Shown in pieces: positions 1 through 64,000 of a DNA stretch of 64,000 bases. A program made the translations under genes and the position numbers. The notes beneath the pieces were generated by a model. It was not told the DNA's origin, searched no databases, and was given only the letters and a program-made list of their open reading frames with translations. The stretch is from Planctomycetaceae bacterium (lineage in GTDB: Bacteria > Planctomycetota > Planctomycetia > Pirellulales > Pirellulaceae): NCBI GenBank assembly GCA_002726515.1, contig PBTE01000083.1, positions 1 through 64,000 of the forward strand. Direction: 5' to 3'. The first letter of the stretch is position 1. Each line of letters starts with the position of its first letter.

Positions 1-188
1 AGTTGCTCGAACTAGCCTGGTACAAAGGAATCTGAATTAGGCAGATCGTGTTGTCCATCCGTGCAACAAACCCTATGTTATCAATCCGTTATCAATCCTT
101 GGCACAGCCCTTCCTACACAATTCGAGTCTATCACTCTCCAACTTTCAGCGTCAATAGAATCTCGAACTGGATTTCGGGTCCTTGGAC

Positions 189-863
189 CTAAAATCCCGG
201 GCGTGAGATCCTGAGCGATTGATAGATGCGGTCGTCTTTCAGATCATCGACAACCAGTTCCGCGCTCGAGAAGTCCTGCTTAAAGCTGTGCTGAGCCGGA
301 ACCGCCACGGTAAAAGCCCCCGCTTGAATGGCGGCTTGGCAGCCGTTGTAACTATCTTCGAGCACCAGGACTCGCTCGGCAGGGACGTCCAACCGGCGTA
401 TGGCTTCAAGATAAATTTCCGGATCCGGTTTACCTTGGGAAATATCCTCGGCGGTAAGCATGAAATCAAACCTGGATTCCAAATCAAACCTCGACAAAAG
501 GTCGTGCACGGTGGTGCGTCGACTGCTCGTTGCAATTGCCTTGGGAATTGAAGCTGTCTCGAGATGGTCAAGTAATTCCAACAAACCAGACATCGGTTGC
601 AACCGGGATTCCACCAACTCTTGAAAAATGAGTTCGGTTTCCGTTTCCAACTGTTCGACAGTATCCACCAACTCACAACATTGAATCATGATCGTGAGCG
701 CTTCCTGATTCGTACGCCCCATCATTGCTTCAACGAGTTCCTCGGTCTGTTCCTGTCCTCGCCGCCGCAGAATTTCACGTCCGACTTCGGTGTATAACTC
801 TTCGGTATTGAACATCAGTCCATCGAAGTCGAATACGACAGCTGTGCAAAATGAGTTTGGCAT
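189..863 (-). CDS. HAD-superfamily phosphatase, beta-phosphoglucomutase-like
   Basis: Protein of 224 aa in the HAD hydrolase superfamily, the group of small sugar-phosphate phosphatases and phosphoglucomutases that work through an aspartyl-phosphate. Visible motifs are motif I FDFDGLMFNTE near residues 11-21 (nucleophile Asp12 and acid/base Asp14), motif II IATSSRR, the motif III lysine in QGKPDPEIY and the acidic motif IV LEDSYNG. The insert after motif I is helical, as in the cap domain of subclass I. The reading frame continues upstream to 932, but the ATG at 863 fits the family length and puts motif I at the N-terminus. The true substrate cannot be read from the sequence. Confidence 0.88.
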   Translation of the reverse strand: MPNSFCTAVVFDFDGLMFNTEELYTEVGREILRRRGQEQTEELVEAMMGRTNQEALTIMIQCCELVDTVEQLETETELIFQELVESRLQPMSGLLELLDHLETASIPKAIATSSRRTTVHDLLSRFDLESRFDFMLTAEDISQGKPDPEIYLEAIRRLDVPAERVLVLEDSYNGCQAAIQAGAFTVAVPAQHSFKQDFSSAELVVDDLKDDRIYQSLRISRPGF

Positions 864-1218
864 AAGATGATTGACATCCCGTTCGAGGAAAACTAGCAAT
901 CGATTTCTTGAGCACAAACTGGGATCGTCCACACCAAAGGCGGGAATGGGTCCCAGAATCCATGATGTTGTGTTGTGTTTGATTGGTTAACAGACGCCAG
1001 CCCCGGGAAGGTGCACCAGACGTCAATCGAACGACACGTGTTAAACAAGAATACTGGACAGTTGTAAACCTCCGGAGTACTTCCCGGAAATAGTAAAGCG
1101 TTAATCCGTGGATCGGGACCGGATCGCACCGGAAATTCTACGAATGTTGCCGGCCGGTTGAATTGTGTGGTAAATCGCTTCAACAACTCTAGGGTTTTTC
1201 TTTACGGCAGTAATGAAT
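864..1218. other. Intergenic region, nothing recognised
   Basis: This 355-base gap lies between two minus-strand genes. The only open frames are short and overlap each other without family features. I see no tRNA, repeat or clear terminator. It must hold the promoter of the HAD gene, but no convincing -10/-35 pair stands out. Confidence 0.4.
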
Positions 1219-2610
1219 TCATACCCTCAGAAACAATTTATTGGAATGGAGGTAGAGACAGGCAAGCCAGAACACAGAAAAAACGGCGCACGCCTCGATA
1301 GTGGGGCTATAACTCCCACTAAATTCACCGAAGTAAACTTGAATCCTGTGTGCCGTCCAGCGGAATAACAGGAAATACATCAAATAGATGGCCAACGAAT
1401 TTTTCCCCACCACGACAAACGGCCAGGTCCAAAACTTAATTCCCCGGATGTCGATGACCCAATAGAGTGCCGCTAACATCCACAGTACCCAGGCACCACT
1501 AAATAGCGTCCAAGAAGGAGTCCAGATTCGTTTGATAATGGGGCAGACAGTAAATCCCGCAATCATTGCGATCGTCATACAGATCGCTCCACCCGCCATC
1601 AAGTATGCAACCTTTTGTTTTTCAGTCGACGAGCTTCGCAATAACTGGCCGGCAATCAATCCCATCACGATGGTGACGAGCGATGGAATAAAGTTCAACG
1701 TGGCAAAGCCTTCCGGATTCAACAAAAACGGAGTTTTGCGAGGAATCTTATTCAGGAACCAGCGATCCATTGATTCCGGAACATTGGTGTGCCTCGTAAA
1801 TTGACGTGCCACGTTCATGGAAACGGACATCAATTCATCCTTGCTCTGCGTGATACGTGCATCCACATTTTCTGGCGAATACCATTGCGGATGAAGTAAC
1901 TCAGACGTGTCAACATTCTGCGAAATGATTTGTTCAGCGGTTGTCTCATGGATCGGCACACTCACCATGAACAACCAATACCCGGCCAGGATGCAAACTG
2001 CGGTTCCAATTTGATAACGTGGCCTGACCCCAATCAGCAGGCAGGCTACAAAATACCCCAAACCGATTTGCGCCAGCACATTACCAAGTACGCTATAGTA
2101 CTCCAGACCCTGGTTGCCACATTGAATGATGATCCCTAAAAGCACCAGGACCAGAGCACGCCATGCCGCGTGCAAAAAAACCCGTACCGTCGAATCACCA
2201 CGATTTATTCGACTGGCAAACGAGTAGGGAATTGCCACGCCCACCATCAACATGAATGCAGGTTGAATCAAATCCCAGTACGAGCAGCCGATCACATAGT
2301 ATTGGCTGTTCCAGAAAGTATGGTCCGTATGAAATGCCAGCCACTGCCAACTTCTGGCTGCCCAGGATTCGGGTTCGACATCAAGATACCCTAGTTTTTT
2401 TGCAGTATCAGAAAATGCAAATCCGTTCACAGCCAAAGTACACATGATGATTCCACGAAACGTGTCCAACGAAACGAGGCGTGACATTTTCGCTTTCGGT
2501 AGTTTGTCTTGCCGACTCACGTCTGGTGGTTGGCCTTGATTCTTGTCTGTGCTTGACACTTTTAATCTCTCATCTCTGAAAATCGCAGTTTTCCTGACCG
2601 CACACCCCAT
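1219..2610 (-). CDS. NagX/DUF5009-type membrane acyltransferase
   Basis: Multi-spanning membrane protein of about 460 aa. It carries the signature RLVSLDTFRGIIM followed by repeated hydrophobic segments, as in bacterial NagX and heparan-alpha-glucosaminide N-acetyltransferase-like proteins (DUF5009/DUF1624). These are thought to acetylate amino sugars across the inner membrane. A long soluble segment (about residues 215-300) separates two membrane halves. The start is uncertain: ATG 2610 has no clear SD, GTG 2559 has a GAGAG upstream, and ATG 2487 lies directly before the conserved motif. A paralogue lies at 29070. The substrate is unknown. Confidence 0.8.
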   Translation of the reverse strand: MGCAVRKTAIFRDERLKVSSTDKNQGQPPDVSRQDKLPKAKMSRLVSLDTFRGIIMCTLAVNGFAFSDTAKKLGYLDVEPESWAARSWQWLAFHTDHTFWNSQYYVIGCSYWDLIQPAFMLMVGVAIPYSFASRINRGDSTVRVFLHAAWRALVLVLLGIIIQCGNQGLEYYSVLGNVLAQIGLGYFVACLLIGVRPRYQIGTAVCILAGYWLFMVSVPIHETTAEQIISQNVDTSELLHPQWYSPENVDARITQSKDELMSVSMNVARQFTRHTNVPESMDRWFLNKIPRKTPFLLNPEGFATLNFIPSLVTIVMGLIAGQLLRSSSTEKQKVAYLMAGGAICMTIAMIAGFTVCPIIKRIWTPSWTLFSGAWVLWMLAALYWVIDIRGIKFWTWPFVVVGKNSLAIYLMYFLLFRWTAHRIQVYFGEFSGSYSPTIEACAVFSVFWLACLYLHSNKLFLRV

Positions 2611-2834
2611 CAACTATACCATTTAAAGTTATCTCGCCTTTGTGGATTGCGACTGCATCATGTGGACACTTGATCCACACAATCATCGCAATCACGGGTG
2701 CCAACCTTTCGTCTCGAACAACTTGACTGGGAAAAGCGGATTTCCGGTCCGAAGGTAATTGCTCTCTGCCGAAGCGCGGGATCTAAGAGTTCGACCACTT
2801 GTCCAAACACCAGGCACTTTGCATCATGTAACGT

Positions 2835-3677
2835 GTGATATATCTTGTGCTGCAGACAATCTTGGGATCCAGTTTCATTCTAGGCGTGCGATGGTCCCAG
2901 CAGCGCAATAACAATGTTCTTACCGTCGGAATTGTAAATTATGTGGCGGGAGCGATTGCCAGTGTCTTCTGGTTCTTCATCTCAGCAAAAGGATGGATCA
3001 CGCCCGCTGTTCTGTTGACTGGTGGAATGAACGGAGTCTGCTATTTCTGCTCGTTCTTGTTGCTCATCGCGGTTGTGTCTGTTAAAGGTGCCGCCAACAC
3101 GACCATCATCACTCGCTTGTCGATTCTACTTCCAATACTCTATGGCATTCTGGTGTGGAATGAACGACCCGGTGCGTGTCAATCCATCGGTATCCTCCTG
3201 GCGATGGCTTCTTTGGGTCTGGTTGGAAATCGGGGGGCCAATATCACTCGCCCGGATTATCCCTGGCACTTTGCCGGCTTTCCAGTCCTGTTCTTTCTGC
3301 TGGCCGGTACCGGGAGAATCAGCCAGGACATGTTCAAGTATTTATGTGATCCGGAACAGCGCCAGGCTCACTTGGCAATTGCATTCACTATCGCCGCGGT
3401 GCCATCCACGGTACTTCTTGTCGTACGACGCCAGTGGCCCACAGTGCCCGAATGGATCATGGGCACTATCTTGGGACTGATTAACGTCATGCAGGTTTAC
3501 TGCCTGCTGAAAGCACTCCAGATCTATCCCGATTATGTTGTGTTCCCCGTAACCAGTGCGGCCGCACTGGTATTTACGACACTCATGGCAGTCTGGCTGC
3601 TGAAGGAAAGGCTACGTTTGACCAGTTACGCAGGCATCGGATTCGCTGTTTGCGCACTCGGGATGCTCTTTTCATGA
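2835..3677 (+). CDS. DMT-superfamily (EamA-like) permease
   Basis: Hydrophobic protein of 280 aa with about ten predicted membrane helices, the size and pattern of drug/metabolite transporter (EamA-like) proteins. The internal repeat expected of the family is suggested by similar Gly-rich helices in the two halves (around FILGVRW and VFPVTSAAALVF). The C-terminal half has the usual ending, with a KERLR loop before the last helix. It starts at GTG 2835, close to the first membrane helix. It stands alone and faces the convergent gene at 3989. The transported compound cannot be inferred. Confidence 0.75.
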   Translation: MIYLVLQTILGSSFILGVRWSQQRNNNVLTVGIVNYVAGAIASVFWFFISAKGWITPAVLLTGGMNGVCYFCSFLLLIAVVSVKGAANTTIITRLSILLPILYGILVWNERPGACQSIGILLAMASLGLVGNRGANITRPDYPWHFAGFPVLFFLLAGTGRISQDMFKYLCDPEQRQAHLAIAFTIAAVPSTVLLVVRRQWPTVPEWIMGTILGLINVMQVYCLLKALQIYPDYVVFPVTSAAALVFTTLMAVWLLKERLRLTSYAGIGFAVCALGMLFS

Positions 3678-3681
3678 CCGG

Positions 3682-3705
3682 GGAACGACGGCCTGGCATC
3701 GTTCC
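3682..3705 (+). terminator. Hairpin after the DMT permease, possible terminator
   Basis: Inverted repeat GGAACGA (3682-3688) and TCGTTCC (3699-3705) with a 10-base loop, starting five bases after the permease stop codon. There is no T-run, so intrinsic termination is only a guess. Its position between convergent genes supports the call. The rest of the gap to 3988 shows nothing recognisable. Confidence 0.4.
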
Positions 3706-3988
3706 ACCGAACAGTGCAACGGGCATGTCGTCATCGGTCATGTTCAGCAAGGGCTTCCAAGTCTCACGCCGTTTGTTCTGTGAATAGAAACACTAAGGTC
3801 TGTCGTCCGGACCATGGCCGACGGTCGATGTTTTTCTTCAGGCGGTCCCCCTTGTCAAACGCCTCGTTGATTTTCCCACACTATTTTGAATGTCTCGCAC
3901 CGAGGTATGCGCCACTGGCCTTGATCAGGACAAACCATGAACTAGGGTACTGCTTCAGACTGACTTTTTCCTGGGTGGCTGGTTACTC

Positions 3989-5767
3989 TCACCCGTCGCT
4001 GGAACGCGTTTCGGCCCGTACTAACTGTGAACTTCGAGTGCCAAAACGAGGCAGTGCGGGCCAAGCCTGAAAGCCGGTCTGTTCTTGTTCGGTGATATGA
4101 CGTTCGGTTTCGGGAAGGTACGTCGCCAGTTGAGGTTCATCATATTTTTCACTACGGCCCCAGAGTTGAGCCAATTCATCCTGGTAGAGAAGTATCCATC
4201 GGTCGGCATGCTGCTGCATCGTGTGTACTGACGGCTCTTGGTTTCGTGAAATGAGGACGAGGTCTGGATGTTGGTACTCCAAGACCAAAGCCGGATCAAA
4301 GGGATGTGAGTCATTCCCGCGCCACCGTCTTTCCGGTCCGCCATCTCCCATGATAAAGTCAAAGTGCATATCGACAATCCGCTGCGGATAGCAGGTACGA
4401 AATCTTCCGTCGAAACCAACTCGCATACGAGGCTCGCCAGACTCGTCCTGGCCGAAAGCAGCAATTGCGTACTGGGCCCAGTTGTAAGTCACAACGAGAT
4501 TGCCCCGTAAGTCTTGATCGGCCATGTACTGAAATGCCGAAACGGGAAATTCATTTCGCTTGACTTGCAACACACCCAAACGATCAACCAGGCGAAACGA
4601 GATGATGGAAAACACAAACAATAAACCAGTTGCAACGGCCACCTTGAATACAGGGGACATGTCGGTTCCTAACTCACGCTGCGAAACGCTTTTGAACAAC
4701 CGCCGAAATAGAGAGTCAATGTGTGGGGTCATCCAGAATCCGAAGGCAATCGCAAAGAACGGAACGTGGCGTTGGTGAGTGTAAGCTTGCCAGAAAGTGA
4801 CCGCCATCACAAGCAAATAGCTGAAGTCCAACGGCAGGCGACTACCAACCAGAGCGATCACCCACAAGGCAGTCATCAACAGGAGCGGGATAGCCAAAGC
4901 ATTGAACAGATCTGGTGCGTGCCATTCCACAATTTCAGGGCGCGGATTTCCAAGTGACTCGATCAGCCATTGGTGCAGTCCCACACCATAAGGATTTATG
5001 AGGGTCACCAGTGCCGAGACTATGACAATCCCAAGGATTTTTGCCACCACCCTCCATGACTGGCGCCCCCAGGTGATCAGCAACTCCAGACACCGACACC
5101 CTAGTAGACTCGCGAAAATACAGAATCCTGCCACGAATGCGCCGTGCGTGTTGACCCACACGAGCATGATCAGCGGAGAAAACCACAGGTAGTCGATTCT
5201 CTTGAGGTCATCCGGATGGGTGACATCTTCGGTCGCACGGGCCCAGCGGTGAAAGTACGCCAGCCGCCATTGGCCCTGCCAGCCAGTGAAGCACCAGGTG
5301 ACGAGCGCCAACAATACCGCAAACAAAGAGTAGGAGAAAACTTGAGGCCGTACACTCCAGTGGTAAGTGACATTGACCGACACCAACAGTGCAACTGCGC
5401 TGATAGATAACAACCGGGCATGCTGTCGGTGACCGTTGTGAATGATCATGCCGATGACACCTAACCCCAACAAACACTTCATGATCAGTAATCCGCGACT
5501 CCCCACGAATGTGGCAACAAGTGCCAAGGTCACCTCGCTAAGGTTCTCGTGGTTCACCCAGGGATGACCGGTAGCCGTGTAGGAATAGGTCGTCGTCATC
5601 GGCAGTCCATCCGTTATCACGTCCAGCCCATAGCGGACATGCCCCCATAGGTCGGCGTCTGCCAGATTGGGAGTCAAAGCAACAGCACAAGCCAAAATCA
5701 GCGCCAAATTCATGCTCAAGTCGATCCACCTGTCAGGACCTCCACCAGGAATCTTCGCTTTTGGCAT
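3989..5767 (-). CDS. Polytopic membrane protein, GT-C-like, unknown function
   Basis: A 592-aa protein with about ten or more hydrophobic helices. The first loop contains ADLWGHVRYG, and a second one TGHPWVNHENLSEV. This pattern of acidic and His residues in the first periplasmic loop recalls lipid-linked glycosyltransferases of the GT-C fold and related membrane proteins common in Planctomycetes. The last 180 residues are soluble and contain YNWAQYAI and VGFDGRFRTCYP. I do not recognise a named family. A glycosyltransferase role is inference from the architecture only. It is a single gene, with convergent and divergent neighbours. Confidence 0.7.
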   Translation of the reverse strand: MPKAKIPGGGPDRWIDLSMNLALILACAVALTPNLADADLWGHVRYGLDVITDGLPMTTTYSYTATGHPWVNHENLSEVTLALVATFVGSRGLLIMKCLLGLGVIGMIIHNGHRQHARLLSISAVALLVSVNVTYHWSVRPQVFSYSLFAVLLALVTWCFTGWQGQWRLAYFHRWARATEDVTHPDDLKRIDYLWFSPLIMLVWVNTHGAFVAGFCIFASLLGCRCLELLITWGRQSWRVVAKILGIVIVSALVTLINPYGVGLHQWLIESLGNPRPEIVEWHAPDLFNALAIPLLLMTALWVIALVGSRLPLDFSYLLVMAVTFWQAYTHQRHVPFFAIAFGFWMTPHIDSLFRRLFKSVSQRELGTDMSPVFKVAVATGLLFVFSIISFRLVDRLGVLQVKRNEFPVSAFQYMADQDLRGNLVVTYNWAQYAIAAFGQDESGEPRMRVGFDGRFRTCYPQRIVDMHFDFIMGDGGPERRWRGNDSHPFDPALVLEYQHPDLVLISRNQEPSVHTMQQHADRWILLYQDELAQLWGRSEKYDEPQLATYLPETERHITEQEQTGFQAWPALPRFGTRSSQLVRAETRSSDG

Positions 5768-6041
5768 AACTCTATTTCCCGAAGGGCATTACAATTTCTG
5801 CTGTGGAACCAATCTCACATAGCGGAGACTCCTATTCAAAATATAGACTGCAAAAGAGGATCAGGGTGGTCCTTGCAAGTTGCATCGATTGCACTGAAAA
5901 CACACCTCGTGCTGTCAAAAACCGCCTGAACCACGCAAGCCCGGAAGCGATCAGCAGGAGAAGGGCTAAAAATGGATTCTTGCATCGGTCCTCGGTTCAA
6001 AAATTCCTGCAAACGATGGCCAGTCGGCAACAGACAAAGAA

Positions 6042-7079
6042 ATGGCGCCAGCGCCACGCCACGTATTTTCACGACCAGAACAACACCTACCCACCCAGAG
6101 AATCACAGTGCACGCTCCCCATCAGGACTACGTTGACATTGACGATGTTCGACTGCGGCTCGGCGAACCACACGAGGCGATTGGCCAATGGATTGGCCAA
6201 AATGACATCCTTCAGCAGTTGTTGGCTTGCTGGTTGGTGGTCGACGATCGAGACTTGCCGCTTACTCCCCGTCTGATCGGCGCGCCTGGTATCGGCAAGA
6301 CGGCCTTGGCAATGGCTGGTGCCAGAACACGCCAACAACAACTCTACATCTATCAGTGCACGGCGGACACGCGTCCCGAGGATTTACTGATCACACCTGT
6401 TTTGGCAGAAAGTGGAAAAATCGCCTACCACGCGTCACCCTTGGTAACCGCCATGATCCGCGGTGGCGTCTGCATTTTGGATGAAGGCAACCGGATGAAT
6501 GAAAAGTCTTGGGCCAGCTTGGCTCCACTTTTAGATCATCGACGTTATGTCGAATCGATTGTGGCAGGGATCACCATCTCGGCAGACCCCAGTTTTCGTT
6601 GTGCCGTGACGATGAACCAGGATGAGTCGACTTACGAGATACCCGATTACATCCTCAGTCGGTTACAGCCGACCTTACAACTGAGCTTTCCGAACCGAGA
6701 AGACGAAATGGCAATCCTCCAGTATCACTTGCCGTTTTCTGAACCCGAGATGCTGGCAATGACCGTAGAATTCCTGCAACAATCGCATGAATTGAAACTC
6801 GATTTTTCGCCACGAGACGGAATCAGCCTGTTGCGGTTTGCACTGAAACGACTGGCACAGGACCCGGGTCACCCGATCGCCAAGGACCAGGCTTGGCGCG
6901 AGGCGCTCGAATGCTGCCTGGGTGACGATGCCTTGGACCTGGAAGCACTCGCCGAACAAAAGAGGCAGACGCTGGGAGGTGATTCAGTCCCGTTAGGTCT
7001 GGGAGATTTTTTCTTTTCCCCAGACGATCCCCTACATCCTGATCAAGACAATGACGACCAGGAGGACATGGAAGAGTGA
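6042..7079 (+). CDS. MoxR-type AAA+ ATPase
   Basis: AAA+ ATPase of the MoxR/dynein-related group, 345 aa. Walker A GAPGIGKT lies near residue 81, Walker [10 protein letters not shown] near 149, sensor 1 in CAVTMNQDE and an arginine finger region in YILSRLQPT. The C-terminus is strongly acidic ([12 protein letters not shown]). MoxR proteins act as chaperones that insert cofactors or remodel partners, usually beside VWA-domain genes. No such gene is adjacent here. The start could also be GTG 6108, which removes 22 unconserved residues. A 48-codon ORF follows two bases after the stop and may be its partner. Confidence 0.85.
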
Positions 7080-7081
7080 GA

Positions 7082-7228
7082 ATGCATGCCGACAGCGCCA
7101 GTAAATCAACGTTCGGTGGGGCGACTATCATTGAAATTGCCGGACCATTGATTCGTGTTATCAACATTAATGACCACGGTATGACAATCATCCGACACCT
7201 GAACGATGGTGTGAGGCTCGATCTGTGA
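7082..7228 (+). CDS. Small ORF coupled to the MoxR gene (48 aa), unknown
   Basis: Open frame of 48 codons starting with ATG two bases after the MoxR stop. The end of the MoxR gene supplies GGAAGAG about six bases before this ATG, a good SD, which suggests translational coupling. The predicted peptide has alternating hydrophobic residues (ATIIEIAGPLIRVININD then GMTIIRHL), as in a small beta-rich protein. No signal peptide or Cys is present. I recognise no family. Chance occurrence is possible because the frame is short. Confidence 0.42.
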   Translation: MHADSASKSTFGGATIIEIAGPLIRVININDHGMTIIRHLNDGVRLDL

Positions 7229-7314
7229 GCATGGCTCCTTCTTCCCGGTCCCCGTTATCCAACCCTTTTCTTCAACGGTATCTCGCTACCCCGCGTCGCA
7301 GTAGTAGATGACCT

Positions 7315-9156
7315 ATGGGCTATCGCAATCTACGTCAGTGTGTCATCGACCTTGAACAAAGGGGCCACTTGGTTCGTTTTGAGAAAGAAGTCGATCCACA
7401 CCTCGAAGCGGCCGAAATTCATCGCCGTGTCTACCGTGCGGGAGGCCCGGCAATTATTTTCAGCAACGTCAAGAATTGTCGATTCCCACTGGTCTCTAAT
7501 CTATTTGGCACTCTCGAGCGAGCCCGCTTTTTGTTCCGCGACACAATCCAGGTGGTTCAGCGCCTGGTTGATTTAAAGGTTGAGGCTGGGGCTTTCTGGA
7601 AAAACCCCCTGTCATTCCTGGGGGTACCGCGCGCAGCCCTGACAACGCTACCGCGGAGCGTATCCAACGGGCCAATTCTTGCCGGACAAACAACCGTCGA
7701 CAAACTGCCCCAGATCAAGTCCTGGCCTCTCGACGGAGGGGCATTCATTACTTTGCCTGTTGTTTACACTGAAAATGCGGCGCATCCCGGATTAGCAAGA
7801 TCAAATTTGGGAATGTATCGAGTGCAGATGTGCGGAGGTCAATACCAGCCGAATCAAGAGATCGGATTGCATTATCAGATCCATCGGGGCATTGGGGTTC
7901 ATCACGCCATAGCGCAGCGCAGAGGCAAGCCGCTGCAGGTTAACATTTTCGTTGGTGGGTCCCCGGCAATGTCATTGGCAGCGGTGATGCCCCTACCGGA
8001 AGGAATGTCGGAACTCGGTTTTGCTGGGGCGTTAGCAGGTCGCCGAATTCCCATGATTCAACAGAAAAGCGGCTTACCGATTTATGCTGAAGCCGATTTC
8101 TGTATTACGGGCACGGTGGACCCCGATCATCTTCTCCCCGAAGGACCTTTCGGAGATCACCTCGGCTATTACAGTCTGGTCCACGATTTTCCGGTTTTAA
8201 AGGTAGAAAAAGTGTATCACCGGAAAGGTGCCATCTGGCCATTCACTGTGGTAGGACGCCCACCCCAGGAGGATACCGTATTTGGCCAATTGATTCACGA
8301 TTTGACTGGGCCGGCCATTCCCACTGTGCTCTCCGGAGTTCATGCGGTACACGCTGTTGATGCGGCGGGAGTTCACCCCCTGTTGTTAGCGCTGGGTAGC
8401 GAAAGGTATGTCCCCTATCAAGATCGAACCCGTCCTCAAGAATTGCTCACACAAGCCCACGCTATTTTAGGGCAGGGCCAGCTATCATTATCCAAATATT
8501 TATGGATTGCTGCAGTGGAAGATGATCCCGGACTGAATGTGCAAGATATTGGCGAGTTTTTCCAGCATGTGCTCAAACGGGTGGACTGGAAACGCGACTT
8601 GCACTTCCAGACATCAACAACCATTGATACGCTGGATTACTCTGGAACGGGATTTAACGAAGGTTCGAAACTGGTCATCGCCGCAACCGGTCCCCCATTG
8701 CGCGAGTTACCAACGGAGTTACCAGCCGATTTTCGTTTACCCATTGGTTTTGAGGATCCACACATTTGCCTGCCAGGTGTTCTGGCAATTCGTGGTCCAA
8801 AATATTCCGAAGAAGATCTCGTCGGTGAGAAACAAGTACATTCCTTCTGTGCCACTTACCAGCCGGGAGATTCCATCAATCGTTTTCCACTAGTTGTCGT
8901 AGCCGATGAAAGCGAACCACTGGCCGCTACACTCCGTAATTTCCTGTGGGTCACGTTCACTCGCAGTAACCCTGCCACGGATGTTTACGGAGTGGATTCT
9001 TTTTCCCGGCACAAACATTGGGGATGCCGAGGAACATTGGTCATCGACGCCCGGATCAAATCGCATCATGCGCCGCCAGTGGAGGAGGACCCGACGGTCA
9101 ACCGCCGAGTCGACGCCTGGGCGGCCGAGGGTGGACCCCTCTCCAAGTATCTATAA
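7315..9156 (+). CDS. UbiD-family (de)carboxylase
   Basis: Full-length UbiD-type protein of 613 aa. UbiD enzymes use prenylated FMN to decarboxylate aromatic or conjugated acids in quinone and aromatic metabolism. Seen here are the N-terminal YRNLRQCVIDLEQRGHLVRF, a middle part with IHRGIGVHHAIA, and the characteristic EGPFGDHLGYYS. The long C-terminus ends in AEGGPLSKYL. A UbiX partner that would make prenyl-FMN is not nearby. The window also encodes MqnA and MqnC of the futalosine route, where a UbiD relative (MqnL) can act late, so this gene is a candidate for that step. Other aromatic substrates are equally possible. Confidence 0.85.
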   Translation: MGYRNLRQCVIDLEQRGHLVRFEKEVDPHLEAAEIHRRVYRAGGPAIIFSNVKNCRFPLVSNLFGTLERARFLFRDTIQVVQRLVDLKVEAGAFWKNPLSFLGVPRAALTTLPRSVSNGPILAGQTTVDKLPQIKSWPLDGGAFITLPVVYTENAAHPGLARSNLGMYRVQMCGGQYQPNQEIGLHYQIHRGIGVHHAIAQRRGKPLQVNIFVGGSPAMSLAAVMPLPEGMSELGFAGALAGRRIPMIQQKSGLPIYAEADFCITGTVDPDHLLPEGPFGDHLGYYSLVHDFPVLKVEKVYHRKGAIWPFTVVGRPPQEDTVFGQLIHDLTGPAIPTVLSGVHAVHAVDAAGVHPLLLALGSERYVPYQDRTRPQELLTQAHAILGQGQLSLSKYLWIAAVEDDPGLNVQDIGEFFQHVLKRVDWKRDLHFQTSTTIDTLDYSGTGFNEGSKLVIAATGPPLRELPTELPADFRLPIGFEDPHICLPGVLAIRGPKYSEEDLVGEKQVHSFCATYQPGDSINRFPLVVVADESEPLAATLRNFLWVTFTRSNPATDVYGVDSFSRHKHWGCRGTLVIDARIKSHHAPPVEEDPTVNRRVDAWAAEGGPLSKYL

Positions 9157-9178
9157 AAAGACGGAAAGGATTCAGCGA

Positions 9179-9649
9179 ATGAGATTTACTGATTTTGTCA
9201 ATCACCAATCCGTGAGTGCACAACTGGAATCCCTCGACAAGGAAGACGCCATTCGCGAGCTCATCACTGCACTGGTAAAGGTGGGAGATGTGCCCGCCAA
9301 TCAACATGAAGAGGTTGTGGGGCGCATCATGGAACGCGAGAAAATGGGCACCACTGGAATCGGCAACGGTGTGGCAGTGCCCCACGCCAAGCATCCGGCA
9401 GTGTCTCGAACGATCGGAACTATCGGGCTCAGTTCACAAGGAGTCGCCTTTGACGCTTTGGACGGTGGTGCCGTTCATATCCTGTTTTTGTTGATATCAC
9501 CACCCGATCAGTCAGAACATCATCTACAGATTCTGGAAAAAATTTCGCGACATTTACGCGAAGATCTATTCTGTCGATTTCTACAGCAAGCAAGAACGGA
9601 CACCGAAATCCGTCAGGTTCTTGAAGATGTTGACAATGCCGACCTATAG
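9179..9649 (+). CDS. PTS EIIA-type (PtsN-like) protein
   Basis: Protein of 156 aa matching the fructose/nitrogen-type EIIA domain. The phosphorylatable His lies in GVAVPHAKHP, preceded by the family features REKMGTTGIG and followed by ILFLLISPPDQSEHHLQILEKIS. Length and motif order equal those of stand-alone PtsN. It starts at ATG 9179, just 22 bases after the UbiD stop, with GGAAAGGA upstream, so it is probably co-transcribed. Phosphate would come from an HPr-like protein not seen here. Its role is likely regulatory rather than sugar uptake, because no EIIB or EIIC is present. Confidence 0.87.
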   Translation: MRFTDFVNHQSVSAQLESLDKEDAIRELITALVKVGDVPANQHEEVVGRIMEREKMGTTGIGNGVAVPHAKHPAVSRTIGTIGLSSQGVAFDALDGGAVHILFLLISPPDQSEHHLQILEKISRHLREDLFCRFLQQARTDTEIRQVLEDVDNADL

Positions 9650-9767
9650 GTGGATGTCAATCAGGAGGGGACTTCGTTTTCCTTCACAACAAGTGTGTCT
9701 GTTGAAGAGCAAAAGCTTTTTACCGAAGTGATTCACCGGGTCCCCCGTTTCAGATTCCCGACCACGT

Positions 9768-10730
9768 ATGGACGTAACAACGGAGAACTGGCTGATCAGC
9801 CTGTGGTTAGTCGTCATCGGCGGCTGCATTGGCAGTTTTTTGAATGTCATCGTCTACCGCGTGCCCCTCGGACTTTCTGTAACCCATCCGGGATCTCACT
9901 GCCCTCGGTGCAAACACGCGGTGCGTTGGTATGACAACATTCCAGTCGCGAGTTGGATATGGCTCCGAGGAAAATGTCGTGACTGCGGTGAATCATTCTC
10001 GGTACGTTACGCAGTGATCGAAGCGATCGTGGCGATGATTTTCCTCGCCATTGGACACTGCGAAGGCCTTTCGGGAGGTAGCAATCTTCCTTCCACGTTC
10101 TATCTTGCAGAAACCGGAGAAGTTCTCTACGGCGATTTTACCGGTTGGATCTTGTGCGTTTATCATTTGACCTTGATTTGCACCTTGATTTGCCTGGTGT
10201 TGATCGAATACGACCAACAGACAATAGCGAGAAAGCTGCTTGGATTCTCTCTCCTTGTCGGTCTTCTAGCTCCACTTATCTGGCCCTTCCTGCATCCCGT
10301 CCGGTCAACTGCTTCGTGGCTGGAAATGTCTACATCGGGTTGGGGCGCGTTCGCCAGCGGAGTCACTGGCTTCGTCGCCGGAACCGTCCTGGCGCTTTTC
10401 GCGATGGCCCTTCAGGGGATGCGCGGCAGCGCACTCACATCAACCGTATTGTGCAGTGCTATCGTCGGGAGCTTTCTGGGCTGGCCGGCCGTGACCGCGA
10501 TTGTGACCACCACCGTCGCTTTCGGCTCGTTTTCAAATTTGAACCCTAAGAAGATGCCCTGGACGGGCCCCCTCCTGGTAATCACCACGATCTGGACCCT
10601 GGCCTGGAAAATGATCGTCGCTCGTTTGTCGTTTCTGGAAGATCCTTCCTACTGGCAAACGTTTGTTGCAGCTTTAGTGCTGGCAGTCCTTTGCGCCCTA
10701 CCATCACTCTGGAAAAAGAGAACGAATTGA
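9768..10730 (+). CDS. Prepilin peptidase-like (A24) membrane protein, active site incomplete
   Basis: Integral membrane protein of 320 aa related to type IV prepilin peptidase/N-methyltransferase (PilD/GspO, family A24). The N-terminal domain has GSFLNVIVYRVPLG and the Zn-binding pairs CPRC and CRDC. The first catalytic region is present as VLIEYDQQTI. The second motif, usually GxGDxK before an Ala/Gly-rich helix, is not visible: where it should lie the sequence reads LTSTVLCSAIVGSFLGW, with Thr in the Asp position. Methyltransferase-type features may be kept while peptidase activity is doubtful. No pilus genes are adjacent. Confidence 0.75.
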   Translation: MDVTTENWLISLWLVVIGGCIGSFLNVIVYRVPLGLSVTHPGSHCPRCKHAVRWYDNIPVASWIWLRGKCRDCGESFSVRYAVIEAIVAMIFLAIGHCEGLSGGSNLPSTFYLAETGEVLYGDFTGWILCVYHLTLICTLICLVLIEYDQQTIARKLLGFSLLVGLLAPLIWPFLHPVRSTASWLEMSTSGWGAFASGVTGFVAGTVLALFAMALQGMRGSALTSTVLCSAIVGSFLGWPAVTAIVTTTVAFGSFSNLNPKKMPWTGPLLVITTIWTLAWKMIVARLSFLEDPSYWQTFVAALVLAVLCALPSLWKKRTN

Positions 10731-10759
10731 AAATTCGACGTACAGCCCCACGTGTTAGT

Positions 10760-10781
10760 GGAGTCCTGAACTCGCGACTCC
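10760..10781 (+). terminator. Hairpin after the prepilin peptidase gene
   Basis: GGAGTC (10760-10765) pairs with GACTCC (10776-10781) across a 10-base loop, 29 bases after the stop codon. A short T-rich stretch follows but there is no clean T-run, so termination is only plausible. Confidence 0.35.
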
Positions 10782-10979
10782 TTCATGCTTTGGGACAAAA
10801 ACCGTCACGCTTTCTTTCGAAGTCGTTGAATCCCTAAAAGCACCGGTTTAGCGCAACAGAAGATGCACTACGAGTGATTTTCACCCACGCCCTCTCGAGC
10901 CCCAAAGCGAGAAGATTTTCTGTCCGGCCCATTGTACTGCGTTCGGTCCCTTGAAATACCGTGGAAGAGTCGTGGCAAC

Positions 10980-11640
10980 CAAAAACAAAACCTGACCCTG
11001 TAGGAAATTTTGTCTAACAAATCTAACCAATATCTATTTGAAAGAGTGTTCGAGTATCTGTTCAGCAGTTTCCGTTTGGTAGATACATAAATAAAGAGCC
11101 ACTGACAAACCGAAGACAAACATTAATATTAAAAACAAATCCTCTTCCAATCTTTATTTCTCACTGCTTCATTAGTGACTTCATAAATGCTCAAGAACAT
11201 TTCACCTATCCCACGCCTTGGACTTGGGGAGAAATCATCAAACATAATTAAGACCGTTTTTTGAAAAGGATATGAAGGATTTGAAATAGAACCAAATGAC
11301 AAATGTAGATCATTACCCTAGCAGCTTGATAGTTAAAAGAAAACGGATTTCCACCAGAGACGAGGTGTTTAAAAATCAAATTGAACCCATTGAAGTATTT
11401 TATGATTTAATAGGACCACCTTTTGAAAGATTACTCGGTTACTCAATACCTGAAAAATCGTGGACAAGAGCATAAGTCGTTTGGGTCCAACGTGTTGAGT
11501 GAGTAATGATCTTGGGTGACAAAGATTTGAAAAAGGGCTCGGAAGGGAAGCGTCAAACATTCTCTGGAAATCTGAAAAGAAACGGACAGATCGGGCGTAA
11601 TCATCCATTCTGCTTGTCGGTTGTTTGAAAACTTTGTATG
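10980..11640. other. AT-rich gene-poor island
   Basis: Part of a 960-base gap between two normal genes. Three 60-base rows that I counted (starting at 11101, 11221 and 11341) contain 17, 20 and 21 G+C, while flanking genes are near half G+C. Long A- and T-runs occur throughout. There is no tRNA or IS-end-like repeat that I can see. The only clean frame is the 59-aa ORF at 11296. It could be a decayed acquired segment or a large regulatory or replication-related region. Confidence 0.6.
11296..11475 (+). CDS. Possible small ORF (59 aa) in the AT-rich island
   Basis: ATG-started frame of 59 codons ending in TAA. The peptide begins MTNVDHYPSSLIVKRKRIS and ends GYSIPEKSWTRA. It uses ATA, AGA and TTA codons that are rare in the surrounding genes, in line with the local AT-rich composition. 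An open frame this long is somewhat unexpected in such DNA, but the nearest purine-rich SD-like sequence (AAGGAT) is too far upstream, so translation is unproven. No known family is recognised. Confidence 0.3.
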   Translation: MTNVDHYPSSLIVKRKRISTRDEVFKNQIEPIEVFYDLIGPPFERLLGYSIPEKSWTRA

Positions 11641-11695
11641 GTGCTCGCAATTGTGACAGCATGTAAAGCAGCAGCTTGATCAGAATGATAGGTTG

Positions 11696-12835
11696 ATGCC
11701 CGATCTGACCGTCTTCCCCGTACTAAATCGAAAGCAACGCCGTCAGTTTCTCCGCTTCCCGTGGCAGTTGTACCGAAAAGACCCCTGTTGGATTCCGCCA
11801 CTACAACATCACCAGAAGGAATTGTTAGGATTTGCCGCACATCCTTTCTACGAAGCGGCCGAGTCACAAACATTTCTGGCCACCTCAAACGGAGTGGTTT
11901 GTGGCCGGATTTCGGCCATTCTGAATCACGCACATAACCATCGTCACAAAGAGCAACGGGGTTTTTGGGGATTCTTTGAATCCGTCGACGATCGGGCTGT
12001 CGCCCATCGGCTGTTCGACGCCGCATGGAACTGGCTGCAAGAACGCGGTGCACAAACATTTCGTGGACCTGTAAATCCTTCGATGAACTACGAGTGTGGC
12101 CTGCTTGTTGATGGATTTGACACACCACCCTCTTTTATGATGGCCTACAATCCACCGTATTATTCAGACCTGGTTGAATCGTGGGGACTTCGCAAATCAC
12201 AGGATCTATTGTCCTTCTGGGGACACATCGCAATGCTCGGTTCACTCAATCAGAAACTCGATTTCGTCATTGACGAATGTAAGCGGAGATTTAACATCCG
12301 CCTACGACGTTTTAGACCCGAACGTCTCCAGGAAGAGGTCCACATATTCCTGGAAATCTACAATCAGTCTCTGGGCGGAACCTGGGGCTTTGTACCTCTT
12401 TCCAATGCCGAAGTACGACACTTGGCAGGAGCCTTACGCCACCTGCTTGTGCCGGAACTGACGGCCATTGCGGAAATCGACCAACACCCAGTGGCAGCGG
12501 TGGTGGGACTACTGGATTACAATCCCCTCTTGAAACGCATCAACGGCCGCCTACTTCCGTGGGGTTTTCTGAATTTGCGTTTTCGACGCAGGCAAATCAC
12601 ACGAACGCGAATCGTCAGCACGAATGTACTTCCCGAATACCAACGTTGGGGCGTAGGACTCGTCGCGCTGAACCGGCTATTGCCCGACGCGTTGGCATGG
12701 GGAATTCAAGAGGGCGAATTCTCCTGGGTTCTCGAAAGCAATCACCTCTCTCGTTCAACCCTGGAACGTGCGGGAGCCCAGCTTTCGAAAACCTACCGGC
12801 TGTACGACCTGGATGAAGTGCCCAACCGGACATGA
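11696..12835 (+). CDS. GNAT-like N-acetyltransferase, planctomycete type
   Basis: Protein of 379 aa with two-part structure: an N-terminal region containing FPWQLYRKDPCWIPP and RGPVNPSMNYECGLLVDGF, and a C-terminal half with the acetyl-CoA-type pattern VLPEYQRWGVGLVALNRL and ESNHLSRSTLERAGA. This is the pattern of large GNAT-related proteins sometimes annotated as YghO-like. Neither acceptor nor pathway is known. TTG 11693 immediately precedes the ATG; I use the ATG. It is convergent with the outer-membrane protein gene and stands alone after the AT-rich island. Confidence 0.7.
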   Translation: MPDLTVFPVLNRKQRRQFLRFPWQLYRKDPCWIPPLQHHQKELLGFAAHPFYEAAESQTFLATSNGVVCGRISAILNHAHNHRHKEQRGFWGFFESVDDRAVAHRLFDAAWNWLQERGAQTFRGPVNPSMNYECGLLVDGFDTPPSFMMAYNPPYYSDLVESWGLRKSQDLLSFWGHIAMLGSLNQKLDFVIDECKRRFNIRLRRFRPERLQEEVHIFLEIYNQSLGGTWGFVPLSNAEVRHLAGALRHLLVPELTAIAEIDQHPVAAVVGLLDYNPLLKRINGRLLPWGFLNLRFRRRQITRTRIVSTNVLPEYQRWGVGLVALNRLLPDALAWGIQEGEFSWVLESNHLSRSTLERAGAQLSKTYRLYDLDEVPNRT

Positions 12836-12850
12836 AAGCCTGAAGAACGA

Positions 12851-12876
12851 AAGGATGCATGATCCTTGAATTTTCA
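12851..12876 (+). terminator. Likely terminator between convergent genes
   Basis: AAGGAT (12851-12856), a five-base loop, then ATCCTT (12862-12867), followed by GAATTTTC. The short stem, small loop and four-T tail 16 bases after the GNAT stop codon resemble a weak intrinsic terminator. Confidence 0.45.
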
Positions 12877-12959
12877 GCGGCAGCCGACCGAGCGATAAGG
12901 TTGATACAGCAAACACGCTGGCTTCGTACCACCGCGTCACCATGGTTGTTTGCCGAGCG

Positions 12960-14309
12960 TCACCACACCATTTCGAATCCCAAGCTGATCGCGTGGTAGA
13001 ACAGTTGTCCACGCAGTGCCAGATCAGGGAATGCCGGTGCGAGGCTAATGTTGTCACGGGCGATAGCAAGGCCCGTTACAAACAGGACGTCATAGGACCC
13101 TTTCAGGGCAACATGAGGATGGATCTGCCAGGAAGCGAACGCAGTCAGTTCACCCAAAAAGACAAGGTTCTGCCCTACAAGATCCTGAGCACGGGAGCCC
13201 GCTTCTCCTTCCGCCGGCACGGTGACAACCACACTTTGCCGGTCGGCCGCATTGAACAGGGCGCCCGCAGTCGACTTAACACCCCAGTTCCACTCTCCCT
13301 TCTGCTCGATAAATCCGCCGCCCAATTGGAATCCGGCAGCATCATTGTGCGTGAAGACTTCGTAAAGTCCTGTCCCCGAACCCACACCTTCCGAGTCGAA
13401 GCGGAAATATTCATTGATAGTTACGTAGCGAAGTCCACCGTGAAGAGAAATCAAGCGCGTGGGGTTCGCAGCTCGGACCCAGTTTCCATTGGGTTGTAGC
13501 AAGACCCTATCTCGCGACATGCGACTCCGGATCCGATAGTTCAATTCGAAACTGCTTAAGTCGGAGCTGTAAATGAAAGATTGAGTATCGGCATTGTCGA
13601 AGACTGGAACCTCAAAACTTCCCGTACCGGCTATATGCGATCCAAAGTCTTCACCCAGAACCAAATTTCCTGCAGAGTTGGCTCCAATCGTGGCGCCAGA
13701 TTCAAAATCGAACTGACCCAGAAACGTCACCTCGATGGCGTTGTCGCGATTTTTTTCGTCTCGACCAATGATGTTGCCAATGGTAATCCGTACTCCCGCA
13801 TTAGCGCCAGCTGAATCCGATTCCGTGGAGAGAGCATCCTGCGTGGATACCGGTGTCCCAATATTAAGCCGACCATCCGTTAGGTCATGAGAAAGAGTTT
13901 TTAGATGAGGTTGCATCCGAATCATGGCCACGGCAGCCTGCTGGGTATACCAGTGTCCCCGCCAGAGACGAGTCCCCGAGCTATCGAGTCGCTGGAAGTA
14001 ATGAGTTAACGGACCGTGTTCGGGGAAAAACCGGTCGGGTTCGACAAGTGGCTCACCCCTCGGTATTTCACCTTCAATCCATTCCTCAAGCGGCGCCGGT
14101 GAGCTAGCATCAGCGTCCTGCATCGAACTCTCGTCACTTGGCGCTGGCAGGTCCGGAGCAAGACTGAATAATGGTTGGTCTTGAGCTAGCAACAGGTTGG
14201 TGGGTGGCGTGATTTCAATCCGACCCCTCTCCTGGGCAAAGCCGAGTTGGCCCCCAGTGAGGACAACGACTATCATTCCTAGTAGTAATGACCGTTTGGA
14301 ATTATCCAC
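12960..14309 (-). CDS. BBP7-type outer-membrane beta-barrel protein
   Basis: Secreted protein of 449 aa. GTG 14309 is chosen because AGGGAGG lies about five bases upstream and the start then gives a signal peptide (SKRSLLLGMIVVVLTGGQLGFAQ). After a Pro/Glu-rich linker comes a beta-rich region with family features: SFELNYRIRSR, SLHGGLRYVTINEYFRFD, NDAAGFQLGGGF and the closing GQLFYHAISLGFEMVW with a terminal aromatic residue, as needed for barrel insertion. This fits the BBP7 (beta-barrel porin 7) family known from Planctomycetes. It is a probable outer-membrane protein, with unproven pore function. Confidence 0.8.
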   Translation of the reverse strand: MDNSKRSLLLGMIVVVLTGGQLGFAQERGRIEITPPTNLLLAQDQPLFSLAPDLPAPSDESSMQDADASSPAPLEEWIEGEIPRGEPLVEPDRFFPEHGPLTHYFQRLDSSGTRLWRGHWYTQQAAVAMIRMQPHLKTLSHDLTDGRLNIGTPVSTQDALSTESDSAGANAGVRITIGNIIGRDEKNRDNAIEVTFLGQFDFESGATIGANSAGNLVLGEDFGSHIAGTGSFEVPVFDNADTQSFIYSSDLSSFELNYRIRSRMSRDRVLLQPNGNWVRAANPTRLISLHGGLRYVTINEYFRFDSEGVGSGTGLYEVFTHNDAAGFQLGGGFIEQKGEWNWGVKSTAGALFNAADRQSVVVTVPAEGEAGSRAQDLVGQNLVFLGELTAFASWQIHPHVALKGSYDVLFVTGLAIARDNISLAPAFPDLALRGQLFYHAISLGFEMVW

Positions 14310-14836
14310 CGATCCCTCCCTAAACTCGACTTGTCGCGTGGTTGGTGGCATGTCAACAAATGCGTTACGGTAACGACGATGCGGTTTCCTACTGCGTAAT
14401 CGGAAATCAAGCAGCAACAGACCAGAAATAATCCGTATATCCGACAAATTCCTTAATCTTTTGGTACTTTATGCTATTTGCCTGTTTCATTTAGTCCTCC
14501 AATTTTGGATAAGATGTGCTTTAAACGCTGTTGGGGGAGGCTTTTGATTCGTGCGGCGAACAGACGACCGAAAGATAATGCCAGCTACGAATGGACAGTG
14601 CTGGAAGCAGGACGATTCTCCCTTTCAGAGAAAACGCAAGTCGGAAACCGCCACTTCAATGAGCGCTGCCAAGTTCCGTTCGACCTTGATGCGAGATAAA
14701 GAGGGACGTGTTTCGCGCCTGTCATTCAAATCGGCCGACCATATTCCCAGCCAGCAAGCCACGAAACCTCGAAAACACGGAACCCGGCTTGGCTCCAGAG
14801 TACTGTAACCGCCTGAGACTCCAAGGAGATCCACTT
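14310..14836. other. Divergent promoter region
   Basis: 527 bases between the BBP7-type gene and the transaldolase gene, which are transcribed away from each other. Short frames exist but show no family features. The SD of the leftward gene is at its right-hand edge of start codon 14309, and AAGGAG for the transaldolase is at 14823. I cannot assign a specific promoter. Confidence 0.4.
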
Positions 14837-15901
14837 GTGACGTCACCATTGAAATCTCTAATCGCTTGCGGCACCAAACTTTGGCTCGATTCAATCGACC
14901 CTGAATTGGTCCTCGCCAGCCGGGAATTAGGAGCGACCGGTGCAACATCGAACCCGGTCATCGTTTCTGACCTGCTCAGAACGGGCCGCTTCGACGACCA
15001 GTTGGACAAATTGTTACAACAGGGTTTCAGCGATTCGGAAATCGCCTGGCAAATGACCGACCAGCTGGTGCAGGACGCTCAAGAGGTTTTTCTCCCCGTG
15101 TGGCAGCAAACACGAGGCAACGACGGTTACGTCAGTTTCGAATTGGACCCGTTGTTGGAGGATCCTGAATCAGGACCACCCATTACGGAGCGAGTCCAAG
15201 AGTACATCCGGCTGGGTAGAAAATGGTCGGTAGGCAACGAAAACCGGATGATCAAAGTTCCGGCAACTCCGGCGGGTCTGGAATGCCTTGAACAGCTCGT
15301 CGCTGATGGAGTGACATTGAACGTCACCTTAATTTTCACGTCACGACAATATCGCGCAGCTCGCGACGCCGTTTGGCGAGGGGCTCAACGACGAGACAAT
15401 CTGGAACAGTTCAAAAGTGTGTATAGCATTTTCGTTTCTCGAGTGGACGTCTACAGCGAACGCCATGTGACTCAGCTTTCTCCTGGGACTCAAGGCCTGG
15501 TGGGTATCGTCAATGCCAAACAGATTTGGGCTGAGAATCAGTTGTTTTGGAGCGATCATCCGACACCCCTCGATCAGGAAATGATATTTGCCAGCACCGG
15601 AACCAAAAAACCTGAAGATGCGCCGACCAAGTATGTGGCAGCATTTGCTGGAAGTGACATTGAAACCAATCCACCTGCTACTAACGACGCCGTGGAATCG
15701 AGTGGAGTCACTTTTGCGCGATCGGTCGACCAGTTGCCACCGCAAGACATCCTGGAAGAGATCGAGCGCGAAATCGATTGCGAACACTTGGAACAGGTGT
15801 TAATGGACGAGGGGATTAAAAAGTTTGCCGAACCTCAAAAGGCCCTGTTGGCTTTGATCGCTCAAAAACGTGCGGAGTTGACATCAACTGACAAGAGTTA
15901 A
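14837..15901 (+). CDS. tal: Transaldolase
   Basis: Protein of 354 aa of the transaldolase family, which moves dihydroxyacetone units between sugar phosphates in the non-oxidative pentose phosphate pathway in the cytosol. The Schiff-base lysine lies in NRMIKVPATPAG, preceded by GATGATSNPVIVSDLL and followed by NVTLIFTSRQY and SIFVSRVDVY. GTG 14837 is preferred over an upstream ATG because AAGGAG lies eight bases before it and the family N-terminus (SPLKSLIACGTKLWLDSID) follows directly. The length and an extra C-terminal helical part fit the long transaldolase subgroup often fused or linked with phosphoglucose isomerase; no such fusion is seen. Confidence 0.92.
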   Translation: MTSPLKSLIACGTKLWLDSIDPELVLASRELGATGATSNPVIVSDLLRTGRFDDQLDKLLQQGFSDSEIAWQMTDQLVQDAQEVFLPVWQQTRGNDGYVSFELDPLLEDPESGPPITERVQEYIRLGRKWSVGNENRMIKVPATPAGLECLEQLVADGVTLNVTLIFTSRQYRAARDAVWRGAQRRDNLEQFKSVYSIFVSRVDVYSERHVTQLSPGTQGLVGIVNAKQIWAENQLFWSDHPTPLDQEMIFASTGTKKPEDAPTKYVAAFAGSDIETNPPATNDAVESSGVTFARSVDQLPPQDILEEIEREIDCEHLEQVLMDEGIKKFAEPQKALLALIAQKRAELTSTDKS

Positions 15902-15952
15902 CCCAACAATTCCGTACAACTTCGTCAGCGAGAGTCCTGACGACTGAAAAGG

Positions 15953-17188
15953 ATGAACCAACAACCTTATGGACTACCTCCACGCTGGTGGGAACCCAAA
16001 CTGACCCCTAGCATCGTAAAATTGTCGCGTGGGTTGCGCAATCGAACGCTGCGCCATGAGCAACAGCTGATAAGGATCAGGGCGCAGGGAGTCGAACACC
16101 TGGAACGCTCTCTCGCAGCCGGCTATGGGGTACTGATTACACCCAATCATTCGGCCCACTACGATTGGGCAGCTTTATATTCCGTGGCAGATCAAATTCG
16201 GCAGCCTCTTTATTTCCTGACTGCCTGGCAGGTGTTTGCGACAAGCAACTGGTTCCATCGCTGGCTGATGCAGCGAATCGGGTGTTTCAGTATCGACAGA
16301 GAAAACTCGGATCACCAGGCTTACCGGAAGGCAACCCAGATCCTGCGCGAGGAACCGCACCCGCTGGTCGTTTTTCCCGAAGGTGACATCTACCACATCA
16401 ATGACCGGACGACACCCTTTCACGAGGGAGCAGCCAGTATTGCCTTGGGTGCCGCCCGTCGAGCATCAAGACCGATTGTGATGCTGCCCTGCGCTATTAA
16501 GTTCTGGTACATCGATGACCCCGGAAAACAAATGGAACGCAGCATGGCGCGTCTGGAGCAACATCTGCACCTTGGTCAGCCCAGCAACATGTCTTTGCTC
16601 GATCGAATTTATCGCCTGGCCCAATCTGTGATGGCAATCAAAGAGCTCAAGTACGCCGGGCGAGTAGGCAGCGGTACGTTTCGCCAGCGAACCACTCAAT
16701 TGATGGAACACATTCTGAACCGACTCGAAGCCGAACACTCGCTCGACGCAATTGCGGCACCAACCCCGGTGAGAGTTCAGAGACTCCGACGTTTGCTCAC
16801 TGCGAACATGGGTTGCACACAAAACGCTGAATCAACGACTCGACGCGTACGCCAGTTGGAAGACTTGTTTTTTGTGATCCAGCTGTTCAGTTACCCCGAT
16901 AACTATCTGGGAAAGCATCCGACCATCGAGCGGCTCGCCGAAACAATGGATAAGCTGGAGGAAGACATCCTGACGAAACCATTGCCAAGTATCCGGGGAC
17001 GCCGGCGGGCCGTCATTCAATTCGGTGAACCTATTCGGGTTGGCCAGCACATGAAGCGAAACTCGCATGTCAGGAACTTGACGAAAAAATTACAGCGAAA
17101 CGTCCAATCATTACTCGACGAGATGAACGAGACCAAACATCATTGCGCAGTCGCTGGTAAAAGCCTGAAATCGCTCCCTGAAGCATAG
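15953..17188 (+). CDS. PlsC-type 1-acylglycerol-3-phosphate acyltransferase
   Basis: Protein of 411 aa with the acyltransferase signature HX4D in TPNHSAHYDWAAL (His66 and Asp71) and the downstream VVFPEGDIYHIND, matching motif III (FPEG) of the PlsC family. These membrane-associated enzymes place an acyl chain on lysophosphatidate or other lipid acceptors. The protein is longer than typical PlsC (about 250 aa) because of a C-terminal half without recognised domain, ending in a basic coiled segment. It follows transaldolase after 51 bases and may share its transcript. Confidence 0.85.
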   Translation: MNQQPYGLPPRWWEPKLTPSIVKLSRGLRNRTLRHEQQLIRIRAQGVEHLERSLAAGYGVLITPNHSAHYDWAALYSVADQIRQPLYFLTAWQVFATSNWFHRWLMQRIGCFSIDRENSDHQAYRKATQILREEPHPLVVFPEGDIYHINDRTTPFHEGAASIALGAARRASRPIVMLPCAIKFWYIDDPGKQMERSMARLEQHLHLGQPSNMSLLDRIYRLAQSVMAIKELKYAGRVGSGTFRQRTTQLMEHILNRLEAEHSLDAIAAPTPVRVQRLRRLLTANMGCTQNAESTTRRVRQLEDLFFVIQLFSYPDNYLGKHPTIERLAETMDKLEEDILTKPLPSIRGRRRAVIQFGEPIRVGQHMKRNSHVRNLTKKLQRNVQSLLDEMNETKHHCAVAGKSLKSLPEA

Positions 17189-17467
17189 CAATTTTTCTGC
17201 CTTCACTATTCCGATTCGGGCATCTTCAAACGTCGACTGCGGCCCCATCGGTCGCCTGACGGGAAAACCTGCGGCTCCGTCCGACGAGACGATCCACAAC
17301 CCCTCCACTAGAACAGGGTTGCCGGGGAAACGTTTGGCAACAACGCTGGAGACAAATCAACCGATCCAGAGCCCGCGGCTGCCTGGGTGTCTCGCGACAT
17401 TGCTATTACTTTGGTAGCATAACTGGTTGCGAGTATTCGATCCTCCCAGACCAAGGATGCACGAGAC

Positions 17468-19594
17468 ATGTCGCTAGATCCTTACTCCTTCTGTCCTTGT
17501 GGCAGTGGCAAGAAAATCAAATTCTGTTGCTGTTCCGACCTGGCTTCCGATCTCGAACAGATCGTCAAAATGTTTGCAGGTGATCAACGGATTGCCTGTC
17601 TCAACCAGGTCGACAAACTGATTGACGAAGGCAAGGATCGCGCCGCGTTTCTGGCAATCAAGACTCGACTGCACTTTGAACTCGAACAGGTTGAAGAAAC
17701 AAAAGAAGTCGTCCAACACTTTCTTGAAAAATATCCGGACAATCCTATCGCGCTCAGTCAATCAGCCATTTTTCAGAGTATTGATACGGAGGGTCCCGAT
17801 GGAGTCGATCTTCTTCAGCGCGCCTTCGATATCTGCGAAGGTAGGATTCCTTCCGACGTCGTTGATGCCCTGGGATCCGTCGCGCAGCGTCTGCTGGCAG
17901 ATGGCAAGGTGATTGCCGCCCGCGCCCATTTGATGATCACGACTGCCTTGAACGAAGAGGATGAAACCAGCCGGGCGCTGGTGGCAGAACTCATGTCCTC
18001 CCAGCGAATCCCGATGCTGCTACGTACGGGCCTATCTCTCTATCCGGTTCCAGAGGATGCACCTTACCGCACCGCCTTGGAGGAAGCTGTCCAGGGGGCA
18101 AATCTGGGACTTTGGGCATCAACCGTTGAGAAACTGGAGTATCTATCGAATCGATTTCCGGAGGAGCCAGCGGTTTGGAGTCGACTGGCAACGATGCAGT
18201 GTTATTTGGGTAATCATCCGCAGGCTATCGAAGCTCTGAGGAAATTCGCTGGGTTGAAACGCGTTTCTTTGGAAGCTGCCGTTGAAGCTGAGGCTCTGGC
18301 CCAGATGCTTGATGTCGATTCCGATGAGTCCCTCGAATTGCGCGCTATCGTATTTCACGTCCCTGATGTAGAACAGCTTGTCGATCGACTTCTTAGCGAT
18401 CCCCAGGCTTCACGCCTGCCGGACGGCCTGGCCCCCATGACCGTGAAAGAAGATGCCCCCCCACCGAAGGCATCCTTCGAAATCCTGGATCGCCCCAAGT
18501 TGACTTCCATGGCAGACGTTGAACCGACTGATCTTCCAAGAATCGTTGGCGAATTGTTTGTGTTTGGCAAACAGACCGATCGTGATGCGCGCGCCGAATT
18601 CATCTTGCCCTCAATCGATCTCGAGGCCGGTCAGATGAAACTCTGCGAGTGGCTTGGTGACCTATTGGGAGCTGAAGAGTCGCAGGTAAAAGTCGCAGAC
18701 ATACCTGGGATCATGGCTCGATTGGAACTTCGCGAAAAATTCCCCGAGGATGCCACAGCAGACCAGATCGATGACCTGCGGACCCAATCGCATGTGACAA
18801 ATATCCTGGAGTGCTGGCCCCACATTGAAATGCAAGTGCTGGACGGCAAAAGCCCCACAGCGGCCGCATCGATTGCGCCGTTACGCAAACGATTACTGGC
18901 CTGTTTGTTACGCCTGGAAATGGGTTTGGAACAAATTCCCCGTAAGCTGGATTCCAATCGACTCCGTGAAAATTTGGGAATACCCCGTCGGGAAACGATT
19001 GATCCCTGGAAGAAAGATCTAACCCAAATTCCCGTCTGGCAGCTGTCACATGTCGACACCTTGAAACTATCGGATGAACAACTGCATCAATCTTTCCAAC
19101 GGGCTGTCATGTATGGTGCGGCCAACGCTATATCACAATTGGGCAGAGAAGCACTTACTCGTGATTCCTTACGGGAACAGCTCCCAACCGACGTCCTCCA
19201 CGGACTGTTAGGTCGTTGGTCTTATTCAAGCCGAGAGGCTTTGGAGCATTTAGTCAGTGCCCGGGAAGCTGCTGTCGATAATGATCGTTCACCTGCCGTG
19301 TGGATAATTGCTGAACTCCCCCTGCGTTTTCAGCGGAGAGAGGTCGACGAGTTTGAAAAGTTGGTTGAAGAAATCCAGCTGCGGTACATCGACGAACCGG
19401 GAATATTACCGCGACTACAACAAACTTTGGCCCAGCTGGGATTTGCATCAAATACGGATGAGCCGCCTGAGGAGACTGCGGAACCTGCATTGGCTGATCC
19501 GACGGAGTCGGCAGGTGAAATTTGGACACCGGAAAATTCCGTAGCGTCAAAGGAAAATGACAAGCCCGGTTTGTGGATACCCGGTGACGATTAA
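17468..19594 (+). CDS. SEC-C motif and TPR-like repeat protein
   Basis: Protein of 708 aa starting with a zinc-binding SEC-C motif (FCPCGSGKKIKFCCC, residues 8-22), known from the SecA C-terminus and from many stand-alone proteins where it binds zinc and often ribosomes or SecB-like partners. The following 270 residues are helical repeats of TPR type (for example QVEETKEVVQHFLEKYPDNPIA and LGNHPQAIEALRKFAGL). The rest is long, acidic and low in recognised features. The SEC-C at the N-terminus is unusual compared with the C-terminal location in SecA. Located 28 bases before ribD and probably co-transcribed with it. Function unknown. Confidence 0.8.
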   Translation: MSLDPYSFCPCGSGKKIKFCCCSDLASDLEQIVKMFAGDQRIACLNQVDKLIDEGKDRAAFLAIKTRLHFELEQVEETKEVVQHFLEKYPDNPIALSQSAIFQSIDTEGPDGVDLLQRAFDICEGRIPSDVVDALGSVAQRLLADGKVIAARAHLMITTALNEEDETSRALVAELMSSQRIPMLLRTGLSLYPVPEDAPYRTALEEAVQGANLGLWASTVEKLEYLSNRFPEEPAVWSRLATMQCYLGNHPQAIEALRKFAGLKRVSLEAAVEAEALAQMLDVDSDESLELRAIVFHVPDVEQLVDRLLSDPQASRLPDGLAPMTVKEDAPPPKASFEILDRPKLTSMADVEPTDLPRIVGELFVFGKQTDRDARAEFILPSIDLEAGQMKLCEWLGDLLGAEESQVKVADIPGIMARLELREKFPEDATADQIDDLRTQSHVTNILECWPHIEMQVLDGKSPTAAASIAPLRKRLLACLLRLEMGLEQIPRKLDSNRLRENLGIPRRETIDPWKKDLTQIPVWQLSHVDTLKLSDEQLHQSFQRAVMYGAANAISQLGREALTRDSLREQLPTDVLHGLLGRWSYSSREALEHLVSAREAAVDNDRSPAVWIIAELPLRFQRREVDEFEKLVEEIQLRYIDEPGILPRLQQTLAQLGFASNTDEPPEETAEPALADPTESAGEIWTPENSVASKENDKPGLWIPGDD

Positions 19595-19621
19595 AAACGA
19601 TCGCCCAATCGGCTGTGCACG

Positions 19622-20725
19622 ATGAACTTCTCGGATCTCGAACGCCGCCACATGCAACGAGCCCTTGAACTCGCAGAACGCGGGCAAGGGTATGTCGAAC
19701 CCAATCCCATGGTAGGTTGCGTGATTGTGTGCCAGGACCATGTCGTATCCGAAGGCTGGCACCGCAGGTACGGTGGACCTCATGCTGAAGTGGACGCGCT
19801 GCTTGCAGCCTCCGATTCTGTCAACAACGGTACGATGTTCGTGACTCTGGAACCCTGCTGCCATGATGGAAAAACACCACCTTGTACAACCGCGATTAAG
19901 GAAGCGGGGATTCGGAAGGTTGTAATTGCCGAACAGGATCCTTATGCCAAAGTGAGTGGCCAGGGAATTGCAGAACTTCAATCAGCGGGGCTGGAGGTCG
20001 AAATTGGCCTGCTGGAAACGGAGGCACATTCGGTCAATGCGCCGTATCACAAGTTGTTGGCAAAACAACAACCATGGGTCATTGCTAAATGGGCCATGAC
20101 CATGGATGGAAACATTGCCACTCACACGGGAAGTAGCCGTTGGATTTCCGGTGAAGAGTCCCGCACCCGGGTGCACAACTTGCGGGGGCGGGTGGATGCA
20201 ATCCTGGTCGGACGAAAAACGGCTGCCCAGGACGACCCTTTACTCACTGCTCGTCCGTCTGGCCCTCGTCAGGCGCTGCGGATTGTCATGGACTCCCAGG
20301 CATCTTTATCTGACCAGTCCCAACTGGTGCGGACGGCCAAACAACACCCGCTCATGGTGGTCACCGTGCCAGAAGCCCGGCAGCAACGCGTTGCGCATCT
20401 GGAATCCATGGGATGTGAAATTTTTTGTTGCAGCAGTGAATCACCTGTGCAACGAATGGACGAATTGCTGGACGAATTGGGAAAACGGAGTATCACCAAT
20501 GTGCTAGCAGAAGGAGGAGGCGAACTGTTGGGTAGCCTCTTTGATCTTGGGGCAATCGATGAAGTGCACGTCTTCATTGCCCCAAAGCTGGTCGGAGGTA
20601 AAAACACCCATGGCGCCATCCTGGGAAATGGAACTTCCGAAATGAGCGACGCCCGGGGAATAGAAGTGTTGGATGTCCAGTTTTGTGATCAGGACATCTA
20701 CGTTTCAGGACGAATCGGGCGATGA
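19622..20725 (+). CDS. ribD: Bifunctional riboflavin deaminase/reductase RibD
   Basis: Protein of 367 aa covering both domains of RibD: the zinc-dependent deaminase (HAEVDALLA followed by EPCCHDGKTPPCT) and the NADPH-dependent reductase (WAMTMDGNIATHTGSSRWIS, RVHNLRGRVDAILVG and NVLAEGGGELLG). It converts the pyrimidine from GTP cyclohydrolase II to 5-amino-6-ribitylamino-uracil phosphate. RibBA, which makes its substrate, is 3.2 kb downstream on the other strand. No FMN-riboswitch pattern was seen before the gene. Confidence 0.95.
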   Translation: MNFSDLERRHMQRALELAERGQGYVEPNPMVGCVIVCQDHVVSEGWHRRYGGPHAEVDALLAASDSVNNGTMFVTLEPCCHDGKTPPCTTAIKEAGIRKVVIAEQDPYAKVSGQGIAELQSAGLEVEIGLLETEAHSVNAPYHKLLAKQQPWVIAKWAMTMDGNIATHTGSSRWISGEESRTRVHNLRGRVDAILVGRKTAAQDDPLLTARPSGPRQALRIVMDSQASLSDQSQLVRTAKQHPLMVVTVPEARQQRVAHLESMGCEIFCCSSESPVQRMDELLDELGKRSITNVLAEGGGELLGSLFDLGAIDEVHVFIAPKLVGGKNTHGAILGNGTSEMSDARGIEVLDVQFCDQDIYVSGRIGR

Positions 20726-20961
20726 ACTATTGGATGTACCATGAGCTGACAGTGAGGTGGAAATCGATACTGGTCACACCCCTCTCGTGTTTCGTTACTG
20801 ACCGGGGCGAACAGAAACCAGCGCTGCTTAATCCTATCGCTTACCTTACAATAAAATTCGACGGTTAATACGATTACTTCCCAGATGACGCGCCAATCAC
20901 GCCATGTCCGCTCGAGCAGAACTGTGAACTCACTGAGCCGATGGCCCCAAAGGAAAATGAT

Positions 20962-22977
20962 ATGATGCTACCAATTGTAATCAACAACAACATGGCCAGA
21001 CTCTTGGTTGCGACATTGGGAACCGGTTTGATTTTGATGTTTTCCGCCTGCAGTGATTCAGCTCCCGAACTGATCACTGCAGAAAACAGTGGACTGCAAG
21101 TCGCGGAAGAAACGTCCGAAAATACTACGGACGACGCAGCCGGAAATTTCGCTCGCCAGCCCGCTGCATCAAGCAGCGCACCAGGATCAACAGGTTCCTC
21201 ATCATCACCTCCAAGTGGTGAGGAGCAATCCATTCCGCAAGACCCTTTTGCAAACTCGGCTCTCGATCTTGTCCCACCTCAATCGCGCGGAGACTCCCCT
21301 CCGCCTACGGGAAGTCTGCCAGCGCGCAGCTCCGCGGAGTTGATAGAATTCATTGAAGACATCGAACAGCGGGTAGCCGCATCAGATATACCCGGTTTAA
21401 CACACGAAGATCAACTGAAATCATTCTCGCAGCTCATGCGAGATCGTTTGCAGGCAGCGGAACAGGTCCTTGTTCAACAGCATTCCCCGGAACAACGACT
21501 TAAGGCCGCACATGCTAAACTCGACTCGCTGCAGGCCCTGATGTTGAGTACCCCACCCGGTAGTTCTGCGAATTCCGACGACCTGAATGCATTGCTGAAT
21601 TATGCCGAGACGCTTCGCACGGACGAAGAAAATAACCTGCGCCTGGCGGGGACGTTCGCCAAACTACAGGCGTTGAATATCGTCGTCGCTTCGGGTGACC
21701 GGGGGGCTGTCGCGGAGCTAGACGAGCTACTGGAATCTCTTCTGACCAGTGACAATCCGGACATCCGGTTACGGGCCGTACAGCAGAAACTGTCCATCAT
21801 GAGCCAGTTCATCCAGGCACAAATTCCCGGAGCCCGCGAAAAACTGGTGGAGTTTGCTGACTCAGTAGCAGACGATTCCGATCCCCGCGTTGTTGAATTC
21901 GCCAGAATCGCACTGCTGTCGCTAGCAGTGCTCGATCTCAGAACGGGTGATGCTGATGACCCTACCCAGATCGTTCTGGATCTTGAAAAGATCTTACAAA
22001 AGGTCAGCAACGCGGAGGACGTGTTTGAAATCGCCAGCACTGCAACGATCATTCTTCTGAATCAAGGCCACCTCCGTGAAGCGACAATCGTGCGAGAACG
22101 AGTTCAGGAAACCTTTCAGGACCATGAGAACCCACAATTAGCCGCTGCGGCGGTCGAGCTAGAATTGAGAGCCGGATTGACCAACTTCCAGCTGCAGGTG
22201 CAATCCGTCATGGGAGGCCAGGTGACGCAAGAGGAGTCACTCTTGTCCTCTGCAGAAGCTCTATTGACTACGGGTGAAGTCGGTGCCCCCAAGCTGAACG
22301 TCATCTTAAGCGCTGCAATTGACTTGGAATATGGAGGTCACATTGAAGTTGCTTCCCAAATTTATGACTGGATCGAGAAAGCTTATCAAGACCACGAGGA
22401 CGAACGGTTGGCTGAAAATGCCACCATGAGCGTCGCCATGGGCCGGTTACGACTGGGGATGGTGGGACAGGCGATTGAGTTGTCCGGCAAAACAGAAACG
22501 GGTGAAGAATTTGATTGGAACCACTACGCTGGGAAGGTCGTGCTGGTCGATTTCTGGGCAACTCACTGCGCTCCCTGTCTGGCAGAGATTCCAAATTTAA
22601 AACGAGTCTACGAGCAGTTTCATGAGGCGGGATTCGAAGTCGTTGGCGTCAATCTGGACTATGACGCCGGCAAAGCAATCCGCTTCATCCAAAAAGAACA
22701 GCTGCCCTGGGTCACCCTGCTTTCAGAAGAGGATGGATCGAATCCCAACGCTGAGCGATACGGCGTACAAGCTATCCCCTTTGTAGCCCTCGTCGGACGA
22801 GACGGCAAGGTTGCTGCTCTGCACGTGAGAGGGCCGGAACTGTCCCCGAAAATCGAAGAGATGCTCGGCGATTCGCTCCGGGAACCACCTGCAGAAGATG
22901 TCTCTGGGACTGATGACACAACGAGCGAAGAAACTCGGCTGACAGCCAAACCCGAACGGGAACTGGCGCTGCCGTAA
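20962..22977 (+). CDS. Lipoprotein with C-terminal thioredoxin-like (TlpA) domain
   Basis: Protein of 671 aa. ATG 20962 is preferred: AAAGGAA lies about six bases upstream, giving a short hydrophobic leader with a lipobox-like FSAC. A Ser/Pro-rich linker follows, then about 400 residues of alpha-helix (EQRVAASDIPGLTHEDQLKSF onwards). The C-terminal domain, around residues 500-640, is TlpA/ResA-like with KVVLVDFWATHCAPCLAEIP, the CAPC redox pair near residue 536 and the cis-proline in AIPFVAL. It is probably an envelope thiol-disulfide oxidoreductase. The helical N-terminal part is unassigned. The end is convergent with the PilZ-like gene. Confidence 0.8.
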   Translation: MMLPIVINNNMARLLVATLGTGLILMFSACSDSAPELITAENSGLQVAEETSENTTDDAAGNFARQPAASSSAPGSTGSSSSPPSGEEQSIPQDPFANSALDLVPPQSRGDSPPPTGSLPARSSAELIEFIEDIEQRVAASDIPGLTHEDQLKSFSQLMRDRLQAAEQVLVQQHSPEQRLKAAHAKLDSLQALMLSTPPGSSANSDDLNALLNYAETLRTDEENNLRLAGTFAKLQALNIVVASGDRGAVAELDELLESLLTSDNPDIRLRAVQQKLSIMSQFIQAQIPGAREKLVEFADSVADDSDPRVVEFARIALLSLAVLDLRTGDADDPTQIVLDLEKILQKVSNAEDVFEIASTATIILLNQGHLREATIVRERVQETFQDHENPQLAAAAVELELRAGLTNFQLQVQSVMGGQVTQEESLLSSAEALLTTGEVGAPKLNVILSAAIDLEYGGHIEVASQIYDWIEKAYQDHEDERLAENATMSVAMGRLRLGMVGQAIELSGKTETGEEFDWNHYAGKVVLVDFWATHCAPCLAEIPNLKRVYEQFHEAGFEVVGVNLDYDAGKAIRFIQKEQLPWVTLLSEEDGSNPNAERYGVQAIPFVALVGRDGKVAALHVRGPELSPKIEEMLGDSLREPPAEDVSGTDDTTSEETRLTAKPERELALP

Positions 22978-23097
22978 GAATGTACCTCACGGCCCCGGTC
23001 TGCCATCGACAAACAGCATTCAGCAGATGCCATAGCACCAGTCGTTCCGTCACCCCGCGGGCAAATTGGCAGTCAGGACCGAAACAGAACTATGCAT

Positions 23098-23637
23098 TCA
23101 ATTACCTGCTCTTCTACAGGAATTCGTTGATTCGGGAATTCGCTGAAAGGGTCCTACAGCGCTCCATTCATTCCCTCGGAAATTTGCTGGATCTTTGCCG
23201 GCATGTTCCCTACCACCAAAGTTCGCAACTCGCAAAAACCGCCCTCCGTTGTCGTACCAACCAAGTTCAGTAAATCGACACCAGGTCAGTTCCACGAGAA
23301 ATGACAGCCAGTGACCGTTGCGACTCGGCAACGAGGCTATTGCTTTGCAAAACGCAATGGGATCCTGGTGATAAAAGTCAAAACCTGTGCTAGAAAGCTG
23401 CTTCCCAACCACAACCACTGACTCACCAGCAGGTTCCGTTCCATCTTCGCCAACCGGACAGAGTTTAATCAAATATGGAAAAGGATGTCGCTCTGAACGG
23501 CGACGATTTTCTGATTTGGACAACGCACGCCGGCTGTCCAACAACCTTCGGACTTGACGGTGAATGTCTTCCGTTGTTTGCCAGCGTTGTAGCGGCAACG
23601 GATTGGTAGAGGTGGCCTGAATCGTGGACGTTGACAT
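23098..23637 (-). CDS. PilZ-like domain protein
   Basis: Protein of 179 aa. The basic ENRRRSERHPFPYLIKL followed by VVVVGKQLSSTGFDFYHQ and VELTWCRF matches the layout of PilZ domains (Arg-rich loop, then a D/NxSxxG-like part), here with LSSTG in place of the classical motif. PilZ domains bind c-di-GMP, but with the altered motif binding is uncertain. The C-terminus is Arg/Gly-rich and not conserved in PilZ. It stands alone between a convergent lipoprotein gene and ribBA. Planctomycetes carry families of such proteins. Confidence 0.55.
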   Translation of the reverse strand: MSTSTIQATSTNPLPLQRWQTTEDIHRQVRRLLDSRRALSKSENRRRSERHPFPYLIKLCPVGEDGTEPAGESVVVVGKQLSSTGFDFYHQDPIAFCKAIASLPSRNGHWLSFLVELTWCRFTELGWYDNGGRFLRVANFGGREHAGKDPANFRGNEWSAVGPFQRIPESTNSCRRAGN

Positions 23638-23841
23638 TCTACACCAAGGAAGAAAAAGGGCAGCCAGGCGCGAAGTGCGCGACAGAAACAGTTGGATCGA
23701 AGAAGTGGTTTGCCGGATTTCGGGCTACACTTGTCGCAGCAACGAATTAGGATTTTCCGACCAGCGAAGAAGAGAAGTAAACTCGGGAATTGAATGGGAA
23801 GATTTCAAAACCCACAATTAATATCTAGTTTACAAAAGAGG

Positions 23842-23885
23842 GCGAGTCAAATGAGTCCGACAAAAACTTGTTGTGACCGACTCGC
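23842..23885 (-). terminator. Inverted repeat downstream of ribBA
   Basis: GCGAGTC (23842-23848) is repeated in reverse complement as GACTCGC (23879-23885) just past the ribBA stop codon. The 30-base loop and missing T-run make a termination role uncertain. Confidence 0.3.
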
Positions 23886-23892
23886 ATCCGGG

Positions 23893-25101
23893 TCATTTGG
23901 GTAAATGATGTCCCATCTTATCTCGTTTGGTGGCCAAGTAGTCTGCGTTGAATTTGTTCATGGGTGGCATGATGGGTACCTGGTCCACAACCTCTAGGTT
24001 GAAACCACCGTAAATAAAAGCATCGGTCTTTTTCGGGTTATTTGTTAATAACCGAACTTTGGTGAGGCCCAAATCCTTCAATAACTGAATCCCTACGCCG
24101 TAGTCCCGCATGTCGGCTTTGAATCCCAAAGCGTGGTTCGCTTCGACAGTATCCATCCCCTGATCTTGCAGCCCGTAAGCTTTGACCTTTTCCACCAGCC
24201 CAATACCTCGTCCTTCCTGAGGCAAATAGACAAGTACTCCACATCCTTCACGGCTGATCATTTCCAGCGCCAACTTTAATTGATCGCCACAGTCACAACG
24301 CAGGGAGTCGATCAGATCGCCGGTAAAACAACTCGAGTGCAACCGTACCAGCGGCGCAGTCGCTGTAGCGATATCACCCATCACTAACACAACGGGTTGC
24401 TGTTGTTCATACTTGACTTCGTAAACAAACAACTGAAAGGTGCCATGTTTCGTCGGCAGTTTGGCCGCGGCCATTCGATTCACAAGTTTTTCAGCCACTC
24501 GCCGATGGGTAATCAATTGTTCAATTGAAATAATCTTCAAACCAAATTCTTCGGACAAGTTCAACAGTTCCTGGCGGTTCGCTCGATCACCGTCGCGGTT
24601 GAGAATTTCACACAGGACACCGGCCGGCGTTAGTTCCGCCATCCGAGCCAGATCAACCGTCGCTTCCGTATGTCCTGCGCGACGTAAAACTCCCCCTTCT
24701 TTAGCGATCAATGGCAAAACATGGCCGGGGCGGACAAAATCGTCCACACGGCTATTGGGATCGATCATCGCTTCGATCGTCCGGGCGCGCTCCTGAGCAG
24801 TAATGCCCGTTTTTGCAGAACAGTGATCGACGGGAACCGTAAACGCCGTCCTCTGAGATTCTGTGTTATGATCCACCATGGGAAAAAGTTTTAGGCGTTG
24901 GCACACATCAGGCAACACCGGAGCACATAACAAGCCACGCCCATGAGTGATCATAAAATTGACGACTTGCGGCGAGATTTTTTCAGCCGCACAGACAAAA
25001 TCTCCTTCGTTTTCACGATCTTCAGCGTCAACAACAATGACGATCTCGCCACGGCCGATGGCCGCCACTGCTTCGGGTACAGAAGAAAATTGATCTGACA
25101 C
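23893..25101 (-). CDS. ribBA: Bifunctional DHBP synthase / GTP cyclohydrolase II
   Basis: Protein of 402 aa with both riboflavin entry enzymes. The N-terminal half is 3,4-dihydroxy-2-butanone-4-phosphate synthase (DAEDRENEGDFVCAAE, RGLLCAP, GHTEATVDLARMA). The C-terminal half is GTP cyclohydrolase II with the zinc site DSLRCDCGDQL and the GTP-site motif YLPQEGRGIGL. GTG 25101 is chosen over the more upstream frame start because AGGAG lies eight bases before it. It provides the two substrates of riboflavin synthesis used with RibD. The 85 bases to the divergent gene at 25187 form a shared promoter region. Confidence 0.95.
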   Translation of the reverse strand: MSDQFSSVPEAVAAIGRGEIVIVVDAEDRENEGDFVCAAEKISPQVVNFMITHGRGLLCAPVLPDVCQRLKLFPMVDHNTESQRTAFTVPVDHCSAKTGITAQERARTIEAMIDPNSRVDDFVRPGHVLPLIAKEGGVLRRAGHTEATVDLARMAELTPAGVLCEILNRDGDRANRQELLNLSEEFGLKIISIEQLITHRRVAEKLVNRMAAAKLPTKHGTFQLFVYEVKYEQQQPVVLVMGDIATATAPLVRLHSSCFTGDLIDSLRCDCGDQLKLALEMISREGCGVLVYLPQEGRGIGLVEKVKAYGLQDQGMDTVEANHALGFKADMRDYGVGIQLLKDLGLTKVRLLTNNPKKTDAFIYGGFNLEVVDQVPIMPPMNKFNADYLATKRDKMGHHLPK

Positions 25102-25186
25102 GTGATTCGCTCCTGATATTCTCTTTCTGGTCCAATGGTTCACTTTGTATTATAGAGTCTAAAATTCGGACTTTTCCAGAGGTAAC

Positions 25187-26014
25187 GTGGAAATGTTAGA
25201 ACGTGAGGAATATATCGAACAGGCCCATTTTTTCCGCGCGTTAGGGGAACGTATGGAAGAACAAATGCCCCTCCAGGAAGTCCTGGCAGGACTGCGTGAC
25301 GAGGCGCTATCAACGACCAAACTACCGCTGGCCATTGATTTCATGATGTCTGAACTGCGCCACCAGGGTGTTTTTGGACCTGCCATGAAACATCTCAACC
25401 ATTACTTCACGCCTTTTCAAACTTATCTGACGGAGGAGGCGGAAAGTGAACAGGGACGATTTGATATGCGTTTAGCTTTTGAAATCTTACATCAGGATGC
25501 CAAATATCATGCGGTAAACGACCTGCCCCAGGGTGTATTTATCTTCGCATTCGAAATACTCTGCAGAAACCGCCTCAGTTACGACCGGGGTTTAAAAGCA
25601 ATTGCAAATGATCCTATCTTTGACGAGAAATGGCGTGAATGGATTTTGACGGTCCGCCGACAGATGGGAATCGTAGATTTTGCCGACATGATCTATGTTC
25701 GTAGTGAATATTATCAATTGAGTAGAATTCGCCGTGGTCTACCTCGCGTGGATGAGCAGGCACCCGTTCTCTTTGGCGAAAAGGAAGGAAAGATTGCCTG
25801 GGCTAACCGCCGCAAGGATCCACTCTATCTTTTCTCGGCACTTCAACGGCAGCTGGGATACCCGGAAGTTGCCAAACCCCAAAAATCGGAAGACGCCTCG
25901 CAGCTGCCCGCTAACATCCTCCGCCGACTGGAACGTCTGGAAACCAGAATCAAGCTTGTAGAAGCCGAGGCACAAGGGGGGATCGATCTGACCACTTTTT
26001 ATGAAAAGTCATGA
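25187..26014 (+). CDS. Conserved-type helical protein, unknown function
   Basis: Soluble protein of 275 aa starting at GTG 25187 (ATG 25193 is also possible). It is predicted mainly alpha-helical, with HFFRALGERMEEQMPLQEVLAGL near the N-terminus and a coiled end ILRRLERLETRIKLVEAEA. Acidic and basic residues alternate, with no membrane or signal segment. No family is recognised. It is divergent from ribBA, sharing an 85-base promoter region, which may mean common regulation but not a proven link to riboflavin synthesis. Confidence 0.6.
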   Translation: MEMLEREEYIEQAHFFRALGERMEEQMPLQEVLAGLRDEALSTTKLPLAIDFMMSELRHQGVFGPAMKHLNHYFTPFQTYLTEEAESEQGRFDMRLAFEILHQDAKYHAVNDLPQGVFIFAFEILCRNRLSYDRGLKAIANDPIFDEKWREWILTVRRQMGIVDFADMIYVRSEYYQLSRIRRGLPRVDEQAPVLFGEKEGKIAWANRRKDPLYLFSALQRQLGYPEVAKPQKSEDASQLPANILRRLERLETRIKLVEAEAQGGIDLTTFYEKS

Positions 26015-26150
26015 AGTGGGACACATGCACAACTTCCTCCGCGGCGCCCCTTGTGTGACATGTAAAATCAATCCCTCGGAAGTTTTCCTTTCGGTTGTCC
26101 TACGTGGCCAAATGTACAAAACATTCCTCTTTTTCATCTTCAGCAGGCGG

Positions 26151-27353
26151 TCATCCGGCCTCGCTGAGTGGTATGTTCAACCGAAAACCAGACGGCACCC
26201 GCCCGGTCACCTGTTCTAGAAAATTTAACAGTTGGGCCTCGAACCGCCCCTCTTGAAAACGCAATGCGTTCTTACGGGCCAGATTGCCTGCAAGCCGGTC
26301 GGAATGATGTTCCAGCCAACTCATCGCTCGGACCAGGGACTCGGGCGACTGCTGGTCAAAAAACACTCCCGTACCCTTCCTTTCTCCACTGGCAGCCAGC
26401 AAGGTCTCCGAAACTCCGCCGCGGCGATAGGCGATGACCGGAGTCCCACAAGCCTGAGCCTCGACCGGAACGATACCGAAGTCCTCCAAACCTGGAAACA
26501 ACAAAGCTCGACAACGGCGGAGGTAACTCCGGATTTCCTCATTACTGCGCCAATGCAGGAATTTGACTTGGGGCCCGGCTATGCGTTCCAGTTTTAAGCG
26601 ATGAGAACCCTCACCAATGATGATAAGTTGACGTCCCATCTTCTGGCTGGCTTGAATTGCCAGATCAATTCTCTTATAGGGCACCAGGGCCGAGACGCAT
26701 AAGTAGAAATCTTCGCGTTGCATTGCATGGCGCGGAGTGTAAAAGTTGGTATCAACCGGCGGATAGATCACTTTCGAAGTCCGGTTGTAACACCGTTTGA
26801 TTCGATCCGCAGTTGTCTCGCTAATTGCAACAAAATGTGAAACACGGTGGCTGACCTTGCGATCCCATTCACAGATGCGATCCAAAATCTCATTGCGAAG
26901 AGGGTTCAACAGGTACTGATCAAGGGCTCGTTTCCAGAACGGACGGGCGGAAGCCAGGGGACCTTCGGGTCCAAAGTACTGGTCGCGACAGTCCCAGGCA
27001 TAACGCATGGGGGTGAAACAGTAACAGACGTGAATCGCATTCGGTGGAACTTGGATGTTCTTAGCCACGGCGTGGCTAAAACTCAGGACGAGATCAACAT
27101 CTTCGTCAATCTTCAGTTGTTGCACCGCCCATGGCATTAGCGGCAGCATGTACCGATAGTAGCGCCTGATACCAGGTATTCGCTGCAACGGACTGGTCAG
27201 GATGTTCATTTTTCTAATTGCGGGCGAAATCGTTTCGGGAGCCACAAGCAGGCAATGCAAACTGGCCTGGGGAAAATGTCGGCAAACAATTTCCAAACAT
27301 TTCTCGCCGCCCCGCATACCGGTTAACCAATCGTGTACGAGTGCGACTTTCAA
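26151..27353 (-). CDS. Family 4 glycosyltransferase
   Basis: Protein of 400 aa of the GT-B fold, family GT4 by pattern. The N-terminus VALVHDWLTGMRGGEKCLE has the Gly-rich loop after a first beta strand. Further features are CYCFTPMRYAWD, typical of WbaZ-type mannosyltransferases, and the donor-site region FPGLEDFGIVPVEAQACGTPVIAYRRGG with the EX7E-like pattern. It likely transfers a sugar (mannose or rhamnose type) to a surface polysaccharide or lipid intermediate. The ATG at 27353 fits the family N-terminus. No polysaccharide cluster surrounds it. Confidence 0.88.
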   Translation of the reverse strand: MKVALVHDWLTGMRGGEKCLEIVCRHFPQASLHCLLVAPETISPAIRKMNILTSPLQRIPGIRRYYRYMLPLMPWAVQQLKIDEDVDLVLSFSHAVAKNIQVPPNAIHVCYCFTPMRYAWDCRDQYFGPEGPLASARPFWKRALDQYLLNPLRNEILDRICEWDRKVSHRVSHFVAISETTADRIKRCYNRTSKVIYPPVDTNFYTPRHAMQREDFYLCVSALVPYKRIDLAIQASQKMGRQLIIIGEGSHRLKLERIAGPQVKFLHWRSNEEIRSYLRRCRALLFPGLEDFGIVPVEAQACGTPVIAYRRGGVSETLLAASGERKGTGVFFDQQSPESLVRAMSWLEHHSDRLAGNLARKNALRFQEGRFEAQLLNFLEQVTGRVPSGFRLNIPLSEAG

Positions 27354-27759
27354 CTTTTCTCTCCGTGCATTGCCAACCCACCGTGGGGCTCAGGCAGAAT
27401 CATCCCTTGAATATCGACATCAGGAACCATGCAGCGACGTCAATGACTGAAGTTGTTTTCAATTTGTCCTGCTTGGCGGTCATTCCAACGGCACCCGAAT
27501 AATGAAGCGTGGGAAGTCGAACCGTCGACAGCCTGCGTTGACCAAGCCGAAATTGTGGAGATTGCCAAGATGCCGTCAAGACTGTTTGCCTGCAGAACAC
27601 GACTGGTACAAAACTCGTGTCACTCGAAGAGAGTTAGCAGCCAAATGTGGCCAGAGACCGGTGCTAGCATCCACCGCGATGATCGAAAAAGTCCCGGAAA
27701 CCCAAACAAACAGTCCCCTCCCGGTCAGCAAATCCGAGAATGTTTTCTGTGCAGGGGGG
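27354..27759. other. Gap between GT4 and nitrilase-family genes
   Basis: About 400 bases between two minus-strand genes. Plus-strand frames of 107 and 163 codons run through it into the nitrilase gene, but they show no family features and no clear SD. I take them as chance frames. No repeat or RNA was seen. Confidence 0.35.
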
Positions 27760-28719
27760 TCATGGTTGTTTCTCGTGTTCCATGGACCAACCAGGCGAGG
27801 TTTCAGACTCCTGCGGTTCGACTAATTTGCCATACAATTCCGGACGTCGCGCCCGCAAATAACGACGGCCGGAGGATTGCTCAATCTTGCCTGACGTTAG
27901 AAGTCCGACCACAACATCGTCTTCCAGTTTGTCGCTCTCTGTAAGAATTTCGCCGAAAGGATCTAGGATCATGGCCAGACCGGGTTTTACATTTTCGTGA
28001 TCCCAGCCAATGGGATTGGAGAAGACGGCGTAGACGCCATTTTCATATGCCCGTGTCGGCAGCCAGCGCATCAGCCATCCACGCCCCTTTGGCCCTTGAA
28101 ACTCCTGTCTCAATTGGTCTGGATCACGATGACGGTTTTCCCACAGTTCGCGATCCACCGTTCCACGACCGGGCATCGCCGACGGCAGGCAACAGGTCAC
28201 ATGGGGCATGAAAATAATCTCAGCACCCAGCATGCTGGTGATCCGCACATTTTCCGGGAGGTTGTTGTCGTAGCAGATTAGAAACCCGATCTTGCATCCC
28301 AGCAAATCGATCACATTGAACTGGTCACCTGCAGTCAAATGCGGATTGACAAAAGGGTGAAGCTTGCGGAATTTTGTTATATATCCATCCGGACCGACAG
28401 TCACGTAGCAGTTGTAGATGAGGTTGTCGGCATCTCTTTCAATCAGCCCTGCCATGACGACAACGTCAAATTGGCTGGCAATCTCGATCAAACGACGAAC
28501 GGAGGGGCCGCTCGGCACGGGCTCGGAAATGTCCAACAGCTGTGACTTTGTCAGCGGCTGAATCCATGTGTAGCCAGGAATGCACGCTTCGTGAAAACTG
28601 ACAATCTCGGCACCCTGCTCGACAGCCTGCCGGGTTAGGTATTCGATTCGCCCCAGGTTGTGCTGCCTGTCGTTGTCGCGATTTTCAAATTGTGCAACAG
28701 CTACCCGGATATCGCGCAT
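27760..28719 (-). CDS. Carbon-nitrogen hydrolase (nitrilase superfamily)
   Basis: Protein of 319 aa with the complete Glu-Lys-Cys triad of the nitrilase/amidase superfamily: Glu44 in SFHEACIPGY, Lys in ITKFRKLHPF and Cys in GFLICYDNNLPEN. The C-terminal part includes SNPIGWDHENVKPG and ILDPFGEILTES. Members hydrolyse amides, N-carbamoyl amino acids or nitriles. The Cys context fits amidase-like rather than true nitrilase, but the substrate is open. ATG 28719 is chosen because GGAG lies about ten bases upstream; GTG 28728 is an alternative. It stands alone. Confidence 0.88.
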   Translation of the reverse strand: MRDIRVAVAQFENRDNDRQHNLGRIEYLTRQAVEQGAEIVSFHEACIPGYTWIQPLTKSQLLDISEPVPSGPSVRRLIEIASQFDVVVMAGLIERDADNLIYNCYVTVGPDGYITKFRKLHPFVNPHLTAGDQFNVIDLLGCKIGFLICYDNNLPENVRITSMLGAEIIFMPHVTCCLPSAMPGRGTVDRELWENRHRDPDQLRQEFQGPKGRGWLMRWLPTRAYENGVYAVFSNPIGWDHENVKPGLAMILDPFGEILTESDKLEDDVVVGLLTSGKIEQSSGRRYLRARRPELYGKLVEPQESETSPGWSMEHEKQP

Positions 28720-29069
28720 GTTTCGCACACTCCAGTCCCGCTTGAGTTTTTTGAAATCAGCGGTCGTTGGGAACGCAATTTACCGGCTCCTAATTGCCGG
28801 CAAGTGGCTGTAGACATTTGACGAGGCCGTGTCTCCAGCAACTGTAAGTCAGTCTGAGAGGACCATGATAACACACTGTTTCCTTCGTTGAGATACCGTT
28901 AGGACCCTTGTGAGTTGTTGACAGTAGACCCACGAAACGTGGTCCTGTGAAGTGTTACCTGTTGGAGACCACTCGAAGCGTACCTCTTCCGATTTTGTTG
29001 AGTCCCTCAGTAGTTCATTTGATACGTCCGCGGCCAGCCGCCTAACGAGCCGAGGGAATGATCGCCCTC
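28720..29069. other. Intergenic region with imperfect hairpin
   Basis: The gap holds no gene-like frame. An imperfect hairpin (CACGAAACGTG near 28931-28941 with outer GAC/GTC and ACAG/CTGT pairing) lies in its middle, without a T-run. A promoter for the nitrilase gene is expected at the left side. Confidence 0.35.
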
Positions 29070-30245
29070 TCAGACACGTATATAAATACGTTTACGATGA
29101 AGCACGTAACAAATTCCTACGGCTACAAGAAGCGACAGCAGAGCGACCAGTAGATTGCCCCACGGGTTGATAGCGTCAACCATGTCCTGGTGGACCACGC
29201 GTCGTACAAGACGCGAGAACCCCACCAGGTTAGCCAGCATGTAAATAGCAATCGGATTCATCCCGATCCACACAAACGGCTGAGCCCAGGTTCGGATGTT
29301 GCAAATGTCGATCACGAGATAGAAAATCGCCAACAGCAGGTAGCTCCAACCGGCTGTCAGCAGAACAAAAGAAGAGGTCCAAAGCTTCTTGATCACCGGG
29401 AATTGCAAGCCCCACAGCCATCCGACCAGCAGACAGACGGCACCCATCATGACCAGGCGGCCAAACTTCTGCCGTTGAGAAAGGTCTGCGTGAAACAGTA
29501 TCAGTCCCGCAAAAATGCCGAGTAGTCCTGTGGCGATTGCCGGCAACGTACTGAGTAATCCCTCCGGATCCCAGTTCCCGTTCCCGTCCAATTTGTAGCC
29601 CGGCAAATAGTGCTGATCCAGATAGTTTGCCAGGTTCTTGCCCTCTTCATAGTTACCTGCCCCATGTTCGGACACCGGGACAAACGTCATCAGGATCCAG
29701 TATCCGATCAACAAACCGGCACAGCTGACCAGCAAGCCACGAAATCGAAAATTTAAGAACAGGACACCTCCCGCTAAGTAACAAATCGCGATCCGCTGCA
29801 ATACGCCCATATAGCGAAACATTTCAGGTCCGCCGTCGTGACTAAGACCTCCGTAGTAGACCAGGCCCAACAAATACAAGATGATGGCCCGCAGAAGCAC
29901 GCGACGATAGGCCGCGCTCCGCCCTTCTCGCGCGACTGTGTTTCGCAGCGACCCGACCGTCGAGGCACCCATCAGAAATACGAATAGCGGGAAAATGATG
30001 TCGTAAAAATGACACCCTTCCCAATTCACATGTGACAATTGCCTGGACAGTGTGCTGACAAACTCCGTCTTGTTTACATGCCGCAGCCCACGCAGCAGAC
30101 TGGCAGCGCCCAAAATCCAAAACATATCGAAGCCGCGCAGGGCGTCGATCGCCACGACCCGTGGGTGCACTTTCGTATCCGCTTTTGCGCCTGGTAAGGC
30201 ACTAGACTGTCCGGTAATCTCTGTCATAAAACCATACTCAACCAT
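29070..30245 (-). CDS. NagX/DUF5009-type membrane acyltransferase, second copy
   Basis: Polytopic membrane protein, about 391 aa, of the same type as the gene at 1219. Signature RVVAIDALRGFDMFWI is followed by HFYDIIFPLFVFLMGAS (the FPLFVFL segment is typical of DUF5009) and by about ten membrane helices. Near the end comes QPFVWIGMNPIAIYMLANL, parallel to WPFVVVGKNSLAIYLM of the first copy. Proposed role: transmembrane acetylation of an amino sugar. Start uncertain: the frame begins with TTG 30311, and ATG 30245 or 30227 are better but lack a clear SD. The frame ends at a TGA or TAA-type stop near 29070. Confidence 0.78.
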   Translation of the reverse strand: MVEYGFMTEITGQSSALPGAKADTKVHPRVVAIDALRGFDMFWILGAASLLRGLRHVNKTEFVSTLSRQLSHVNWEGCHFYDIIFPLFVFLMGASTVGSLRNTVAREGRSAAYRRVLLRAIILYLLGLVYYGGLSHDGGPEMFRYMGVLQRIAICYLAGGVLFLNFRFRGLLVSCAGLLIGYWILMTFVPVSEHGAGNYEEGKNLANYLDQHYLPGYKLDGNGNWDPEGLLSTLPAIATGLLGIFAGLILFHADLSQRQKFGRLVMMGAVCLLVGWLWGLQFPVIKKLWTSSFVLLTAGWSYLLLAIFYLVIDICNIRTWAQPFVWIGMNPIAIYMLANLVGFSRLVRRVVHQDMVDAINPWGNLLVALLSLLVAVGICYVLHRKRIYIRV

Positions 30246-30505
30246 AGGATCATTGAATTGGAGATTCGCGTCTCCATCCGGTGATTTTAGTGGCTGAGGC
30301 TTTTGCGGCAAACCATGCCTTGGTTGGTTTCAACTTTTTCATCGGTAAAATGGGTTCCAGCTCCAACACATAGGGAGTGAAACGCTCGACTGTTTTTGCC
30401 GCCAGACACATTTTTTGCCCCAATCCAGCTCAACTCAAGCTCTCATCCGCTACCAAACCGCTCCCGGAGATCGGTGCACTTCAACACGATAAGGATTTTC
30501 GCATC

Positions 30506-31867
30506 ATGCCACTCCAGGAGGTTCTTCTTTCCGACTACGGAACTGCTTCTAGTATCCCGGCGCCGGTAAATCGTTTGATGGCTGCTTTCGCACAGGATTT
30601 CAGAGACGATATCGACATCAACCTCGGCGTGGGATACGTCAACGAAAATACGATTCCCCGCGATCTTATCGAAGAAGCGTTGCACGAGGTCCTGCAAGAT
30701 CCAGACAAGTACCGGGTCTGCCTCAACTATGGAGGCCCTGTTGGATCACCCAATTTGATCACTTCGATCCGCCAATTTCATCTCGATCATCAAGTCGGTG
30801 GACTGACAGAGGATATTTTGTCCAACCTCGAAATCATTGTGGGACCCAACGGAGCAACCAGTCTGCTCGAGGGAATCACCCACGTCATGGCACCTGGAAT
30901 CGTCTTGACGGCCGACCCCATCTACTACATCTATTGCAACCTCCTAGAACGCATGGGCTTCGAGGTCTGCGCGACACCCGAGGACGAACACGGAATAGAT
31001 CCGGATGGCCTGGAACACAAAATAGGGGAACTCGGAGACCGGGATCACCAGATCCGCTTTTTCTACCTGGTCACAGTCAACAATCCCACTTGTAGTATTC
31101 TGGCTAATCAACGGCGGCAAAGGCTGGTTGAAATCGCCACCCGGTTATCACGTAAACTGGGACGAAACATTCCTGTTTTTTTTGACAAGGCTTACGAAAA
31201 CCTCATTCACGACCCCAACGTGGAACGGATTGAGTCCGGCCTGTTGCACGACGATTTGGGCCTCGTCTACGAAATCGGTACGCTCTCCAAGATTCTAGCT
31301 CCGGCCTTGCGGATTGGGTACATGATCGGTCCGGGCGGACCGTTGCTGGACGCCGTTGTGCAAAAAACAAGTGATGCAGGTTTCAGTGCTCCACTGATTA
31401 ATCAGGAAATTGCGAGCTACCTGTTGGACCATCATGCATCCGAACAAATTGCACAAGTGAACACCGGATACCGTCAAAAGGCGAAATCGGTCCGCCACTG
31501 GATCGATAGCCAACTGGGGGATCATCTGGTGGAGTGCCGAGGAGGAAGTGCCGGATTCTATTTCTACCTGACACTCGACGGAATTGCGACGCACGAAAAT
31601 TCGGCCTTTTTCCGGTTCCTGGCCCGGACCACCGGCAGGCCGGAAATCGATGGACATCCAGCGGACAAACACCCCAGGGTCGTTTACCTTCCGGGCGAAT
31701 TTTGTGTCCATCCCCATGGTGATCTGGTCACGGTCGGGCAACACCAATTCCGGCTTTCCTACGGGTTTGAAGAATTACCGCGTATCGAACAGGCCATTGA
31801 CTGGATGCGTCAGGCCATCTCCTACGCCCATACTTCGGCTGAGGCAAAGGAAGAGTTCCAAGATTAG
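30506..31867 (+). CDS. PLP-dependent aminotransferase, class I/II
   Basis: Protein of 453 aa of fold type I. The start is ATG 30506, where AAGGAT lies nine to ten bases upstream. PLP-binding features: Asn/Asp region of VTVNNPTCSI, FFDKAYENLIHD, and the Schiff-base lysine in GTLSKILAPALRIGYMIGP. N-terminal INLGVGYVNENTIP and YGGPVGSPNLI fit aminotransferases of the MocR-free, KAT/AAT type. The exact amino donor or acceptor is not visible. It faces the secreted esterase gene, with a nested hairpin between the stop codons. Confidence 0.85.
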   Translation: MPLQEVLLSDYGTASSIPAPVNRLMAAFAQDFRDDIDINLGVGYVNENTIPRDLIEEALHEVLQDPDKYRVCLNYGGPVGSPNLITSIRQFHLDHQVGGLTEDILSNLEIIVGPNGATSLLEGITHVMAPGIVLTADPIYYIYCNLLERMGFEVCATPEDEHGIDPDGLEHKIGELGDRDHQIRFFYLVTVNNPTCSILANQRRQRLVEIATRLSRKLGRNIPVFFDKAYENLIHDPNVERIESGLLHDDLGLVYEIGTLSKILAPALRIGYMIGPGGPLLDAVVQKTSDAGFSAPLINQEIASYLLDHHASEQIAQVNTGYRQKAKSVRHWIDSQLGDHLVECRGGSAGFYFYLTLDGIATHENSAFFRFLARTTGRPEIDGHPADKHPRVVYLPGEFCVHPHGDLVTVGQHQFRLSYGFEELPRIEQAIDWMRQAISYAHTSAEAKEEFQD

Positions 31868-31885
31868 GATTTCTTCTCCCCTCCA

Positions 31886-31941
31886 CGGACAATGCGGGCG
31901 GTAACCGATGCCGCTGCGGGTTACGATCCGGTGCTTGTCCG
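31886..31941. terminator. Nested hairpin between convergent genes
   Basis: CGGACAA (31886-31892) pairs with TTGTCCG (31935-31941), and inside it GTAACC (31901-31906) pairs with GGTTAC (31919-31924). The structure fills the short space between the convergent stop codons at 31867 and 31943. There is no T-run, so it may be a bidirectional, Rho-like or stabilising element. Confidence 0.45.
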
Positions 31942-31942
31942 G

Positions 31943-32932
31943 CTACTTGGAAGTTAGATGTTGGTCGACAAAGGCAAATGCTTTCGCATAGGCTGCGTCG
32001 ATCAAGTCTGGATCACCACCATCCAAACCATGTTCTCCATCCGGGATGCTGATCAGTTCATGAAGCACCCCGTGTTGTTTCAGTTGTTCCGCCATCGTTG
32101 CCGACAATTCATAAGGGACATCAGTATCGTTTGTTCCATGAATCATGATCGTCGGCGGATAACCAGCGGTAACGTTCTTGACAGCCATGTAGGGGAAAAA
32201 CTTTTCGGGTTCCTGAATGGGATCCCACCCCGAAACCGCCAGTGGCCACGTACCGGTCTGACGGCAGTATTGATAGAATCCGCCGCCATTACCGTCGCGA
32301 TTCCGCGAGTCTGCGATCGCTGGTCCACTTACTTGCTTATAAGCTTCTTCACGTGTCATCTCGCTGGAATGATGTCGCGAATGTGGACTCGGACGACTGT
32401 ACCAGTCTCCGACCAAGTCCCCGTATCCGTACAACGACAAGAGTACCGTCGGTCGCGGATACACACGAAAGCCGGCAGTCAACGTCAAGTATCCACCGGC
32501 GGACCCACCAGCAACTGCGATTCGAGCAGGGTCAATATTGAAAAGCTTGACACCGTCCTGATGAATCCACGTGAAAGCGTCTTCAATATCCCGAATAATC
32601 TCCGGAAGTTGTGTCTCCGGCGCAAGTCGATAGTCCAGGGAAATCAGGACATAGCCTGCAGCCAGTACGTGGTCCTTCAGTCGGTCATTCACACCGGCGC
32701 GGTGACCGTTGATCAGCGCGCCACCGTGAATCCACACAACTGCCGGCCGAAGTAGTTTTTCCTGCCTGACATAGACATCGGCTTGGATCTCCAGATCGCC
32801 GACGGTTTTGTAGGTATGTGTGACGATTTGGTGATCGGCCGATTCGGCATAAGAATGACTGTGAACCAAGAGACTCGCTCCCACAAGAATCCCGCACTGT
32901 AGCAACTCACGTCGCATCATTGATCGAGACAT
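31943..32932 (-). CDS. Secreted alpha/beta hydrolase (esterase)
   Basis: Protein of 329 aa with an N-terminal signal peptide (MMRRELLQCGILVGASLLVHS). ATG 32932 has GGAG eight bases upstream; GTG 32941 is an alternative. The alpha/beta-hydrolase core has the HGG oxyanion motif in VVWIHGGALI, the nucleophile elbow GGSAGG and acidic and His residues in IHGTNDTDVPY and DGEHGLDGG. This is the hormone-sensitive-lipase-like/carboxylesterase pattern. The likely place of action is the periplasm or outside, perhaps on esterified polysaccharide. Substrate unproven. Confidence 0.85.
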   Translation of the reverse strand: MSRSMMRRELLQCGILVGASLLVHSHSYAESADHQIVTHTYKTVGDLEIQADVYVRQEKLLRPAVVWIHGGALINGHRAGVNDRLKDHVLAAGYVLISLDYRLAPETQLPEIIRDIEDAFTWIHQDGVKLFNIDPARIAVAGGSAGGYLTLTAGFRVYPRPTVLLSLYGYGDLVGDWYSRPSPHSRHHSSEMTREEAYKQVSGPAIADSRNRDGNGGGFYQYCRQTGTWPLAVSGWDPIQEPEKFFPYMAVKNVTAGYPPTIMIHGTNDTDVPYELSATMAEQLKQHGVLHELISIPDGEHGLDGGDPDLIDAAYAKAFAFVDQHLTSK

Positions 32933-33561
32933 GGCCGACACTCCGTTAGAAGAAAACGCTTACTTCGAGGTTCACTGGACACTTGCGCGCGAAGTTCATT
33001 TGCGCCCTCATCGCGGAACAGCGACGGGGCAACCAATGTGCCGCGCCAGTCGCATTTTATTTTGGATTTCCTTTAGAACATACAGTTCCTGACTGTCAAT
33101 GCAACCCAATGATGACTCCTGTGACTCTTGTGAAACCAATCATCTGCACACCGAATTGGCAAAAACACTAACGCACGCGCGACGTTACCTGATAGAAACC
33201 GGGGCATCCAATTGGCTGGACTGCGGGACCGGGGTCCCGGATTCGTGTAGGTGAGTCGTTCCCTGATCCACACCGTAGAACAACCATTTTTGGGAACGCA
33301 TTCAACAGATTTTGCGTGGTGGCACACGGCCCTCCTGTTTTTTTCTGTTCAACAGACGGCTGGATTCTCCATCGAAATGGCAATCGGCCGTTTCCGATTA
33401 TGCCGTTTTTACATCTTGGGAAGCGGCTAAATGCCAAACGGGGCCGCGGTAAAAGTTCAGGCCGCATGGAGGGACGTTCCGGAAAGAGTTGACGGGTGAC
33501 AGAGGCCGTCTACAATGATCCATAGGTTGATTTTTGATTTTCCACGACCACGAGCGGATTA
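32933..33561. other. Long intergenic region
   Basis: About 620 bases. A 51-codon plus-strand frame at 33099-33254 (with several Cys) is the best gene candidate but has no SD and no family match, so I do not call it. The other frames overlap each other. The region must hold the promoters of the esterase and of the GT2 gene. No repeats seen. Confidence 0.35.
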
Positions 33562-34308
33562 ATGAATTCACCGCGTGTACTCACCGCACTGCCGGTTTTC
33601 AACGAAGCTCCTTTTGTGTGCCACGTTCTGAACCAGGTATTGCGGTACAGTGAACATGTGCTGGTAGTCGATGATGGTTCCACAGACGGAACCGCAGAAC
33701 TCCTGCTGCAAAGACCTGATGTCGAAACGCTGACCCATCCTCAGAATCGGGGTTATGGCGCTGCGCTGATCTCAGCTTTTCAGCATGCAATCGACAAGCA
33801 TTTTGACATTTTGATCACAATCGATTGCGACGGCCAGCACGAGCCGCAACGGATTCCCCAGTTCATCCAAGCGTGTAAGGGTGCCGACATCGTGTCGGGA
33901 AGTCGTTACCTGCAGACCTTCACCGGAGACAACCACCCGCCCGCGGACCGGCAACGTATTAACGAGTTGATTACTTCAGAACTTAACGATCGCTTGTCGC
34001 TGAAACTGACGGATGCCTTTTGTGGTTTCAAAGCTTATCGTGTATCTGCGTTGCGCAAGTTGGATTTAACCGAACCGGGGTATGCAATGCCTCTGGAATT
34101 GTGGGCTCAAGCGGCAACCGCCGGGCTTCGCATTGTCGAGTCACCCGTGCCACTGATCTACTTGGATGGAAGTCGCTCGTTTGGAGGAGCCCTGGACGAA
34201 GCAGAAGTACGCGTGGAATACTACCGGTTGGTCCTCGACCGTAGCATCGAGTCGGTGGAAGGCCAAGTGTCAACCTCTTCCGTCCGATTATGTAGCGAGG
34301 GTACGTAG
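33562..34308 (+). CDS. Family 2 glycosyltransferase (DPM-like)
   Basis: Protein of 248 aa with the GT-A family 2 core: VLTALPVFNEA at the N-terminus, the DxD-type VVDDGSTDGT, then NRGYGAALISAF and ITIDCDGQHEP, as in dolichyl-phosphate mannosyltransferase-like enzymes. No C-terminal membrane domain follows. It probably makes a lipid-linked sugar or adds a sugar in polysaccharide synthesis. The next gene starts nine bases after the stop, so both are co-transcribed. Confidence 0.88.
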   Translation: MNSPRVLTALPVFNEAPFVCHVLNQVLRYSEHVLVVDDGSTDGTAELLLQRPDVETLTHPQNRGYGAALISAFQHAIDKHFDILITIDCDGQHEPQRIPQFIQACKGADIVSGSRYLQTFTGDNHPPADRQRINELITSELNDRLSLKLTDAFCGFKAYRVSALRKLDLTEPGYAMPLELWAQAATAGLRIVESPVPLIYLDGSRSFGGALDEAEVRVEYYRLVLDRSIESVEGQVSTSSVRLCSEGT

Positions 34309-34316
34309 TACTGGCG

Positions 34317-35924
34317 ATGGGTTCCCCCATGGAATATCGTCGCCTGCGGGCTCCCAGCCGGCATGGCGAGATTCTGACTGATCCGCCACTGACCGAAGTT
34401 GGTCCCTTGATTCAATACAACGAGTCATTGCGGGCCCAGTACGCTTACGACTTTCAAGGCCACTCGCTCTCCGACTGCGCGGCGACTGCCCGTAACGAGC
34501 TTCTCGATTTGGCGACCCAGTACACTCGTTCTTACCGCGACATCGGCGATTCCTTGGTTAAACAACAGCGCATCTTTTTGGCAGGACACCAACCCGAGCT
34601 TTATCATGCGGGAGTGTGGTTCAAGAGCTTCGTGCTCTCCCAGTTGGCGAAAAAGCACCAGGCCGTCGGCATCAACCTGATCATAGATAATGATCGGGTA
34701 CAAAACCCAGCCATTAATGTTCCCGTTGGTTCTCTGGAAAAACCTCGCGTCACACGGATCGCCATGGACCGTGAACAGCAGGCCTGTCCATTTGAAGAAC
34801 GCGAGTGTCAGGATCTTGCGTTGTTCAATTCCTTTGCGACTCGAGTCGCAACTGCCGTGTCTCCGTTCGAATCCGACCCTTTAATTCTTCGCCTCTGGCC
34901 ACACGCAATGACCGCCCTCTCCGAGACACCCAAACTGGGCCAGAGCATCGCTCGTGCCCGACACCAGTTTGAAGCGGAATGCGGTTTGGAAACTTGCGAA
35001 GTGCCGCTGAGCCTGCTCTGCAGCACCTGGTCGTTTTATCACTTTGCAAGTCATCTGCTCGCGCATCTACCACGTTTTCACCAGGCATACAACGAGGCGC
35101 TCGGAGAATATCGCCGCGTCCATCGACTGCGCAACATCGCTCAACCGTTACCTGACTTGGCAAGTGAATCAGAATGGCTGGAGGCACCCTTCTGGTTGTG
35201 GAGTGCCGGCGATCCGACGCGTCGCCGTGTCTATGTCAAGAGTCAAGCGGGACACTTGCGGTTGAAAACCGGGGCGGGTGACCCGTTCATTCTGCCCATC
35301 TCTGCAGATTCTTCCGTAAATGACGCTGCCCAATGCCTGTTGAAAGGTCCCTGGAAATTGCGCCCACGGGCTCTTGTCACGACAATGTATGCCAGGCTGA
35401 TGCTGAGCGATTTATTCTTGCACGGGATCGGCGGCGCAAAATATGATCAGATTGCCGAGCGGATTGTTCGCAATTTTTTTGGGTTCGAGTTGCCTCAACA
35501 TCTTACGGTTTCGGCGACGATGCAGTTGCCATTGCAACTACCGGAGGCCCGACTCGAACAGTTACAGAACTTGAACCAACAGTTGCGGGACCTGCAATTC
35601 CATCCTGAAAGACATGTCTTAGAATCAGACCGTTCACAAGCCAGGCCTTGGATCGAGTCCAAGCAGAAATGGATCCACCAGGAATCATCTGACGGGAGCC
35701 AACTTGAACGACATCGAGCGATCGAACGCGCCAATAGTGCGTTGCAGTGTTTTGTCGCAGAAGAACGCCGACGTCTGGAAACACGCCACCTGAAGTTGGC
35801 CGATCAATTACCCAAGAATCAGTTGCTCTCCTCGCGAGAGTTCCCTTTTTGTCTTTATGCGAAAGATTTCCTGGTTCCCCTTCTCCTCGATTTAGCTGAA
35901 GACTCCCGTTGTTCTCACCAGTGA
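34317..35924 (+). CDS. Conserved-type protein, remotely BshC-like
   Basis: Protein of 535 aa, unnamed. The layout resembles bacillithiol enzyme BshC: an early GHQPELYHAGVWFKSFVL where BshC has GGQQAGLLTGPLYTIHK, then LIIDND where BshC has AGED, a central LMLSDLFLHGIGGAKYDQ where BshC has an AGPGEI pattern, then FFGFELP followed by a long helical stretch (EQLQNLNQQLRDLQF). BshC adds cysteine to GlcN-malate. Identity is low and BshA/BshB partners are not next to it, so the link is inference from motif order. It starts nine bases after the GT2 gene. A GT4 gene lies 7 kb upstream. Confidence 0.5.
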   Translation: MGSPMEYRRLRAPSRHGEILTDPPLTEVGPLIQYNESLRAQYAYDFQGHSLSDCAATARNELLDLATQYTRSYRDIGDSLVKQQRIFLAGHQPELYHAGVWFKSFVLSQLAKKHQAVGINLIIDNDRVQNPAINVPVGSLEKPRVTRIAMDREQQACPFEERECQDLALFNSFATRVATAVSPFESDPLILRLWPHAMTALSETPKLGQSIARARHQFEAECGLETCEVPLSLLCSTWSFYHFASHLLAHLPRFHQAYNEALGEYRRVHRLRNIAQPLPDLASESEWLEAPFWLWSAGDPTRRRVYVKSQAGHLRLKTGAGDPFILPISADSSVNDAAQCLLKGPWKLRPRALVTTMYARLMLSDLFLHGIGGAKYDQIAERIVRNFFGFELPQHLTVSATMQLPLQLPEARLEQLQNLNQQLRDLQFHPERHVLESDRSQARPWIESKQKWIHQESSDGSQLERHRAIERANSALQCFVAEERRRLETRHLKLADQLPKNQLLSSREFPFCLYAKDFLVPLLLDLAEDSRCSHQ

Positions 35925-36247
35925 CACCCGGGAGGCGGAAGCCGGAACAGCGAACGAGCAGTCAGTTCGGCCGGCCAAACGTCATTTGAATCACTTGGCG
36001 CAGATTCTGACATCTGTTTTGTCACCAGATCCTGGCAGGTCCAATCCGTCCTGAAATACCTTGACGGCCATTACTGCAAAACAAGTCCAACAGAAAACTC
36101 TGTACTCTAAAACATCTGTTTTTTTACACCTCTGTCGATCGATCTTCCGCGGCGATAAGAAATTCGGCCTAGGAGCAACAATTGAAGTCCCGCTATAATC
36201 CGCGTTCAGCTGCCGAATCCCAACTCATAGAAAAGGAGTTCTCGGCA
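35925..36247. other. Gap upstream of the parA gene
   Basis: No gene-like frame. The parA SD AAGGAG sits at its right end. A T-rich run at 36117-36126 lies about 120 bases before the start and may belong to a promoter. No iteron-like repeats or parS-type palindromes were seen. Confidence 0.35.
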
Positions 36248-37069
36248 ATGCGGGCGATTGCTATTATCAATCAGAAGGGTGGCGTCGGGAAAACAACAAC
36301 CGCCGTCAATCTTAGCGCAGCGCTGGCCGAAATGGGGCAGCGCGTTTGTCTGATGGATCTTGATCCCCAGGCTCATGCAACGCTTCATTTGGGCGTCCAG
36401 CCCGAGGATGGGGAAGGTACTATCTACCACGTCCTGATCGGTGATGCGCGCCTGAGTGATGTTCGCCGCCAGGTTGCGGAGAACCTGTGGGTGATACCGT
36501 CACATCTTGATCTGGCCGCAGCAGAAGTCGAGCTAGTCGGTGAAGTGGGTCGCGAGGTCCTTTTGCAAGATGCATTGGCCAATGATCCCCAAGACATCGA
36601 CTACCTTTTGATTGACTGCCCACCTTCGTTGGGGTTGCTGACGTTAAATGCATTAGCAGCCATCGACGAGGTTTTCCTTCCACTTCAACCTCATTTTTTG
36701 GCACTACATGGGCTCAGCAAACTTCTCGGGACAATCGAAGTCGTAGCTCGCAGGATCAATCCAGGTTTGCAACTCTCGGGAGTCGTTTTCTGCATGTACG
36801 AATCCGGGACCCGTCTGGCTCAGGAAGTATGCCGGGATGTCGACAAATTCTTCTCTCAACAACACGCCCCGGGTTCCCCTTGGAACCATGCGTCCGCCTT
36901 TCAGAACAAAATTCGTCGCAACATCCGTCTGGCGGAAGCTCCCAGCTTTGGTCAATCGATCTTTGAATATGCGCCTCATTCGAACGGCGCGGCCGACTAT
37001 CGGCAACTGGCTAGCGAAGTCCTGGATATGTCTCCTCGCAAAAACACTGCGACGGCCAAGGCAAACTAG
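36248..37069 (+). CDS. ParA-family ATPase
   Basis: Protein of 273 aa of the ParA/MinD family. The deviant Walker A KGGVGKTT begins at residue 10, the A' motif is CLMDLDPQAHAT, and the Walker B region is YLLIDCPPSLGLLTLNAL. It lacks an N-terminal DNA-binding domain, so it is the small (Soj-like) type. ATG 36248 is chosen because AAGGAG lies nine bases upstream; a TTG at 36182 opens the frame. No parB follows, so this is an orphan ParA. It may position chromosome or protein cargo on the nucleoid. The C-terminal tail is basic. Confidence 0.88.
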   Translation: MRAIAIINQKGGVGKTTTAVNLSAALAEMGQRVCLMDLDPQAHATLHLGVQPEDGEGTIYHVLIGDARLSDVRRQVAENLWVIPSHLDLAAAEVELVGEVGREVLLQDALANDPQDIDYLLIDCPPSLGLLTLNALAAIDEVFLPLQPHFLALHGLSKLLGTIEVVARRINPGLQLSGVVFCMYESGTRLAQEVCRDVDKFFSQQHAPGSPWNHASAFQNKIRRNIRLAEAPSFGQSIFEYAPHSNGAADYRQLASEVLDMSPRKNTATAKAN

Positions 37070-37438
37070 GGCCTCCGTGACCAACAAAAATTCTGCTGCC
37101 TTTCAAACTATACCGACCGAAGACAGACCGCGAAAAGACGAATGGTTTAGAGAGAACACCTGAAAGTCGTGGATTGCCTTGTCCACGTTGTTAAACTCCA
37201 CTGCTCGCAGTCCGGCTTCTCAAGGATAAGTCTGGTCTCCAAACACTAACGCAAGCAAACCTATCGCACTTCCCGGAGACACCGTCAGATGGGCAAAATG
37301 AGCGCCCGGTTTCCCGCGGCGAAAAGCCCGCCGCCCATCGAAAACATCCCGTCTGTCGGCATCGAGAATCCCTGCAAGAAACACCCTTGAAGAAGAGCTT
37401 GCATTACACGGAAATCTGGTCGCGGGAGAAGCCAGGCC
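37070..37438. other. Gap between parA and the symporter gene
   Basis: A 28-codon frame from GTG 37077 to 37163 follows parA closely but is too short to call. The rest is unassigned. G+C content rises near 37290, at the edge of the GC-rich symporter gene, which may mark a junction. Confidence 0.35.
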
Positions 37439-39001
37439 TTATCCGCCAGGCGGCGGTGCGTCCCCACCCTTTTCGCCATCTCTCTCGTCCCCGAGGGCGC
37501 CGGCAAGTCCTGTCGCGCCCTCGCTTCGTGACACGACCGCCGCGCAGGTGGTGTCGCTCCAGACATTGGTCGCGGTGCGCAGCATGTCGAGCGGACGGTC
37601 GACGGCCAGCAACAGGAAAGCCGCCTCGGTGGGCAGCTTCAGCGCCTGGAGAATTGTTATCATCATCACCAGCCCCGCCGAGGGAATTCCCGCGGCACCC
37701 ACAGAGGCCAGCAGGGCCGTAAGGACTACGTAAGTCTGTATCCCCAGGGTGAGCTCAAACGGATTAGGCCCAACTCCGGAATAATACTGGGCCAGGAAGA
37801 TCACGCCCATGCACTCGTAGAGCGCCGTTCCATCCATGTTGACCGTCGCCCCCAGCGGCAGGCTGAAAGAAGACACCGTGTCGCTCGCCCGGCCACTCTC
37901 CTTCACCGTGCGCATGGTGACGGGCAGGGTGGCCGAGGATGAACTGGTGGAAAAGGCCGTGATAATCGCCGGCCACATGGCTTTGGCCCAGCTCAACGGG
38001 TTGATACGACCGACGAAGCGAAGGATCAGGGGCAGGGTGATGCAGAAATGAATGGCGATCGCCAGCGCCACGCACCCCATGAACACCAGGAGATCCTCAA
38101 AAACATCCATGCCGGTTTTTCCGACAACCCGGGCAATCAGTGCAACCACGGCGATTGGGATAAACTTCAGAATGAACTCGGCCATCTTCATCATCACTTC
38201 GAAGCCGGACTCGAAGAGCTGCTTGAGAAGACCCCCGCCGGGACCGGACAATTTCGTGATAAAGAAGCCGAAGAGGATGCTGAAGAAGATCACCTGCAGA
38301 ATTGTCGAGTTGCTCGAAAGCGAGCCGAAAATATTTTCGGGAACCATGTCCAGGACAATATCCGAGGCATCGGCGTGGCCGAAATCTTTCTCTCCGACTG
38401 AGGATGTGAGGTTCAGCTCGGCCCCGATGCCCGGGTGGAAGACATTGACAACCGCGAGCCCCACGACGATTGCCAGCAGGCTCGTCATGAAGTAATAGGC
38501 CATGGTCTTCAAGCCGATCCGTCCCAGGGCCGAAGGATCCCCGACGCTGACCACGCCCGAGATGATCGAGGTGAGAATCAGCGGCACGATGAGCATCTTC
38601 AAAAGCTTCATAAACAGGCTGGCGATAAAATCAAAGGGAGCGATCCAGCGTGCCCGGGTCGAATCCGGCGACATCTCGACCTTCACCGGAACTGAAAAAT
38701 CATCCACCCCCTCCCGCTGAAGCGTGAGATTGAGAGTCCCGCCGGGTGACTGGCCCGCCAGCAGGGATTCCCATGCCGTGAAGTCTCCCACGTCCTTTCC
38801 ACCGAGTTGCAGTACCTTGTCCCCAATCTGCACGCCCTTGACGCCCCCGGTATCCTGCACCTGCGCAGTCCCGGAGACCTCCGCCATCTTGACCGGGATC
38901 CGCGCTTGCGCATCTGTCTGCTGGATGAGCAGTCCCACCCCGACACCCACGACGAGGGCGATGAGAACCAGCCAGTGCTTACTCAGCTTCAGGATCTTCA
39001 T
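37439..39001 (-). CDS. Dicarboxylate/amino acid:cation symporter with inserted PDZ domain
   Basis: Protein of 520 aa of the DAACS (GltP/DctA) family. Transport hallmarks are AFSTSSSSATLPVT (the Ser-rich loop), SLPLGATVNMDGTALYE and SVGAAGIPSAGLVMM. Between the first helix (about residues 8-27) and the second (from about 118) lies an 85-residue insert with PDZ features: GVQIGDKVLQLGGKDV and AGQSPGGTLNLTLQREG. The insert would face the periplasm. It is unusually GC-rich: two 60-base rows counted have 34 and 41 G+C, which suggests transfer. It lies beside a remnant of another DAACS gene. Confidence 0.88.
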   Translation of the reverse strand: MKILKLSKHWLVLIALVVGVGVGLLIQQTDAQARIPVKMAEVSGTAQVQDTGGVKGVQIGDKVLQLGGKDVGDFTAWESLLAGQSPGGTLNLTLQREGVDDFSVPVKVEMSPDSTRARWIAPFDFIASLFMKLLKMLIVPLILTSIISGVVSVGDPSALGRIGLKTMAYYFMTSLLAIVVGLAVVNVFHPGIGAELNLTSSVGEKDFGHADASDIVLDMVPENIFGSLSSNSTILQVIFFSILFGFFITKLSGPGGGLLKQLFESGFEVMMKMAEFILKFIPIAVVALIARVVGKTGMDVFEDLLVFMGCVALAIAIHFCITLPLILRFVGRINPLSWAKAMWPAIITAFSTSSSSATLPVTMRTVKESGRASDTVSSFSLPLGATVNMDGTALYECMGVIFLAQYYSGVGPNPFELTLGIQTYVVLTALLASVGAAGIPSAGLVMMITILQALKLPTEAAFLLLAVDRPLDMLRTATNVWSDTTCAAVVSRSEGATGLAGALGDERDGEKGGDAPPPGG

Positions 39002-39182
39002 TAGTGCAGGTATCCTCCCTGGGGTGATGCAGAGGCCTGATGGTATACGCCCAAAAGGAACTTCGTTTCAATACTGAACTGGGGGCATCCTCCCAACCTG
39101 CCGCCGCAAAGGGGATTTTCAATTGAAACCTTCGCCGCTGCAGACCATCCTTATGTCTCTCGGGGTGAAACAACCTCGTGGG

Positions 39183-39600
39183 GAATTTTCAACCGCCAGT
39201 TCCTCCGCAACGTCACCGGTCACCAGACAGTGCGAACGTCAAAACGCCCGAGTATCAGAAAATTCCACCGAGTTTGTCCTCCCTTCGGGAGCCACCATCA
39301 ATATGGCTGGAACCGCACTTTATGAAGCTGTGGTGCCAATCTTCATCGCCCAAGCCATTAACCAGAACCTGGAACCTTCTCAGCAAGTGGTGGGTGCTGT
39401 CACCGCAAGAACCGCGACAATAGGGGCCGCCGGAATTCCCGAAGCGGGTCTGGTCACTATGTTGATCGTCCAAATGCCGGCGGCCTGCCACAGGAACACA
39501 TTGCCTTAACCCGTTCGATCAATTGGCTGCTTGAACGTTTCAGAACCGCAGTCAACGTGCTGGGGGACTCGATGGGAGCGGCCGTTGTCGAAAAAAACCA
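39183..39600 (+). pseudogene. Decayed fragment of a DAACS symporter gene
   Basis: Plus-strand remains of a second DAACS gene. The frame starting before 39183 reads [14 protein letters not shown], then [23 protein letters not shown] and [13 protein letters not shown], homologous to the C-terminal third of the transporter. At about 39480 the frame breaks, and the adjacent frame continues [20 protein letters not shown] and TAVNVLGDSMGAAVVEK, the expected C-terminus. The N-terminal two thirds are missing. G+C of one counted row is 31 of 60, lower than the neighbouring intact copy. It is clearly non-functional. Confidence 0.8.
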
Positions 39601-39616
39601 TCAAACCTTCCTGATC

Positions 39617-40255
39617 TCAGGAGCGATCGCATTCCACCAACCTTTTCTGAATAACCTTCAGAATGCCTTGAGCCACCAACCGCTTCGAGCCGGAAATAGT
39701 TTCACCCACTTTTCCTTCCGGGGCAAGCACTTCCACTCGATTCTCATCCGAATTCATGGCCGTGGGCTCGTTCAACACGATCAAATCACAACTTTTGCGT
39801 TCCAATTTGACGATCGCACGGAATCGATGGTCTTCGGTTTCCAGGGCAAAACCAACAAGCCACTGGTGTTTCTTCTGGGCACCCAATGTGGCAACCACAT
39901 CAGAAGTTTCCACCAAGTGCAGTTGAAGTGGTTCACCGGTCTTCGCGATCTTGTTGTTTTCGACGCGTACCGGGCGATAATCACAGGGAGCAGCGGCCCC
40001 GATGACTCCGTCACAATCGGGAAATATTCGGCAACAGGCAGCCAGCATCTCGTCGGTAGAAACGACTGATACGACTTCAGCTGCTGGGGGATATTCCACT
40101 TCTACGGGACCACTGACGACCACGACTTGATGACGCAATTCAAGACAGGCTTGAGTCAATGCAACACCCATGCGACCACTGGAACCATTCGTAAGATAAC
40201 GAACCGGATCCAAATATTGCCGAGTCGGTCCGGACGTGATGAGAATTCGAGCCAT
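39617..40255 (-). CDS. coaB: Phosphopantothenate-cysteine ligase CoaB
   Basis: Protein of 212 aa matching the CoaB half of the usual CoaBC fusion. Motifs: ILITSGPTRQYLDPVRYLTN and SSGRMGVAL at the N-terminus, APCDYRP, NKIAKTGEPLQL and GFALETED. It joins cysteine to 4'-phosphopantothenate using a nucleotide triphosphate in coenzyme A synthesis. The CoaC half is a separate gene 200 bases upstream. It is the last gene of the yicC-gmk-rpoZ-coaC-coaB series on the minus strand. Confidence 0.9.
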   Translation of the reverse strand: MARILITSGPTRQYLDPVRYLTNGSSGRMGVALTQACLELRHQVVVVSGPVEVEYPPAAEVVSVVSTDEMLAACCRIFPDCDGVIGAAAPCDYRPVRVENNKIAKTGEPLQLHLVETSDVVATLGAQKKHQWLVGFALETEDHRFRAIVKLERKSCDLIVLNEPTAMNSDENRVEVLAPEGKVGETISGSKRLVAQGILKVIQKRLVECDRS

Positions 40256-40452
40256 ACGTCATCGATTCGAGTTACTTGCCGGACGCATTGAAGCAATTGA
40301 CTTTGAAAATCTGGCTGCTAAACGTTGACGGTGGAGAGCACCGCTGCAAATTGTAAGCGTCCGTGGTCGGTCGAAGTCAAGCAAAGCTCCGGCTGTTCGG
40401 CGCTCTCAAAACAGGTATTCTGCCTCCTGAGCTTCCAGCTTTGTCTCACAAC

Positions 40453-40998
40453 CTAACATTCATTCAGCATTGCCGTGATCGTCGCAAAGATTCGTTCCGG
40501 TGCAGCCATCCGTCCAACTCCCCTTTGTCGGCAGCTGAGCCAACCTTCCTCCGGATCTACAAAGTGAACGCCGTCGCTTCGCAAACTGGAAACGTTTCGC
40601 TGAACAACAGGTTTTTCCCACATCTCGCAGTTCATGGCGGGCGCCAGTAACACGGGTGCCTGAAAAGAGAGATACAGAGTGCTCAACAAGTCATCGGCGA
40701 TTCCTGCAGCCGTTTTCGCCAAAAAGTTCGCGGTAGCGGGAGTCACACAAAGAATTTGCGCGCTGCGGGCCAATTCAATGTGGGGCCCCAACGGATGCTC
40801 CTGTTGATCGAAGACGTCCGTTAAAACTCGATTTCCAGTCAGGGCTTCAAAAGTGGCGGCGCCGACAAAACGTGTTGCGGCAAGCGTCATGACCACTTCG
40901 ACCTCTGCGCCGGCTTGCACCAACTGGCTGACAAGTGCCGCCGATTTATACGCCGCGACACCACCCGTCACCCCCACAACCAACCGGGAACCGTTCAT
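40453..40998 (-). CDS. coaC: Phosphopantothenoylcysteine decarboxylase CoaC
   Basis: Flavoprotein of 181 aa. Features of HFCD-family PPC decarboxylases: GVTGGVAAYKSAAL at the FMN site, the His in GPHIELARSA, LAPAMNCEMW and the C-terminal Cys in WLSCRQRGVGRMA. It decarboxylates phosphopantothenoylcysteine. Normally fused to CoaB; here it is separate, with a 197-base gap. The length is complete for a stand-alone CoaC. The UbiX-like fold could be confused with UbiX, but the PXMNXXMW and Cys motifs argue for CoaC. Confidence 0.9.
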   Translation of the reverse strand: MNGSRLVVGVTGGVAAYKSAALVSQLVQAGAEVEVVMTLAATRFVGAATFEALTGNRVLTDVFDQQEHPLGPHIELARSAQILCVTPATANFLAKTAAGIADDLLSTLYLSFQAPVLLAPAMNCEMWEKPVVQRNVSSLRSDGVHFVDPEEGWLSCRQRGVGRMAAPERIFATITAMLNEC

Positions 40999-41126
40999 AA
41001 ATCACACACGCCTGGAGCTCCAACGTATGCGCCGTGCAGATCATAATGAGCACGGCGTACCAGAAGTCTTAAGCAACTTTTGAATTCCGTCGTCAATCGA
41101 TACTTGACATGTGCGGAGATACCACG

Positions 41127-41399
41127 TCAGGATCCAAGGTCCGCTGGATCCAGGTCAGCCAAACCACCGCCACTTTCTTCAATTTCTCCGGTAATACGTA
41201 CTTCGCTCGACGTATCCAGATAAATCTTATCCTGTTTGATCTCCTGGATCACGATTTGCATTTTGTCTTTTGTATCTAACTCGACGAGCGGTCGGCTTCC
41301 CTTGTTCAGTGCCACCAGTCGCTTCTGAATCAGCGTCGATAACTTAAATCGGCCACCTACTTTATTGACAATTACCTCTTCTTTAAGTTCTTCAATCAT
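41127..41399 (-). CDS. rpoZ: RNA polymerase omega subunit
   Basis: Small protein of 90 aa with the start [27 protein letters not shown], matching bacterial RpoZ (GGRFxL followed by IQKR). ATG 41399 is chosen, with AAGGGGAG about nine bases upstream. A GTG at 41429 overlaps the gmk stop and could be an alternative start. It supports assembly of RNA polymerase. Placement after gmk, as in many bacteria, confirms the call. Confidence 0.9.
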
Positions 41400-41425
41400 C
41401 CTGGAATCGCTCCCCTTGGTTACAA

Positions 41426-42007
41426 TCACCCATTCGTTTGATAGCTGTCCAGTATCTTGCTTAGTTCTTCTACCGCTTGCTCCACATCACCGTTGGTCAC
41501 ATCGTGCCGATACCGGTCAATAAACGTTAATTCCCGCTTCGCCACTTCCAGACGTTTGCAGATTTTTTCTTCCGATTCGGTACCCCGACCACGAAGACGA
41601 CGTTCGAGTTCGTTCAAAGATCCCGGGTGAAGAAATATCGTGATCGCATCGGTATACTTTTGCAGTACGGTCGCGGATCCCTCGACGTCAATCTCTAAGA
41701 CTACCCACTTTCCGTCTTGAAGGCTAGTCGTAACGGTTTCAGCAAGTGTCCCATACCAGTATCCACTGCCAAATACCTCCATACACTCCAGAAAATCGCC
41801 TGCCGCACGTCTTCCTTGGAACTCTTTGTCAGCTAGAAAATGATAAGCGACTCCATCTTTCTCACCAGGCCGAGGCGGGCGCGTCGTAGCCGATACACTC
41901 AGGGTCAAAGGCAAGGAACTTTTTTCCAGAAGTCGCCCCAGAACCGTCGTCTTACCTGCCCCGGAAGGTCCTGAGACAATGACAAGTTTGCCCACGCTAT
42001 TCGACAT
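41426..42007 (-). CDS. gmk: Guanylate kinase
   Basis: Protein of 193 aa. The P-loop [10 protein letters not shown] lies near residues 12-21, the GMP-binding region is [20 protein letters not shown], and the C-terminal part has [17 protein letters not shown]. It phosphorylates GMP to GDP with ATP. It overlaps the yicC end by 11 bases and its stop overlaps the possible GTG of rpoZ. The arrangement yicC-gmk-rpoZ is a classical operon. Confidence 0.96.
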
Positions 42008-42881
42008 TCTGAATCATCTCGCGTATCCGCTCATTGGCCGCTTTCATTTCGATGACGTGCCGCGAAATCTCCGAATCGTTGGCTTTCGAACCAATGGTGT
42101 TGGTTTCCCGAAAAATTTCTTGTGTCAAAAAATCGAGTTTGCGTCCCGAGCTTTCCACTGCGTCCATGGTCGTATCGAACTGATCGAGATGGCTTCGTAA
42201 TCGTACAAGCTCTTCTGAGATATCGCAGCGTTCTGCAAAAATTCCCACTTCACGAATAATATCTGCCTGTTCGACGGCCGCATCATGATCGTCGAGTATT
42301 TTTTGCACCCGTTCGGTAAGGCGAGTTCGGTAATTCTCCACCACTTTTTCCGTCCGGGACTGGATGGATGCGACACGGTCTGCGATGGCTTGACAGTTCA
42401 AACGCAAATCAGCCGCCATTGCATGACCTTCTTCAGTGCGCATCTTGGCCAGCATCTCCAGCGCCTGTTTGATCGTCGTCTCGACCAACGGCCAACACTC
42501 GGAAGCCCGCTGACTCAAACCCTGAGACTCGTTGATGACACCCGGCAACCCTAACAACGTTTTCAGCGGGATATCTCCGGAGTAGTTCAAGTCCTTCTGC
42601 ACTGTTTGCAGCTGATGGCTATATCCTGCCAAAACTTGTGTATTGATTTTATAGTCATCTGCGGAAGGTTCCCGATCCAGGCGTAATCCCAGTTGCACGG
42701 TACCACGTTTCACATATTTTCGGACAACCGATTCGATGAGCGTTTCCAGAGAACCAAAACCCTCCGGCGCCCGGAAATTGAGCTTGAAATAACGGCTATT
42801 AATAGCACGCGCCTCGACGGCAACACTTACGCCATCCGCGTGGGCTTGCGCTTCACCATATCCAGTCATGCTCAGTAACAT
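41997..42881 (-). CDS. yicC: YicC/YloC-family endoribonuclease
   Basis: Protein of 294 aa beginning LLSMTGYGEAQ, the hallmark of the YicC family, with RAINSRYFKLNFRAP following and a C-terminal half with RSHLDQFDTTMDAVESSGRKLDFLTQEIFRETNTIGSKA, which is strongly conserved. YicC proteins are recently shown endoribonucleases affecting sRNA and mRNA turnover. First gene of the operon with gmk, rpoZ and the coa genes. Confidence 0.93.
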   Translation of the reverse strand: MLLSMTGYGEAQAHADGVSVAVEARAINSRYFKLNFRAPEGFGSLETLIESVVRKYVKRGTVQLGLRLDREPSADDYKINTQVLAGYSHQLQTVQKDLNYSGDIPLKTLLGLPGVINESQGLSQRASECWPLVETTIKQALEMLAKMRTEEGHAMAADLRLNCQAIADRVASIQSRTEKVVENYRTRLTERVQKILDDHDAAVEQADIIREVGIFAERCDISEELVRLRSHLDQFDTTMDAVESSGRKLDFLTQEIFRETNTIGSKANDSEISRHVIEMKAANERIREMIQNVE

Positions 42882-43140
42882 CTGCCAGGGTACTCCGAAG
42901 GTGATGTTTTGGGTTTAGGCACGAGACAGGAAACTCTCATCCAACGACGATCAATAGTTCGCACGCTTCACGATTGCCACATGGCTGCACCGCAAGGTAC
43001 AGGCATACCCGTCAAGACGAAAATGTTTCCATGGGGATACGCCTACCTGCAGCTTGCAGTGAAATTGCCCGTCCCTGCAATCATCAGTCGGTCACTTGGT
43101 GAAATTGATCCACTTCAGACAACTCAACCGGATGGAATAT

Positions 43141-43581
43141 TCACGGACCATTTTGCGACTCATCATCGGCACCGGCCGATTCGCTATCTGTTTGTTGAGT
43201 TGCCTGTGCGCCCTCGACCGAGTCAGTCACATTGGCTGAGTCACCACTAACGGGGTCGGTGCCCGAAAGTCCTGTGTCACTTGTGGTCGCCGCAGCCGGA
43301 TTCGTGCCACCCACATTGGCTGATTGTCGCCCCAAAACAATGACTGCCGCCATGCTCAGAAATATCCACAAGGAAGCAACAACAATCGTCAACTTCGTAA
43401 ATGTGTCACCTGCTTTCGTGCCAAAAGCACTCTGGCCACCCATGCCTCCCAAAGCACCCGCCAGACCTCCTCCGCGACCGCGCTGCACCAAAACCAGTAG
43501 TATCAGAAACACGGCTGACGAAAACATAAAGATGCCAAAAAAGGCTTGCCAGAACTGTGCCGCGAAGAGTGTCAGAGCCAT
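43141..43581 (-). CDS. secG: Protein translocase subunit SecG
   Basis: Protein of 146 aa. Two membrane helices flank the conserved [25 protein letters not shown], typical of SecG, which helps the SecYEG channel. ATG 43581 is preferred, about 12 bases after GAGAGA. The C-terminal 60 residues are Ala/Thr/Asp-rich and longer than in Proteobacteria, as often in Planctomycetes. It lies 44 bases after the tpiA stop and is probably co-transcribed. Confidence 0.93.
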
Positions 43582-43624
43582 TGTATTTGTTCTCTCAATA
43601 CGAAACTGATGGACCACATCTCAA

Positions 43625-44389
43625 TCAAGGATTGGCTGTGACAATCGCCAGGAACGATTCAGCTTGCAGGGAAGCACCTCCCACAAGTGCCCCATCGATG
43701 TTCGGCTGCGACAGCAGGACCCTAGCATTATCTGGTTTGACGCTGCCGCCATACTGAATTCGAATCGCCTCTGCAACCTCCTGATTGTACCGTTTTCGGA
43801 TCAGGCTGCGAAGGTCGGCATGGACCTCCTCGGCCTGTTCCGGAGTTGCGACCTGTCCTGTCCCGATGGCCCAAACCGGCTCATAAGCGATCACTACACG
43901 TTGCATTTGTGCGGACGACAGGCCCTTACAGGACCCTTCGAACTGCCTCCGAATCACCTCGCCTGTGTCACCCGCCTCCCGTTCGGCAAGTGTTTCACCG
44001 ACACAAAGGATCGGCACGAGCGGGTCAGACGCCGTTAGCGCCGCCAGAACTTTCAGACGAATCAACTCGTCCTGCTCACCTAAAACGTGACGTCGCTCAC
44101 TATGACCAAGGATCACATACTTACAACCCAAATCAGCCAACATGGCAGTACCGACCTCGCCGGTAAAAGCTCCGGAAGCCTCGTGATACATATTTTGGGC
44201 CCCCAGAACAATCGACGAATCTCGCAAGGCATCACCCACCACGTCCAAATAGACGCTGGGAGGACAGATTATCACGTCGGCCGCTGTCGGTGTTTCCAGA
44301 CCGTCAACTAGATTTCGGACAAGCCTTACAGCTTCGTCCTTATCCAGATTCATTTTCCAGTTGCCAGCAATCAATAAGCGTTTCACCAC
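43625..44389 (-). CDS. tpiA: Triosephosphate isomerase
   Basis: Protein of 254 aa with all active-site parts: NWKMNLD near the N-terminus (Lys), GHSERR (His), IAYEPVWAIGTGQVA (Glu) and the phosphate loop GGSVKPDNA. It interconverts dihydroxyacetone phosphate and glyceraldehyde 3-phosphate. It is directly followed by secG, a common bacterial pairing. Confidence 0.97.
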   Translation of the reverse strand: MVKRLLIAGNWKMNLDKDEAVRLVRNLVDGLETPTAADVIICPPSVYLDVVGDALRDSSIVLGAQNMYHEASGAFTGEVGTAMLADLGCKYVILGHSERRHVLGEQDELIRLKVLAALTASDPLVPILCVGETLAEREAGDTGEVIRRQFEGSCKGLSSAQMQRVVIAYEPVWAIGTGQVATPEQAEEVHADLRSLIRKRYNQEVAEAIRIQYGGSVKPDNARVLLSQPNIDGALVGGASLQAESFLAIVTANP

Positions 44390-44643
44390 AGTAGCTTTCT
44401 TGTTTGAATCGTCTCCCGACCGCCGTGGGCCTACCGACTGTCACGGCAACAATTCTTCTCTTGACTCGAGGTTCGCTGGTTCAGCAAAGGTAGACATTGC
44501 CTCTCCTTTTTCATTTGAAAGCGAACTCTCCACAATTTATTTAGCAAGCATTTGCGATTCTTTTCCCGCTTTCTCCGTTAAGGCTTTCTGTTGATTTGAA
44601 CGCTCAGATGGCGTCCCGGAAAAACGTATGCGAGAGGTGCCTA

Positions 44644-45759
44644 CTAACCTACTGGCTCATTCCTGCCATAGGCACCCAAAACTTCCAGGCGAACCACTTT
44701 TTTGTCAAGTGACGTCAGCGCCCGTTTGACCTTGGTGTCTTGCGGATGGCCTTCGAGTTCCACAAAAAAAAGATACTCGTTTTGCGAACCCCGCAGAGGA
44801 AACGATTCAATCCACGTCAAATTGAGGGAGCTTCTTTTGAATACCGACATGGCATTGGCCAGGGCACCAGGTTGATGAGCAAGTCCAAACATGAGTGCTG
44901 TTTTGTCGCTGCCCGTCCGAGAGGCGATTTCGGGACCAATGACAGCAAAACGAGTGATGTTGTCCTGGTTATCTTCAATCGCCGCCGCAATGACTTCCAG
45001 TTCGTAATGCATACCGGCCTGACGACTGGCGATTGCCGCAACCCCTTTTTTCTTAGCTGCCAACTGTGCAGCAACTGCAGTGCTGCTGACTTCCTTCAAC
45101 TCGGCACCCGGGACGTGTTTTGCCAACCAGTTGCGACACTGGGATAACGCCTGCGGCTTGCTGTAAACTTCGCGAATTTCCGATCGCTGACATCGTCCCA
45201 GCAAATGGTGGTGAATCCGCAATGGTACCTCGCCACACACTTTGACAGATACGCGAGCAAACATATCGAGCGTGTCGACGATGCGTCCGTCAGTCGAATT
45301 TTCCAAGGGTACCAAGCCATAATCGACATCGCCGTTCCGTGCTTCCTTGAAGACGGCGGCGATTGTCTCGACGGGAATCAGATCGGCGCTCTCACCGAAT
45401 CGTTCCGAAGCCGCCAAGTGGCTGAAGCTGTAGGGTGGCCCCAAATAGGCAACCTTCACGGGAGCGATCAACTGGCGGGACCCGCTCAACAGCTCTCGAA
45501 ATACCGCTCGTAACGTTGTTGCGTCCACGAGCCCGCCCTGGGAGACCGATTTTCCCAGGGCTCGACTGACAACTTTGACGTCGCAAAAGTCAGCTGCGCT
45601 TTCCACCGAGAATCTTGCCAGCTTCTTCACCAAGCCGGCCCGCTCATTGACCAGCTTGACCAGTTCCTGATCCACGCGTTTGATTTTTGCGCGCAATTGA
45701 CCAGCGGTCGCCTTACCAGCTCGAGCTGAAGACTTCTTCTTGGTGGGTTGTTTGGCCAC
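44644..45759 (-). CDS. pheA: Bifunctional chorismate mutase/prephenate dehydratase (P-protein)
   Basis: Protein of 371 aa. The first 90 residues contain a chorismate-mutase-like helix (LRAKIKRVDQELVKLVNERAGLVKKL). Prephenate dehydratase follows with VAYLGPPYSFSHLAA, PLENSTDGRIVDTLDM and the TRF motif in DNQDNITRFAVIG. A C-terminal ACT domain with ESFPLRGSQNEYLFFVE binds phenylalanine for feedback. The protein converts chorismate to phenylpyruvate. The N-terminus begins with a basic Lys/Ala-rich tail. A promoter-like pair is seen upstream. It is divergent from dnaK. Confidence 0.93.
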   Translation of the reverse strand: MAKQPTKKKSSARAGKATAGQLRAKIKRVDQELVKLVNERAGLVKKLARFSVESAADFCDVKVVSRALGKSVSQGGLVDATTLRAVFRELLSGSRQLIAPVKVAYLGPPYSFSHLAASERFGESADLIPVETIAAVFKEARNGDVDYGLVPLENSTDGRIVDTLDMFARVSVKVCGEVPLRIHHHLLGRCQRSEIREVYSKPQALSQCRNWLAKHVPGAELKEVSSTAVAAQLAAKKKGVAAIASRQAGMHYELEVIAAAIEDNQDNITRFAVIGPEIASRTGSDKTALMFGLAHQPGALANAMSVFKRSSLNLTWIESFPLRGSQNEYLFFVELEGHPQDTKVKRALTSLDKKVVRLEVLGAYGRNEPVG

Positions 45760-45829
45760 GACGGCTAGGACGAGGTGAAAATTGAATCTGATTCCCTTCT
45801 GTCAAAATGGCAGAAGGTGCGAATGCACG

Positions 45830-45858
45830 ATTATAACGATCGACGACTCGAGACATAA
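45830..45858 (-). promoter_or_regulatory. Possible pheA promoter
   Basis: On the minus strand, TATAAT (45835-45830) is preceded by TTATGT (45858-45853) with 17 bases between. Transcription would start near 45823, giving a leader of about 64 bases before pheA. The -10 is perfect and the -35 is weak. Confidence 0.4.
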
Positions 45859-45865
45859 TGCCTGT

Positions 45866-45989
45866 CCTAAGTAATTTATGGCAAAACACTTAGGCCGATG
45901 ATTCGTACGAATCGGAAAGACTGGCATAGGCTTTGCTGTATAGGAACCTCGAGGTTTCTGTCCGCCGTTTTGCGGTTGCGCTAAACGGC
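45866..45989 (+). promoter_or_regulatory. Cluster of inverted repeats upstream of dnaK
   Basis: Four inverted repeats within 124 bases. They are CCTAAGT/ACTTAGG (45866-45872 and 45888-45894), the perfect 14-base palindrome GATTCGTACGAATC (45900-45913), the 12-base palindrome AACCTCGAGGTT (45945-45956, extendable with wobble), and GCCGTTT/AAACGGC (45964-45970 and 45983-45989). None matches CIRCE or HAIR heat-shock operators as known to me. They lie 122-245 bases before the dnaK ATG, in the divergent region with pheA, so some may be operators or leader hairpins. Confidence 0.45.
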
Positions 45990-46110
45990 ACCAGTATTTG
46001 AACTTAGAACAAAGCAGTAGATAGCACTTCGTTGTCCGCAACGCGTTTGGGCCACTCACCGGACTGAACTGGCAGGCAAAAAGCGCGGATCGTCATTCAA
46101 GGAGAAAGCG

Positions 46111-48054
46111 ATGGCAGAGGGCGAAAAGATCATTGGTATCGACTTAGGCACTACCAACTCGGTGGTATCGGTAATGGAAGGGGATGAGCCGAAAATCATT
46201 CCCAACCCCGAAGGAAACCGTATTACTCCGAGCGTCGTTGCCTTCAATGACAAGGGTGAAACACTGGTCGGTGAACCTGCTCGCCGGCAAGCCGTTACCA
46301 ACCCTCAAAGAACGATTTATTCGATCAAGCGTTTCATGGGCCGCCGACACAACGAGGTAGAATCTGAAGAGAAGATGGTCCCGTACGAAGTGATGGGTGG
46401 CAGCGACGAATACGTCAAGGTGAAAGTTGACGGTCAGGAACACACTCCCCAGGAAATTTCAGCAAAGATTTTGCGAAAATTGAAGGAATCCGCGGAATCC
46501 TACCTGGGCCATAAAGTCAACAAGGCCGTGATCACCGTCCCCGCCTATTTTAACGATTCACAGCGGCAAGCGACCAAAGATGCCGGGCAAATTGCGGGAA
46601 TCGAGGTGGCTCGTATTATCAACGAACCAACTGCCGCTGCTTTGAGCTACGGATTGGATAAGAAAACTCAAGAGAAAATCGTTGTCTTCGACTTGGGAGG
46701 AGGAACCTTTGACGTCTCGATTCTCGAAGTCGCTGAAACGGAAGGCAACGACGACAATATCAGGGTATTCGAGGTGATCAGTACCAGTGGCGACACCCAC
46801 CTGGGTGGCGACGATCTTGATGAAATCTTAATCAACCACGTTGCGAACGAATTCAAACGCGAACAGGGCATCGATCTTCGTGATGACATGATGGCTTTGC
46901 AGCGGTTGCAGGAAGCATGCGAAAAGGCCAAAAAAGAATTAAGCTCGACAGCTTCCACGGATATTAATTTGCCGTTCATTACCGCCGATGCTTCCGGGCC
47001 TAAGCATCTCCAGCTAAGCATTTCTCGCTCAAAATTTGAGGAGTTGATCGATCCGCTGATTGAACGCTGTCGTGGCCCGGTGATGCAGGCCCTCAAGGAT
47101 GCCAAGTTGCAGCCTAGTGAAATCGACGAAATTGTGTTGGTCGGTGGTTCGACACGCGTACCAAAAGTTCAGCAACTGGTGAAAGAAGTCTTTGGAAAAG
47201 ACCCTCACCGGGGTGTCAATCCGGATGAAGTCGTAGCTGCTGGTGCGGCCATTCAAGGAAGTGTTCTGGCAGGCGACCGCAAGGATGTGTTGTTGCTGGA
47301 TGTGACGCCCTTGTCCCTGGGCATCGAAACACTGGGTGGAGTCTTCACAAAGCTCGTCGAACGAAACACCACGGTTCCAACAGAGCGAAAACAGGTTTTT
47401 AGTACGGCCGAAGACAACCAAACAGCTGTTACTGTGCGTGTCTTCCAGGGAGAGCGCGAAATGGCTTCCGACAACCGTTTGCTCGGTCAGTTCAACTTGG
47501 AGGGTATTCCTTCAGCGCCGCGTGGAATGCCGCAGATTGAAGTCAAATTTGACCTTGATCAAAATGGCATTCTCAATGTTTCTGCGAAAGAGCTGGGAAC
47601 GGGTAAAGAACAATCCGTTCGCATCGAACAGTCTTCCGGGCTTTCGGACGACGAGATCAGTCACATGCGGAGTGACGCGGAGGAACATGCCGCAGGCGAT
47701 AAACAACGACGCGAACTGGCCGAATCACGTAACCAGGCGGACCAGATGTGCTTCCAAATCGAAAAAATGATGAAGGAGCACGAGGATAAATTAAGTGAGG
47801 ACGACAAAAAACCGTTGGAAGCCGCCATTGCCAAGGCACACGAAGTGGCCAAAAGTGAAGATGTTCAGGCCATAAAAAGCGCCATTGAAGAACTGGAACA
47901 GGCATCTCACGCCTTTAGCAAAACATTGTACGAAAGTGCGCAGACAGCTGGAGAGCCGGCAGACACAAATGTCGAGTCTGCTGACCCGACAGATGGTGAG
48001 GCAAGCACAGAGGACGACGCGATCGACGCCGAGTTCGAGGTCAAGGATTCGTAA
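46111..48054 (+). CDS. dnaK: Chaperone protein DnaK (HSP70)
   Basis: Protein of 647 aa, complete. Nucleotide-binding domain with [49 protein letters not shown] and [15 protein letters not shown]; substrate-binding domain with [17 protein letters not shown]; acidic C-terminal tail. The chaperone folds proteins with DnaJ and GrpE, neither of which is adjacent. ATG 46111 has AAGGAG seven bases before it. clpB follows after 257 bases, so a joint heat-shock response is likely. Confidence 0.98.
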
Positions 48055-48103
48055 TCCGGCACTTCCTTCAGTGAGATCCGCTGAGCAAGAATGGTCAGGC
48101 GCT

Positions 48104-48120
48104 GTAACCCCGGGGGTTAC
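48104..48120 (+). promoter_or_regulatory. GC-rich palindrome between dnaK and clpB
   Basis: GTAACCCC (48104-48111), a central G, and GGGGTTAC (48113-48120) form a near-perfect 17-base palindrome. It lies 50 bases after the dnaK stop codon. A palindrome with almost no loop suits a dimeric repressor site more than a terminator. No T-run follows. Confidence 0.4.
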
Positions 48121-48311
48121 CGCCACGTCATTCTGTTCCAACAACTTGATCCGTCTGGGTTTGTGCTGCGCGCAAGAGCAAGATCTTTTTGGTGCAGCAA
48201 GATAATCAAGGACCAAGGGCTCCCCGTTACATAGCGCTCCATCACCTCGAGGTCGAGCCTTGCCGTGAGGAACGTGACCTACTTAATGAAAGAGTTAGAG
48301 GAGGCAGAGCC

Positions 48312-50993
48312 ATGGTATTTTCATTCGACAAATTTACCATCAAAGCTCAGGAAGCGATTCAACGTGCCCAAAGCCTGGCGCTGGATCATGGGCAGCCGTC
48401 GATCGATCCTCTGCATCTGCTGGCTGCGCTGGTGGCCGAAAGCGACGGGATTGTGTGTCCCATTCTGGATAACATTGGTGTTGATGTTTCACAGTTGAAC
48501 AACATGATTCATTCAGAGATTGGTCGCCTGCCGAAGGTTTCCGGAGGAAGTGCGCCTCAAATGACCGGCGAGCTGAATCAGGTGCTGCAACAGGCTGTCC
48601 AAGAATCCACGTTCATGAAAGACGAGTACGTCTCCAGTGAGCACTTGATCCTGGCTTTGACCAAGACCTCAAATAAAGCGGAAGATCTGCTGCAATTGAA
48701 CGGCATCAACGAAGCAGACGTGTTGGGAGCCCTGCGGAAAATACGCGGCAGTGCCCGGGTGACAGACCAAAATCCCGAGGATAAATTTCAAGCACTGGAA
48801 AAGTACGGGATCGATTTAGTGAAACAGGCCACAGCCGGAAAACTCGATCCTGTCATTGGCCGAGACGGTGAAATCCGTCGCGTGATCCAAGTACTTTCGC
48901 GACGCACCAAGAACAATCCCGTTTTGATCGGTGAACCGGGCGTCGGTAAGACCGCCATTGCTGAGGGACTCGCTCTGCGAATTGTCCAGGGTGACGTGCC
49001 GCAAAGCTTAAAAAACCAGCACGTGATCGCCCTCGACATGGGAGCCCTCGTGGCGGGCGCCAAATTTCGTGGAGAATTCGAGGATCGCCTGAAAGCGGTC
49101 CTCCGTGAAGTGACTGACGCCGCTGGAAAAGTGGTCCTATTCATTGATGAATTACATACGGTCGTGGGAGGCGGTAACGCCGAGGGAGGTAGCGATGCGG
49201 CTAACCTCTTGAAACCCGCACTCGCTCGAGGAGAACTACGTTGCGTTGGCGCCACGACCCTGGATGAATACCGACAGTATATCGAAAAGGATGCGGCGCT
49301 CGAGCGCCGTTTCCAACCCATCAACGTCAGTGAACCTTCGGTGGAAGATGCGGTCGCAATCTTACGCGGACTGAAATCTCGCTACGAAGCCCATCACGGC
49401 GTGAAAATCAAAGATTCAGCAATCGTCGCCGCGGCAAATCTCTCAAGTCGTTACATTGCGGATCGTTTTCTTCCCGATAAAGCGATTGACCTGGTCGATG
49501 AAGCAGCCAGTCGTCTGGCCATGGAACTCGAGAGTGTGCCCACCGAAATTGACGTGGTCCAAAGACGTCTGACTCAACTTGAACTCGCCGCGCGACAATT
49601 GGCAGAGGAAACCGAAGAACACGCCCAGGAACGCCTGTGCGAAATCGAAACAGAAATGGAAGAACTCAAGCAAAAACTAGCCAGCCTCCGTGAGCAGTGG
49701 GAAGCTGAAAAAGTGGGGTTGGGTGATGTTCAGAAAGTACGCAACGACTTGGCCCAGGCCGAACTCGGATTCGGCCAGTTAGATGCCGCCATTAAAGAGA
49801 AACAAGCAAGCGGAGATCCAGTCGGAGAAGAAGAATATCAGCGTCTTTACGAATTAGACAATCAGCTGAAAATCTTTCGAGCACGGATCGATGCCGAAGC
49901 GTCCGACGAGCAACAATCAAAGGACATAGATAAAGCATACTCAAACCGACGATTGCTACGGCGCGAGGTCACCGAAGAAGAAATCAGCGAGGTGGTGAGT
50001 CTCTGGACTGGTATTCCCACCACACGAATGCTCGAAACCGAACGAGCAAAGCTGCTGGTGATGGAGGAGCGCTTGCATCAAAGAGTGGTCGGCCAGCACG
50101 AAGCCGTAGAGGCCGTATCCAATGCAGTCCGGCGCAACCGGAGTGGATTGCAGGACGTCAACCGACCCATCGGTTCTTTCCTTTTTCTGGGACCGACAGG
50201 AGTAGGAAAAACCGAACTGTGCAAAGCTTTGGCGGAAGTCCTGTTCGACGACGAACATGCCATGGTCCGACTCGACATGAGTGAATTTCAGGAACGGCAC
50301 ACCGTGAGCCGTCTTATCGGCGCCCCTCCTGGTTACGTTGGCTACGAAGAGGGTGGAAAGTTAACCGAAGCAGTTCGTCGTCGGCCCTACAGTGTGGTCC
50401 TGTTGGACGAAATAGAAAAAGCACATCGAGATGTGTTTAATATCCTGCTGCAGGTACTGGACGACGGGCGTTTGACCGACAACCACGGACACACTGTCAA
50501 CTTCACCAATTCGATCGTGGTGATGACCAGCAACATCGGAAGCCAATTGATTCAAAAAATTGCGCAGGAGGGCGGGACGGTGGAGGAAATGCACGAAACC
50601 GTCAATGAGTCCCTCCAAGGTCATTTCCTGCCTGAATTCCTCAATCGCATCGATGAATCCATCCTTTTCCACCCGCTGAAGCGCGAAGAAATTGCAAAGA
50701 TTGCCGATTTGCAGATCGGGCTACTGACCAAGCAGTTAGAACAACAAAATCTGCGGCTGACCGTTTCCGAACCGGCCCGGCAGCAAATCGCATCCCAGGG
50801 GTATGATCCTGCGTTCGGAGCACGGCCTCTCAAACGGCTCATCCAGCAACGAATTCAAAACCCCCTGGCCACCGAGTTACTCAAGGGGAATTTACAGGAA
50901 GGTGATGGACTGATCGTAGACTACCAACATGACATGTTTACTTTTTCCCAACATCCCGCGGCAACGGTCGTCGAAACCGCGTCCGTACGGTAG
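48312..50993 (+). CDS. clpB: Disaggregase ClpB (HSP100)
   Basis: Protein of 893 aa with the full ClpB layout: N-terminal repeat ([19 protein letters not shown]), first AAA+ module with GEPGVGKT and VVLFIDELH, a long coiled-coil middle domain ([20 protein letters not shown] and onwards) and the second AAA+ module with [11 protein letters not shown] and [13 protein letters not shown]. It solubilises aggregates with DnaK. ATG 48312 is chosen over earlier frame starts: AGAGGAGG lies seven bases upstream and the protein then starts at the family N-terminus. Confidence 0.97.
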
Positions 50994-51487
50994 GCTCTCA
51001 TCAGCTCAATATCACATTACCGTGAGACGTTACATGGAAGGAACCTGGAATCGAAGGACCCGGATCCTAAAGATTCATCGATCGGGCTGCTTCGCACGAC
51101 TATCATTGGTGGCGTGTGTTCAAGTGTGGCCGCGGATAAGGTCGTGTCCACCATTTCACCTGGCTGCTTCCGCTGGAAGTTGTGCTCCCGCACACGCCTC
51201 GCTTCCCGACGCTATCTCTATTGCAAAGCGGCGCATGAGTTGGGAACGGGAGGACACTTTCACACAATCAAGCTTGCAACCCTATGATTCGGCGGACTTT
51301 CCAACGTCGTATTGTTTCTAGCCGGGGAATCCCGTCCTTTCCTGATCCCGTCTGCCGAAGATGGATTGACCCCGCTTGATCGAAGACCTCCAACAGCTGT
51401 GATACAATTTTCATGGACGTTTCCAAAGTGGTGTGGTTAGCTCCTGGATGACCTGGCAGGATACTCGCAAAATCAAAACGGTTCTCT
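50994..51487. other. Gap between clpB and the deacetylase gene
   Basis: 494 bases without a convincing gene. Short overlapping frames lack features. GATACAAT at about 51402-51409 resembles a -10 element, with no good -35 at the right distance. No repeats were seen. Confidence 0.35.
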
Positions 51488-52420
51488 GTGACTCTTCTCT
51501 ATTACGATCCTGTCTTTCTACTACACGACACGGGTTTCCATCCGGAGTGTATCGAACGTCTGCGGAAAATTTCTGCGCATTTAAAACACGAACAGCTCGA
51601 TGTACGCTGTACGAAGCCGGCTTGCCCTACGATCTCAGCAGATCTGCTACAGAAAGTACATCCTGTCGAACATACTAGAATGATCGAGCAGTTTGTCGCG
51701 CGGGGTGGCGGAAGGATTGAAACCGACACCATCGTTTCTCATGGTTCCTATCGCGCAGCCCTGCAAGCCGCCGGGGCAGCAGCGGATGCAGTCGCACGCG
51801 TTCTGACCGGACAGGACCTCACCGCACTTTGCTTGGTCCGCCCGCCCGGCCACCACGCTTTGCCTGATAAGGTCATGGGGTTTTGTCTGCTGAACAACGT
51901 CGCCATTGCCGCGCGCGTCGCCCATACCGAATTCAGTCTGGAGCGCATTCTGATCGTGGACTGGGATGTCCATCACGGAAACGGAACGCAGGATATCTTT
52001 TGGGAAGACCCCCATGTGGCCTTTTTTTCAATCCACCGCTGGCCATTTTATCCGGGAACCGGCCTGACCCAGGAAACCGGAAGCGGTGCTGGTTTGGGTA
52101 CCACATTAAATTTGCCGACCGAGTTTGAAACTTCCCGAGAACAATACTTGGATTCGTTTCAGTTACAATTAGAACACTTCGCAAAGAAAATCCAGCCCCA
52201 GTTAATCTTGATTAGCGCCGGATTTGATAGCCATCGCCAGGATCCGATCGGTTCCCTGGGTTTGGAAACCGAAGACTTTTCTCGGCTCACGCGAATCGTG
52301 TTAGAACTGGCCCAGTCGTATTGCGAAGGTCGGGTGGTGAGCGTTTTGGAGGGTGGCTACAATACGAAGGTTTTAGCAGAAAGTGTGGGGGTGCACTTGG
52401 CCGAAATGTTAGGGCAGTAG
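51488..52420 (+). CDS. Histone deacetylase-family (HDAC/AcuC-like) hydrolase
   Basis: Protein of 310 aa starting at GTG 51488, directly before LLYYDPVFLLHDTGFHPE. Zinc-hydrolase features of the arginase/deacetylase fold are complete: RPPGHHALPDKVMGFCLLNNVAIAA, VDWDVHHGNGTQDIF (Asp and His ligands), then SAGFDSHRQDPIGSL and EGGYN. Bacterial members deacetylate acetyl-lysine, acetylpolyamines or other amides. Substrate cannot be read. It stands before ispD without clear operon linkage. Confidence 0.92.
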   Translation: MTLLYYDPVFLLHDTGFHPECIERLRKISAHLKHEQLDVRCTKPACPTISADLLQKVHPVEHTRMIEQFVARGGGRIETDTIVSHGSYRAALQAAGAAADAVARVLTGQDLTALCLVRPPGHHALPDKVMGFCLLNNVAIAARVAHTEFSLERILIVDWDVHHGNGTQDIFWEDPHVAFFSIHRWPFYPGTGLTQETGSGAGLGTTLNLPTEFETSREQYLDSFQLQLEHFAKKIQPQLILISAGFDSHRQDPIGSLGLETEDFSRLTRIVLELAQSYCEGRVVSVLEGGYNTKVLAESVGVHLAEMLGQ

Positions 52421-52735
52421 GATCGTGCCAGTCGATCAGAAAATCTTTGGTCTGCTGGCAGGCACCTGTGGGCCTGGAGACCCGTCCCGCAACTCAACCG
52501 CCTGAGTCACCGCGGGGCACAGTTCCAAACAAGCGGCAGGTAAGTTGGCAGGAAATCTTGTTCCTGGCCTCCGCACAGTTCCGGCAGCCGGACACCACTA
52601 CATTTTCAACCGAATCGTGTTTTCTCGTCAGAAGTTTTCATCGGACTACGTGCCATATTCCGACGGGGTTTATTTTTCTGGCCCATTTGCAACCAGATTT
52701 TCCAAGATTAGCCTTCGCAGAACGGGTTTCCTCCA
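52421..52735. other. Gap upstream of ispD
   Basis: 315 bases. Overlapping frames run through it into ispD but look like chance. No structured element was recognised. Confidence 0.35.
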
Positions 52736-53476
52736 GTGGCAACATACGCGGTTATCCTGCCAGCGGCTGGAAAGAGCAGCCGCTTTCGCGACCAGCACTA
52801 TAAAAAGCCTTTCGCGCTACTCGACAATCGGGCCGTCTGGCTCCATTCGGCTGAAAAATTCTTGAATCGGGATGACGTCAAACAAGTAATTATTGTGATC
52901 TCACCAGAGGATCAAGAACATTTCCAGATGAAGTTTGGCGCTAACGTCGCTATTTTGGGGCTCGACGTGGTGGCTGGAGGATCAACACGCTCGGCTTCCG
53001 TAGCCAACGCTCTGGCACATGTGAAACCAGACTTGGATTACATCGCAATTCACGACGCTGCGCGGCCTTGTTTGATAGATGAATGGATCAGCAAGATATT
53101 CAAAGCTGCTGAAGACAGCGGAGCAGCGATTTTCGCTGTGCCCGTCACCGGAACGCTGAAGCGTGTTGATTCCGAAAAAACAATTCAAGAGACCGTTTCG
53201 CGCGAACAGCTTTGGGAGGCCCAAACACCCCAGGTCTTTCGCCGACAACTGTTGCTGGATGCGTACGCTCAACAAGGTAATTTCGAGGCCACAGATGATG
53301 CCCAGTTGGTGGAGCGGATCGGTCACAAGGTAACCGTTGTTCCTGGTTCGTCCATCAACTTCAAGATTACGACCAAAGAAGACTTGCGACTTGCAGCGCA
53401 AGCTTTGAAAGCACTCCCCAAACCAAAACTCTCTGGTCCAACGCATCCTTTTGCTGACGACAACCTGTGGAGGTAG
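52736..53476 (+). CDS. ispD: 2-C-methyl-D-erythritol 4-phosphate cytidylyltransferase
   Basis: Protein of 246 aa that couples CTP with methylerythritol phosphate, the third step of the MEP isoprenoid pathway. Motifs: AVILPAAGKSSRF (nucleotide loop, with Lys-Ser in the spacer), YIAIHDAARPCL, GTLKRVDSE, and EAQTPQVFRRQLLLDAY followed by ATDDAQLVE. Start codon is GTG 52736. Length is normal. No other MEP genes are adjacent. Confidence 0.94.
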   Translation: MATYAVILPAAGKSSRFRDQHYKKPFALLDNRAVWLHSAEKFLNRDDVKQVIIVISPEDQEHFQMKFGANVAILGLDVVAGGSTRSASVANALAHVKPDLDYIAIHDAARPCLIDEWISKIFKAAEDSGAAIFAVPVTGTLKRVDSEKTIQETVSREQLWEAQTPQVFRRQLLLDAYAQQGNFEATDDAQLVERIGHKVTVVPGSSINFKITTKEDLRLAAQALKALPKPKLSGPTHPFADDNLWR

Positions 53477-53510
53477 GGGAGGGGGAGTTCGGAAGGAAGT
53501 GCAGGGGGGA
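53466..53510 (+). other. G-rich tract after ispD
   Basis: The stop region reads GTGGAGGTAGGGGAGGGGGAG and continues with AGGAAGTGCAGGGGGG. The runs of G on the plus strand, with short spacers, could form a G-quadruplex in DNA or RNA. Confidence 0.4.
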
Positions 53511-53641
53511 CTCTACTCGTAACATTTTTCTAGTCTCGCACATTCGCTTTCCGAGAGAAAATTTGCTGACAATCCTGCCGCCACAAAAGGCTGCCTGAGA
53601 AGTCTTGTTTTTCACCTAACACTTACCACAAACCATTTGCG

Positions 53642-54925
53642 ATGGATATTTTTTCTGAGTTGACATGGCGCGGCTTGATTCACCAGACGACGGATGAGAA
53701 ACACCTGGCTCGGTGGCTGGCTGGTGGATCACGAACCGTTTATGTCGGTTTTGATCCCACGGCCTCCAGCCTGCACGTCGGAAGCCTGATGCCACTCATG
53801 ACGCTACGACGCTTTCAGCAAGCTGGACATCATCCAGTGGCCTTGGTCGGGGGCGCAACCGGAATGATCGGCGACCCGAGTGGTAAGAGCCAAGAGCGCA
53901 ACTTGCTTTCAGCCGACGCTTTGGAAGACAATGTGCAGGGCCTCAAAAGCCAGATGCTGAAATTCCTGGATTTTTCCCCGGGTTCTTTCGCTGCTGTACT
54001 CGTCAACAATTTTGACTGGATGCGACAGTTCAGTTATCTCGATTTCCTGCGTGATGTCGGAAAAAATTTCCCTGTCAACGTCATGTTGGCAAAAGACTCT
54101 GTCAAGAGTCGCATCGGCCGGGACGAAGGGGGCATCAGTTATACAGAATTCAGTTACATGCTGCTGCAGGCGTATGACTTCGTCCACCTGCATGACGAGT
54201 ACGGTTGTGAACTGCAGATTGGCGGCAGTGATCAATGGGGAAACATCACGGCCGGAATCGATCTGGCACGCCGCATGCGAAATGTTCAATTGTACGGAAT
54301 CACCAGCCCGCTTCTGACCAAAGTCGACGGTTCGAAAATGGGAAAAACTGAAAGTGGAACGGTATGGCTTTCACCTGAGCGGACAAGTCCTTACGTTTTC
54401 TATCAATATTGGATCAACATTGACGATGCAGACATCGGCATGTGCTTACGATATCTGACCGAACTCGAACACGAAGAAATCGAAGCCCTCGATGCGTCTC
54501 GAACCGAAAGCCCTCATTTGCGTGAAAGCCAGAAACGGGTGGCCGAAGAATTGACACGTTTGGTTCATGACTCTGCGGGTCTCGCCAGCGCTCAACGTGC
54601 ATCGGCCACTTTTTTTGGCGCGCAGATCGACAAATCTTCTGACGAGCAGTTGTTGGAGATTTTCGCCGATGTTCCCAGCAAAGAACTGGTCATGCAGCGT
54701 CTGGCGGATGGTGGGTTGAATGTTGTTGACGCCATGGTTGAAGCAAGTTTAGCCAAGAGCAAGGGTGAGGCTCGGCGCACCGTGCAACAGGGCGGCGCCT
54801 ACGTCAACAACCGGCGTGTCGACAGTATCGAGACGAAATTGACGCCTCAAAATCTTGTCGGGGATAGTATCATCGTGCTGCGCTCCGGCAAGAAAAAATA
54901 CGCCCTTCTGAGGTTCGTTCGCTAG
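53642..54925 (+). CDS. tyrS: Tyrosyl-tRNA synthetase
   Basis: Protein of 427 aa of class I. HIGH-type motif SLHVGSLMPL, the tyrosine-binding region QAYDFVHLHDEYGCELQIGGSDQWGN, the KMSKS-type GSKMGKTESG, and an S4-like C-terminal RNA-binding domain (LAKSKGEARRTVQQGGAYVNNRRV). It charges tRNA-Tyr. No T-box is apparent. The next gene begins ten bases after its stop. Confidence 0.97.
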   Translation: MDIFSELTWRGLIHQTTDEKHLARWLAGGSRTVYVGFDPTASSLHVGSLMPLMTLRRFQQAGHHPVALVGGATGMIGDPSGKSQERNLLSADALEDNVQGLKSQMLKFLDFSPGSFAAVLVNNFDWMRQFSYLDFLRDVGKNFPVNVMLAKDSVKSRIGRDEGGISYTEFSYMLLQAYDFVHLHDEYGCELQIGGSDQWGNITAGIDLARRMRNVQLYGITSPLLTKVDGSKMGKTESGTVWLSPERTSPYVFYQYWINIDDADIGMCLRYLTELEHEEIEALDASRTESPHLRESQKRVAEELTRLVHDSAGLASAQRASATFFGAQIDKSSDEQLLEIFADVPSKELVMQRLADGGLNVVDAMVEASLAKSKGEARRTVQQGGAYVNNRRVDSIETKLTPQNLVGDSIIVLRSGKKKYALLRFVR

Positions 54926-54935
54926 TCGGCAACCG

Positions 54936-55832
54936 TTGACCCGGCCAGTCGATACGAATACGATTGCAACATTGATGCGTCACGCTGTGAGGCGTTGGCC
55001 ACATCAACGTCTGCCCCTGCCTTTCAATCTCCTCGTCCCCACGGCCTTTCGCGTGCGCAAATTCTTGCAAATCCTTGGGCTTTGTTTTGTGATCCTCCCG
55101 GTGGTGTTCGGTGCCTTGTTCCTGGGAATGCACATCGCCTCACGCCAGGAGCCACAATTCTACCGTCATGCCCTGGAACAGGACGCCAGGCCACAAGCTG
55201 ACGCTGGAGACCAACTGGAGCGACAGGTACTGATGCTGCACAATGAGACGCAGCGGACAGGCAATTGGGAAGCCACGTTTACAGACAGTCAAATTAACGG
55301 CTGGCTGGCAAGCGACCTGGCTGAAAAATTTTCCGGAGTGTTGCCTCCGGAATTTAAAAACCCCAGAGTTGCAATCGAGTCAGGCAGGGCGTTGCTGGCC
55401 TGTGGTTATACGGATCCTCCAATTCAAACAGTGTTGTCCATGGAAGTGAATGTCCATCTCACGGAACAACCCAATGTGATTGCTATTCAAATTCACAAGG
55501 CACGAGCCGGCAAATTGCCGGTTCCCCTGGTCCAAGTCTTAAATAGCGTCAGCCTCTTCGCGCAGCGAGCTGAGATCGAGTTAAAATGGATGCAATTCGA
55601 AGGTGATCCCGTCGCAGAGTTGACGATTCCCGACCATCGGATGGAAATGAAAAAACTGCTTCACCTCGAAGCCCTGGAACTTCGTGACGGTGAAATCTAT
55701 CTTGCTGGATCTACCGAAGCAGCAAAACAACCCGAAACCCGAACGCCTGCTGCTGAAAACATTCACAACGTCCAGTCGCCCGTTCAGATTCATTCAAAGC
55801 CACGGGAGAGTGACGGGATCGGATCGAACTGA
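54936..55832 (+). CDS. Membrane-anchored protein, unknown function
   Basis: Protein of 298 aa. One hydrophobic segment (LGLCFVILPVVFGALFLGMHIA, residues about 48-69) anchors it, followed by a soluble domain with WEATFTDSQINGWLASDLAEKF and ELKWMQFEGDPVAELTIPDHRMEMKKLL. No family name is recognised, although the pattern is like conserved planctomycete proteins of the cell envelope. It follows tyrS by ten bases, so probably co-transcribed, and overlaps the opposite gene by 43 bases at its end. Confidence 0.6.
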   Translation: MTRPVDTNTIATLMRHAVRRWPHQRLPLPFNLLVPTAFRVRKFLQILGLCFVILPVVFGALFLGMHIASRQEPQFYRHALEQDARPQADAGDQLERQVLMLHNETQRTGNWEATFTDSQINGWLASDLAEKFSGVLPPEFKNPRVAIESGRALLACGYTDPPIQTVLSMEVNVHLTEQPNVIAIQIHKARAGKLPVPLVQVLNSVSLFAQRAEIELKWMQFEGDPVAELTIPDHRMEMKKLLHLEALELRDGEIYLAGSTEAAKQPETRTPAAENIHNVQSPVQIHSKPRESDGIGSN

Positions 55833-56194
55833 AATTGCCATTCGTCGGTTTTTTCACGTTGAGCGGCCACCACTCGAGATGTCCAATTTGGAGTCAATAA
55901 ATCAATCACGAATTGGGTCGTGTCTTCACCGTATAGCTTGTAGGTGCCTTTCATCCAAGCGGTCACAATACCACGTCCGCCGGTCACTTCTCCTTCGAAC
56001 TCCAGGTAAGCCAGTCGATGATCGTCCAACAACAGCCCTTGAATCGTGGAACCAATGCGGGGTTCTTCAGAGAGGGCCCAGGTGCGTAGTACGCCAGCTT
56101 GCTCCAACATCAAATCCCAATGCAATCCACGGTCAGATTCGGGCGGCATTTCGTGTCGTAGAATGACGAATTGACAGGCAGGGCAAGGAAGCAT
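55790..56194 (-). CDS. LigD-type 3'-phosphoesterase (PE) domain protein
   Basis: Small protein of 134 aa. FVILRHEMPPESDRGLHWDLML and the following LRTWALSEEP match the N-terminal part of the phosphoesterase domain of bacterial DNA ligase D, where His and Asp residues hold a metal and remove 3'-phosphates or ribonucleotides in DNA end joining. Here it is a stand-alone domain, without polymerase or ligase. The C-terminus is unassigned. It overlaps the end of the convergent gene by 43 bases. Confidence 0.7.
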   Translation of the reverse strand: MLPCPACQFVILRHEMPPESDRGLHWDLMLEQAGVLRTWALSEEPRIGSTIQGLLLDDHRLAYLEFEGEVTGGRGIVTAWMKGTYKLYGEDTTQFVIDLLTPNWTSRVVAAQREKTDEWQFQFDPIPSLSRGFE

Positions 56195-56308
56195 TTTGGG
56201 AGAGGGCAGGGGAATAGGCTACAACAGGCTACAGAGCGGCAACTGATTGTAACTTCTGGACGCCCGGTTCTGTAGCCTTAAAGCTCCACTCTCCACTCAT
56301 AGAAAATA

Positions 56309-58927
56309 TCATTCTTCAAAAATGGTTGTGTCTTCCTCGACAACGATGCGGCTGTCTGAAAGGAGGCTCTCCAAGCTTGCCTGCAGGCGCACTGGTCCTG
56401 CCTCAACAGCAATTACCTCGATGCGGAAGGTAACTTCGTCAGCGGCCCGCAGTTCTGAGATTGGTTCCATGTGGATGGTTCGTCCTGTCGAAGGATAGCG
56501 GTTGTCCAATTTGACCGGACCTTGAATCTTCTCCAACTTTAACTCCGGTGGTATTTCCAGTGTAAGCTGTAGATTCCTGTCGCTCACCTCCCGGTTGTTG
56601 AAAATCCTCAACAGGTAGACGAGCTGTCGACCTTGTCGGACGGGATCACTCAAATCGGTCAGTGTTAACTCCGGACCGCCACTCGCTTGGTCGGGAACTT
56701 CCCGGACTCCATCCCGATTCGCGGGAACTTCAACTCGATCAGCCGGATCCAGTTCCACAATGCCAGCTCGATCATAAATTTCCATACAGGCGTCGTTGGA
56801 AACTGTCACGACAGGATGGCCCGAACTCACCGTCACGTGTGTGCACGTGTTTGGATCTGCCTCTAAACAATCGCACCGTATTCGCAGCAGTGATCGTGAA
56901 CCAACAGGCAGCTGCGGAATTGACCATACCAAGGCTTTCCCTTCGACCACCCAACCTCGGGTTGCCTGAAAGGGTCTCAAGCCACTTGGATAATGGTCGT
57001 CGACGCGCACATCGAGAAGGGGTACATTTCCCGTGTTGACCACTTCAATCAAGAACTCAGCGACTTTTCCAAGTTCTCGCGATTGGGGACCAGTCTTTTT
57101 GACGGTGATGGCCGGATGTGGCTTGGCTCGAGCTGGTGTCGCCTGTAAACAAACTCTCTTCGATGTGTGGTGTCCGCCATCAGCGGTCAGTTCGAGCGAG
57201 TGGCAAAGGGTTCCGGCCTGTTGGACCGTAAAAGTGACAGCAAACCGTCTGGACTGCCCCGCTTCTAAAGTTCCTAACTGGCGCTGAATGGGACTGACAG
57301 CGTTTGCGTGTTCCAGCCCCTCGTCGAACCGGTCGTGAACAATAACATTCTGAATTGGTTGTTGACTCAAGTTGCGGGCGACGACTCGAAACTGAACTTC
57401 CCGGCCAACTTCAGCGATCTGAGGCCCGGACACTTCGAGCTTCAACGTCGGATCAACAACTCGGGCCGACAAGACTTCGTTGCATTCCAATCCATTTTCA
57501 TCTTGAACATGAAAATAATGCTGATAACTTCCGGCACACTCCGCCTGACAACGAAACTCGATGACGCAGTGGCCACCGCCCTGCAGATCTCCAAGTCGCC
57601 ACTGGATACGATTTCCATAAAATTCGGCGGCTGGATTGCTGTTCACTAGTGTAAGGCCTTCCGGCATCACTTCACTCAGTACAACGCCATTGGCAGGCAG
57701 ATCTCCAGCATTCGAAACATCCAGGCGATATGTCATTGTGGTATCCACTTCACACACATCAGGACCTACTACACGCAAAGCCAGTTGGGCGGTACTCCAG
57801 CTGACCTGAGTTGAACCTTGGGCCAACACTAGTCGTGTGAAGTCGTTGTCTCTGGCGGGTGCCTGAATCACCTGAATGGCAATGTCACTAGTTCCGGCCT
57901 GCTGGCCCCGGGAAATGAGCTGGGCCACAGCACGCCCGCGATGGTTGGTGGGAATTTCCACGTAACGACTGCCGAGGGGGGCGAATCTGGCCGCCGTATC
58001 CCCCACCAACTCGTAGCGAACAATCGCACCACCGAGAGGCTCCCCGGTCGAAGCCCTGGTTACGGAAGTCGTCAGATCAACTGGCCTACCAACTTTAGCC
58101 TGCGTAGCTGGAGCAAACGTCGCTTCCACATCAACCCAATGCACCACAGCCGTCTGCTGAACGGAATCCCAGGCTCGCGAATCAGCTGCGTGGGCCGTCA
58201 CACGACTCACACCCACACTGGAGGAGGCTAATGTCAACCACGACTCACCTTTCAGCACCAAAACATCATCCGATCGTGAAGCCGTACCTCGTGTCACGAC
58301 CTGCGCGGTTTGCCCGGTTTGGCCCATTGCCAAGCTGTTGCTAACCTTACCCCAATCCAACCTGGGAACAATCCGCAACCTGGAAGCACCGATTTCACCA
58401 ACCGAAACGAAATATCCCACGCTCTCTTGTGACATGATCCACTGTATCGGCTCTCCAGATATTAGCTTTCCATCCTGGCCACTGAGACCTGCTTTCAAAA
58501 CAACCAGGCTACCCACCGGAGCGATGATCCTGGCGGGATTCACAAGGACACCCGTCGAAGCCGTTGTTGGTCCGACGACTTTCAACTCGGGTCGTAATGC
58601 AAGCCGGGAAGTGTCCCCGGGAACCGTGGACCGCGCCCCGGGCAAATCCGCCGGGTAACGTGCGGCTGGAATGACAGGCGGTGTCGCTGCGGGCAAGACT
58701 CCTTGCGGGCACGGGGGAGGCATGGGAGGGGTTTGATAAGCTGCCCCCGACCGACCAAAAGGTAACTCGGGCGTCACGATGGTAGCAGGTTCGGATCCCG
58801 GCAAGAAAAGCCGTTGTCCCGTGGGGTCGATGCGTGGCAAGCGTAGTTGTGCGCAACCGCAAACACAGATGAAACTGATAACAATCAGTCGCAGTGTTTG
58901 CAAAGCCAGGCTGCCGTTTCGCTCCAT
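56309..58927 (-). CDS. DUF11-repeat lipoprotein
   Basis: Protein of 872 aa. ATG 58927 gives a lipoprotein signal peptide with lipobox CVCGC (residues about 21-25); the upstream frame to 58984 is unlikely. After a Pro-rich region come Ig-like modules, including DUF11-type repeats with NAGDLPANGVVLSEVMPEGLT, NLSQQPIQNVIVHDRFDEGL and NTGNVPLLDVRVDDHYPSGL, each followed by the typical G-L-E/Q-A-G turn. The repeats suit cell-surface or outer-membrane adhesion or scaffold roles. Not linked to neighbouring genes. Confidence 0.8.
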   Translation of the reverse strand: MERNGSLALQTLRLIVISFICVCGCAQLRLPRIDPTGQRLFLPGSEPATIVTPELPFGRSGAAYQTPPMPPPCPQGVLPAATPPVIPAARYPADLPGARSTVPGDTSRLALRPELKVVGPTTASTGVLVNPARIIAPVGSLVVLKAGLSGQDGKLISGEPIQWIMSQESVGYFVSVGEIGASRLRIVPRLDWGKVSNSLAMGQTGQTAQVVTRGTASRSDDVLVLKGESWLTLASSSVGVSRVTAHAADSRAWDSVQQTAVVHWVDVEATFAPATQAKVGRPVDLTTSVTRASTGEPLGGAIVRYELVGDTAARFAPLGSRYVEIPTNHRGRAVAQLISRGQQAGTSDIAIQVIQAPARDNDFTRLVLAQGSTQVSWSTAQLALRVVGPDVCEVDTTMTYRLDVSNAGDLPANGVVLSEVMPEGLTLVNSNPAAEFYGNRIQWRLGDLQGGGHCVIEFRCQAECAGSYQHYFHVQDENGLECNEVLSARVVDPTLKLEVSGPQIAEVGREVQFRVVARNLSQQPIQNVIVHDRFDEGLEHANAVSPIQRQLGTLEAGQSRRFAVTFTVQQAGTLCHSLELTADGGHHTSKRVCLQATPARAKPHPAITVKKTGPQSRELGKVAEFLIEVVNTGNVPLLDVRVDDHYPSGLRPFQATRGWVVEGKALVWSIPQLPVGSRSLLRIRCDCLEADPNTCTHVTVSSGHPVVTVSNDACMEIYDRAGIVELDPADRVEVPANRDGVREVPDQASGGPELTLTDLSDPVRQGRQLVYLLRIFNNREVSDRNLQLTLEIPPELKLEKIQGPVKLDNRYPSTGRTIHMEPISELRAADEVTFRIEVIAVEAGPVRLQASLESLLSDSRIVVEEDTTIFEE

Positions 58928-59483
58928 GACGGCTGCACCTTCAAGTTTAAAGAACTCAGATGTTTCTTGCGCTCTGTCGCTCACATCCGACGCAAAGTGA
59001 GAAAACTTATCAACACCAAGAACGTACCACGTGGAAAGTCAAGGTGTTGCCAAATTACCTCCTCCAATGTTGGAAAAAGGAATCACCCAACGAGTCGCTC
59101 TTTCGAATTTGACGGTTCTAACGATCGTGCGTGTGCAGATCTGTTCGGGACACCGCGCGCCCGGGAAGAGTCGGCGCAAACTCGCCCTGCTCTGTCTTCT
59201 TCCAACACTGCCTGAACTTAAACACATTTCACCTCAATCCGCCTCCGCCAAGAGGCAGCAACGGACGGCCAACAGCAGTGACCCCAGAAATTCGACAAAC
59301 GATGGACACTACATCGGAAGCGTCTGAGCAGGCACTTCCAAGAAATGGTGTGTTCAACCTCAGGTAGGCTTGCGTACGCTTTGAGGTTTAGCGAGGATGG
59401 ATGTTCTTGACATTCCTGGCACACTAAACCGATTTTACAGCGGCAACCCGGACATCCAGAAACATTACGAGGGTAATGACGCC
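58928..59483. other. Divergent gap
   Basis: 556 bases between the lipoprotein gene and the next secreted protein gene, facing apart. Overlapping short frames are not supported. No repeat or RNA element recognised. Confidence 0.35.
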
Positions 59484-61622
59484 ATGAGCGGCAGTTTTCG
59501 ACAAACACGTGCACTGATCATGCTGATTTTCGTGTTTGCACCTCTCTGGAGTTACGACGCGGCCGTGGCAGAATCGCCTGAAAAAGTGCAATTCGCCCTG
59601 GACGCGTTGACGTCCTGGACTGAGGGAAAAACTAACGCAGAAGGCTGGCATGCGTTTCTCATGACCGATGAGTTGCGCTCCGAACTGGAGAAGGGAAACG
59701 AAGCCGATCGCACATTCATCGCCAAAGTCGTCAAACGTTACTCCTGGGACACAAGTGTGCTAGATCGCGAACCGTTTGTGGCCGTACGTAAAGCGTTGGA
59801 ACAATGGCAGCGTGCTCTGTTGCTGCCAAATGTCGAAGAACTTCCGGAGTTGATTCGCGCTGCCTCTTCGAATTTCAGTCCCTTGGAAGAAAATCATCTG
59901 GAGAAATCTCGACAAGCGCTGGTGGCTGCCGTGGCTCAGCTGAATCAATTTTTGTCGCGCGAGAGACCATCCAAAGCAAACGGCTGGAAACAGTATTTGT
60001 TGTGGGACGATTTACAAGCCGAATTGGTAAATACAGTAAATCCGTCGTCAAGAGTTTTAGCTCGGGTACAGAATAGGTATCGTGCCCGGCATGGTGGTCT
60101 TGAATTGCCACCCTTTCAGGCAGTTCGTGAAACACTTGGCAAGTACGGCGAAGCACTCTCCTATGATGGTGAACATTTTCAGCAGCAGTTTGAAACCATG
60201 ATGGGAGAACTTGCAGAAAGCCTCGAATCCTATGTCGAGGCACCAAGCCATGAAAACGCCTCAGACGCATCCATTCGCTTAGGTTGGCTGAAGCGGGGAG
60301 GTCAAGTGCCGGAGCTCATCGAAACCGTACGTCACTTCTACGTGCAGCCAAATTTCTACCTGAACATATCAGAAGAACTCGTCGGTATCGGTTTCCGGCA
60401 AGAGATCGATAAAACTGAAGATCTTCGAAACAACGCGGGCCCGGGAGTCTCGGGGGAGTCTCACACGGTCGGAAACGTGACCAGTCGATTGATTCCCAAT
60501 GTCGGCCAGGCAGAAGTCGAGGTTGCGATGGTGGCCACCATGCACGCTCGTACGCGGAAAGTGAGTGGGCCTGCGGTTATCCTGACTTCCGCTGAGACAA
60601 GCATCGACGCCAGAAAACGCCTGTTTGTCAACGGAGATGGATTCGGCACTGATCCTGCCCAGGCCCGTTGCACGACTAACATCAGCATTGACGATGTGCG
60701 CGGCAGCAGGGAGGTGCAAAGGCAGGCTTGGCCACGGGCCAGGGCTGCGTTACCGAGAGCGGAAACAACGTCGGCTCGGCGAACGGAGAAAAAAATATCG
60801 ACCAACTTGGACCAAGAGATTGATGAAATCCAAATCGATAGGCGTTACCATGACATTTTTCTCAGACCCTTGATCGTGCGTGGCGAACCACCGGCGATTT
60901 TTCAGTTCGTTTCCACCGAAGATTCGATCATCTGCCAGTCGACACAGGCGAGCGATTTTCAATTTGCAGCGCACACCCCGCCTCCCACACTCGAGGAAGA
61001 CTACGACCTGGTCACTCGATCCCACGAATCATACATCAATAATTATGTCGAGTCTGTTTTCGGAGGTGCCACATTGACGGATGTACAAGCCGCCAAGTTG
61101 GTCGAGCAGGTAACCGGGGAAGTGCCCAAGCAAATGCAGCCCGATCCAAGCGCCCCCTGGACCGTCACCTTCATCCGTCGCCGGCCCATCACCATTTCAT
61201 TCGCTCACAACAATTACACGGTGACGCTCCGGGGCAAGAAATTTGCTGCAGGCAAAAAAACAATTTCGTCGATGCACATTTCAGCGAGTTACACGTTCGA
61301 AATGACACCTACTGGTGCCCGCCGTGTCCGGGTTGGAGACATCAAGATCCAACCCGCCAATTTTGCAAGTCGCAAAAAGAAAACACTCTCCCCGGGGGAG
61401 ACTGCGGAAAAAGCTGTGTTGAAAAGGCAGTTTGAACGGATTTTTACAGCCGTGATTGAACCAACCGGTCTTGAACTGCCGGGCCCCTGGAGACAAGCTG
61501 GACCACTCGTTTCTCGAGAAGTGATTTGCAAGAATTCCTGGCTGGCCGTAGGTTGGCAGCGAGCCGGACAGGCAGATCCTGACACCGATTCCGAGTCAAA
61601 CAAAACAGCCTCTCTGCGTTAA
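59484..61622 (+). CDS. Secreted protein with duplicated N-terminal region, unknown
   Basis: Protein of 712 aa with a signal peptide (RALIMLIFVFAPLWSYDAAVA); ATG 59484 is chosen because the leader then starts with a basic residue followed by hydrophobic ones. Residues about 32-112 and 143-225 are related: both share a GWxxxLxxDxLxxEL core, a RVxxRY element and PFxAVRxxLxxxxxAL. The C-terminal 480 residues contain SWLAVGW and long basic stretches without recognised domain. No family name. A planctomycete secreted or periplasmic protein is inferred. Confidence 0.65.
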   Translation: MSGSFRQTRALIMLIFVFAPLWSYDAAVAESPEKVQFALDALTSWTEGKTNAEGWHAFLMTDELRSELEKGNEADRTFIAKVVKRYSWDTSVLDREPFVAVRKALEQWQRALLLPNVEELPELIRAASSNFSPLEENHLEKSRQALVAAVAQLNQFLSRERPSKANGWKQYLLWDDLQAELVNTVNPSSRVLARVQNRYRARHGGLELPPFQAVRETLGKYGEALSYDGEHFQQQFETMMGELAESLESYVEAPSHENASDASIRLGWLKRGGQVPELIETVRHFYVQPNFYLNISEELVGIGFRQEIDKTEDLRNNAGPGVSGESHTVGNVTSRLIPNVGQAEVEVAMVATMHARTRKVSGPAVILTSAETSIDARKRLFVNGDGFGTDPAQARCTTNISIDDVRGSREVQRQAWPRARAALPRAETTSARRTEKKISTNLDQEIDEIQIDRRYHDIFLRPLIVRGEPPAIFQFVSTEDSIICQSTQASDFQFAAHTPPPTLEEDYDLVTRSHESYINNYVESVFGGATLTDVQAAKLVEQVTGEVPKQMQPDPSAPWTVTFIRRRPITISFAHNNYTVTLRGKKFAAGKKTISSMHISASYTFEMTPTGARRVRVGDIKIQPANFASRKKKTLSPGETAEKAVLKRQFERIFTAVIEPTGLELPGPWRQAGPLVSREVICKNSWLAVGWQRAGQADPDTDSESNKTASLR

Positions 61623-61788
61623 AACGGCGGTTCGCGGTTTTTCACCCTGAATCGCATACCCTGTTTTATTTTGTGCGATCGTGGGCCTCAGCACCCAACT
61701 GGAGCACGCATCCCAGTTCTGTCATATTGGTTTGTGCCAGCTTGTAAAACAACTGCATGCGAGAATCCCAGGTAGGAGAAATTGAACC

Positions 61789-62268
61789 ATGAGTAACTGG
61801 GTCGAAATCACGTTCGACTGCCTACCACTTCGCTGCATCCAGCGACTGGATATTCCACTCGACGCCTCACCCAAGTATCGGCAACGCTGCCTGAGGGTGA
61901 AAGCTGCGCTTGAAAAGCACGGCACTCACAACAGTTACTACCTTTTCAACGCTAGTTGCACGTATCGCGTGGTCAACCATGCTAAGAGGGGAATGATCCA
62001 ATTTCAATTCGAAGGGACAGTACTGACTGACTCACAAGATCTAAAATCGGAACGTTGTGACCTGGATTCGGTCGAACTGGTTCGTGAAACGTGTGAATGG
62101 CTGACAGAACCGATTGTGCAATGGTTTAGCGAAACCGTTCCCAAAAGTGTTTCCGTGGAGTTCGATCGCTACATTGAAGTTGGCGACCTGGAACAGACAA
62201 AAAAACGAATTGAACAGATCGAGGCCGCTAGCGAACAGTCCGAAGGCTACCTGGGGATGTATCTGTAG
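61789..62268 (+). CDS. Small conserved-type protein, unknown
   Basis: Soluble protein of 159 aa. It starts MSNWVEITFDCLPLRC, includes LEKHGTHNSYYLFNASCTYRVV and ends in EGYLGMYL. Charge and hydrophobic pattern suggest an alpha/beta domain. No signal or membrane segment. An SD AGGAG lies about ten bases before the ATG. No family recognised. Confidence 0.6.
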   Translation: MSNWVEITFDCLPLRCIQRLDIPLDASPKYRQRCLRVKAALEKHGTHNSYYLFNASCTYRVVNHAKRGMIQFQFEGTVLTDSQDLKSERCDLDSVELVRETCEWLTEPIVQWFSETVPKSVSVEFDRYIEVGDLEQTKKRIEQIEAASEQSEGYLGMYL

Positions 62269-62864
62269 TCAGTCATGCGATACCTCCAAGACCGTTGGAA
62301 TTCTTGGAAAGCCTGCTATTTGTATGATTGCCAGATGCAGTAAATCACGCTGTGTTTTGGACGAATGCTGCTCATCTCGTTAACACCCGCAGAAAACAAA
62401 TTCTTGTGTGTCTCGTTGACCACATGGTCGAAGGACAGCTTGTTGGATCCGACAACCGCGACATAAAACACGCCACCGGGTGGATCTTAGAAGATTGACT
62501 TCATCAATGATGAAGCAAATATCAACGGTGCTTCCAAGAGGTGTCGTCGTCAATTGTGACCATATCCTAAGAGAAAAGCCCACCGTATATTGGCTGAGAG
62601 TTCGGTACTTCAGTCAACCTGACGGCCAACCGTGATTTTCATCGAATCACCGTCGCACTGAGAACGGCTGGGAATTCCCGGCGAATTGTCTTTCCGAACT
62701 GCCACAAGACATCGGGAGGTGAGAATGAATTCCGTCGAAGCCCCCTCACCCCCGTGGTCCATCCTCTAGGCGGCCATTTTGTAAATTTTTATAATAAACG
62801 GTTTGGATTGAGGCCAAAATGGGTGGTAATCCCACTCCCATTCTTTTCCGGGACAAGCTGCGAT
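62269..62864. other. Intergenic region before mqnA with a palindrome and -10 box
   Basis: 596 bases. It holds a near-perfect palindrome CTTCATCA-A-TGATGAAG (62499-62515) and a perfect -10 TATAAT at 62789-62794 about 70 bases before mqnA, with no good -35. A 67-codon minus-strand frame (62380-62583) crosses the palindrome and resembles no known gene. Confidence 0.4.
62789..62794 (+). promoter_or_regulatory. Possible -10 box of the mqnA operon
   Basis: TATAAT occurs within an AT-rich run (TTTTTATAATAAACGG) about 70 bases before ATG 62865. The -35 is not convincing. Confidence 0.35.
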
Positions 62865-63668
62865 ATGACAATTCGAATCGGTGCTGTCAGTTATCTCAAC
62901 ACCAAACCACTGGTGTATCGATTGGAGGAACTCGCGCCTGATGCAGAAATCGTCTACGACTTCCCCAGCCGTTTGGCTGTCGAACTGGCCGCTGGGGAAC
63001 TCGATGTGGCTCTGATTCCGTCGATCGAGTTCTTTCAGGACCCTAAGTACACCATTGTCTCAGATGCCTGCATCGGTTGCCGGGGACCGGTGCTGAGTGT
63101 GAAATTTTTCTGCCGCGTACCCATTGAAAAGATTCGCCGGGTTTCGTTGGACGAGGGTTCTCGCACGAGCATTGCCTTGGTTCGAGTCCTGTTGCAACAA
63201 CGATACGGCCTAGAGCCCGAGTTGGAAAGCTTGCCCATTGGTGCTACGGCCCAGGATAGTGATGCAGATGCCGTGTTACTGATCGGTGATCGAGCGATTC
63301 ACCAACCGGTCGCTGATTTTGTGGAAGTTTGGGATTTAGGCGATGAATGGTGTCGCTGGTCAGAATTGCCATTTGTGTTTGCGATGTGGGTTGCCCACGT
63401 CGGGAAGGATTTACGGGGAACAGAACTAGCACTAGACGCGTCTCGAGATGCCGGGATCAGGTGCCTGGACCAGATTGCCAGACGAGAGGCTGTGGAAGCT
63501 GGGCTTTCTCCTGCTCAATGCCTGACCTACTTGCGCGACAATCTCTACTTCCACCTGGGACCACGCGAGTTGCGTGGGCTGGCTTTGTTTTATGAACACG
63601 CCGCCGCGTTAGGGATCACTCCACCAGGACGCGACTTGAGTTTCGCGGCCAGCCGAATTCAAGTGTAG
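62865..63668 (+). CDS. mqnA: Chorismate dehydratase MqnA
   Basis: Protein of 267 aa matching the MqnA family (menaquinone synthesis by the futalosine route). It begins MTIRIGAVSYLNTKPLVYRL, with SIEFFQDPKYTIVSDACIGCRGPVLSVKFF and SRTSIALVRVLL following, as in the periplasmic-binding-like fold of MqnA/MqnD. It turns chorismate into 3-enolpyruvyl-benzoate. ATG 62865 is chosen since the family N-terminus starts there; the frame opens at 62754. mqnC starts three bases after its stop. Confidence 0.92.
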   Translation: MTIRIGAVSYLNTKPLVYRLEELAPDAEIVYDFPSRLAVELAAGELDVALIPSIEFFQDPKYTIVSDACIGCRGPVLSVKFFCRVPIEKIRRVSLDEGSRTSIALVRVLLQQRYGLEPELESLPIGATAQDSDADAVLLIGDRAIHQPVADFVEVWDLGDEWCRWSELPFVFAMWVAHVGKDLRGTELALDASRDAGIRCLDQIARREAVEAGLSPAQCLTYLRDNLYFHLGPRELRGLALFYEHAAALGITPPGRDLSFAASRIQV

Positions 63669-63671
63669 CGT

Positions 63672-64000
63672 ATGACAAACTCGTCCACTGCTCCGATTCT
63701 CGAACGGGCTGTCAATGGCCAGCGATTGGCGCCGGCTGATGCTCTCGTGCTGATGAAGTCTCATGATTTGACAAACCTCGGGCAGGCAGCAGACCAAGTC
63801 GCTCAACGTCAGCACCCGGAACCCTACCGGACGTACAACATCGACCGAAATATCAATTACACAAATATCTGTACTGCCGCCTGCGATTTTTGTGCCTTCT
63901 ACCGGTCACCCAAAGATATTGATGAGGGATATGTCCTGCCACGTGAAGAACTTTTGCGGAAGGTCGAGGAAACGGTAAAAATTGGTGGTGACCAGATTCT
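63672..64000 (+). CDS. mqnC: Cyclic dehypoxanthinyl futalosine synthase MqnC, partial
   Basis: The gene begins at ATG 63672 and runs off the end of the window. The reading gives an N-terminal RTYNIDRNINYTNICTAA, then CDFCAFYRSPKDIDEGY, which is the radical-SAM CX3CX2C cluster as found in MqnC (three Cys). It forms the cyclic intermediate from dehypoxanthine futalosine using S-adenosylmethionine and an iron-sulfur cluster. Only about 109 residues are in the window. MqnE is a relative, but the DRNINYTN motif and the pairing with mqnA favour MqnC. Confidence 0.88.
   Translation, partial: MTNSSTAPILERAVNGQRLAPADALVLMKSHDLTNLGQAADQVAQRQHPEPYRTYNIDRNINYTNICTAACDFCAFYRSPKDIDEGYVLPREELLRKVEETVKIGGDQI

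Follow-up and report, generated by a model that had tools for sequence, protein, structure and literature searches.

A Predicted Sigma-54 Promoter with Two Conserved Upstream Elements Precedes dnaK in Pirellulaceae

Introduction

Which DNA elements control dnaK in a bacterium of the family Pirellulaceae, and do the inverted repeats packed in front of the gene belong to them? The question is raised by a 64-kb stretch of planctomycete DNA, analysed here as a whole and referred to as the window. In it, a pheA-like gene (prephenate dehydratase/chorismate mutase; Pfam PF00800 and PF01817) at positions 44644–45759 of the minus strand diverges from dnaK at 46111–48054 of the plus strand, which encodes 647 aa, is recognized by Pfam as HSP70 (E = 5.7e-256), and is proposed to be the regulated gene; the gene next after dnaK in the Pfam gene context codes for ClpB. 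The original prediction for this locus held that four inverted repeats at 45866–45989 could form either a novel heat-shock operator array or an RNA thermometer-like leader.

What is known of this class of organisms gives the question its frame. In Rhodopirellula baltica, the available text of one study reports that dnaK, GroEL, and Hsp20 are induced by heat (PMC2754498). For the Planctomycetia, an in silico study describes, in the text available, an enrichment of sigma-54 promoters at the GroEL, IbpA, GroES, GrpE, DnaJ, DnaK, and CsrA groups (PMC12316311).

Results

For comparison we collected 144 dnaK loci from relatives, 141 of which had a located start; 124 unique upstream regions with at least 100 bases remained, the window itself being one of them. 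Because these regions stem from related sequences, the counts overstate their independence. Discovery and scoring of the element named E2 below relied on 85 non-redundant dnaK upstream regions, while the pattern searches (E1-gap-sigma-54 and E2-gap-sigma-54) covered 241 genomes of the family as well as controls. The motif matrices derive from the dnaK set; the held-out test and the pattern searches are the only results independent of it.

All four predicted repeats were found between the pheA-like gene and dnaK: a 29-bp dyad CCTAAGT-N15-ACTTAGG at 45866–45894 (CCTAAGTAATTTATGGCAAAACACTTAGG in full), a perfect 14-bp palindrome at 45900–45913 (GATTCGTACGAATC), a perfect 12-bp palindrome at 45945–45956 (AACCTCGAGGTT), none of these three assigned to a strand, and a hairpin GCCGTTT-N12-AAACGGC at 45964–45989 of the plus strand, within the predicted dnaK leader (45948–46110, plus strand). 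The original prediction does not include a fifth repeat, equal in grade, CCTTCTG-N9-CAGAAGG at 45795–45817, which coincides with the E1 site described below. Taken singly, none of the repeats stands out: the window contains 25 perfect palindromes of at least 12 bases, where a first-order random model yields about 18, 6 palindromes of 14 bp, and 37 inverted repeats with arms of at least 7 and loops of 3–15 bases. The density of the cluster is unusual under random placement, with p = 0.0026 for two palindromes and two repeats falling inside 124 bp somewhere in 64 kb, a value that is post hoc because its thresholds were taken from the observation itself.

We then looked at what relatives retain of this region. 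As a whole, the intergenic block showed no nucleotide conservation: among the family matches listed, all start at query position 334 or beyond, that is, from just 5′ of the ribosome site and the coding sequence onward. Among the 124 dnaK regions, that of the window is the only one with the 14-bp palindrome, the 12-bp palindrome, or the leader hairpin, and palindromes of at least 12 bases around the promoter were present in 3 of 96 regions compared with 2.6 in shuffles, which is chance level. These three repeats look like chance palindromes, the 14-bp one being probably incidental. Of the four, it is the first repeat that is conserved in relatives; its exact letters are found in the window alone among the 124 regions, whereas its motif and place are conserved. 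The four repeats are not one array. RNA thermometers such as ROSE or FourU were rejected for the leader, whose predicted fold does not stand out from shuffles (z = −0.13) and for which Rfam returned no match near the gathering score and nothing above chance. A joint role of all four repeats as operator array or thermometer leader, for which a real cluster and one repeat conserved in form can be cited, is very improbable given that three of them are missing from all of the other 123 dnaK regions and that fold and Rfam results are negative. A species-specific repressor acting on the 14-bp palindrome or on the 12-bp palindrome, which covers the predicted transcription start, would occupy typical repressor positions just upstream of the −24 box or over the start, and 14-bp palindromes are uncommon in the window; neither sequence, however, recurs in the other 123 dnaK regions or at the groEL locus of the same genome, and we consider such a repressor improbable.

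The established heat-shock operators were not encountered either. CIRCE (TTAGCACTC-N9-GAGTGCTAA) gave 0 matches at up to 3 mismatches, and its repressor HrcA was absent from 60 of 60 relatives in searches that do return matches in control genomes, so that control by CIRCE/HrcA was rejected; HAIR (CTTGAGT-N7-ACTCAAG) was found in 0 of the 124 dnaK upstream regions, and control by HAIR/HspR was rejected as well. The view that this is heat-shock control DNA lacking both operators has thus been borne out.

Instead, the repeats before dnaK surround a predicted sigma-54 promoter (CTGGCATAGGCTTTGCT) at 45921–45937 of the plus strand, which sits between the 14-bp and the 12-bp palindrome. Its GG at 45923–45924 (−24) and GC at 45935–45936 (−12) lie ten bases apart in the context TGGCAY-N5-TTGC and would place the transcription start of dnaK at about 45948. 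The sigma-54 core TGGC-N7-TTGC is present on the coding strand of 96 of the 124 dnaK upstream regions, on the opposite strand of 3, and in about 1.25 shuffled regions. A sigma-54 matrix, trained on 93 sites from the same dnaK set, finds a match within 350 bases upstream in 120/124 regions versus 3/124 on the other strand, and the box of the window scores 23.1, where the 99% threshold from shuffles is 6.7.

De novo discovery of palindromic motifs in the 85 regions yielded two elements upstream of this box, which we call E1 and E2. E1 is represented in the window by the extended dyad CCTTCTGTCAAAATGGCAGAAGG at 45795–45817 (no strand assigned) with the core TGTCA-N3-TGGCA at 45800–45812; its consensus is CTGYCA-N3-TGGCAG, and the copy in the window, its centre 116 bp before the −24 box, falls outside the interval 45866–45989 of the original prediction. 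Of the 124 dnaK upstream regions, 55 contain the strict core TGYCA-N2..4-TGGCA, as opposed to 1 of 124 in one shuffle, and 69 do not; the spacer is three bases long in 61 of 62 sites. A relaxed E1 matrix matches 119 of 120 dnaK regions; since the matrix was derived from these very data with no refit on shuffled sequences, we place no weight on this count. The distance from E1 to the −24 box is periodic at 10.5–11 bp (R = 0.64–0.65, n = 38 non-redundant regions). Seven dnaK loci carry two E1 sites (L005, L007, L014, L023, L066, L072, L085), in all seven exactly 40 bp apart, an arrangement that suggests paired activator dimers.

Which genes does E1 accompany? The E1-gap-sigma-54 pattern has matches in 77 of the 241 family genomes and one match in the controls overall. 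Fifty promoters with the pattern were examined, 30 picked automatically and 20 by hand, with representatives confirmed by Pfam: 46 precede dnaK, groEL, groES, or Hsp20, one (L208) precedes none of these, and three (L169, L207, L218) had no gene assigned at first, L207 later being labelled dnaK by motif. In the genome of the window itself, the pattern has exactly two matches, dnaK and groEL, the latter identified as Cpn60 by Pfam. Because searches with E1 and sigma-54 return almost exclusively chaperone promoters, E1 is best read as the putative enhancer (upstream-activating sequence, UAS) of a chaperone-specific sigma-54 activator. As part of the best overall explanation, it is likely that E1 and sigma-54 define a small chaperone regulon of dnaK, groEL, groES, and Hsp20, a proposal drawn from sequence, in which E1 would carry the heat signal. 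Alternatively, heat induction of dnaK could start from another promoter, for example one read by an ECF or RpoH-like sigma factor, with sigma-54 serving a different signal. For R. baltica, the available text indeed states that the rpoH and rpoN (RB6491) genes are themselves not heat-regulated, and its authors proposed a different cascade (PMC2754498). Against such a promoter stand the near-exclusive selection of chaperone genes by E1 and sigma-54 and a sigma-70-type scan that found no promoter on the dnaK strand and a sole sigma-70-like site on the opposite strand, near chance; we judge this alternative unlikely.

The second motif, E2, has the form CGTAAnTC-N13-GAnTTACG, and the first of the clustered repeats (45866–45894) is an instance of it; this copy is centred 42 bp before the −24 box, with the 14-bp palindrome lying between it and the promoter. 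Of the 85 regions, 52 score above the 95% shuffle level with the E2 matrix and 33 stay below the threshold. In these 52 regions the centre of E2 lies 38–44 bp from the −24 box in 43 cases (42 bp in 21), 28–32 bp in 8, and 51 bp in 1. The same two positions were recovered among 40 held-out non-dnaK promoters, chosen by E1 and sigma-54 only and without regard to E2: E2 exceeded the 99% null level in 22 of them, 21 of which had an allowed spacing (28–33 bp in 15, 39–45 bp in 6), the remaining one lying elsewhere. The E2-gap-sigma-54 pattern has matches in 80 of 241 genomes and in 0 controls; although spacers of 16–32 were allowed, the 97 sites listed have spacers of 16–20 (41 sites) or 27–31 (56 sites) and none of 21–26. 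The two E2 spacings are one helical turn apart.

Twelve dnaK promoters, from the metagenome-derived genomes that come late in the set of loci, have a sigma-54 box but no E2 above threshold (L098, L099, L101, L102, L105, L106, L110, L116, L122, L126, L130, L131). Because many such metagenome-derived promoters do not reach the threshold, E2 looks restricted to certain lineages.

In contrast to E1, E2 is not confined to chaperones: it also precedes genes for PII (L224, L246), CsrA (L265), and, judged by eye, an ECF sigma factor (L245), L224 and L265 having been checked by Pfam. Among promoters with E2 and sigma-54 whose downstream gene could be named or ruled out as a chaperone, with labels assigned partly by eye, relaxed E1 is present in 16 of 21 chaperone promoters versus 1 of 14 others. 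Since E2 also stands before genes unrelated to heat shock, it is not a heat-shock operator; of the proposed novel operator array, what survives is a first repeat conserved as a motif, the other three being found in no relative. As part of the same overall explanation, E2 probably belongs to the sigma-54 promoters of this family in general.

The genome of the window contains 43 sigma-54-like sites (control 18); of those without E2, most are probably chance matches. Five have an E2 score of at least 8 at an allowed spacing: dnaK, groEL, C189:47231, L346, and L348. A further site, L329, has E2 at 52 bp. The gene for glutamine synthetase (L323, Pfam) in this genome is preceded by a sigma-54-like box, and an E2-like site lies 45 bp from that box. 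A similar small protein (about 70–100 aa, by eye) follows an E2 and sigma-54 promoter in L221, L223, L232, and L348; the copy in L348, which belongs to the genome of the window, has no Pfam match.

The form of E2 bears a relation to the binding site of integration host factor (IHF). Counted from the dyad of the lambda H′ complex, AA occupies +4/+5 and TTG +10 to +12, and E2 carries these steps at the same positions on both sides. The IHF core AANNNNTTR is present in both E2 arms of the window; the TT/AA steps of E2 are 9 bp apart with TTR on both flanks, and the matrix has A at 0.96–0.98 in the outer AA (the TT of TTR) and T at 0.69 and 0.88 in the inner TT (the AA of the core). The genome encodes three HU/IHF proteins, one IHF-beta-like and the other two divergent and HU-like. 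The segment RIELRNFG of the IHF-like protein aligns with RIEIRGFG of IHF-beta, and it is presumably the E and R of this segment that read TTR. The protein was found in 56 of 60 relatives, with the segment kept in 30 of 30 loci fetched. The E. coli consensus is WATCARNNNNTTR, with two bends 9 bp apart, as given in the available text of two papers (PMC8421141, PMC9519438). Because its WATC part is missing in the window, where E2 reads GGCA, E2 is not classed as an IHF site of the E. coli type. IHF is commonly located between enhancer and sigma-54 promoter, according to the text available of a further paper (PMC7962754). By form and place, we propose that E2 is a symmetrical IHF-type bend site.

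A different reading accepts the sigma-54 promoter and E1 and assigns E2, without bending, to a second regulator that would recognize its sequence as an operator, be it to activate or to repress. The conserved outer CG of E2, in a clean dyad, is a feature that IHF sites do not have, and strong E2 sites (L058, L039) are present even in two genomes, G030 and G031, that gave no match to the IHF-like protein. On the other hand, a dedicated operator would have to serve genes as unrelated as those for chaperones, PII, CsrA, and an ECF sigma factor, and it fits less well with a fixed spacing that allows a one-turn alternative and with AA and TTR positions that match IHF geometry. We hold this operator reading to be rather doubtful and prefer the bend site, although that E2 is bent, and by which proteins E1 and E2 would be bound, we infer from sequence.

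As candidates for the sigma-54 activator, the genome of the window offers 11 strong matches to PF00158 (at least 218 bits). None of the 11 genes is near dnaK or groEL in the loci examined, and the sole findings in scans of their upstream DNA were a weak E2-like match at L256 and a sigma-54-like site at L252. In three of the activators (L251, L254, L257), the usual GAFTGA loop reads GAFTDA or GAYTDA, an alteration that may change the contact with sigma-54. In three others (L253, L255, L256), an N-terminal segment resembling a forkhead-associated (FHA) domain was recognized by eye, hinting at control by Ser/Thr kinases.

Discussion

The sequences themselves show which parts are conserved, where these lie, how they are phased, and in front of which genes they stand; the most convincing explanation is a sigma-54 promoter of dnaK with three working parts, the −24/−12 box, E1, and E2, which we regard as the likely organization of this region. 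Sigma-54 RNA polymerase would bind the −24/−12 box and wait there in the closed state. Under protein-folding stress, E1, which lies some 140 bp before the predicted start, would be occupied by a putative activator, an ATPase of the bacterial enhancer-binding kind. E2, midway between E1 and the box, would be the site of a DNA-bending protein from the IHF/HU family. The bend at E2 would then fold the DNA such that the activator meets the polymerase on the correct helical face.

This arrangement resembles proteobacterial sigma-54 promoters with enhancer and IHF site (nif, glnA, Pseudomonas Pu) in its −24/−12 box, the phased enhancer dyad upstream, and an IHF-like site between them; the nif and toluene promoter cases are named in the available text of PMC7962754. 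It differs in that chaperone genes are concerned here and in that E2 is symmetrical, has no WATC half, and stands at either of two fixed spacings. With the HrcA/CIRCE, HspR/HAIR, and RpoH systems it shares the control of dnaK and groEL through upstream DNA; unlike in the first two, the dnaK region has neither CIRCE nor HAIR, and HrcA occurs in 0 of 60 relatives. An earlier analysis of Pirellula, by Studholme and Dixon (2004), is cited in PMC12316311. In the literature searched by title and the start of the abstract, subscription papers being mostly outside this search, we recognized no published description of E1 or E2. With the Planctomycetia sigma-54 regulon, as far as the text available describes it, the present findings have in common the sigma-54 promoters at chaperone and CsrA groups (PMC12316311). 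Sigma-54 control of planctomycete chaperones is thus already predicted there; its main text contains no match to the terms IHF, integration host factor, UAS, upstream-activating, or enhancer sequence, and what is added here are E1, E2, their phasing, and the specificity of E1 for chaperones.

A more specific version can be formulated, to which we give somewhat less than an even chance: heat shock in Pirellulaceae may operate via a dedicated sigma-54 activator that binds CTGYCA-N3-TGGCAG, together with a homodimeric protein of the IHF-beta type that would loop the DNA at YAA-N4-TT-N7-AA-N4-TTR, the palindromic target of an IHF with sequence specificity, placed at one of two helically related spacings in the sigma-54 promoters of the family. 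If true, a symmetrical IHF-type site would mean that one IHF subunit can be sequence-specific without its partner. For the switching-on of chaperones in planctomycetes, the analysis provides named DNA elements in named genes and 11 candidate activators.
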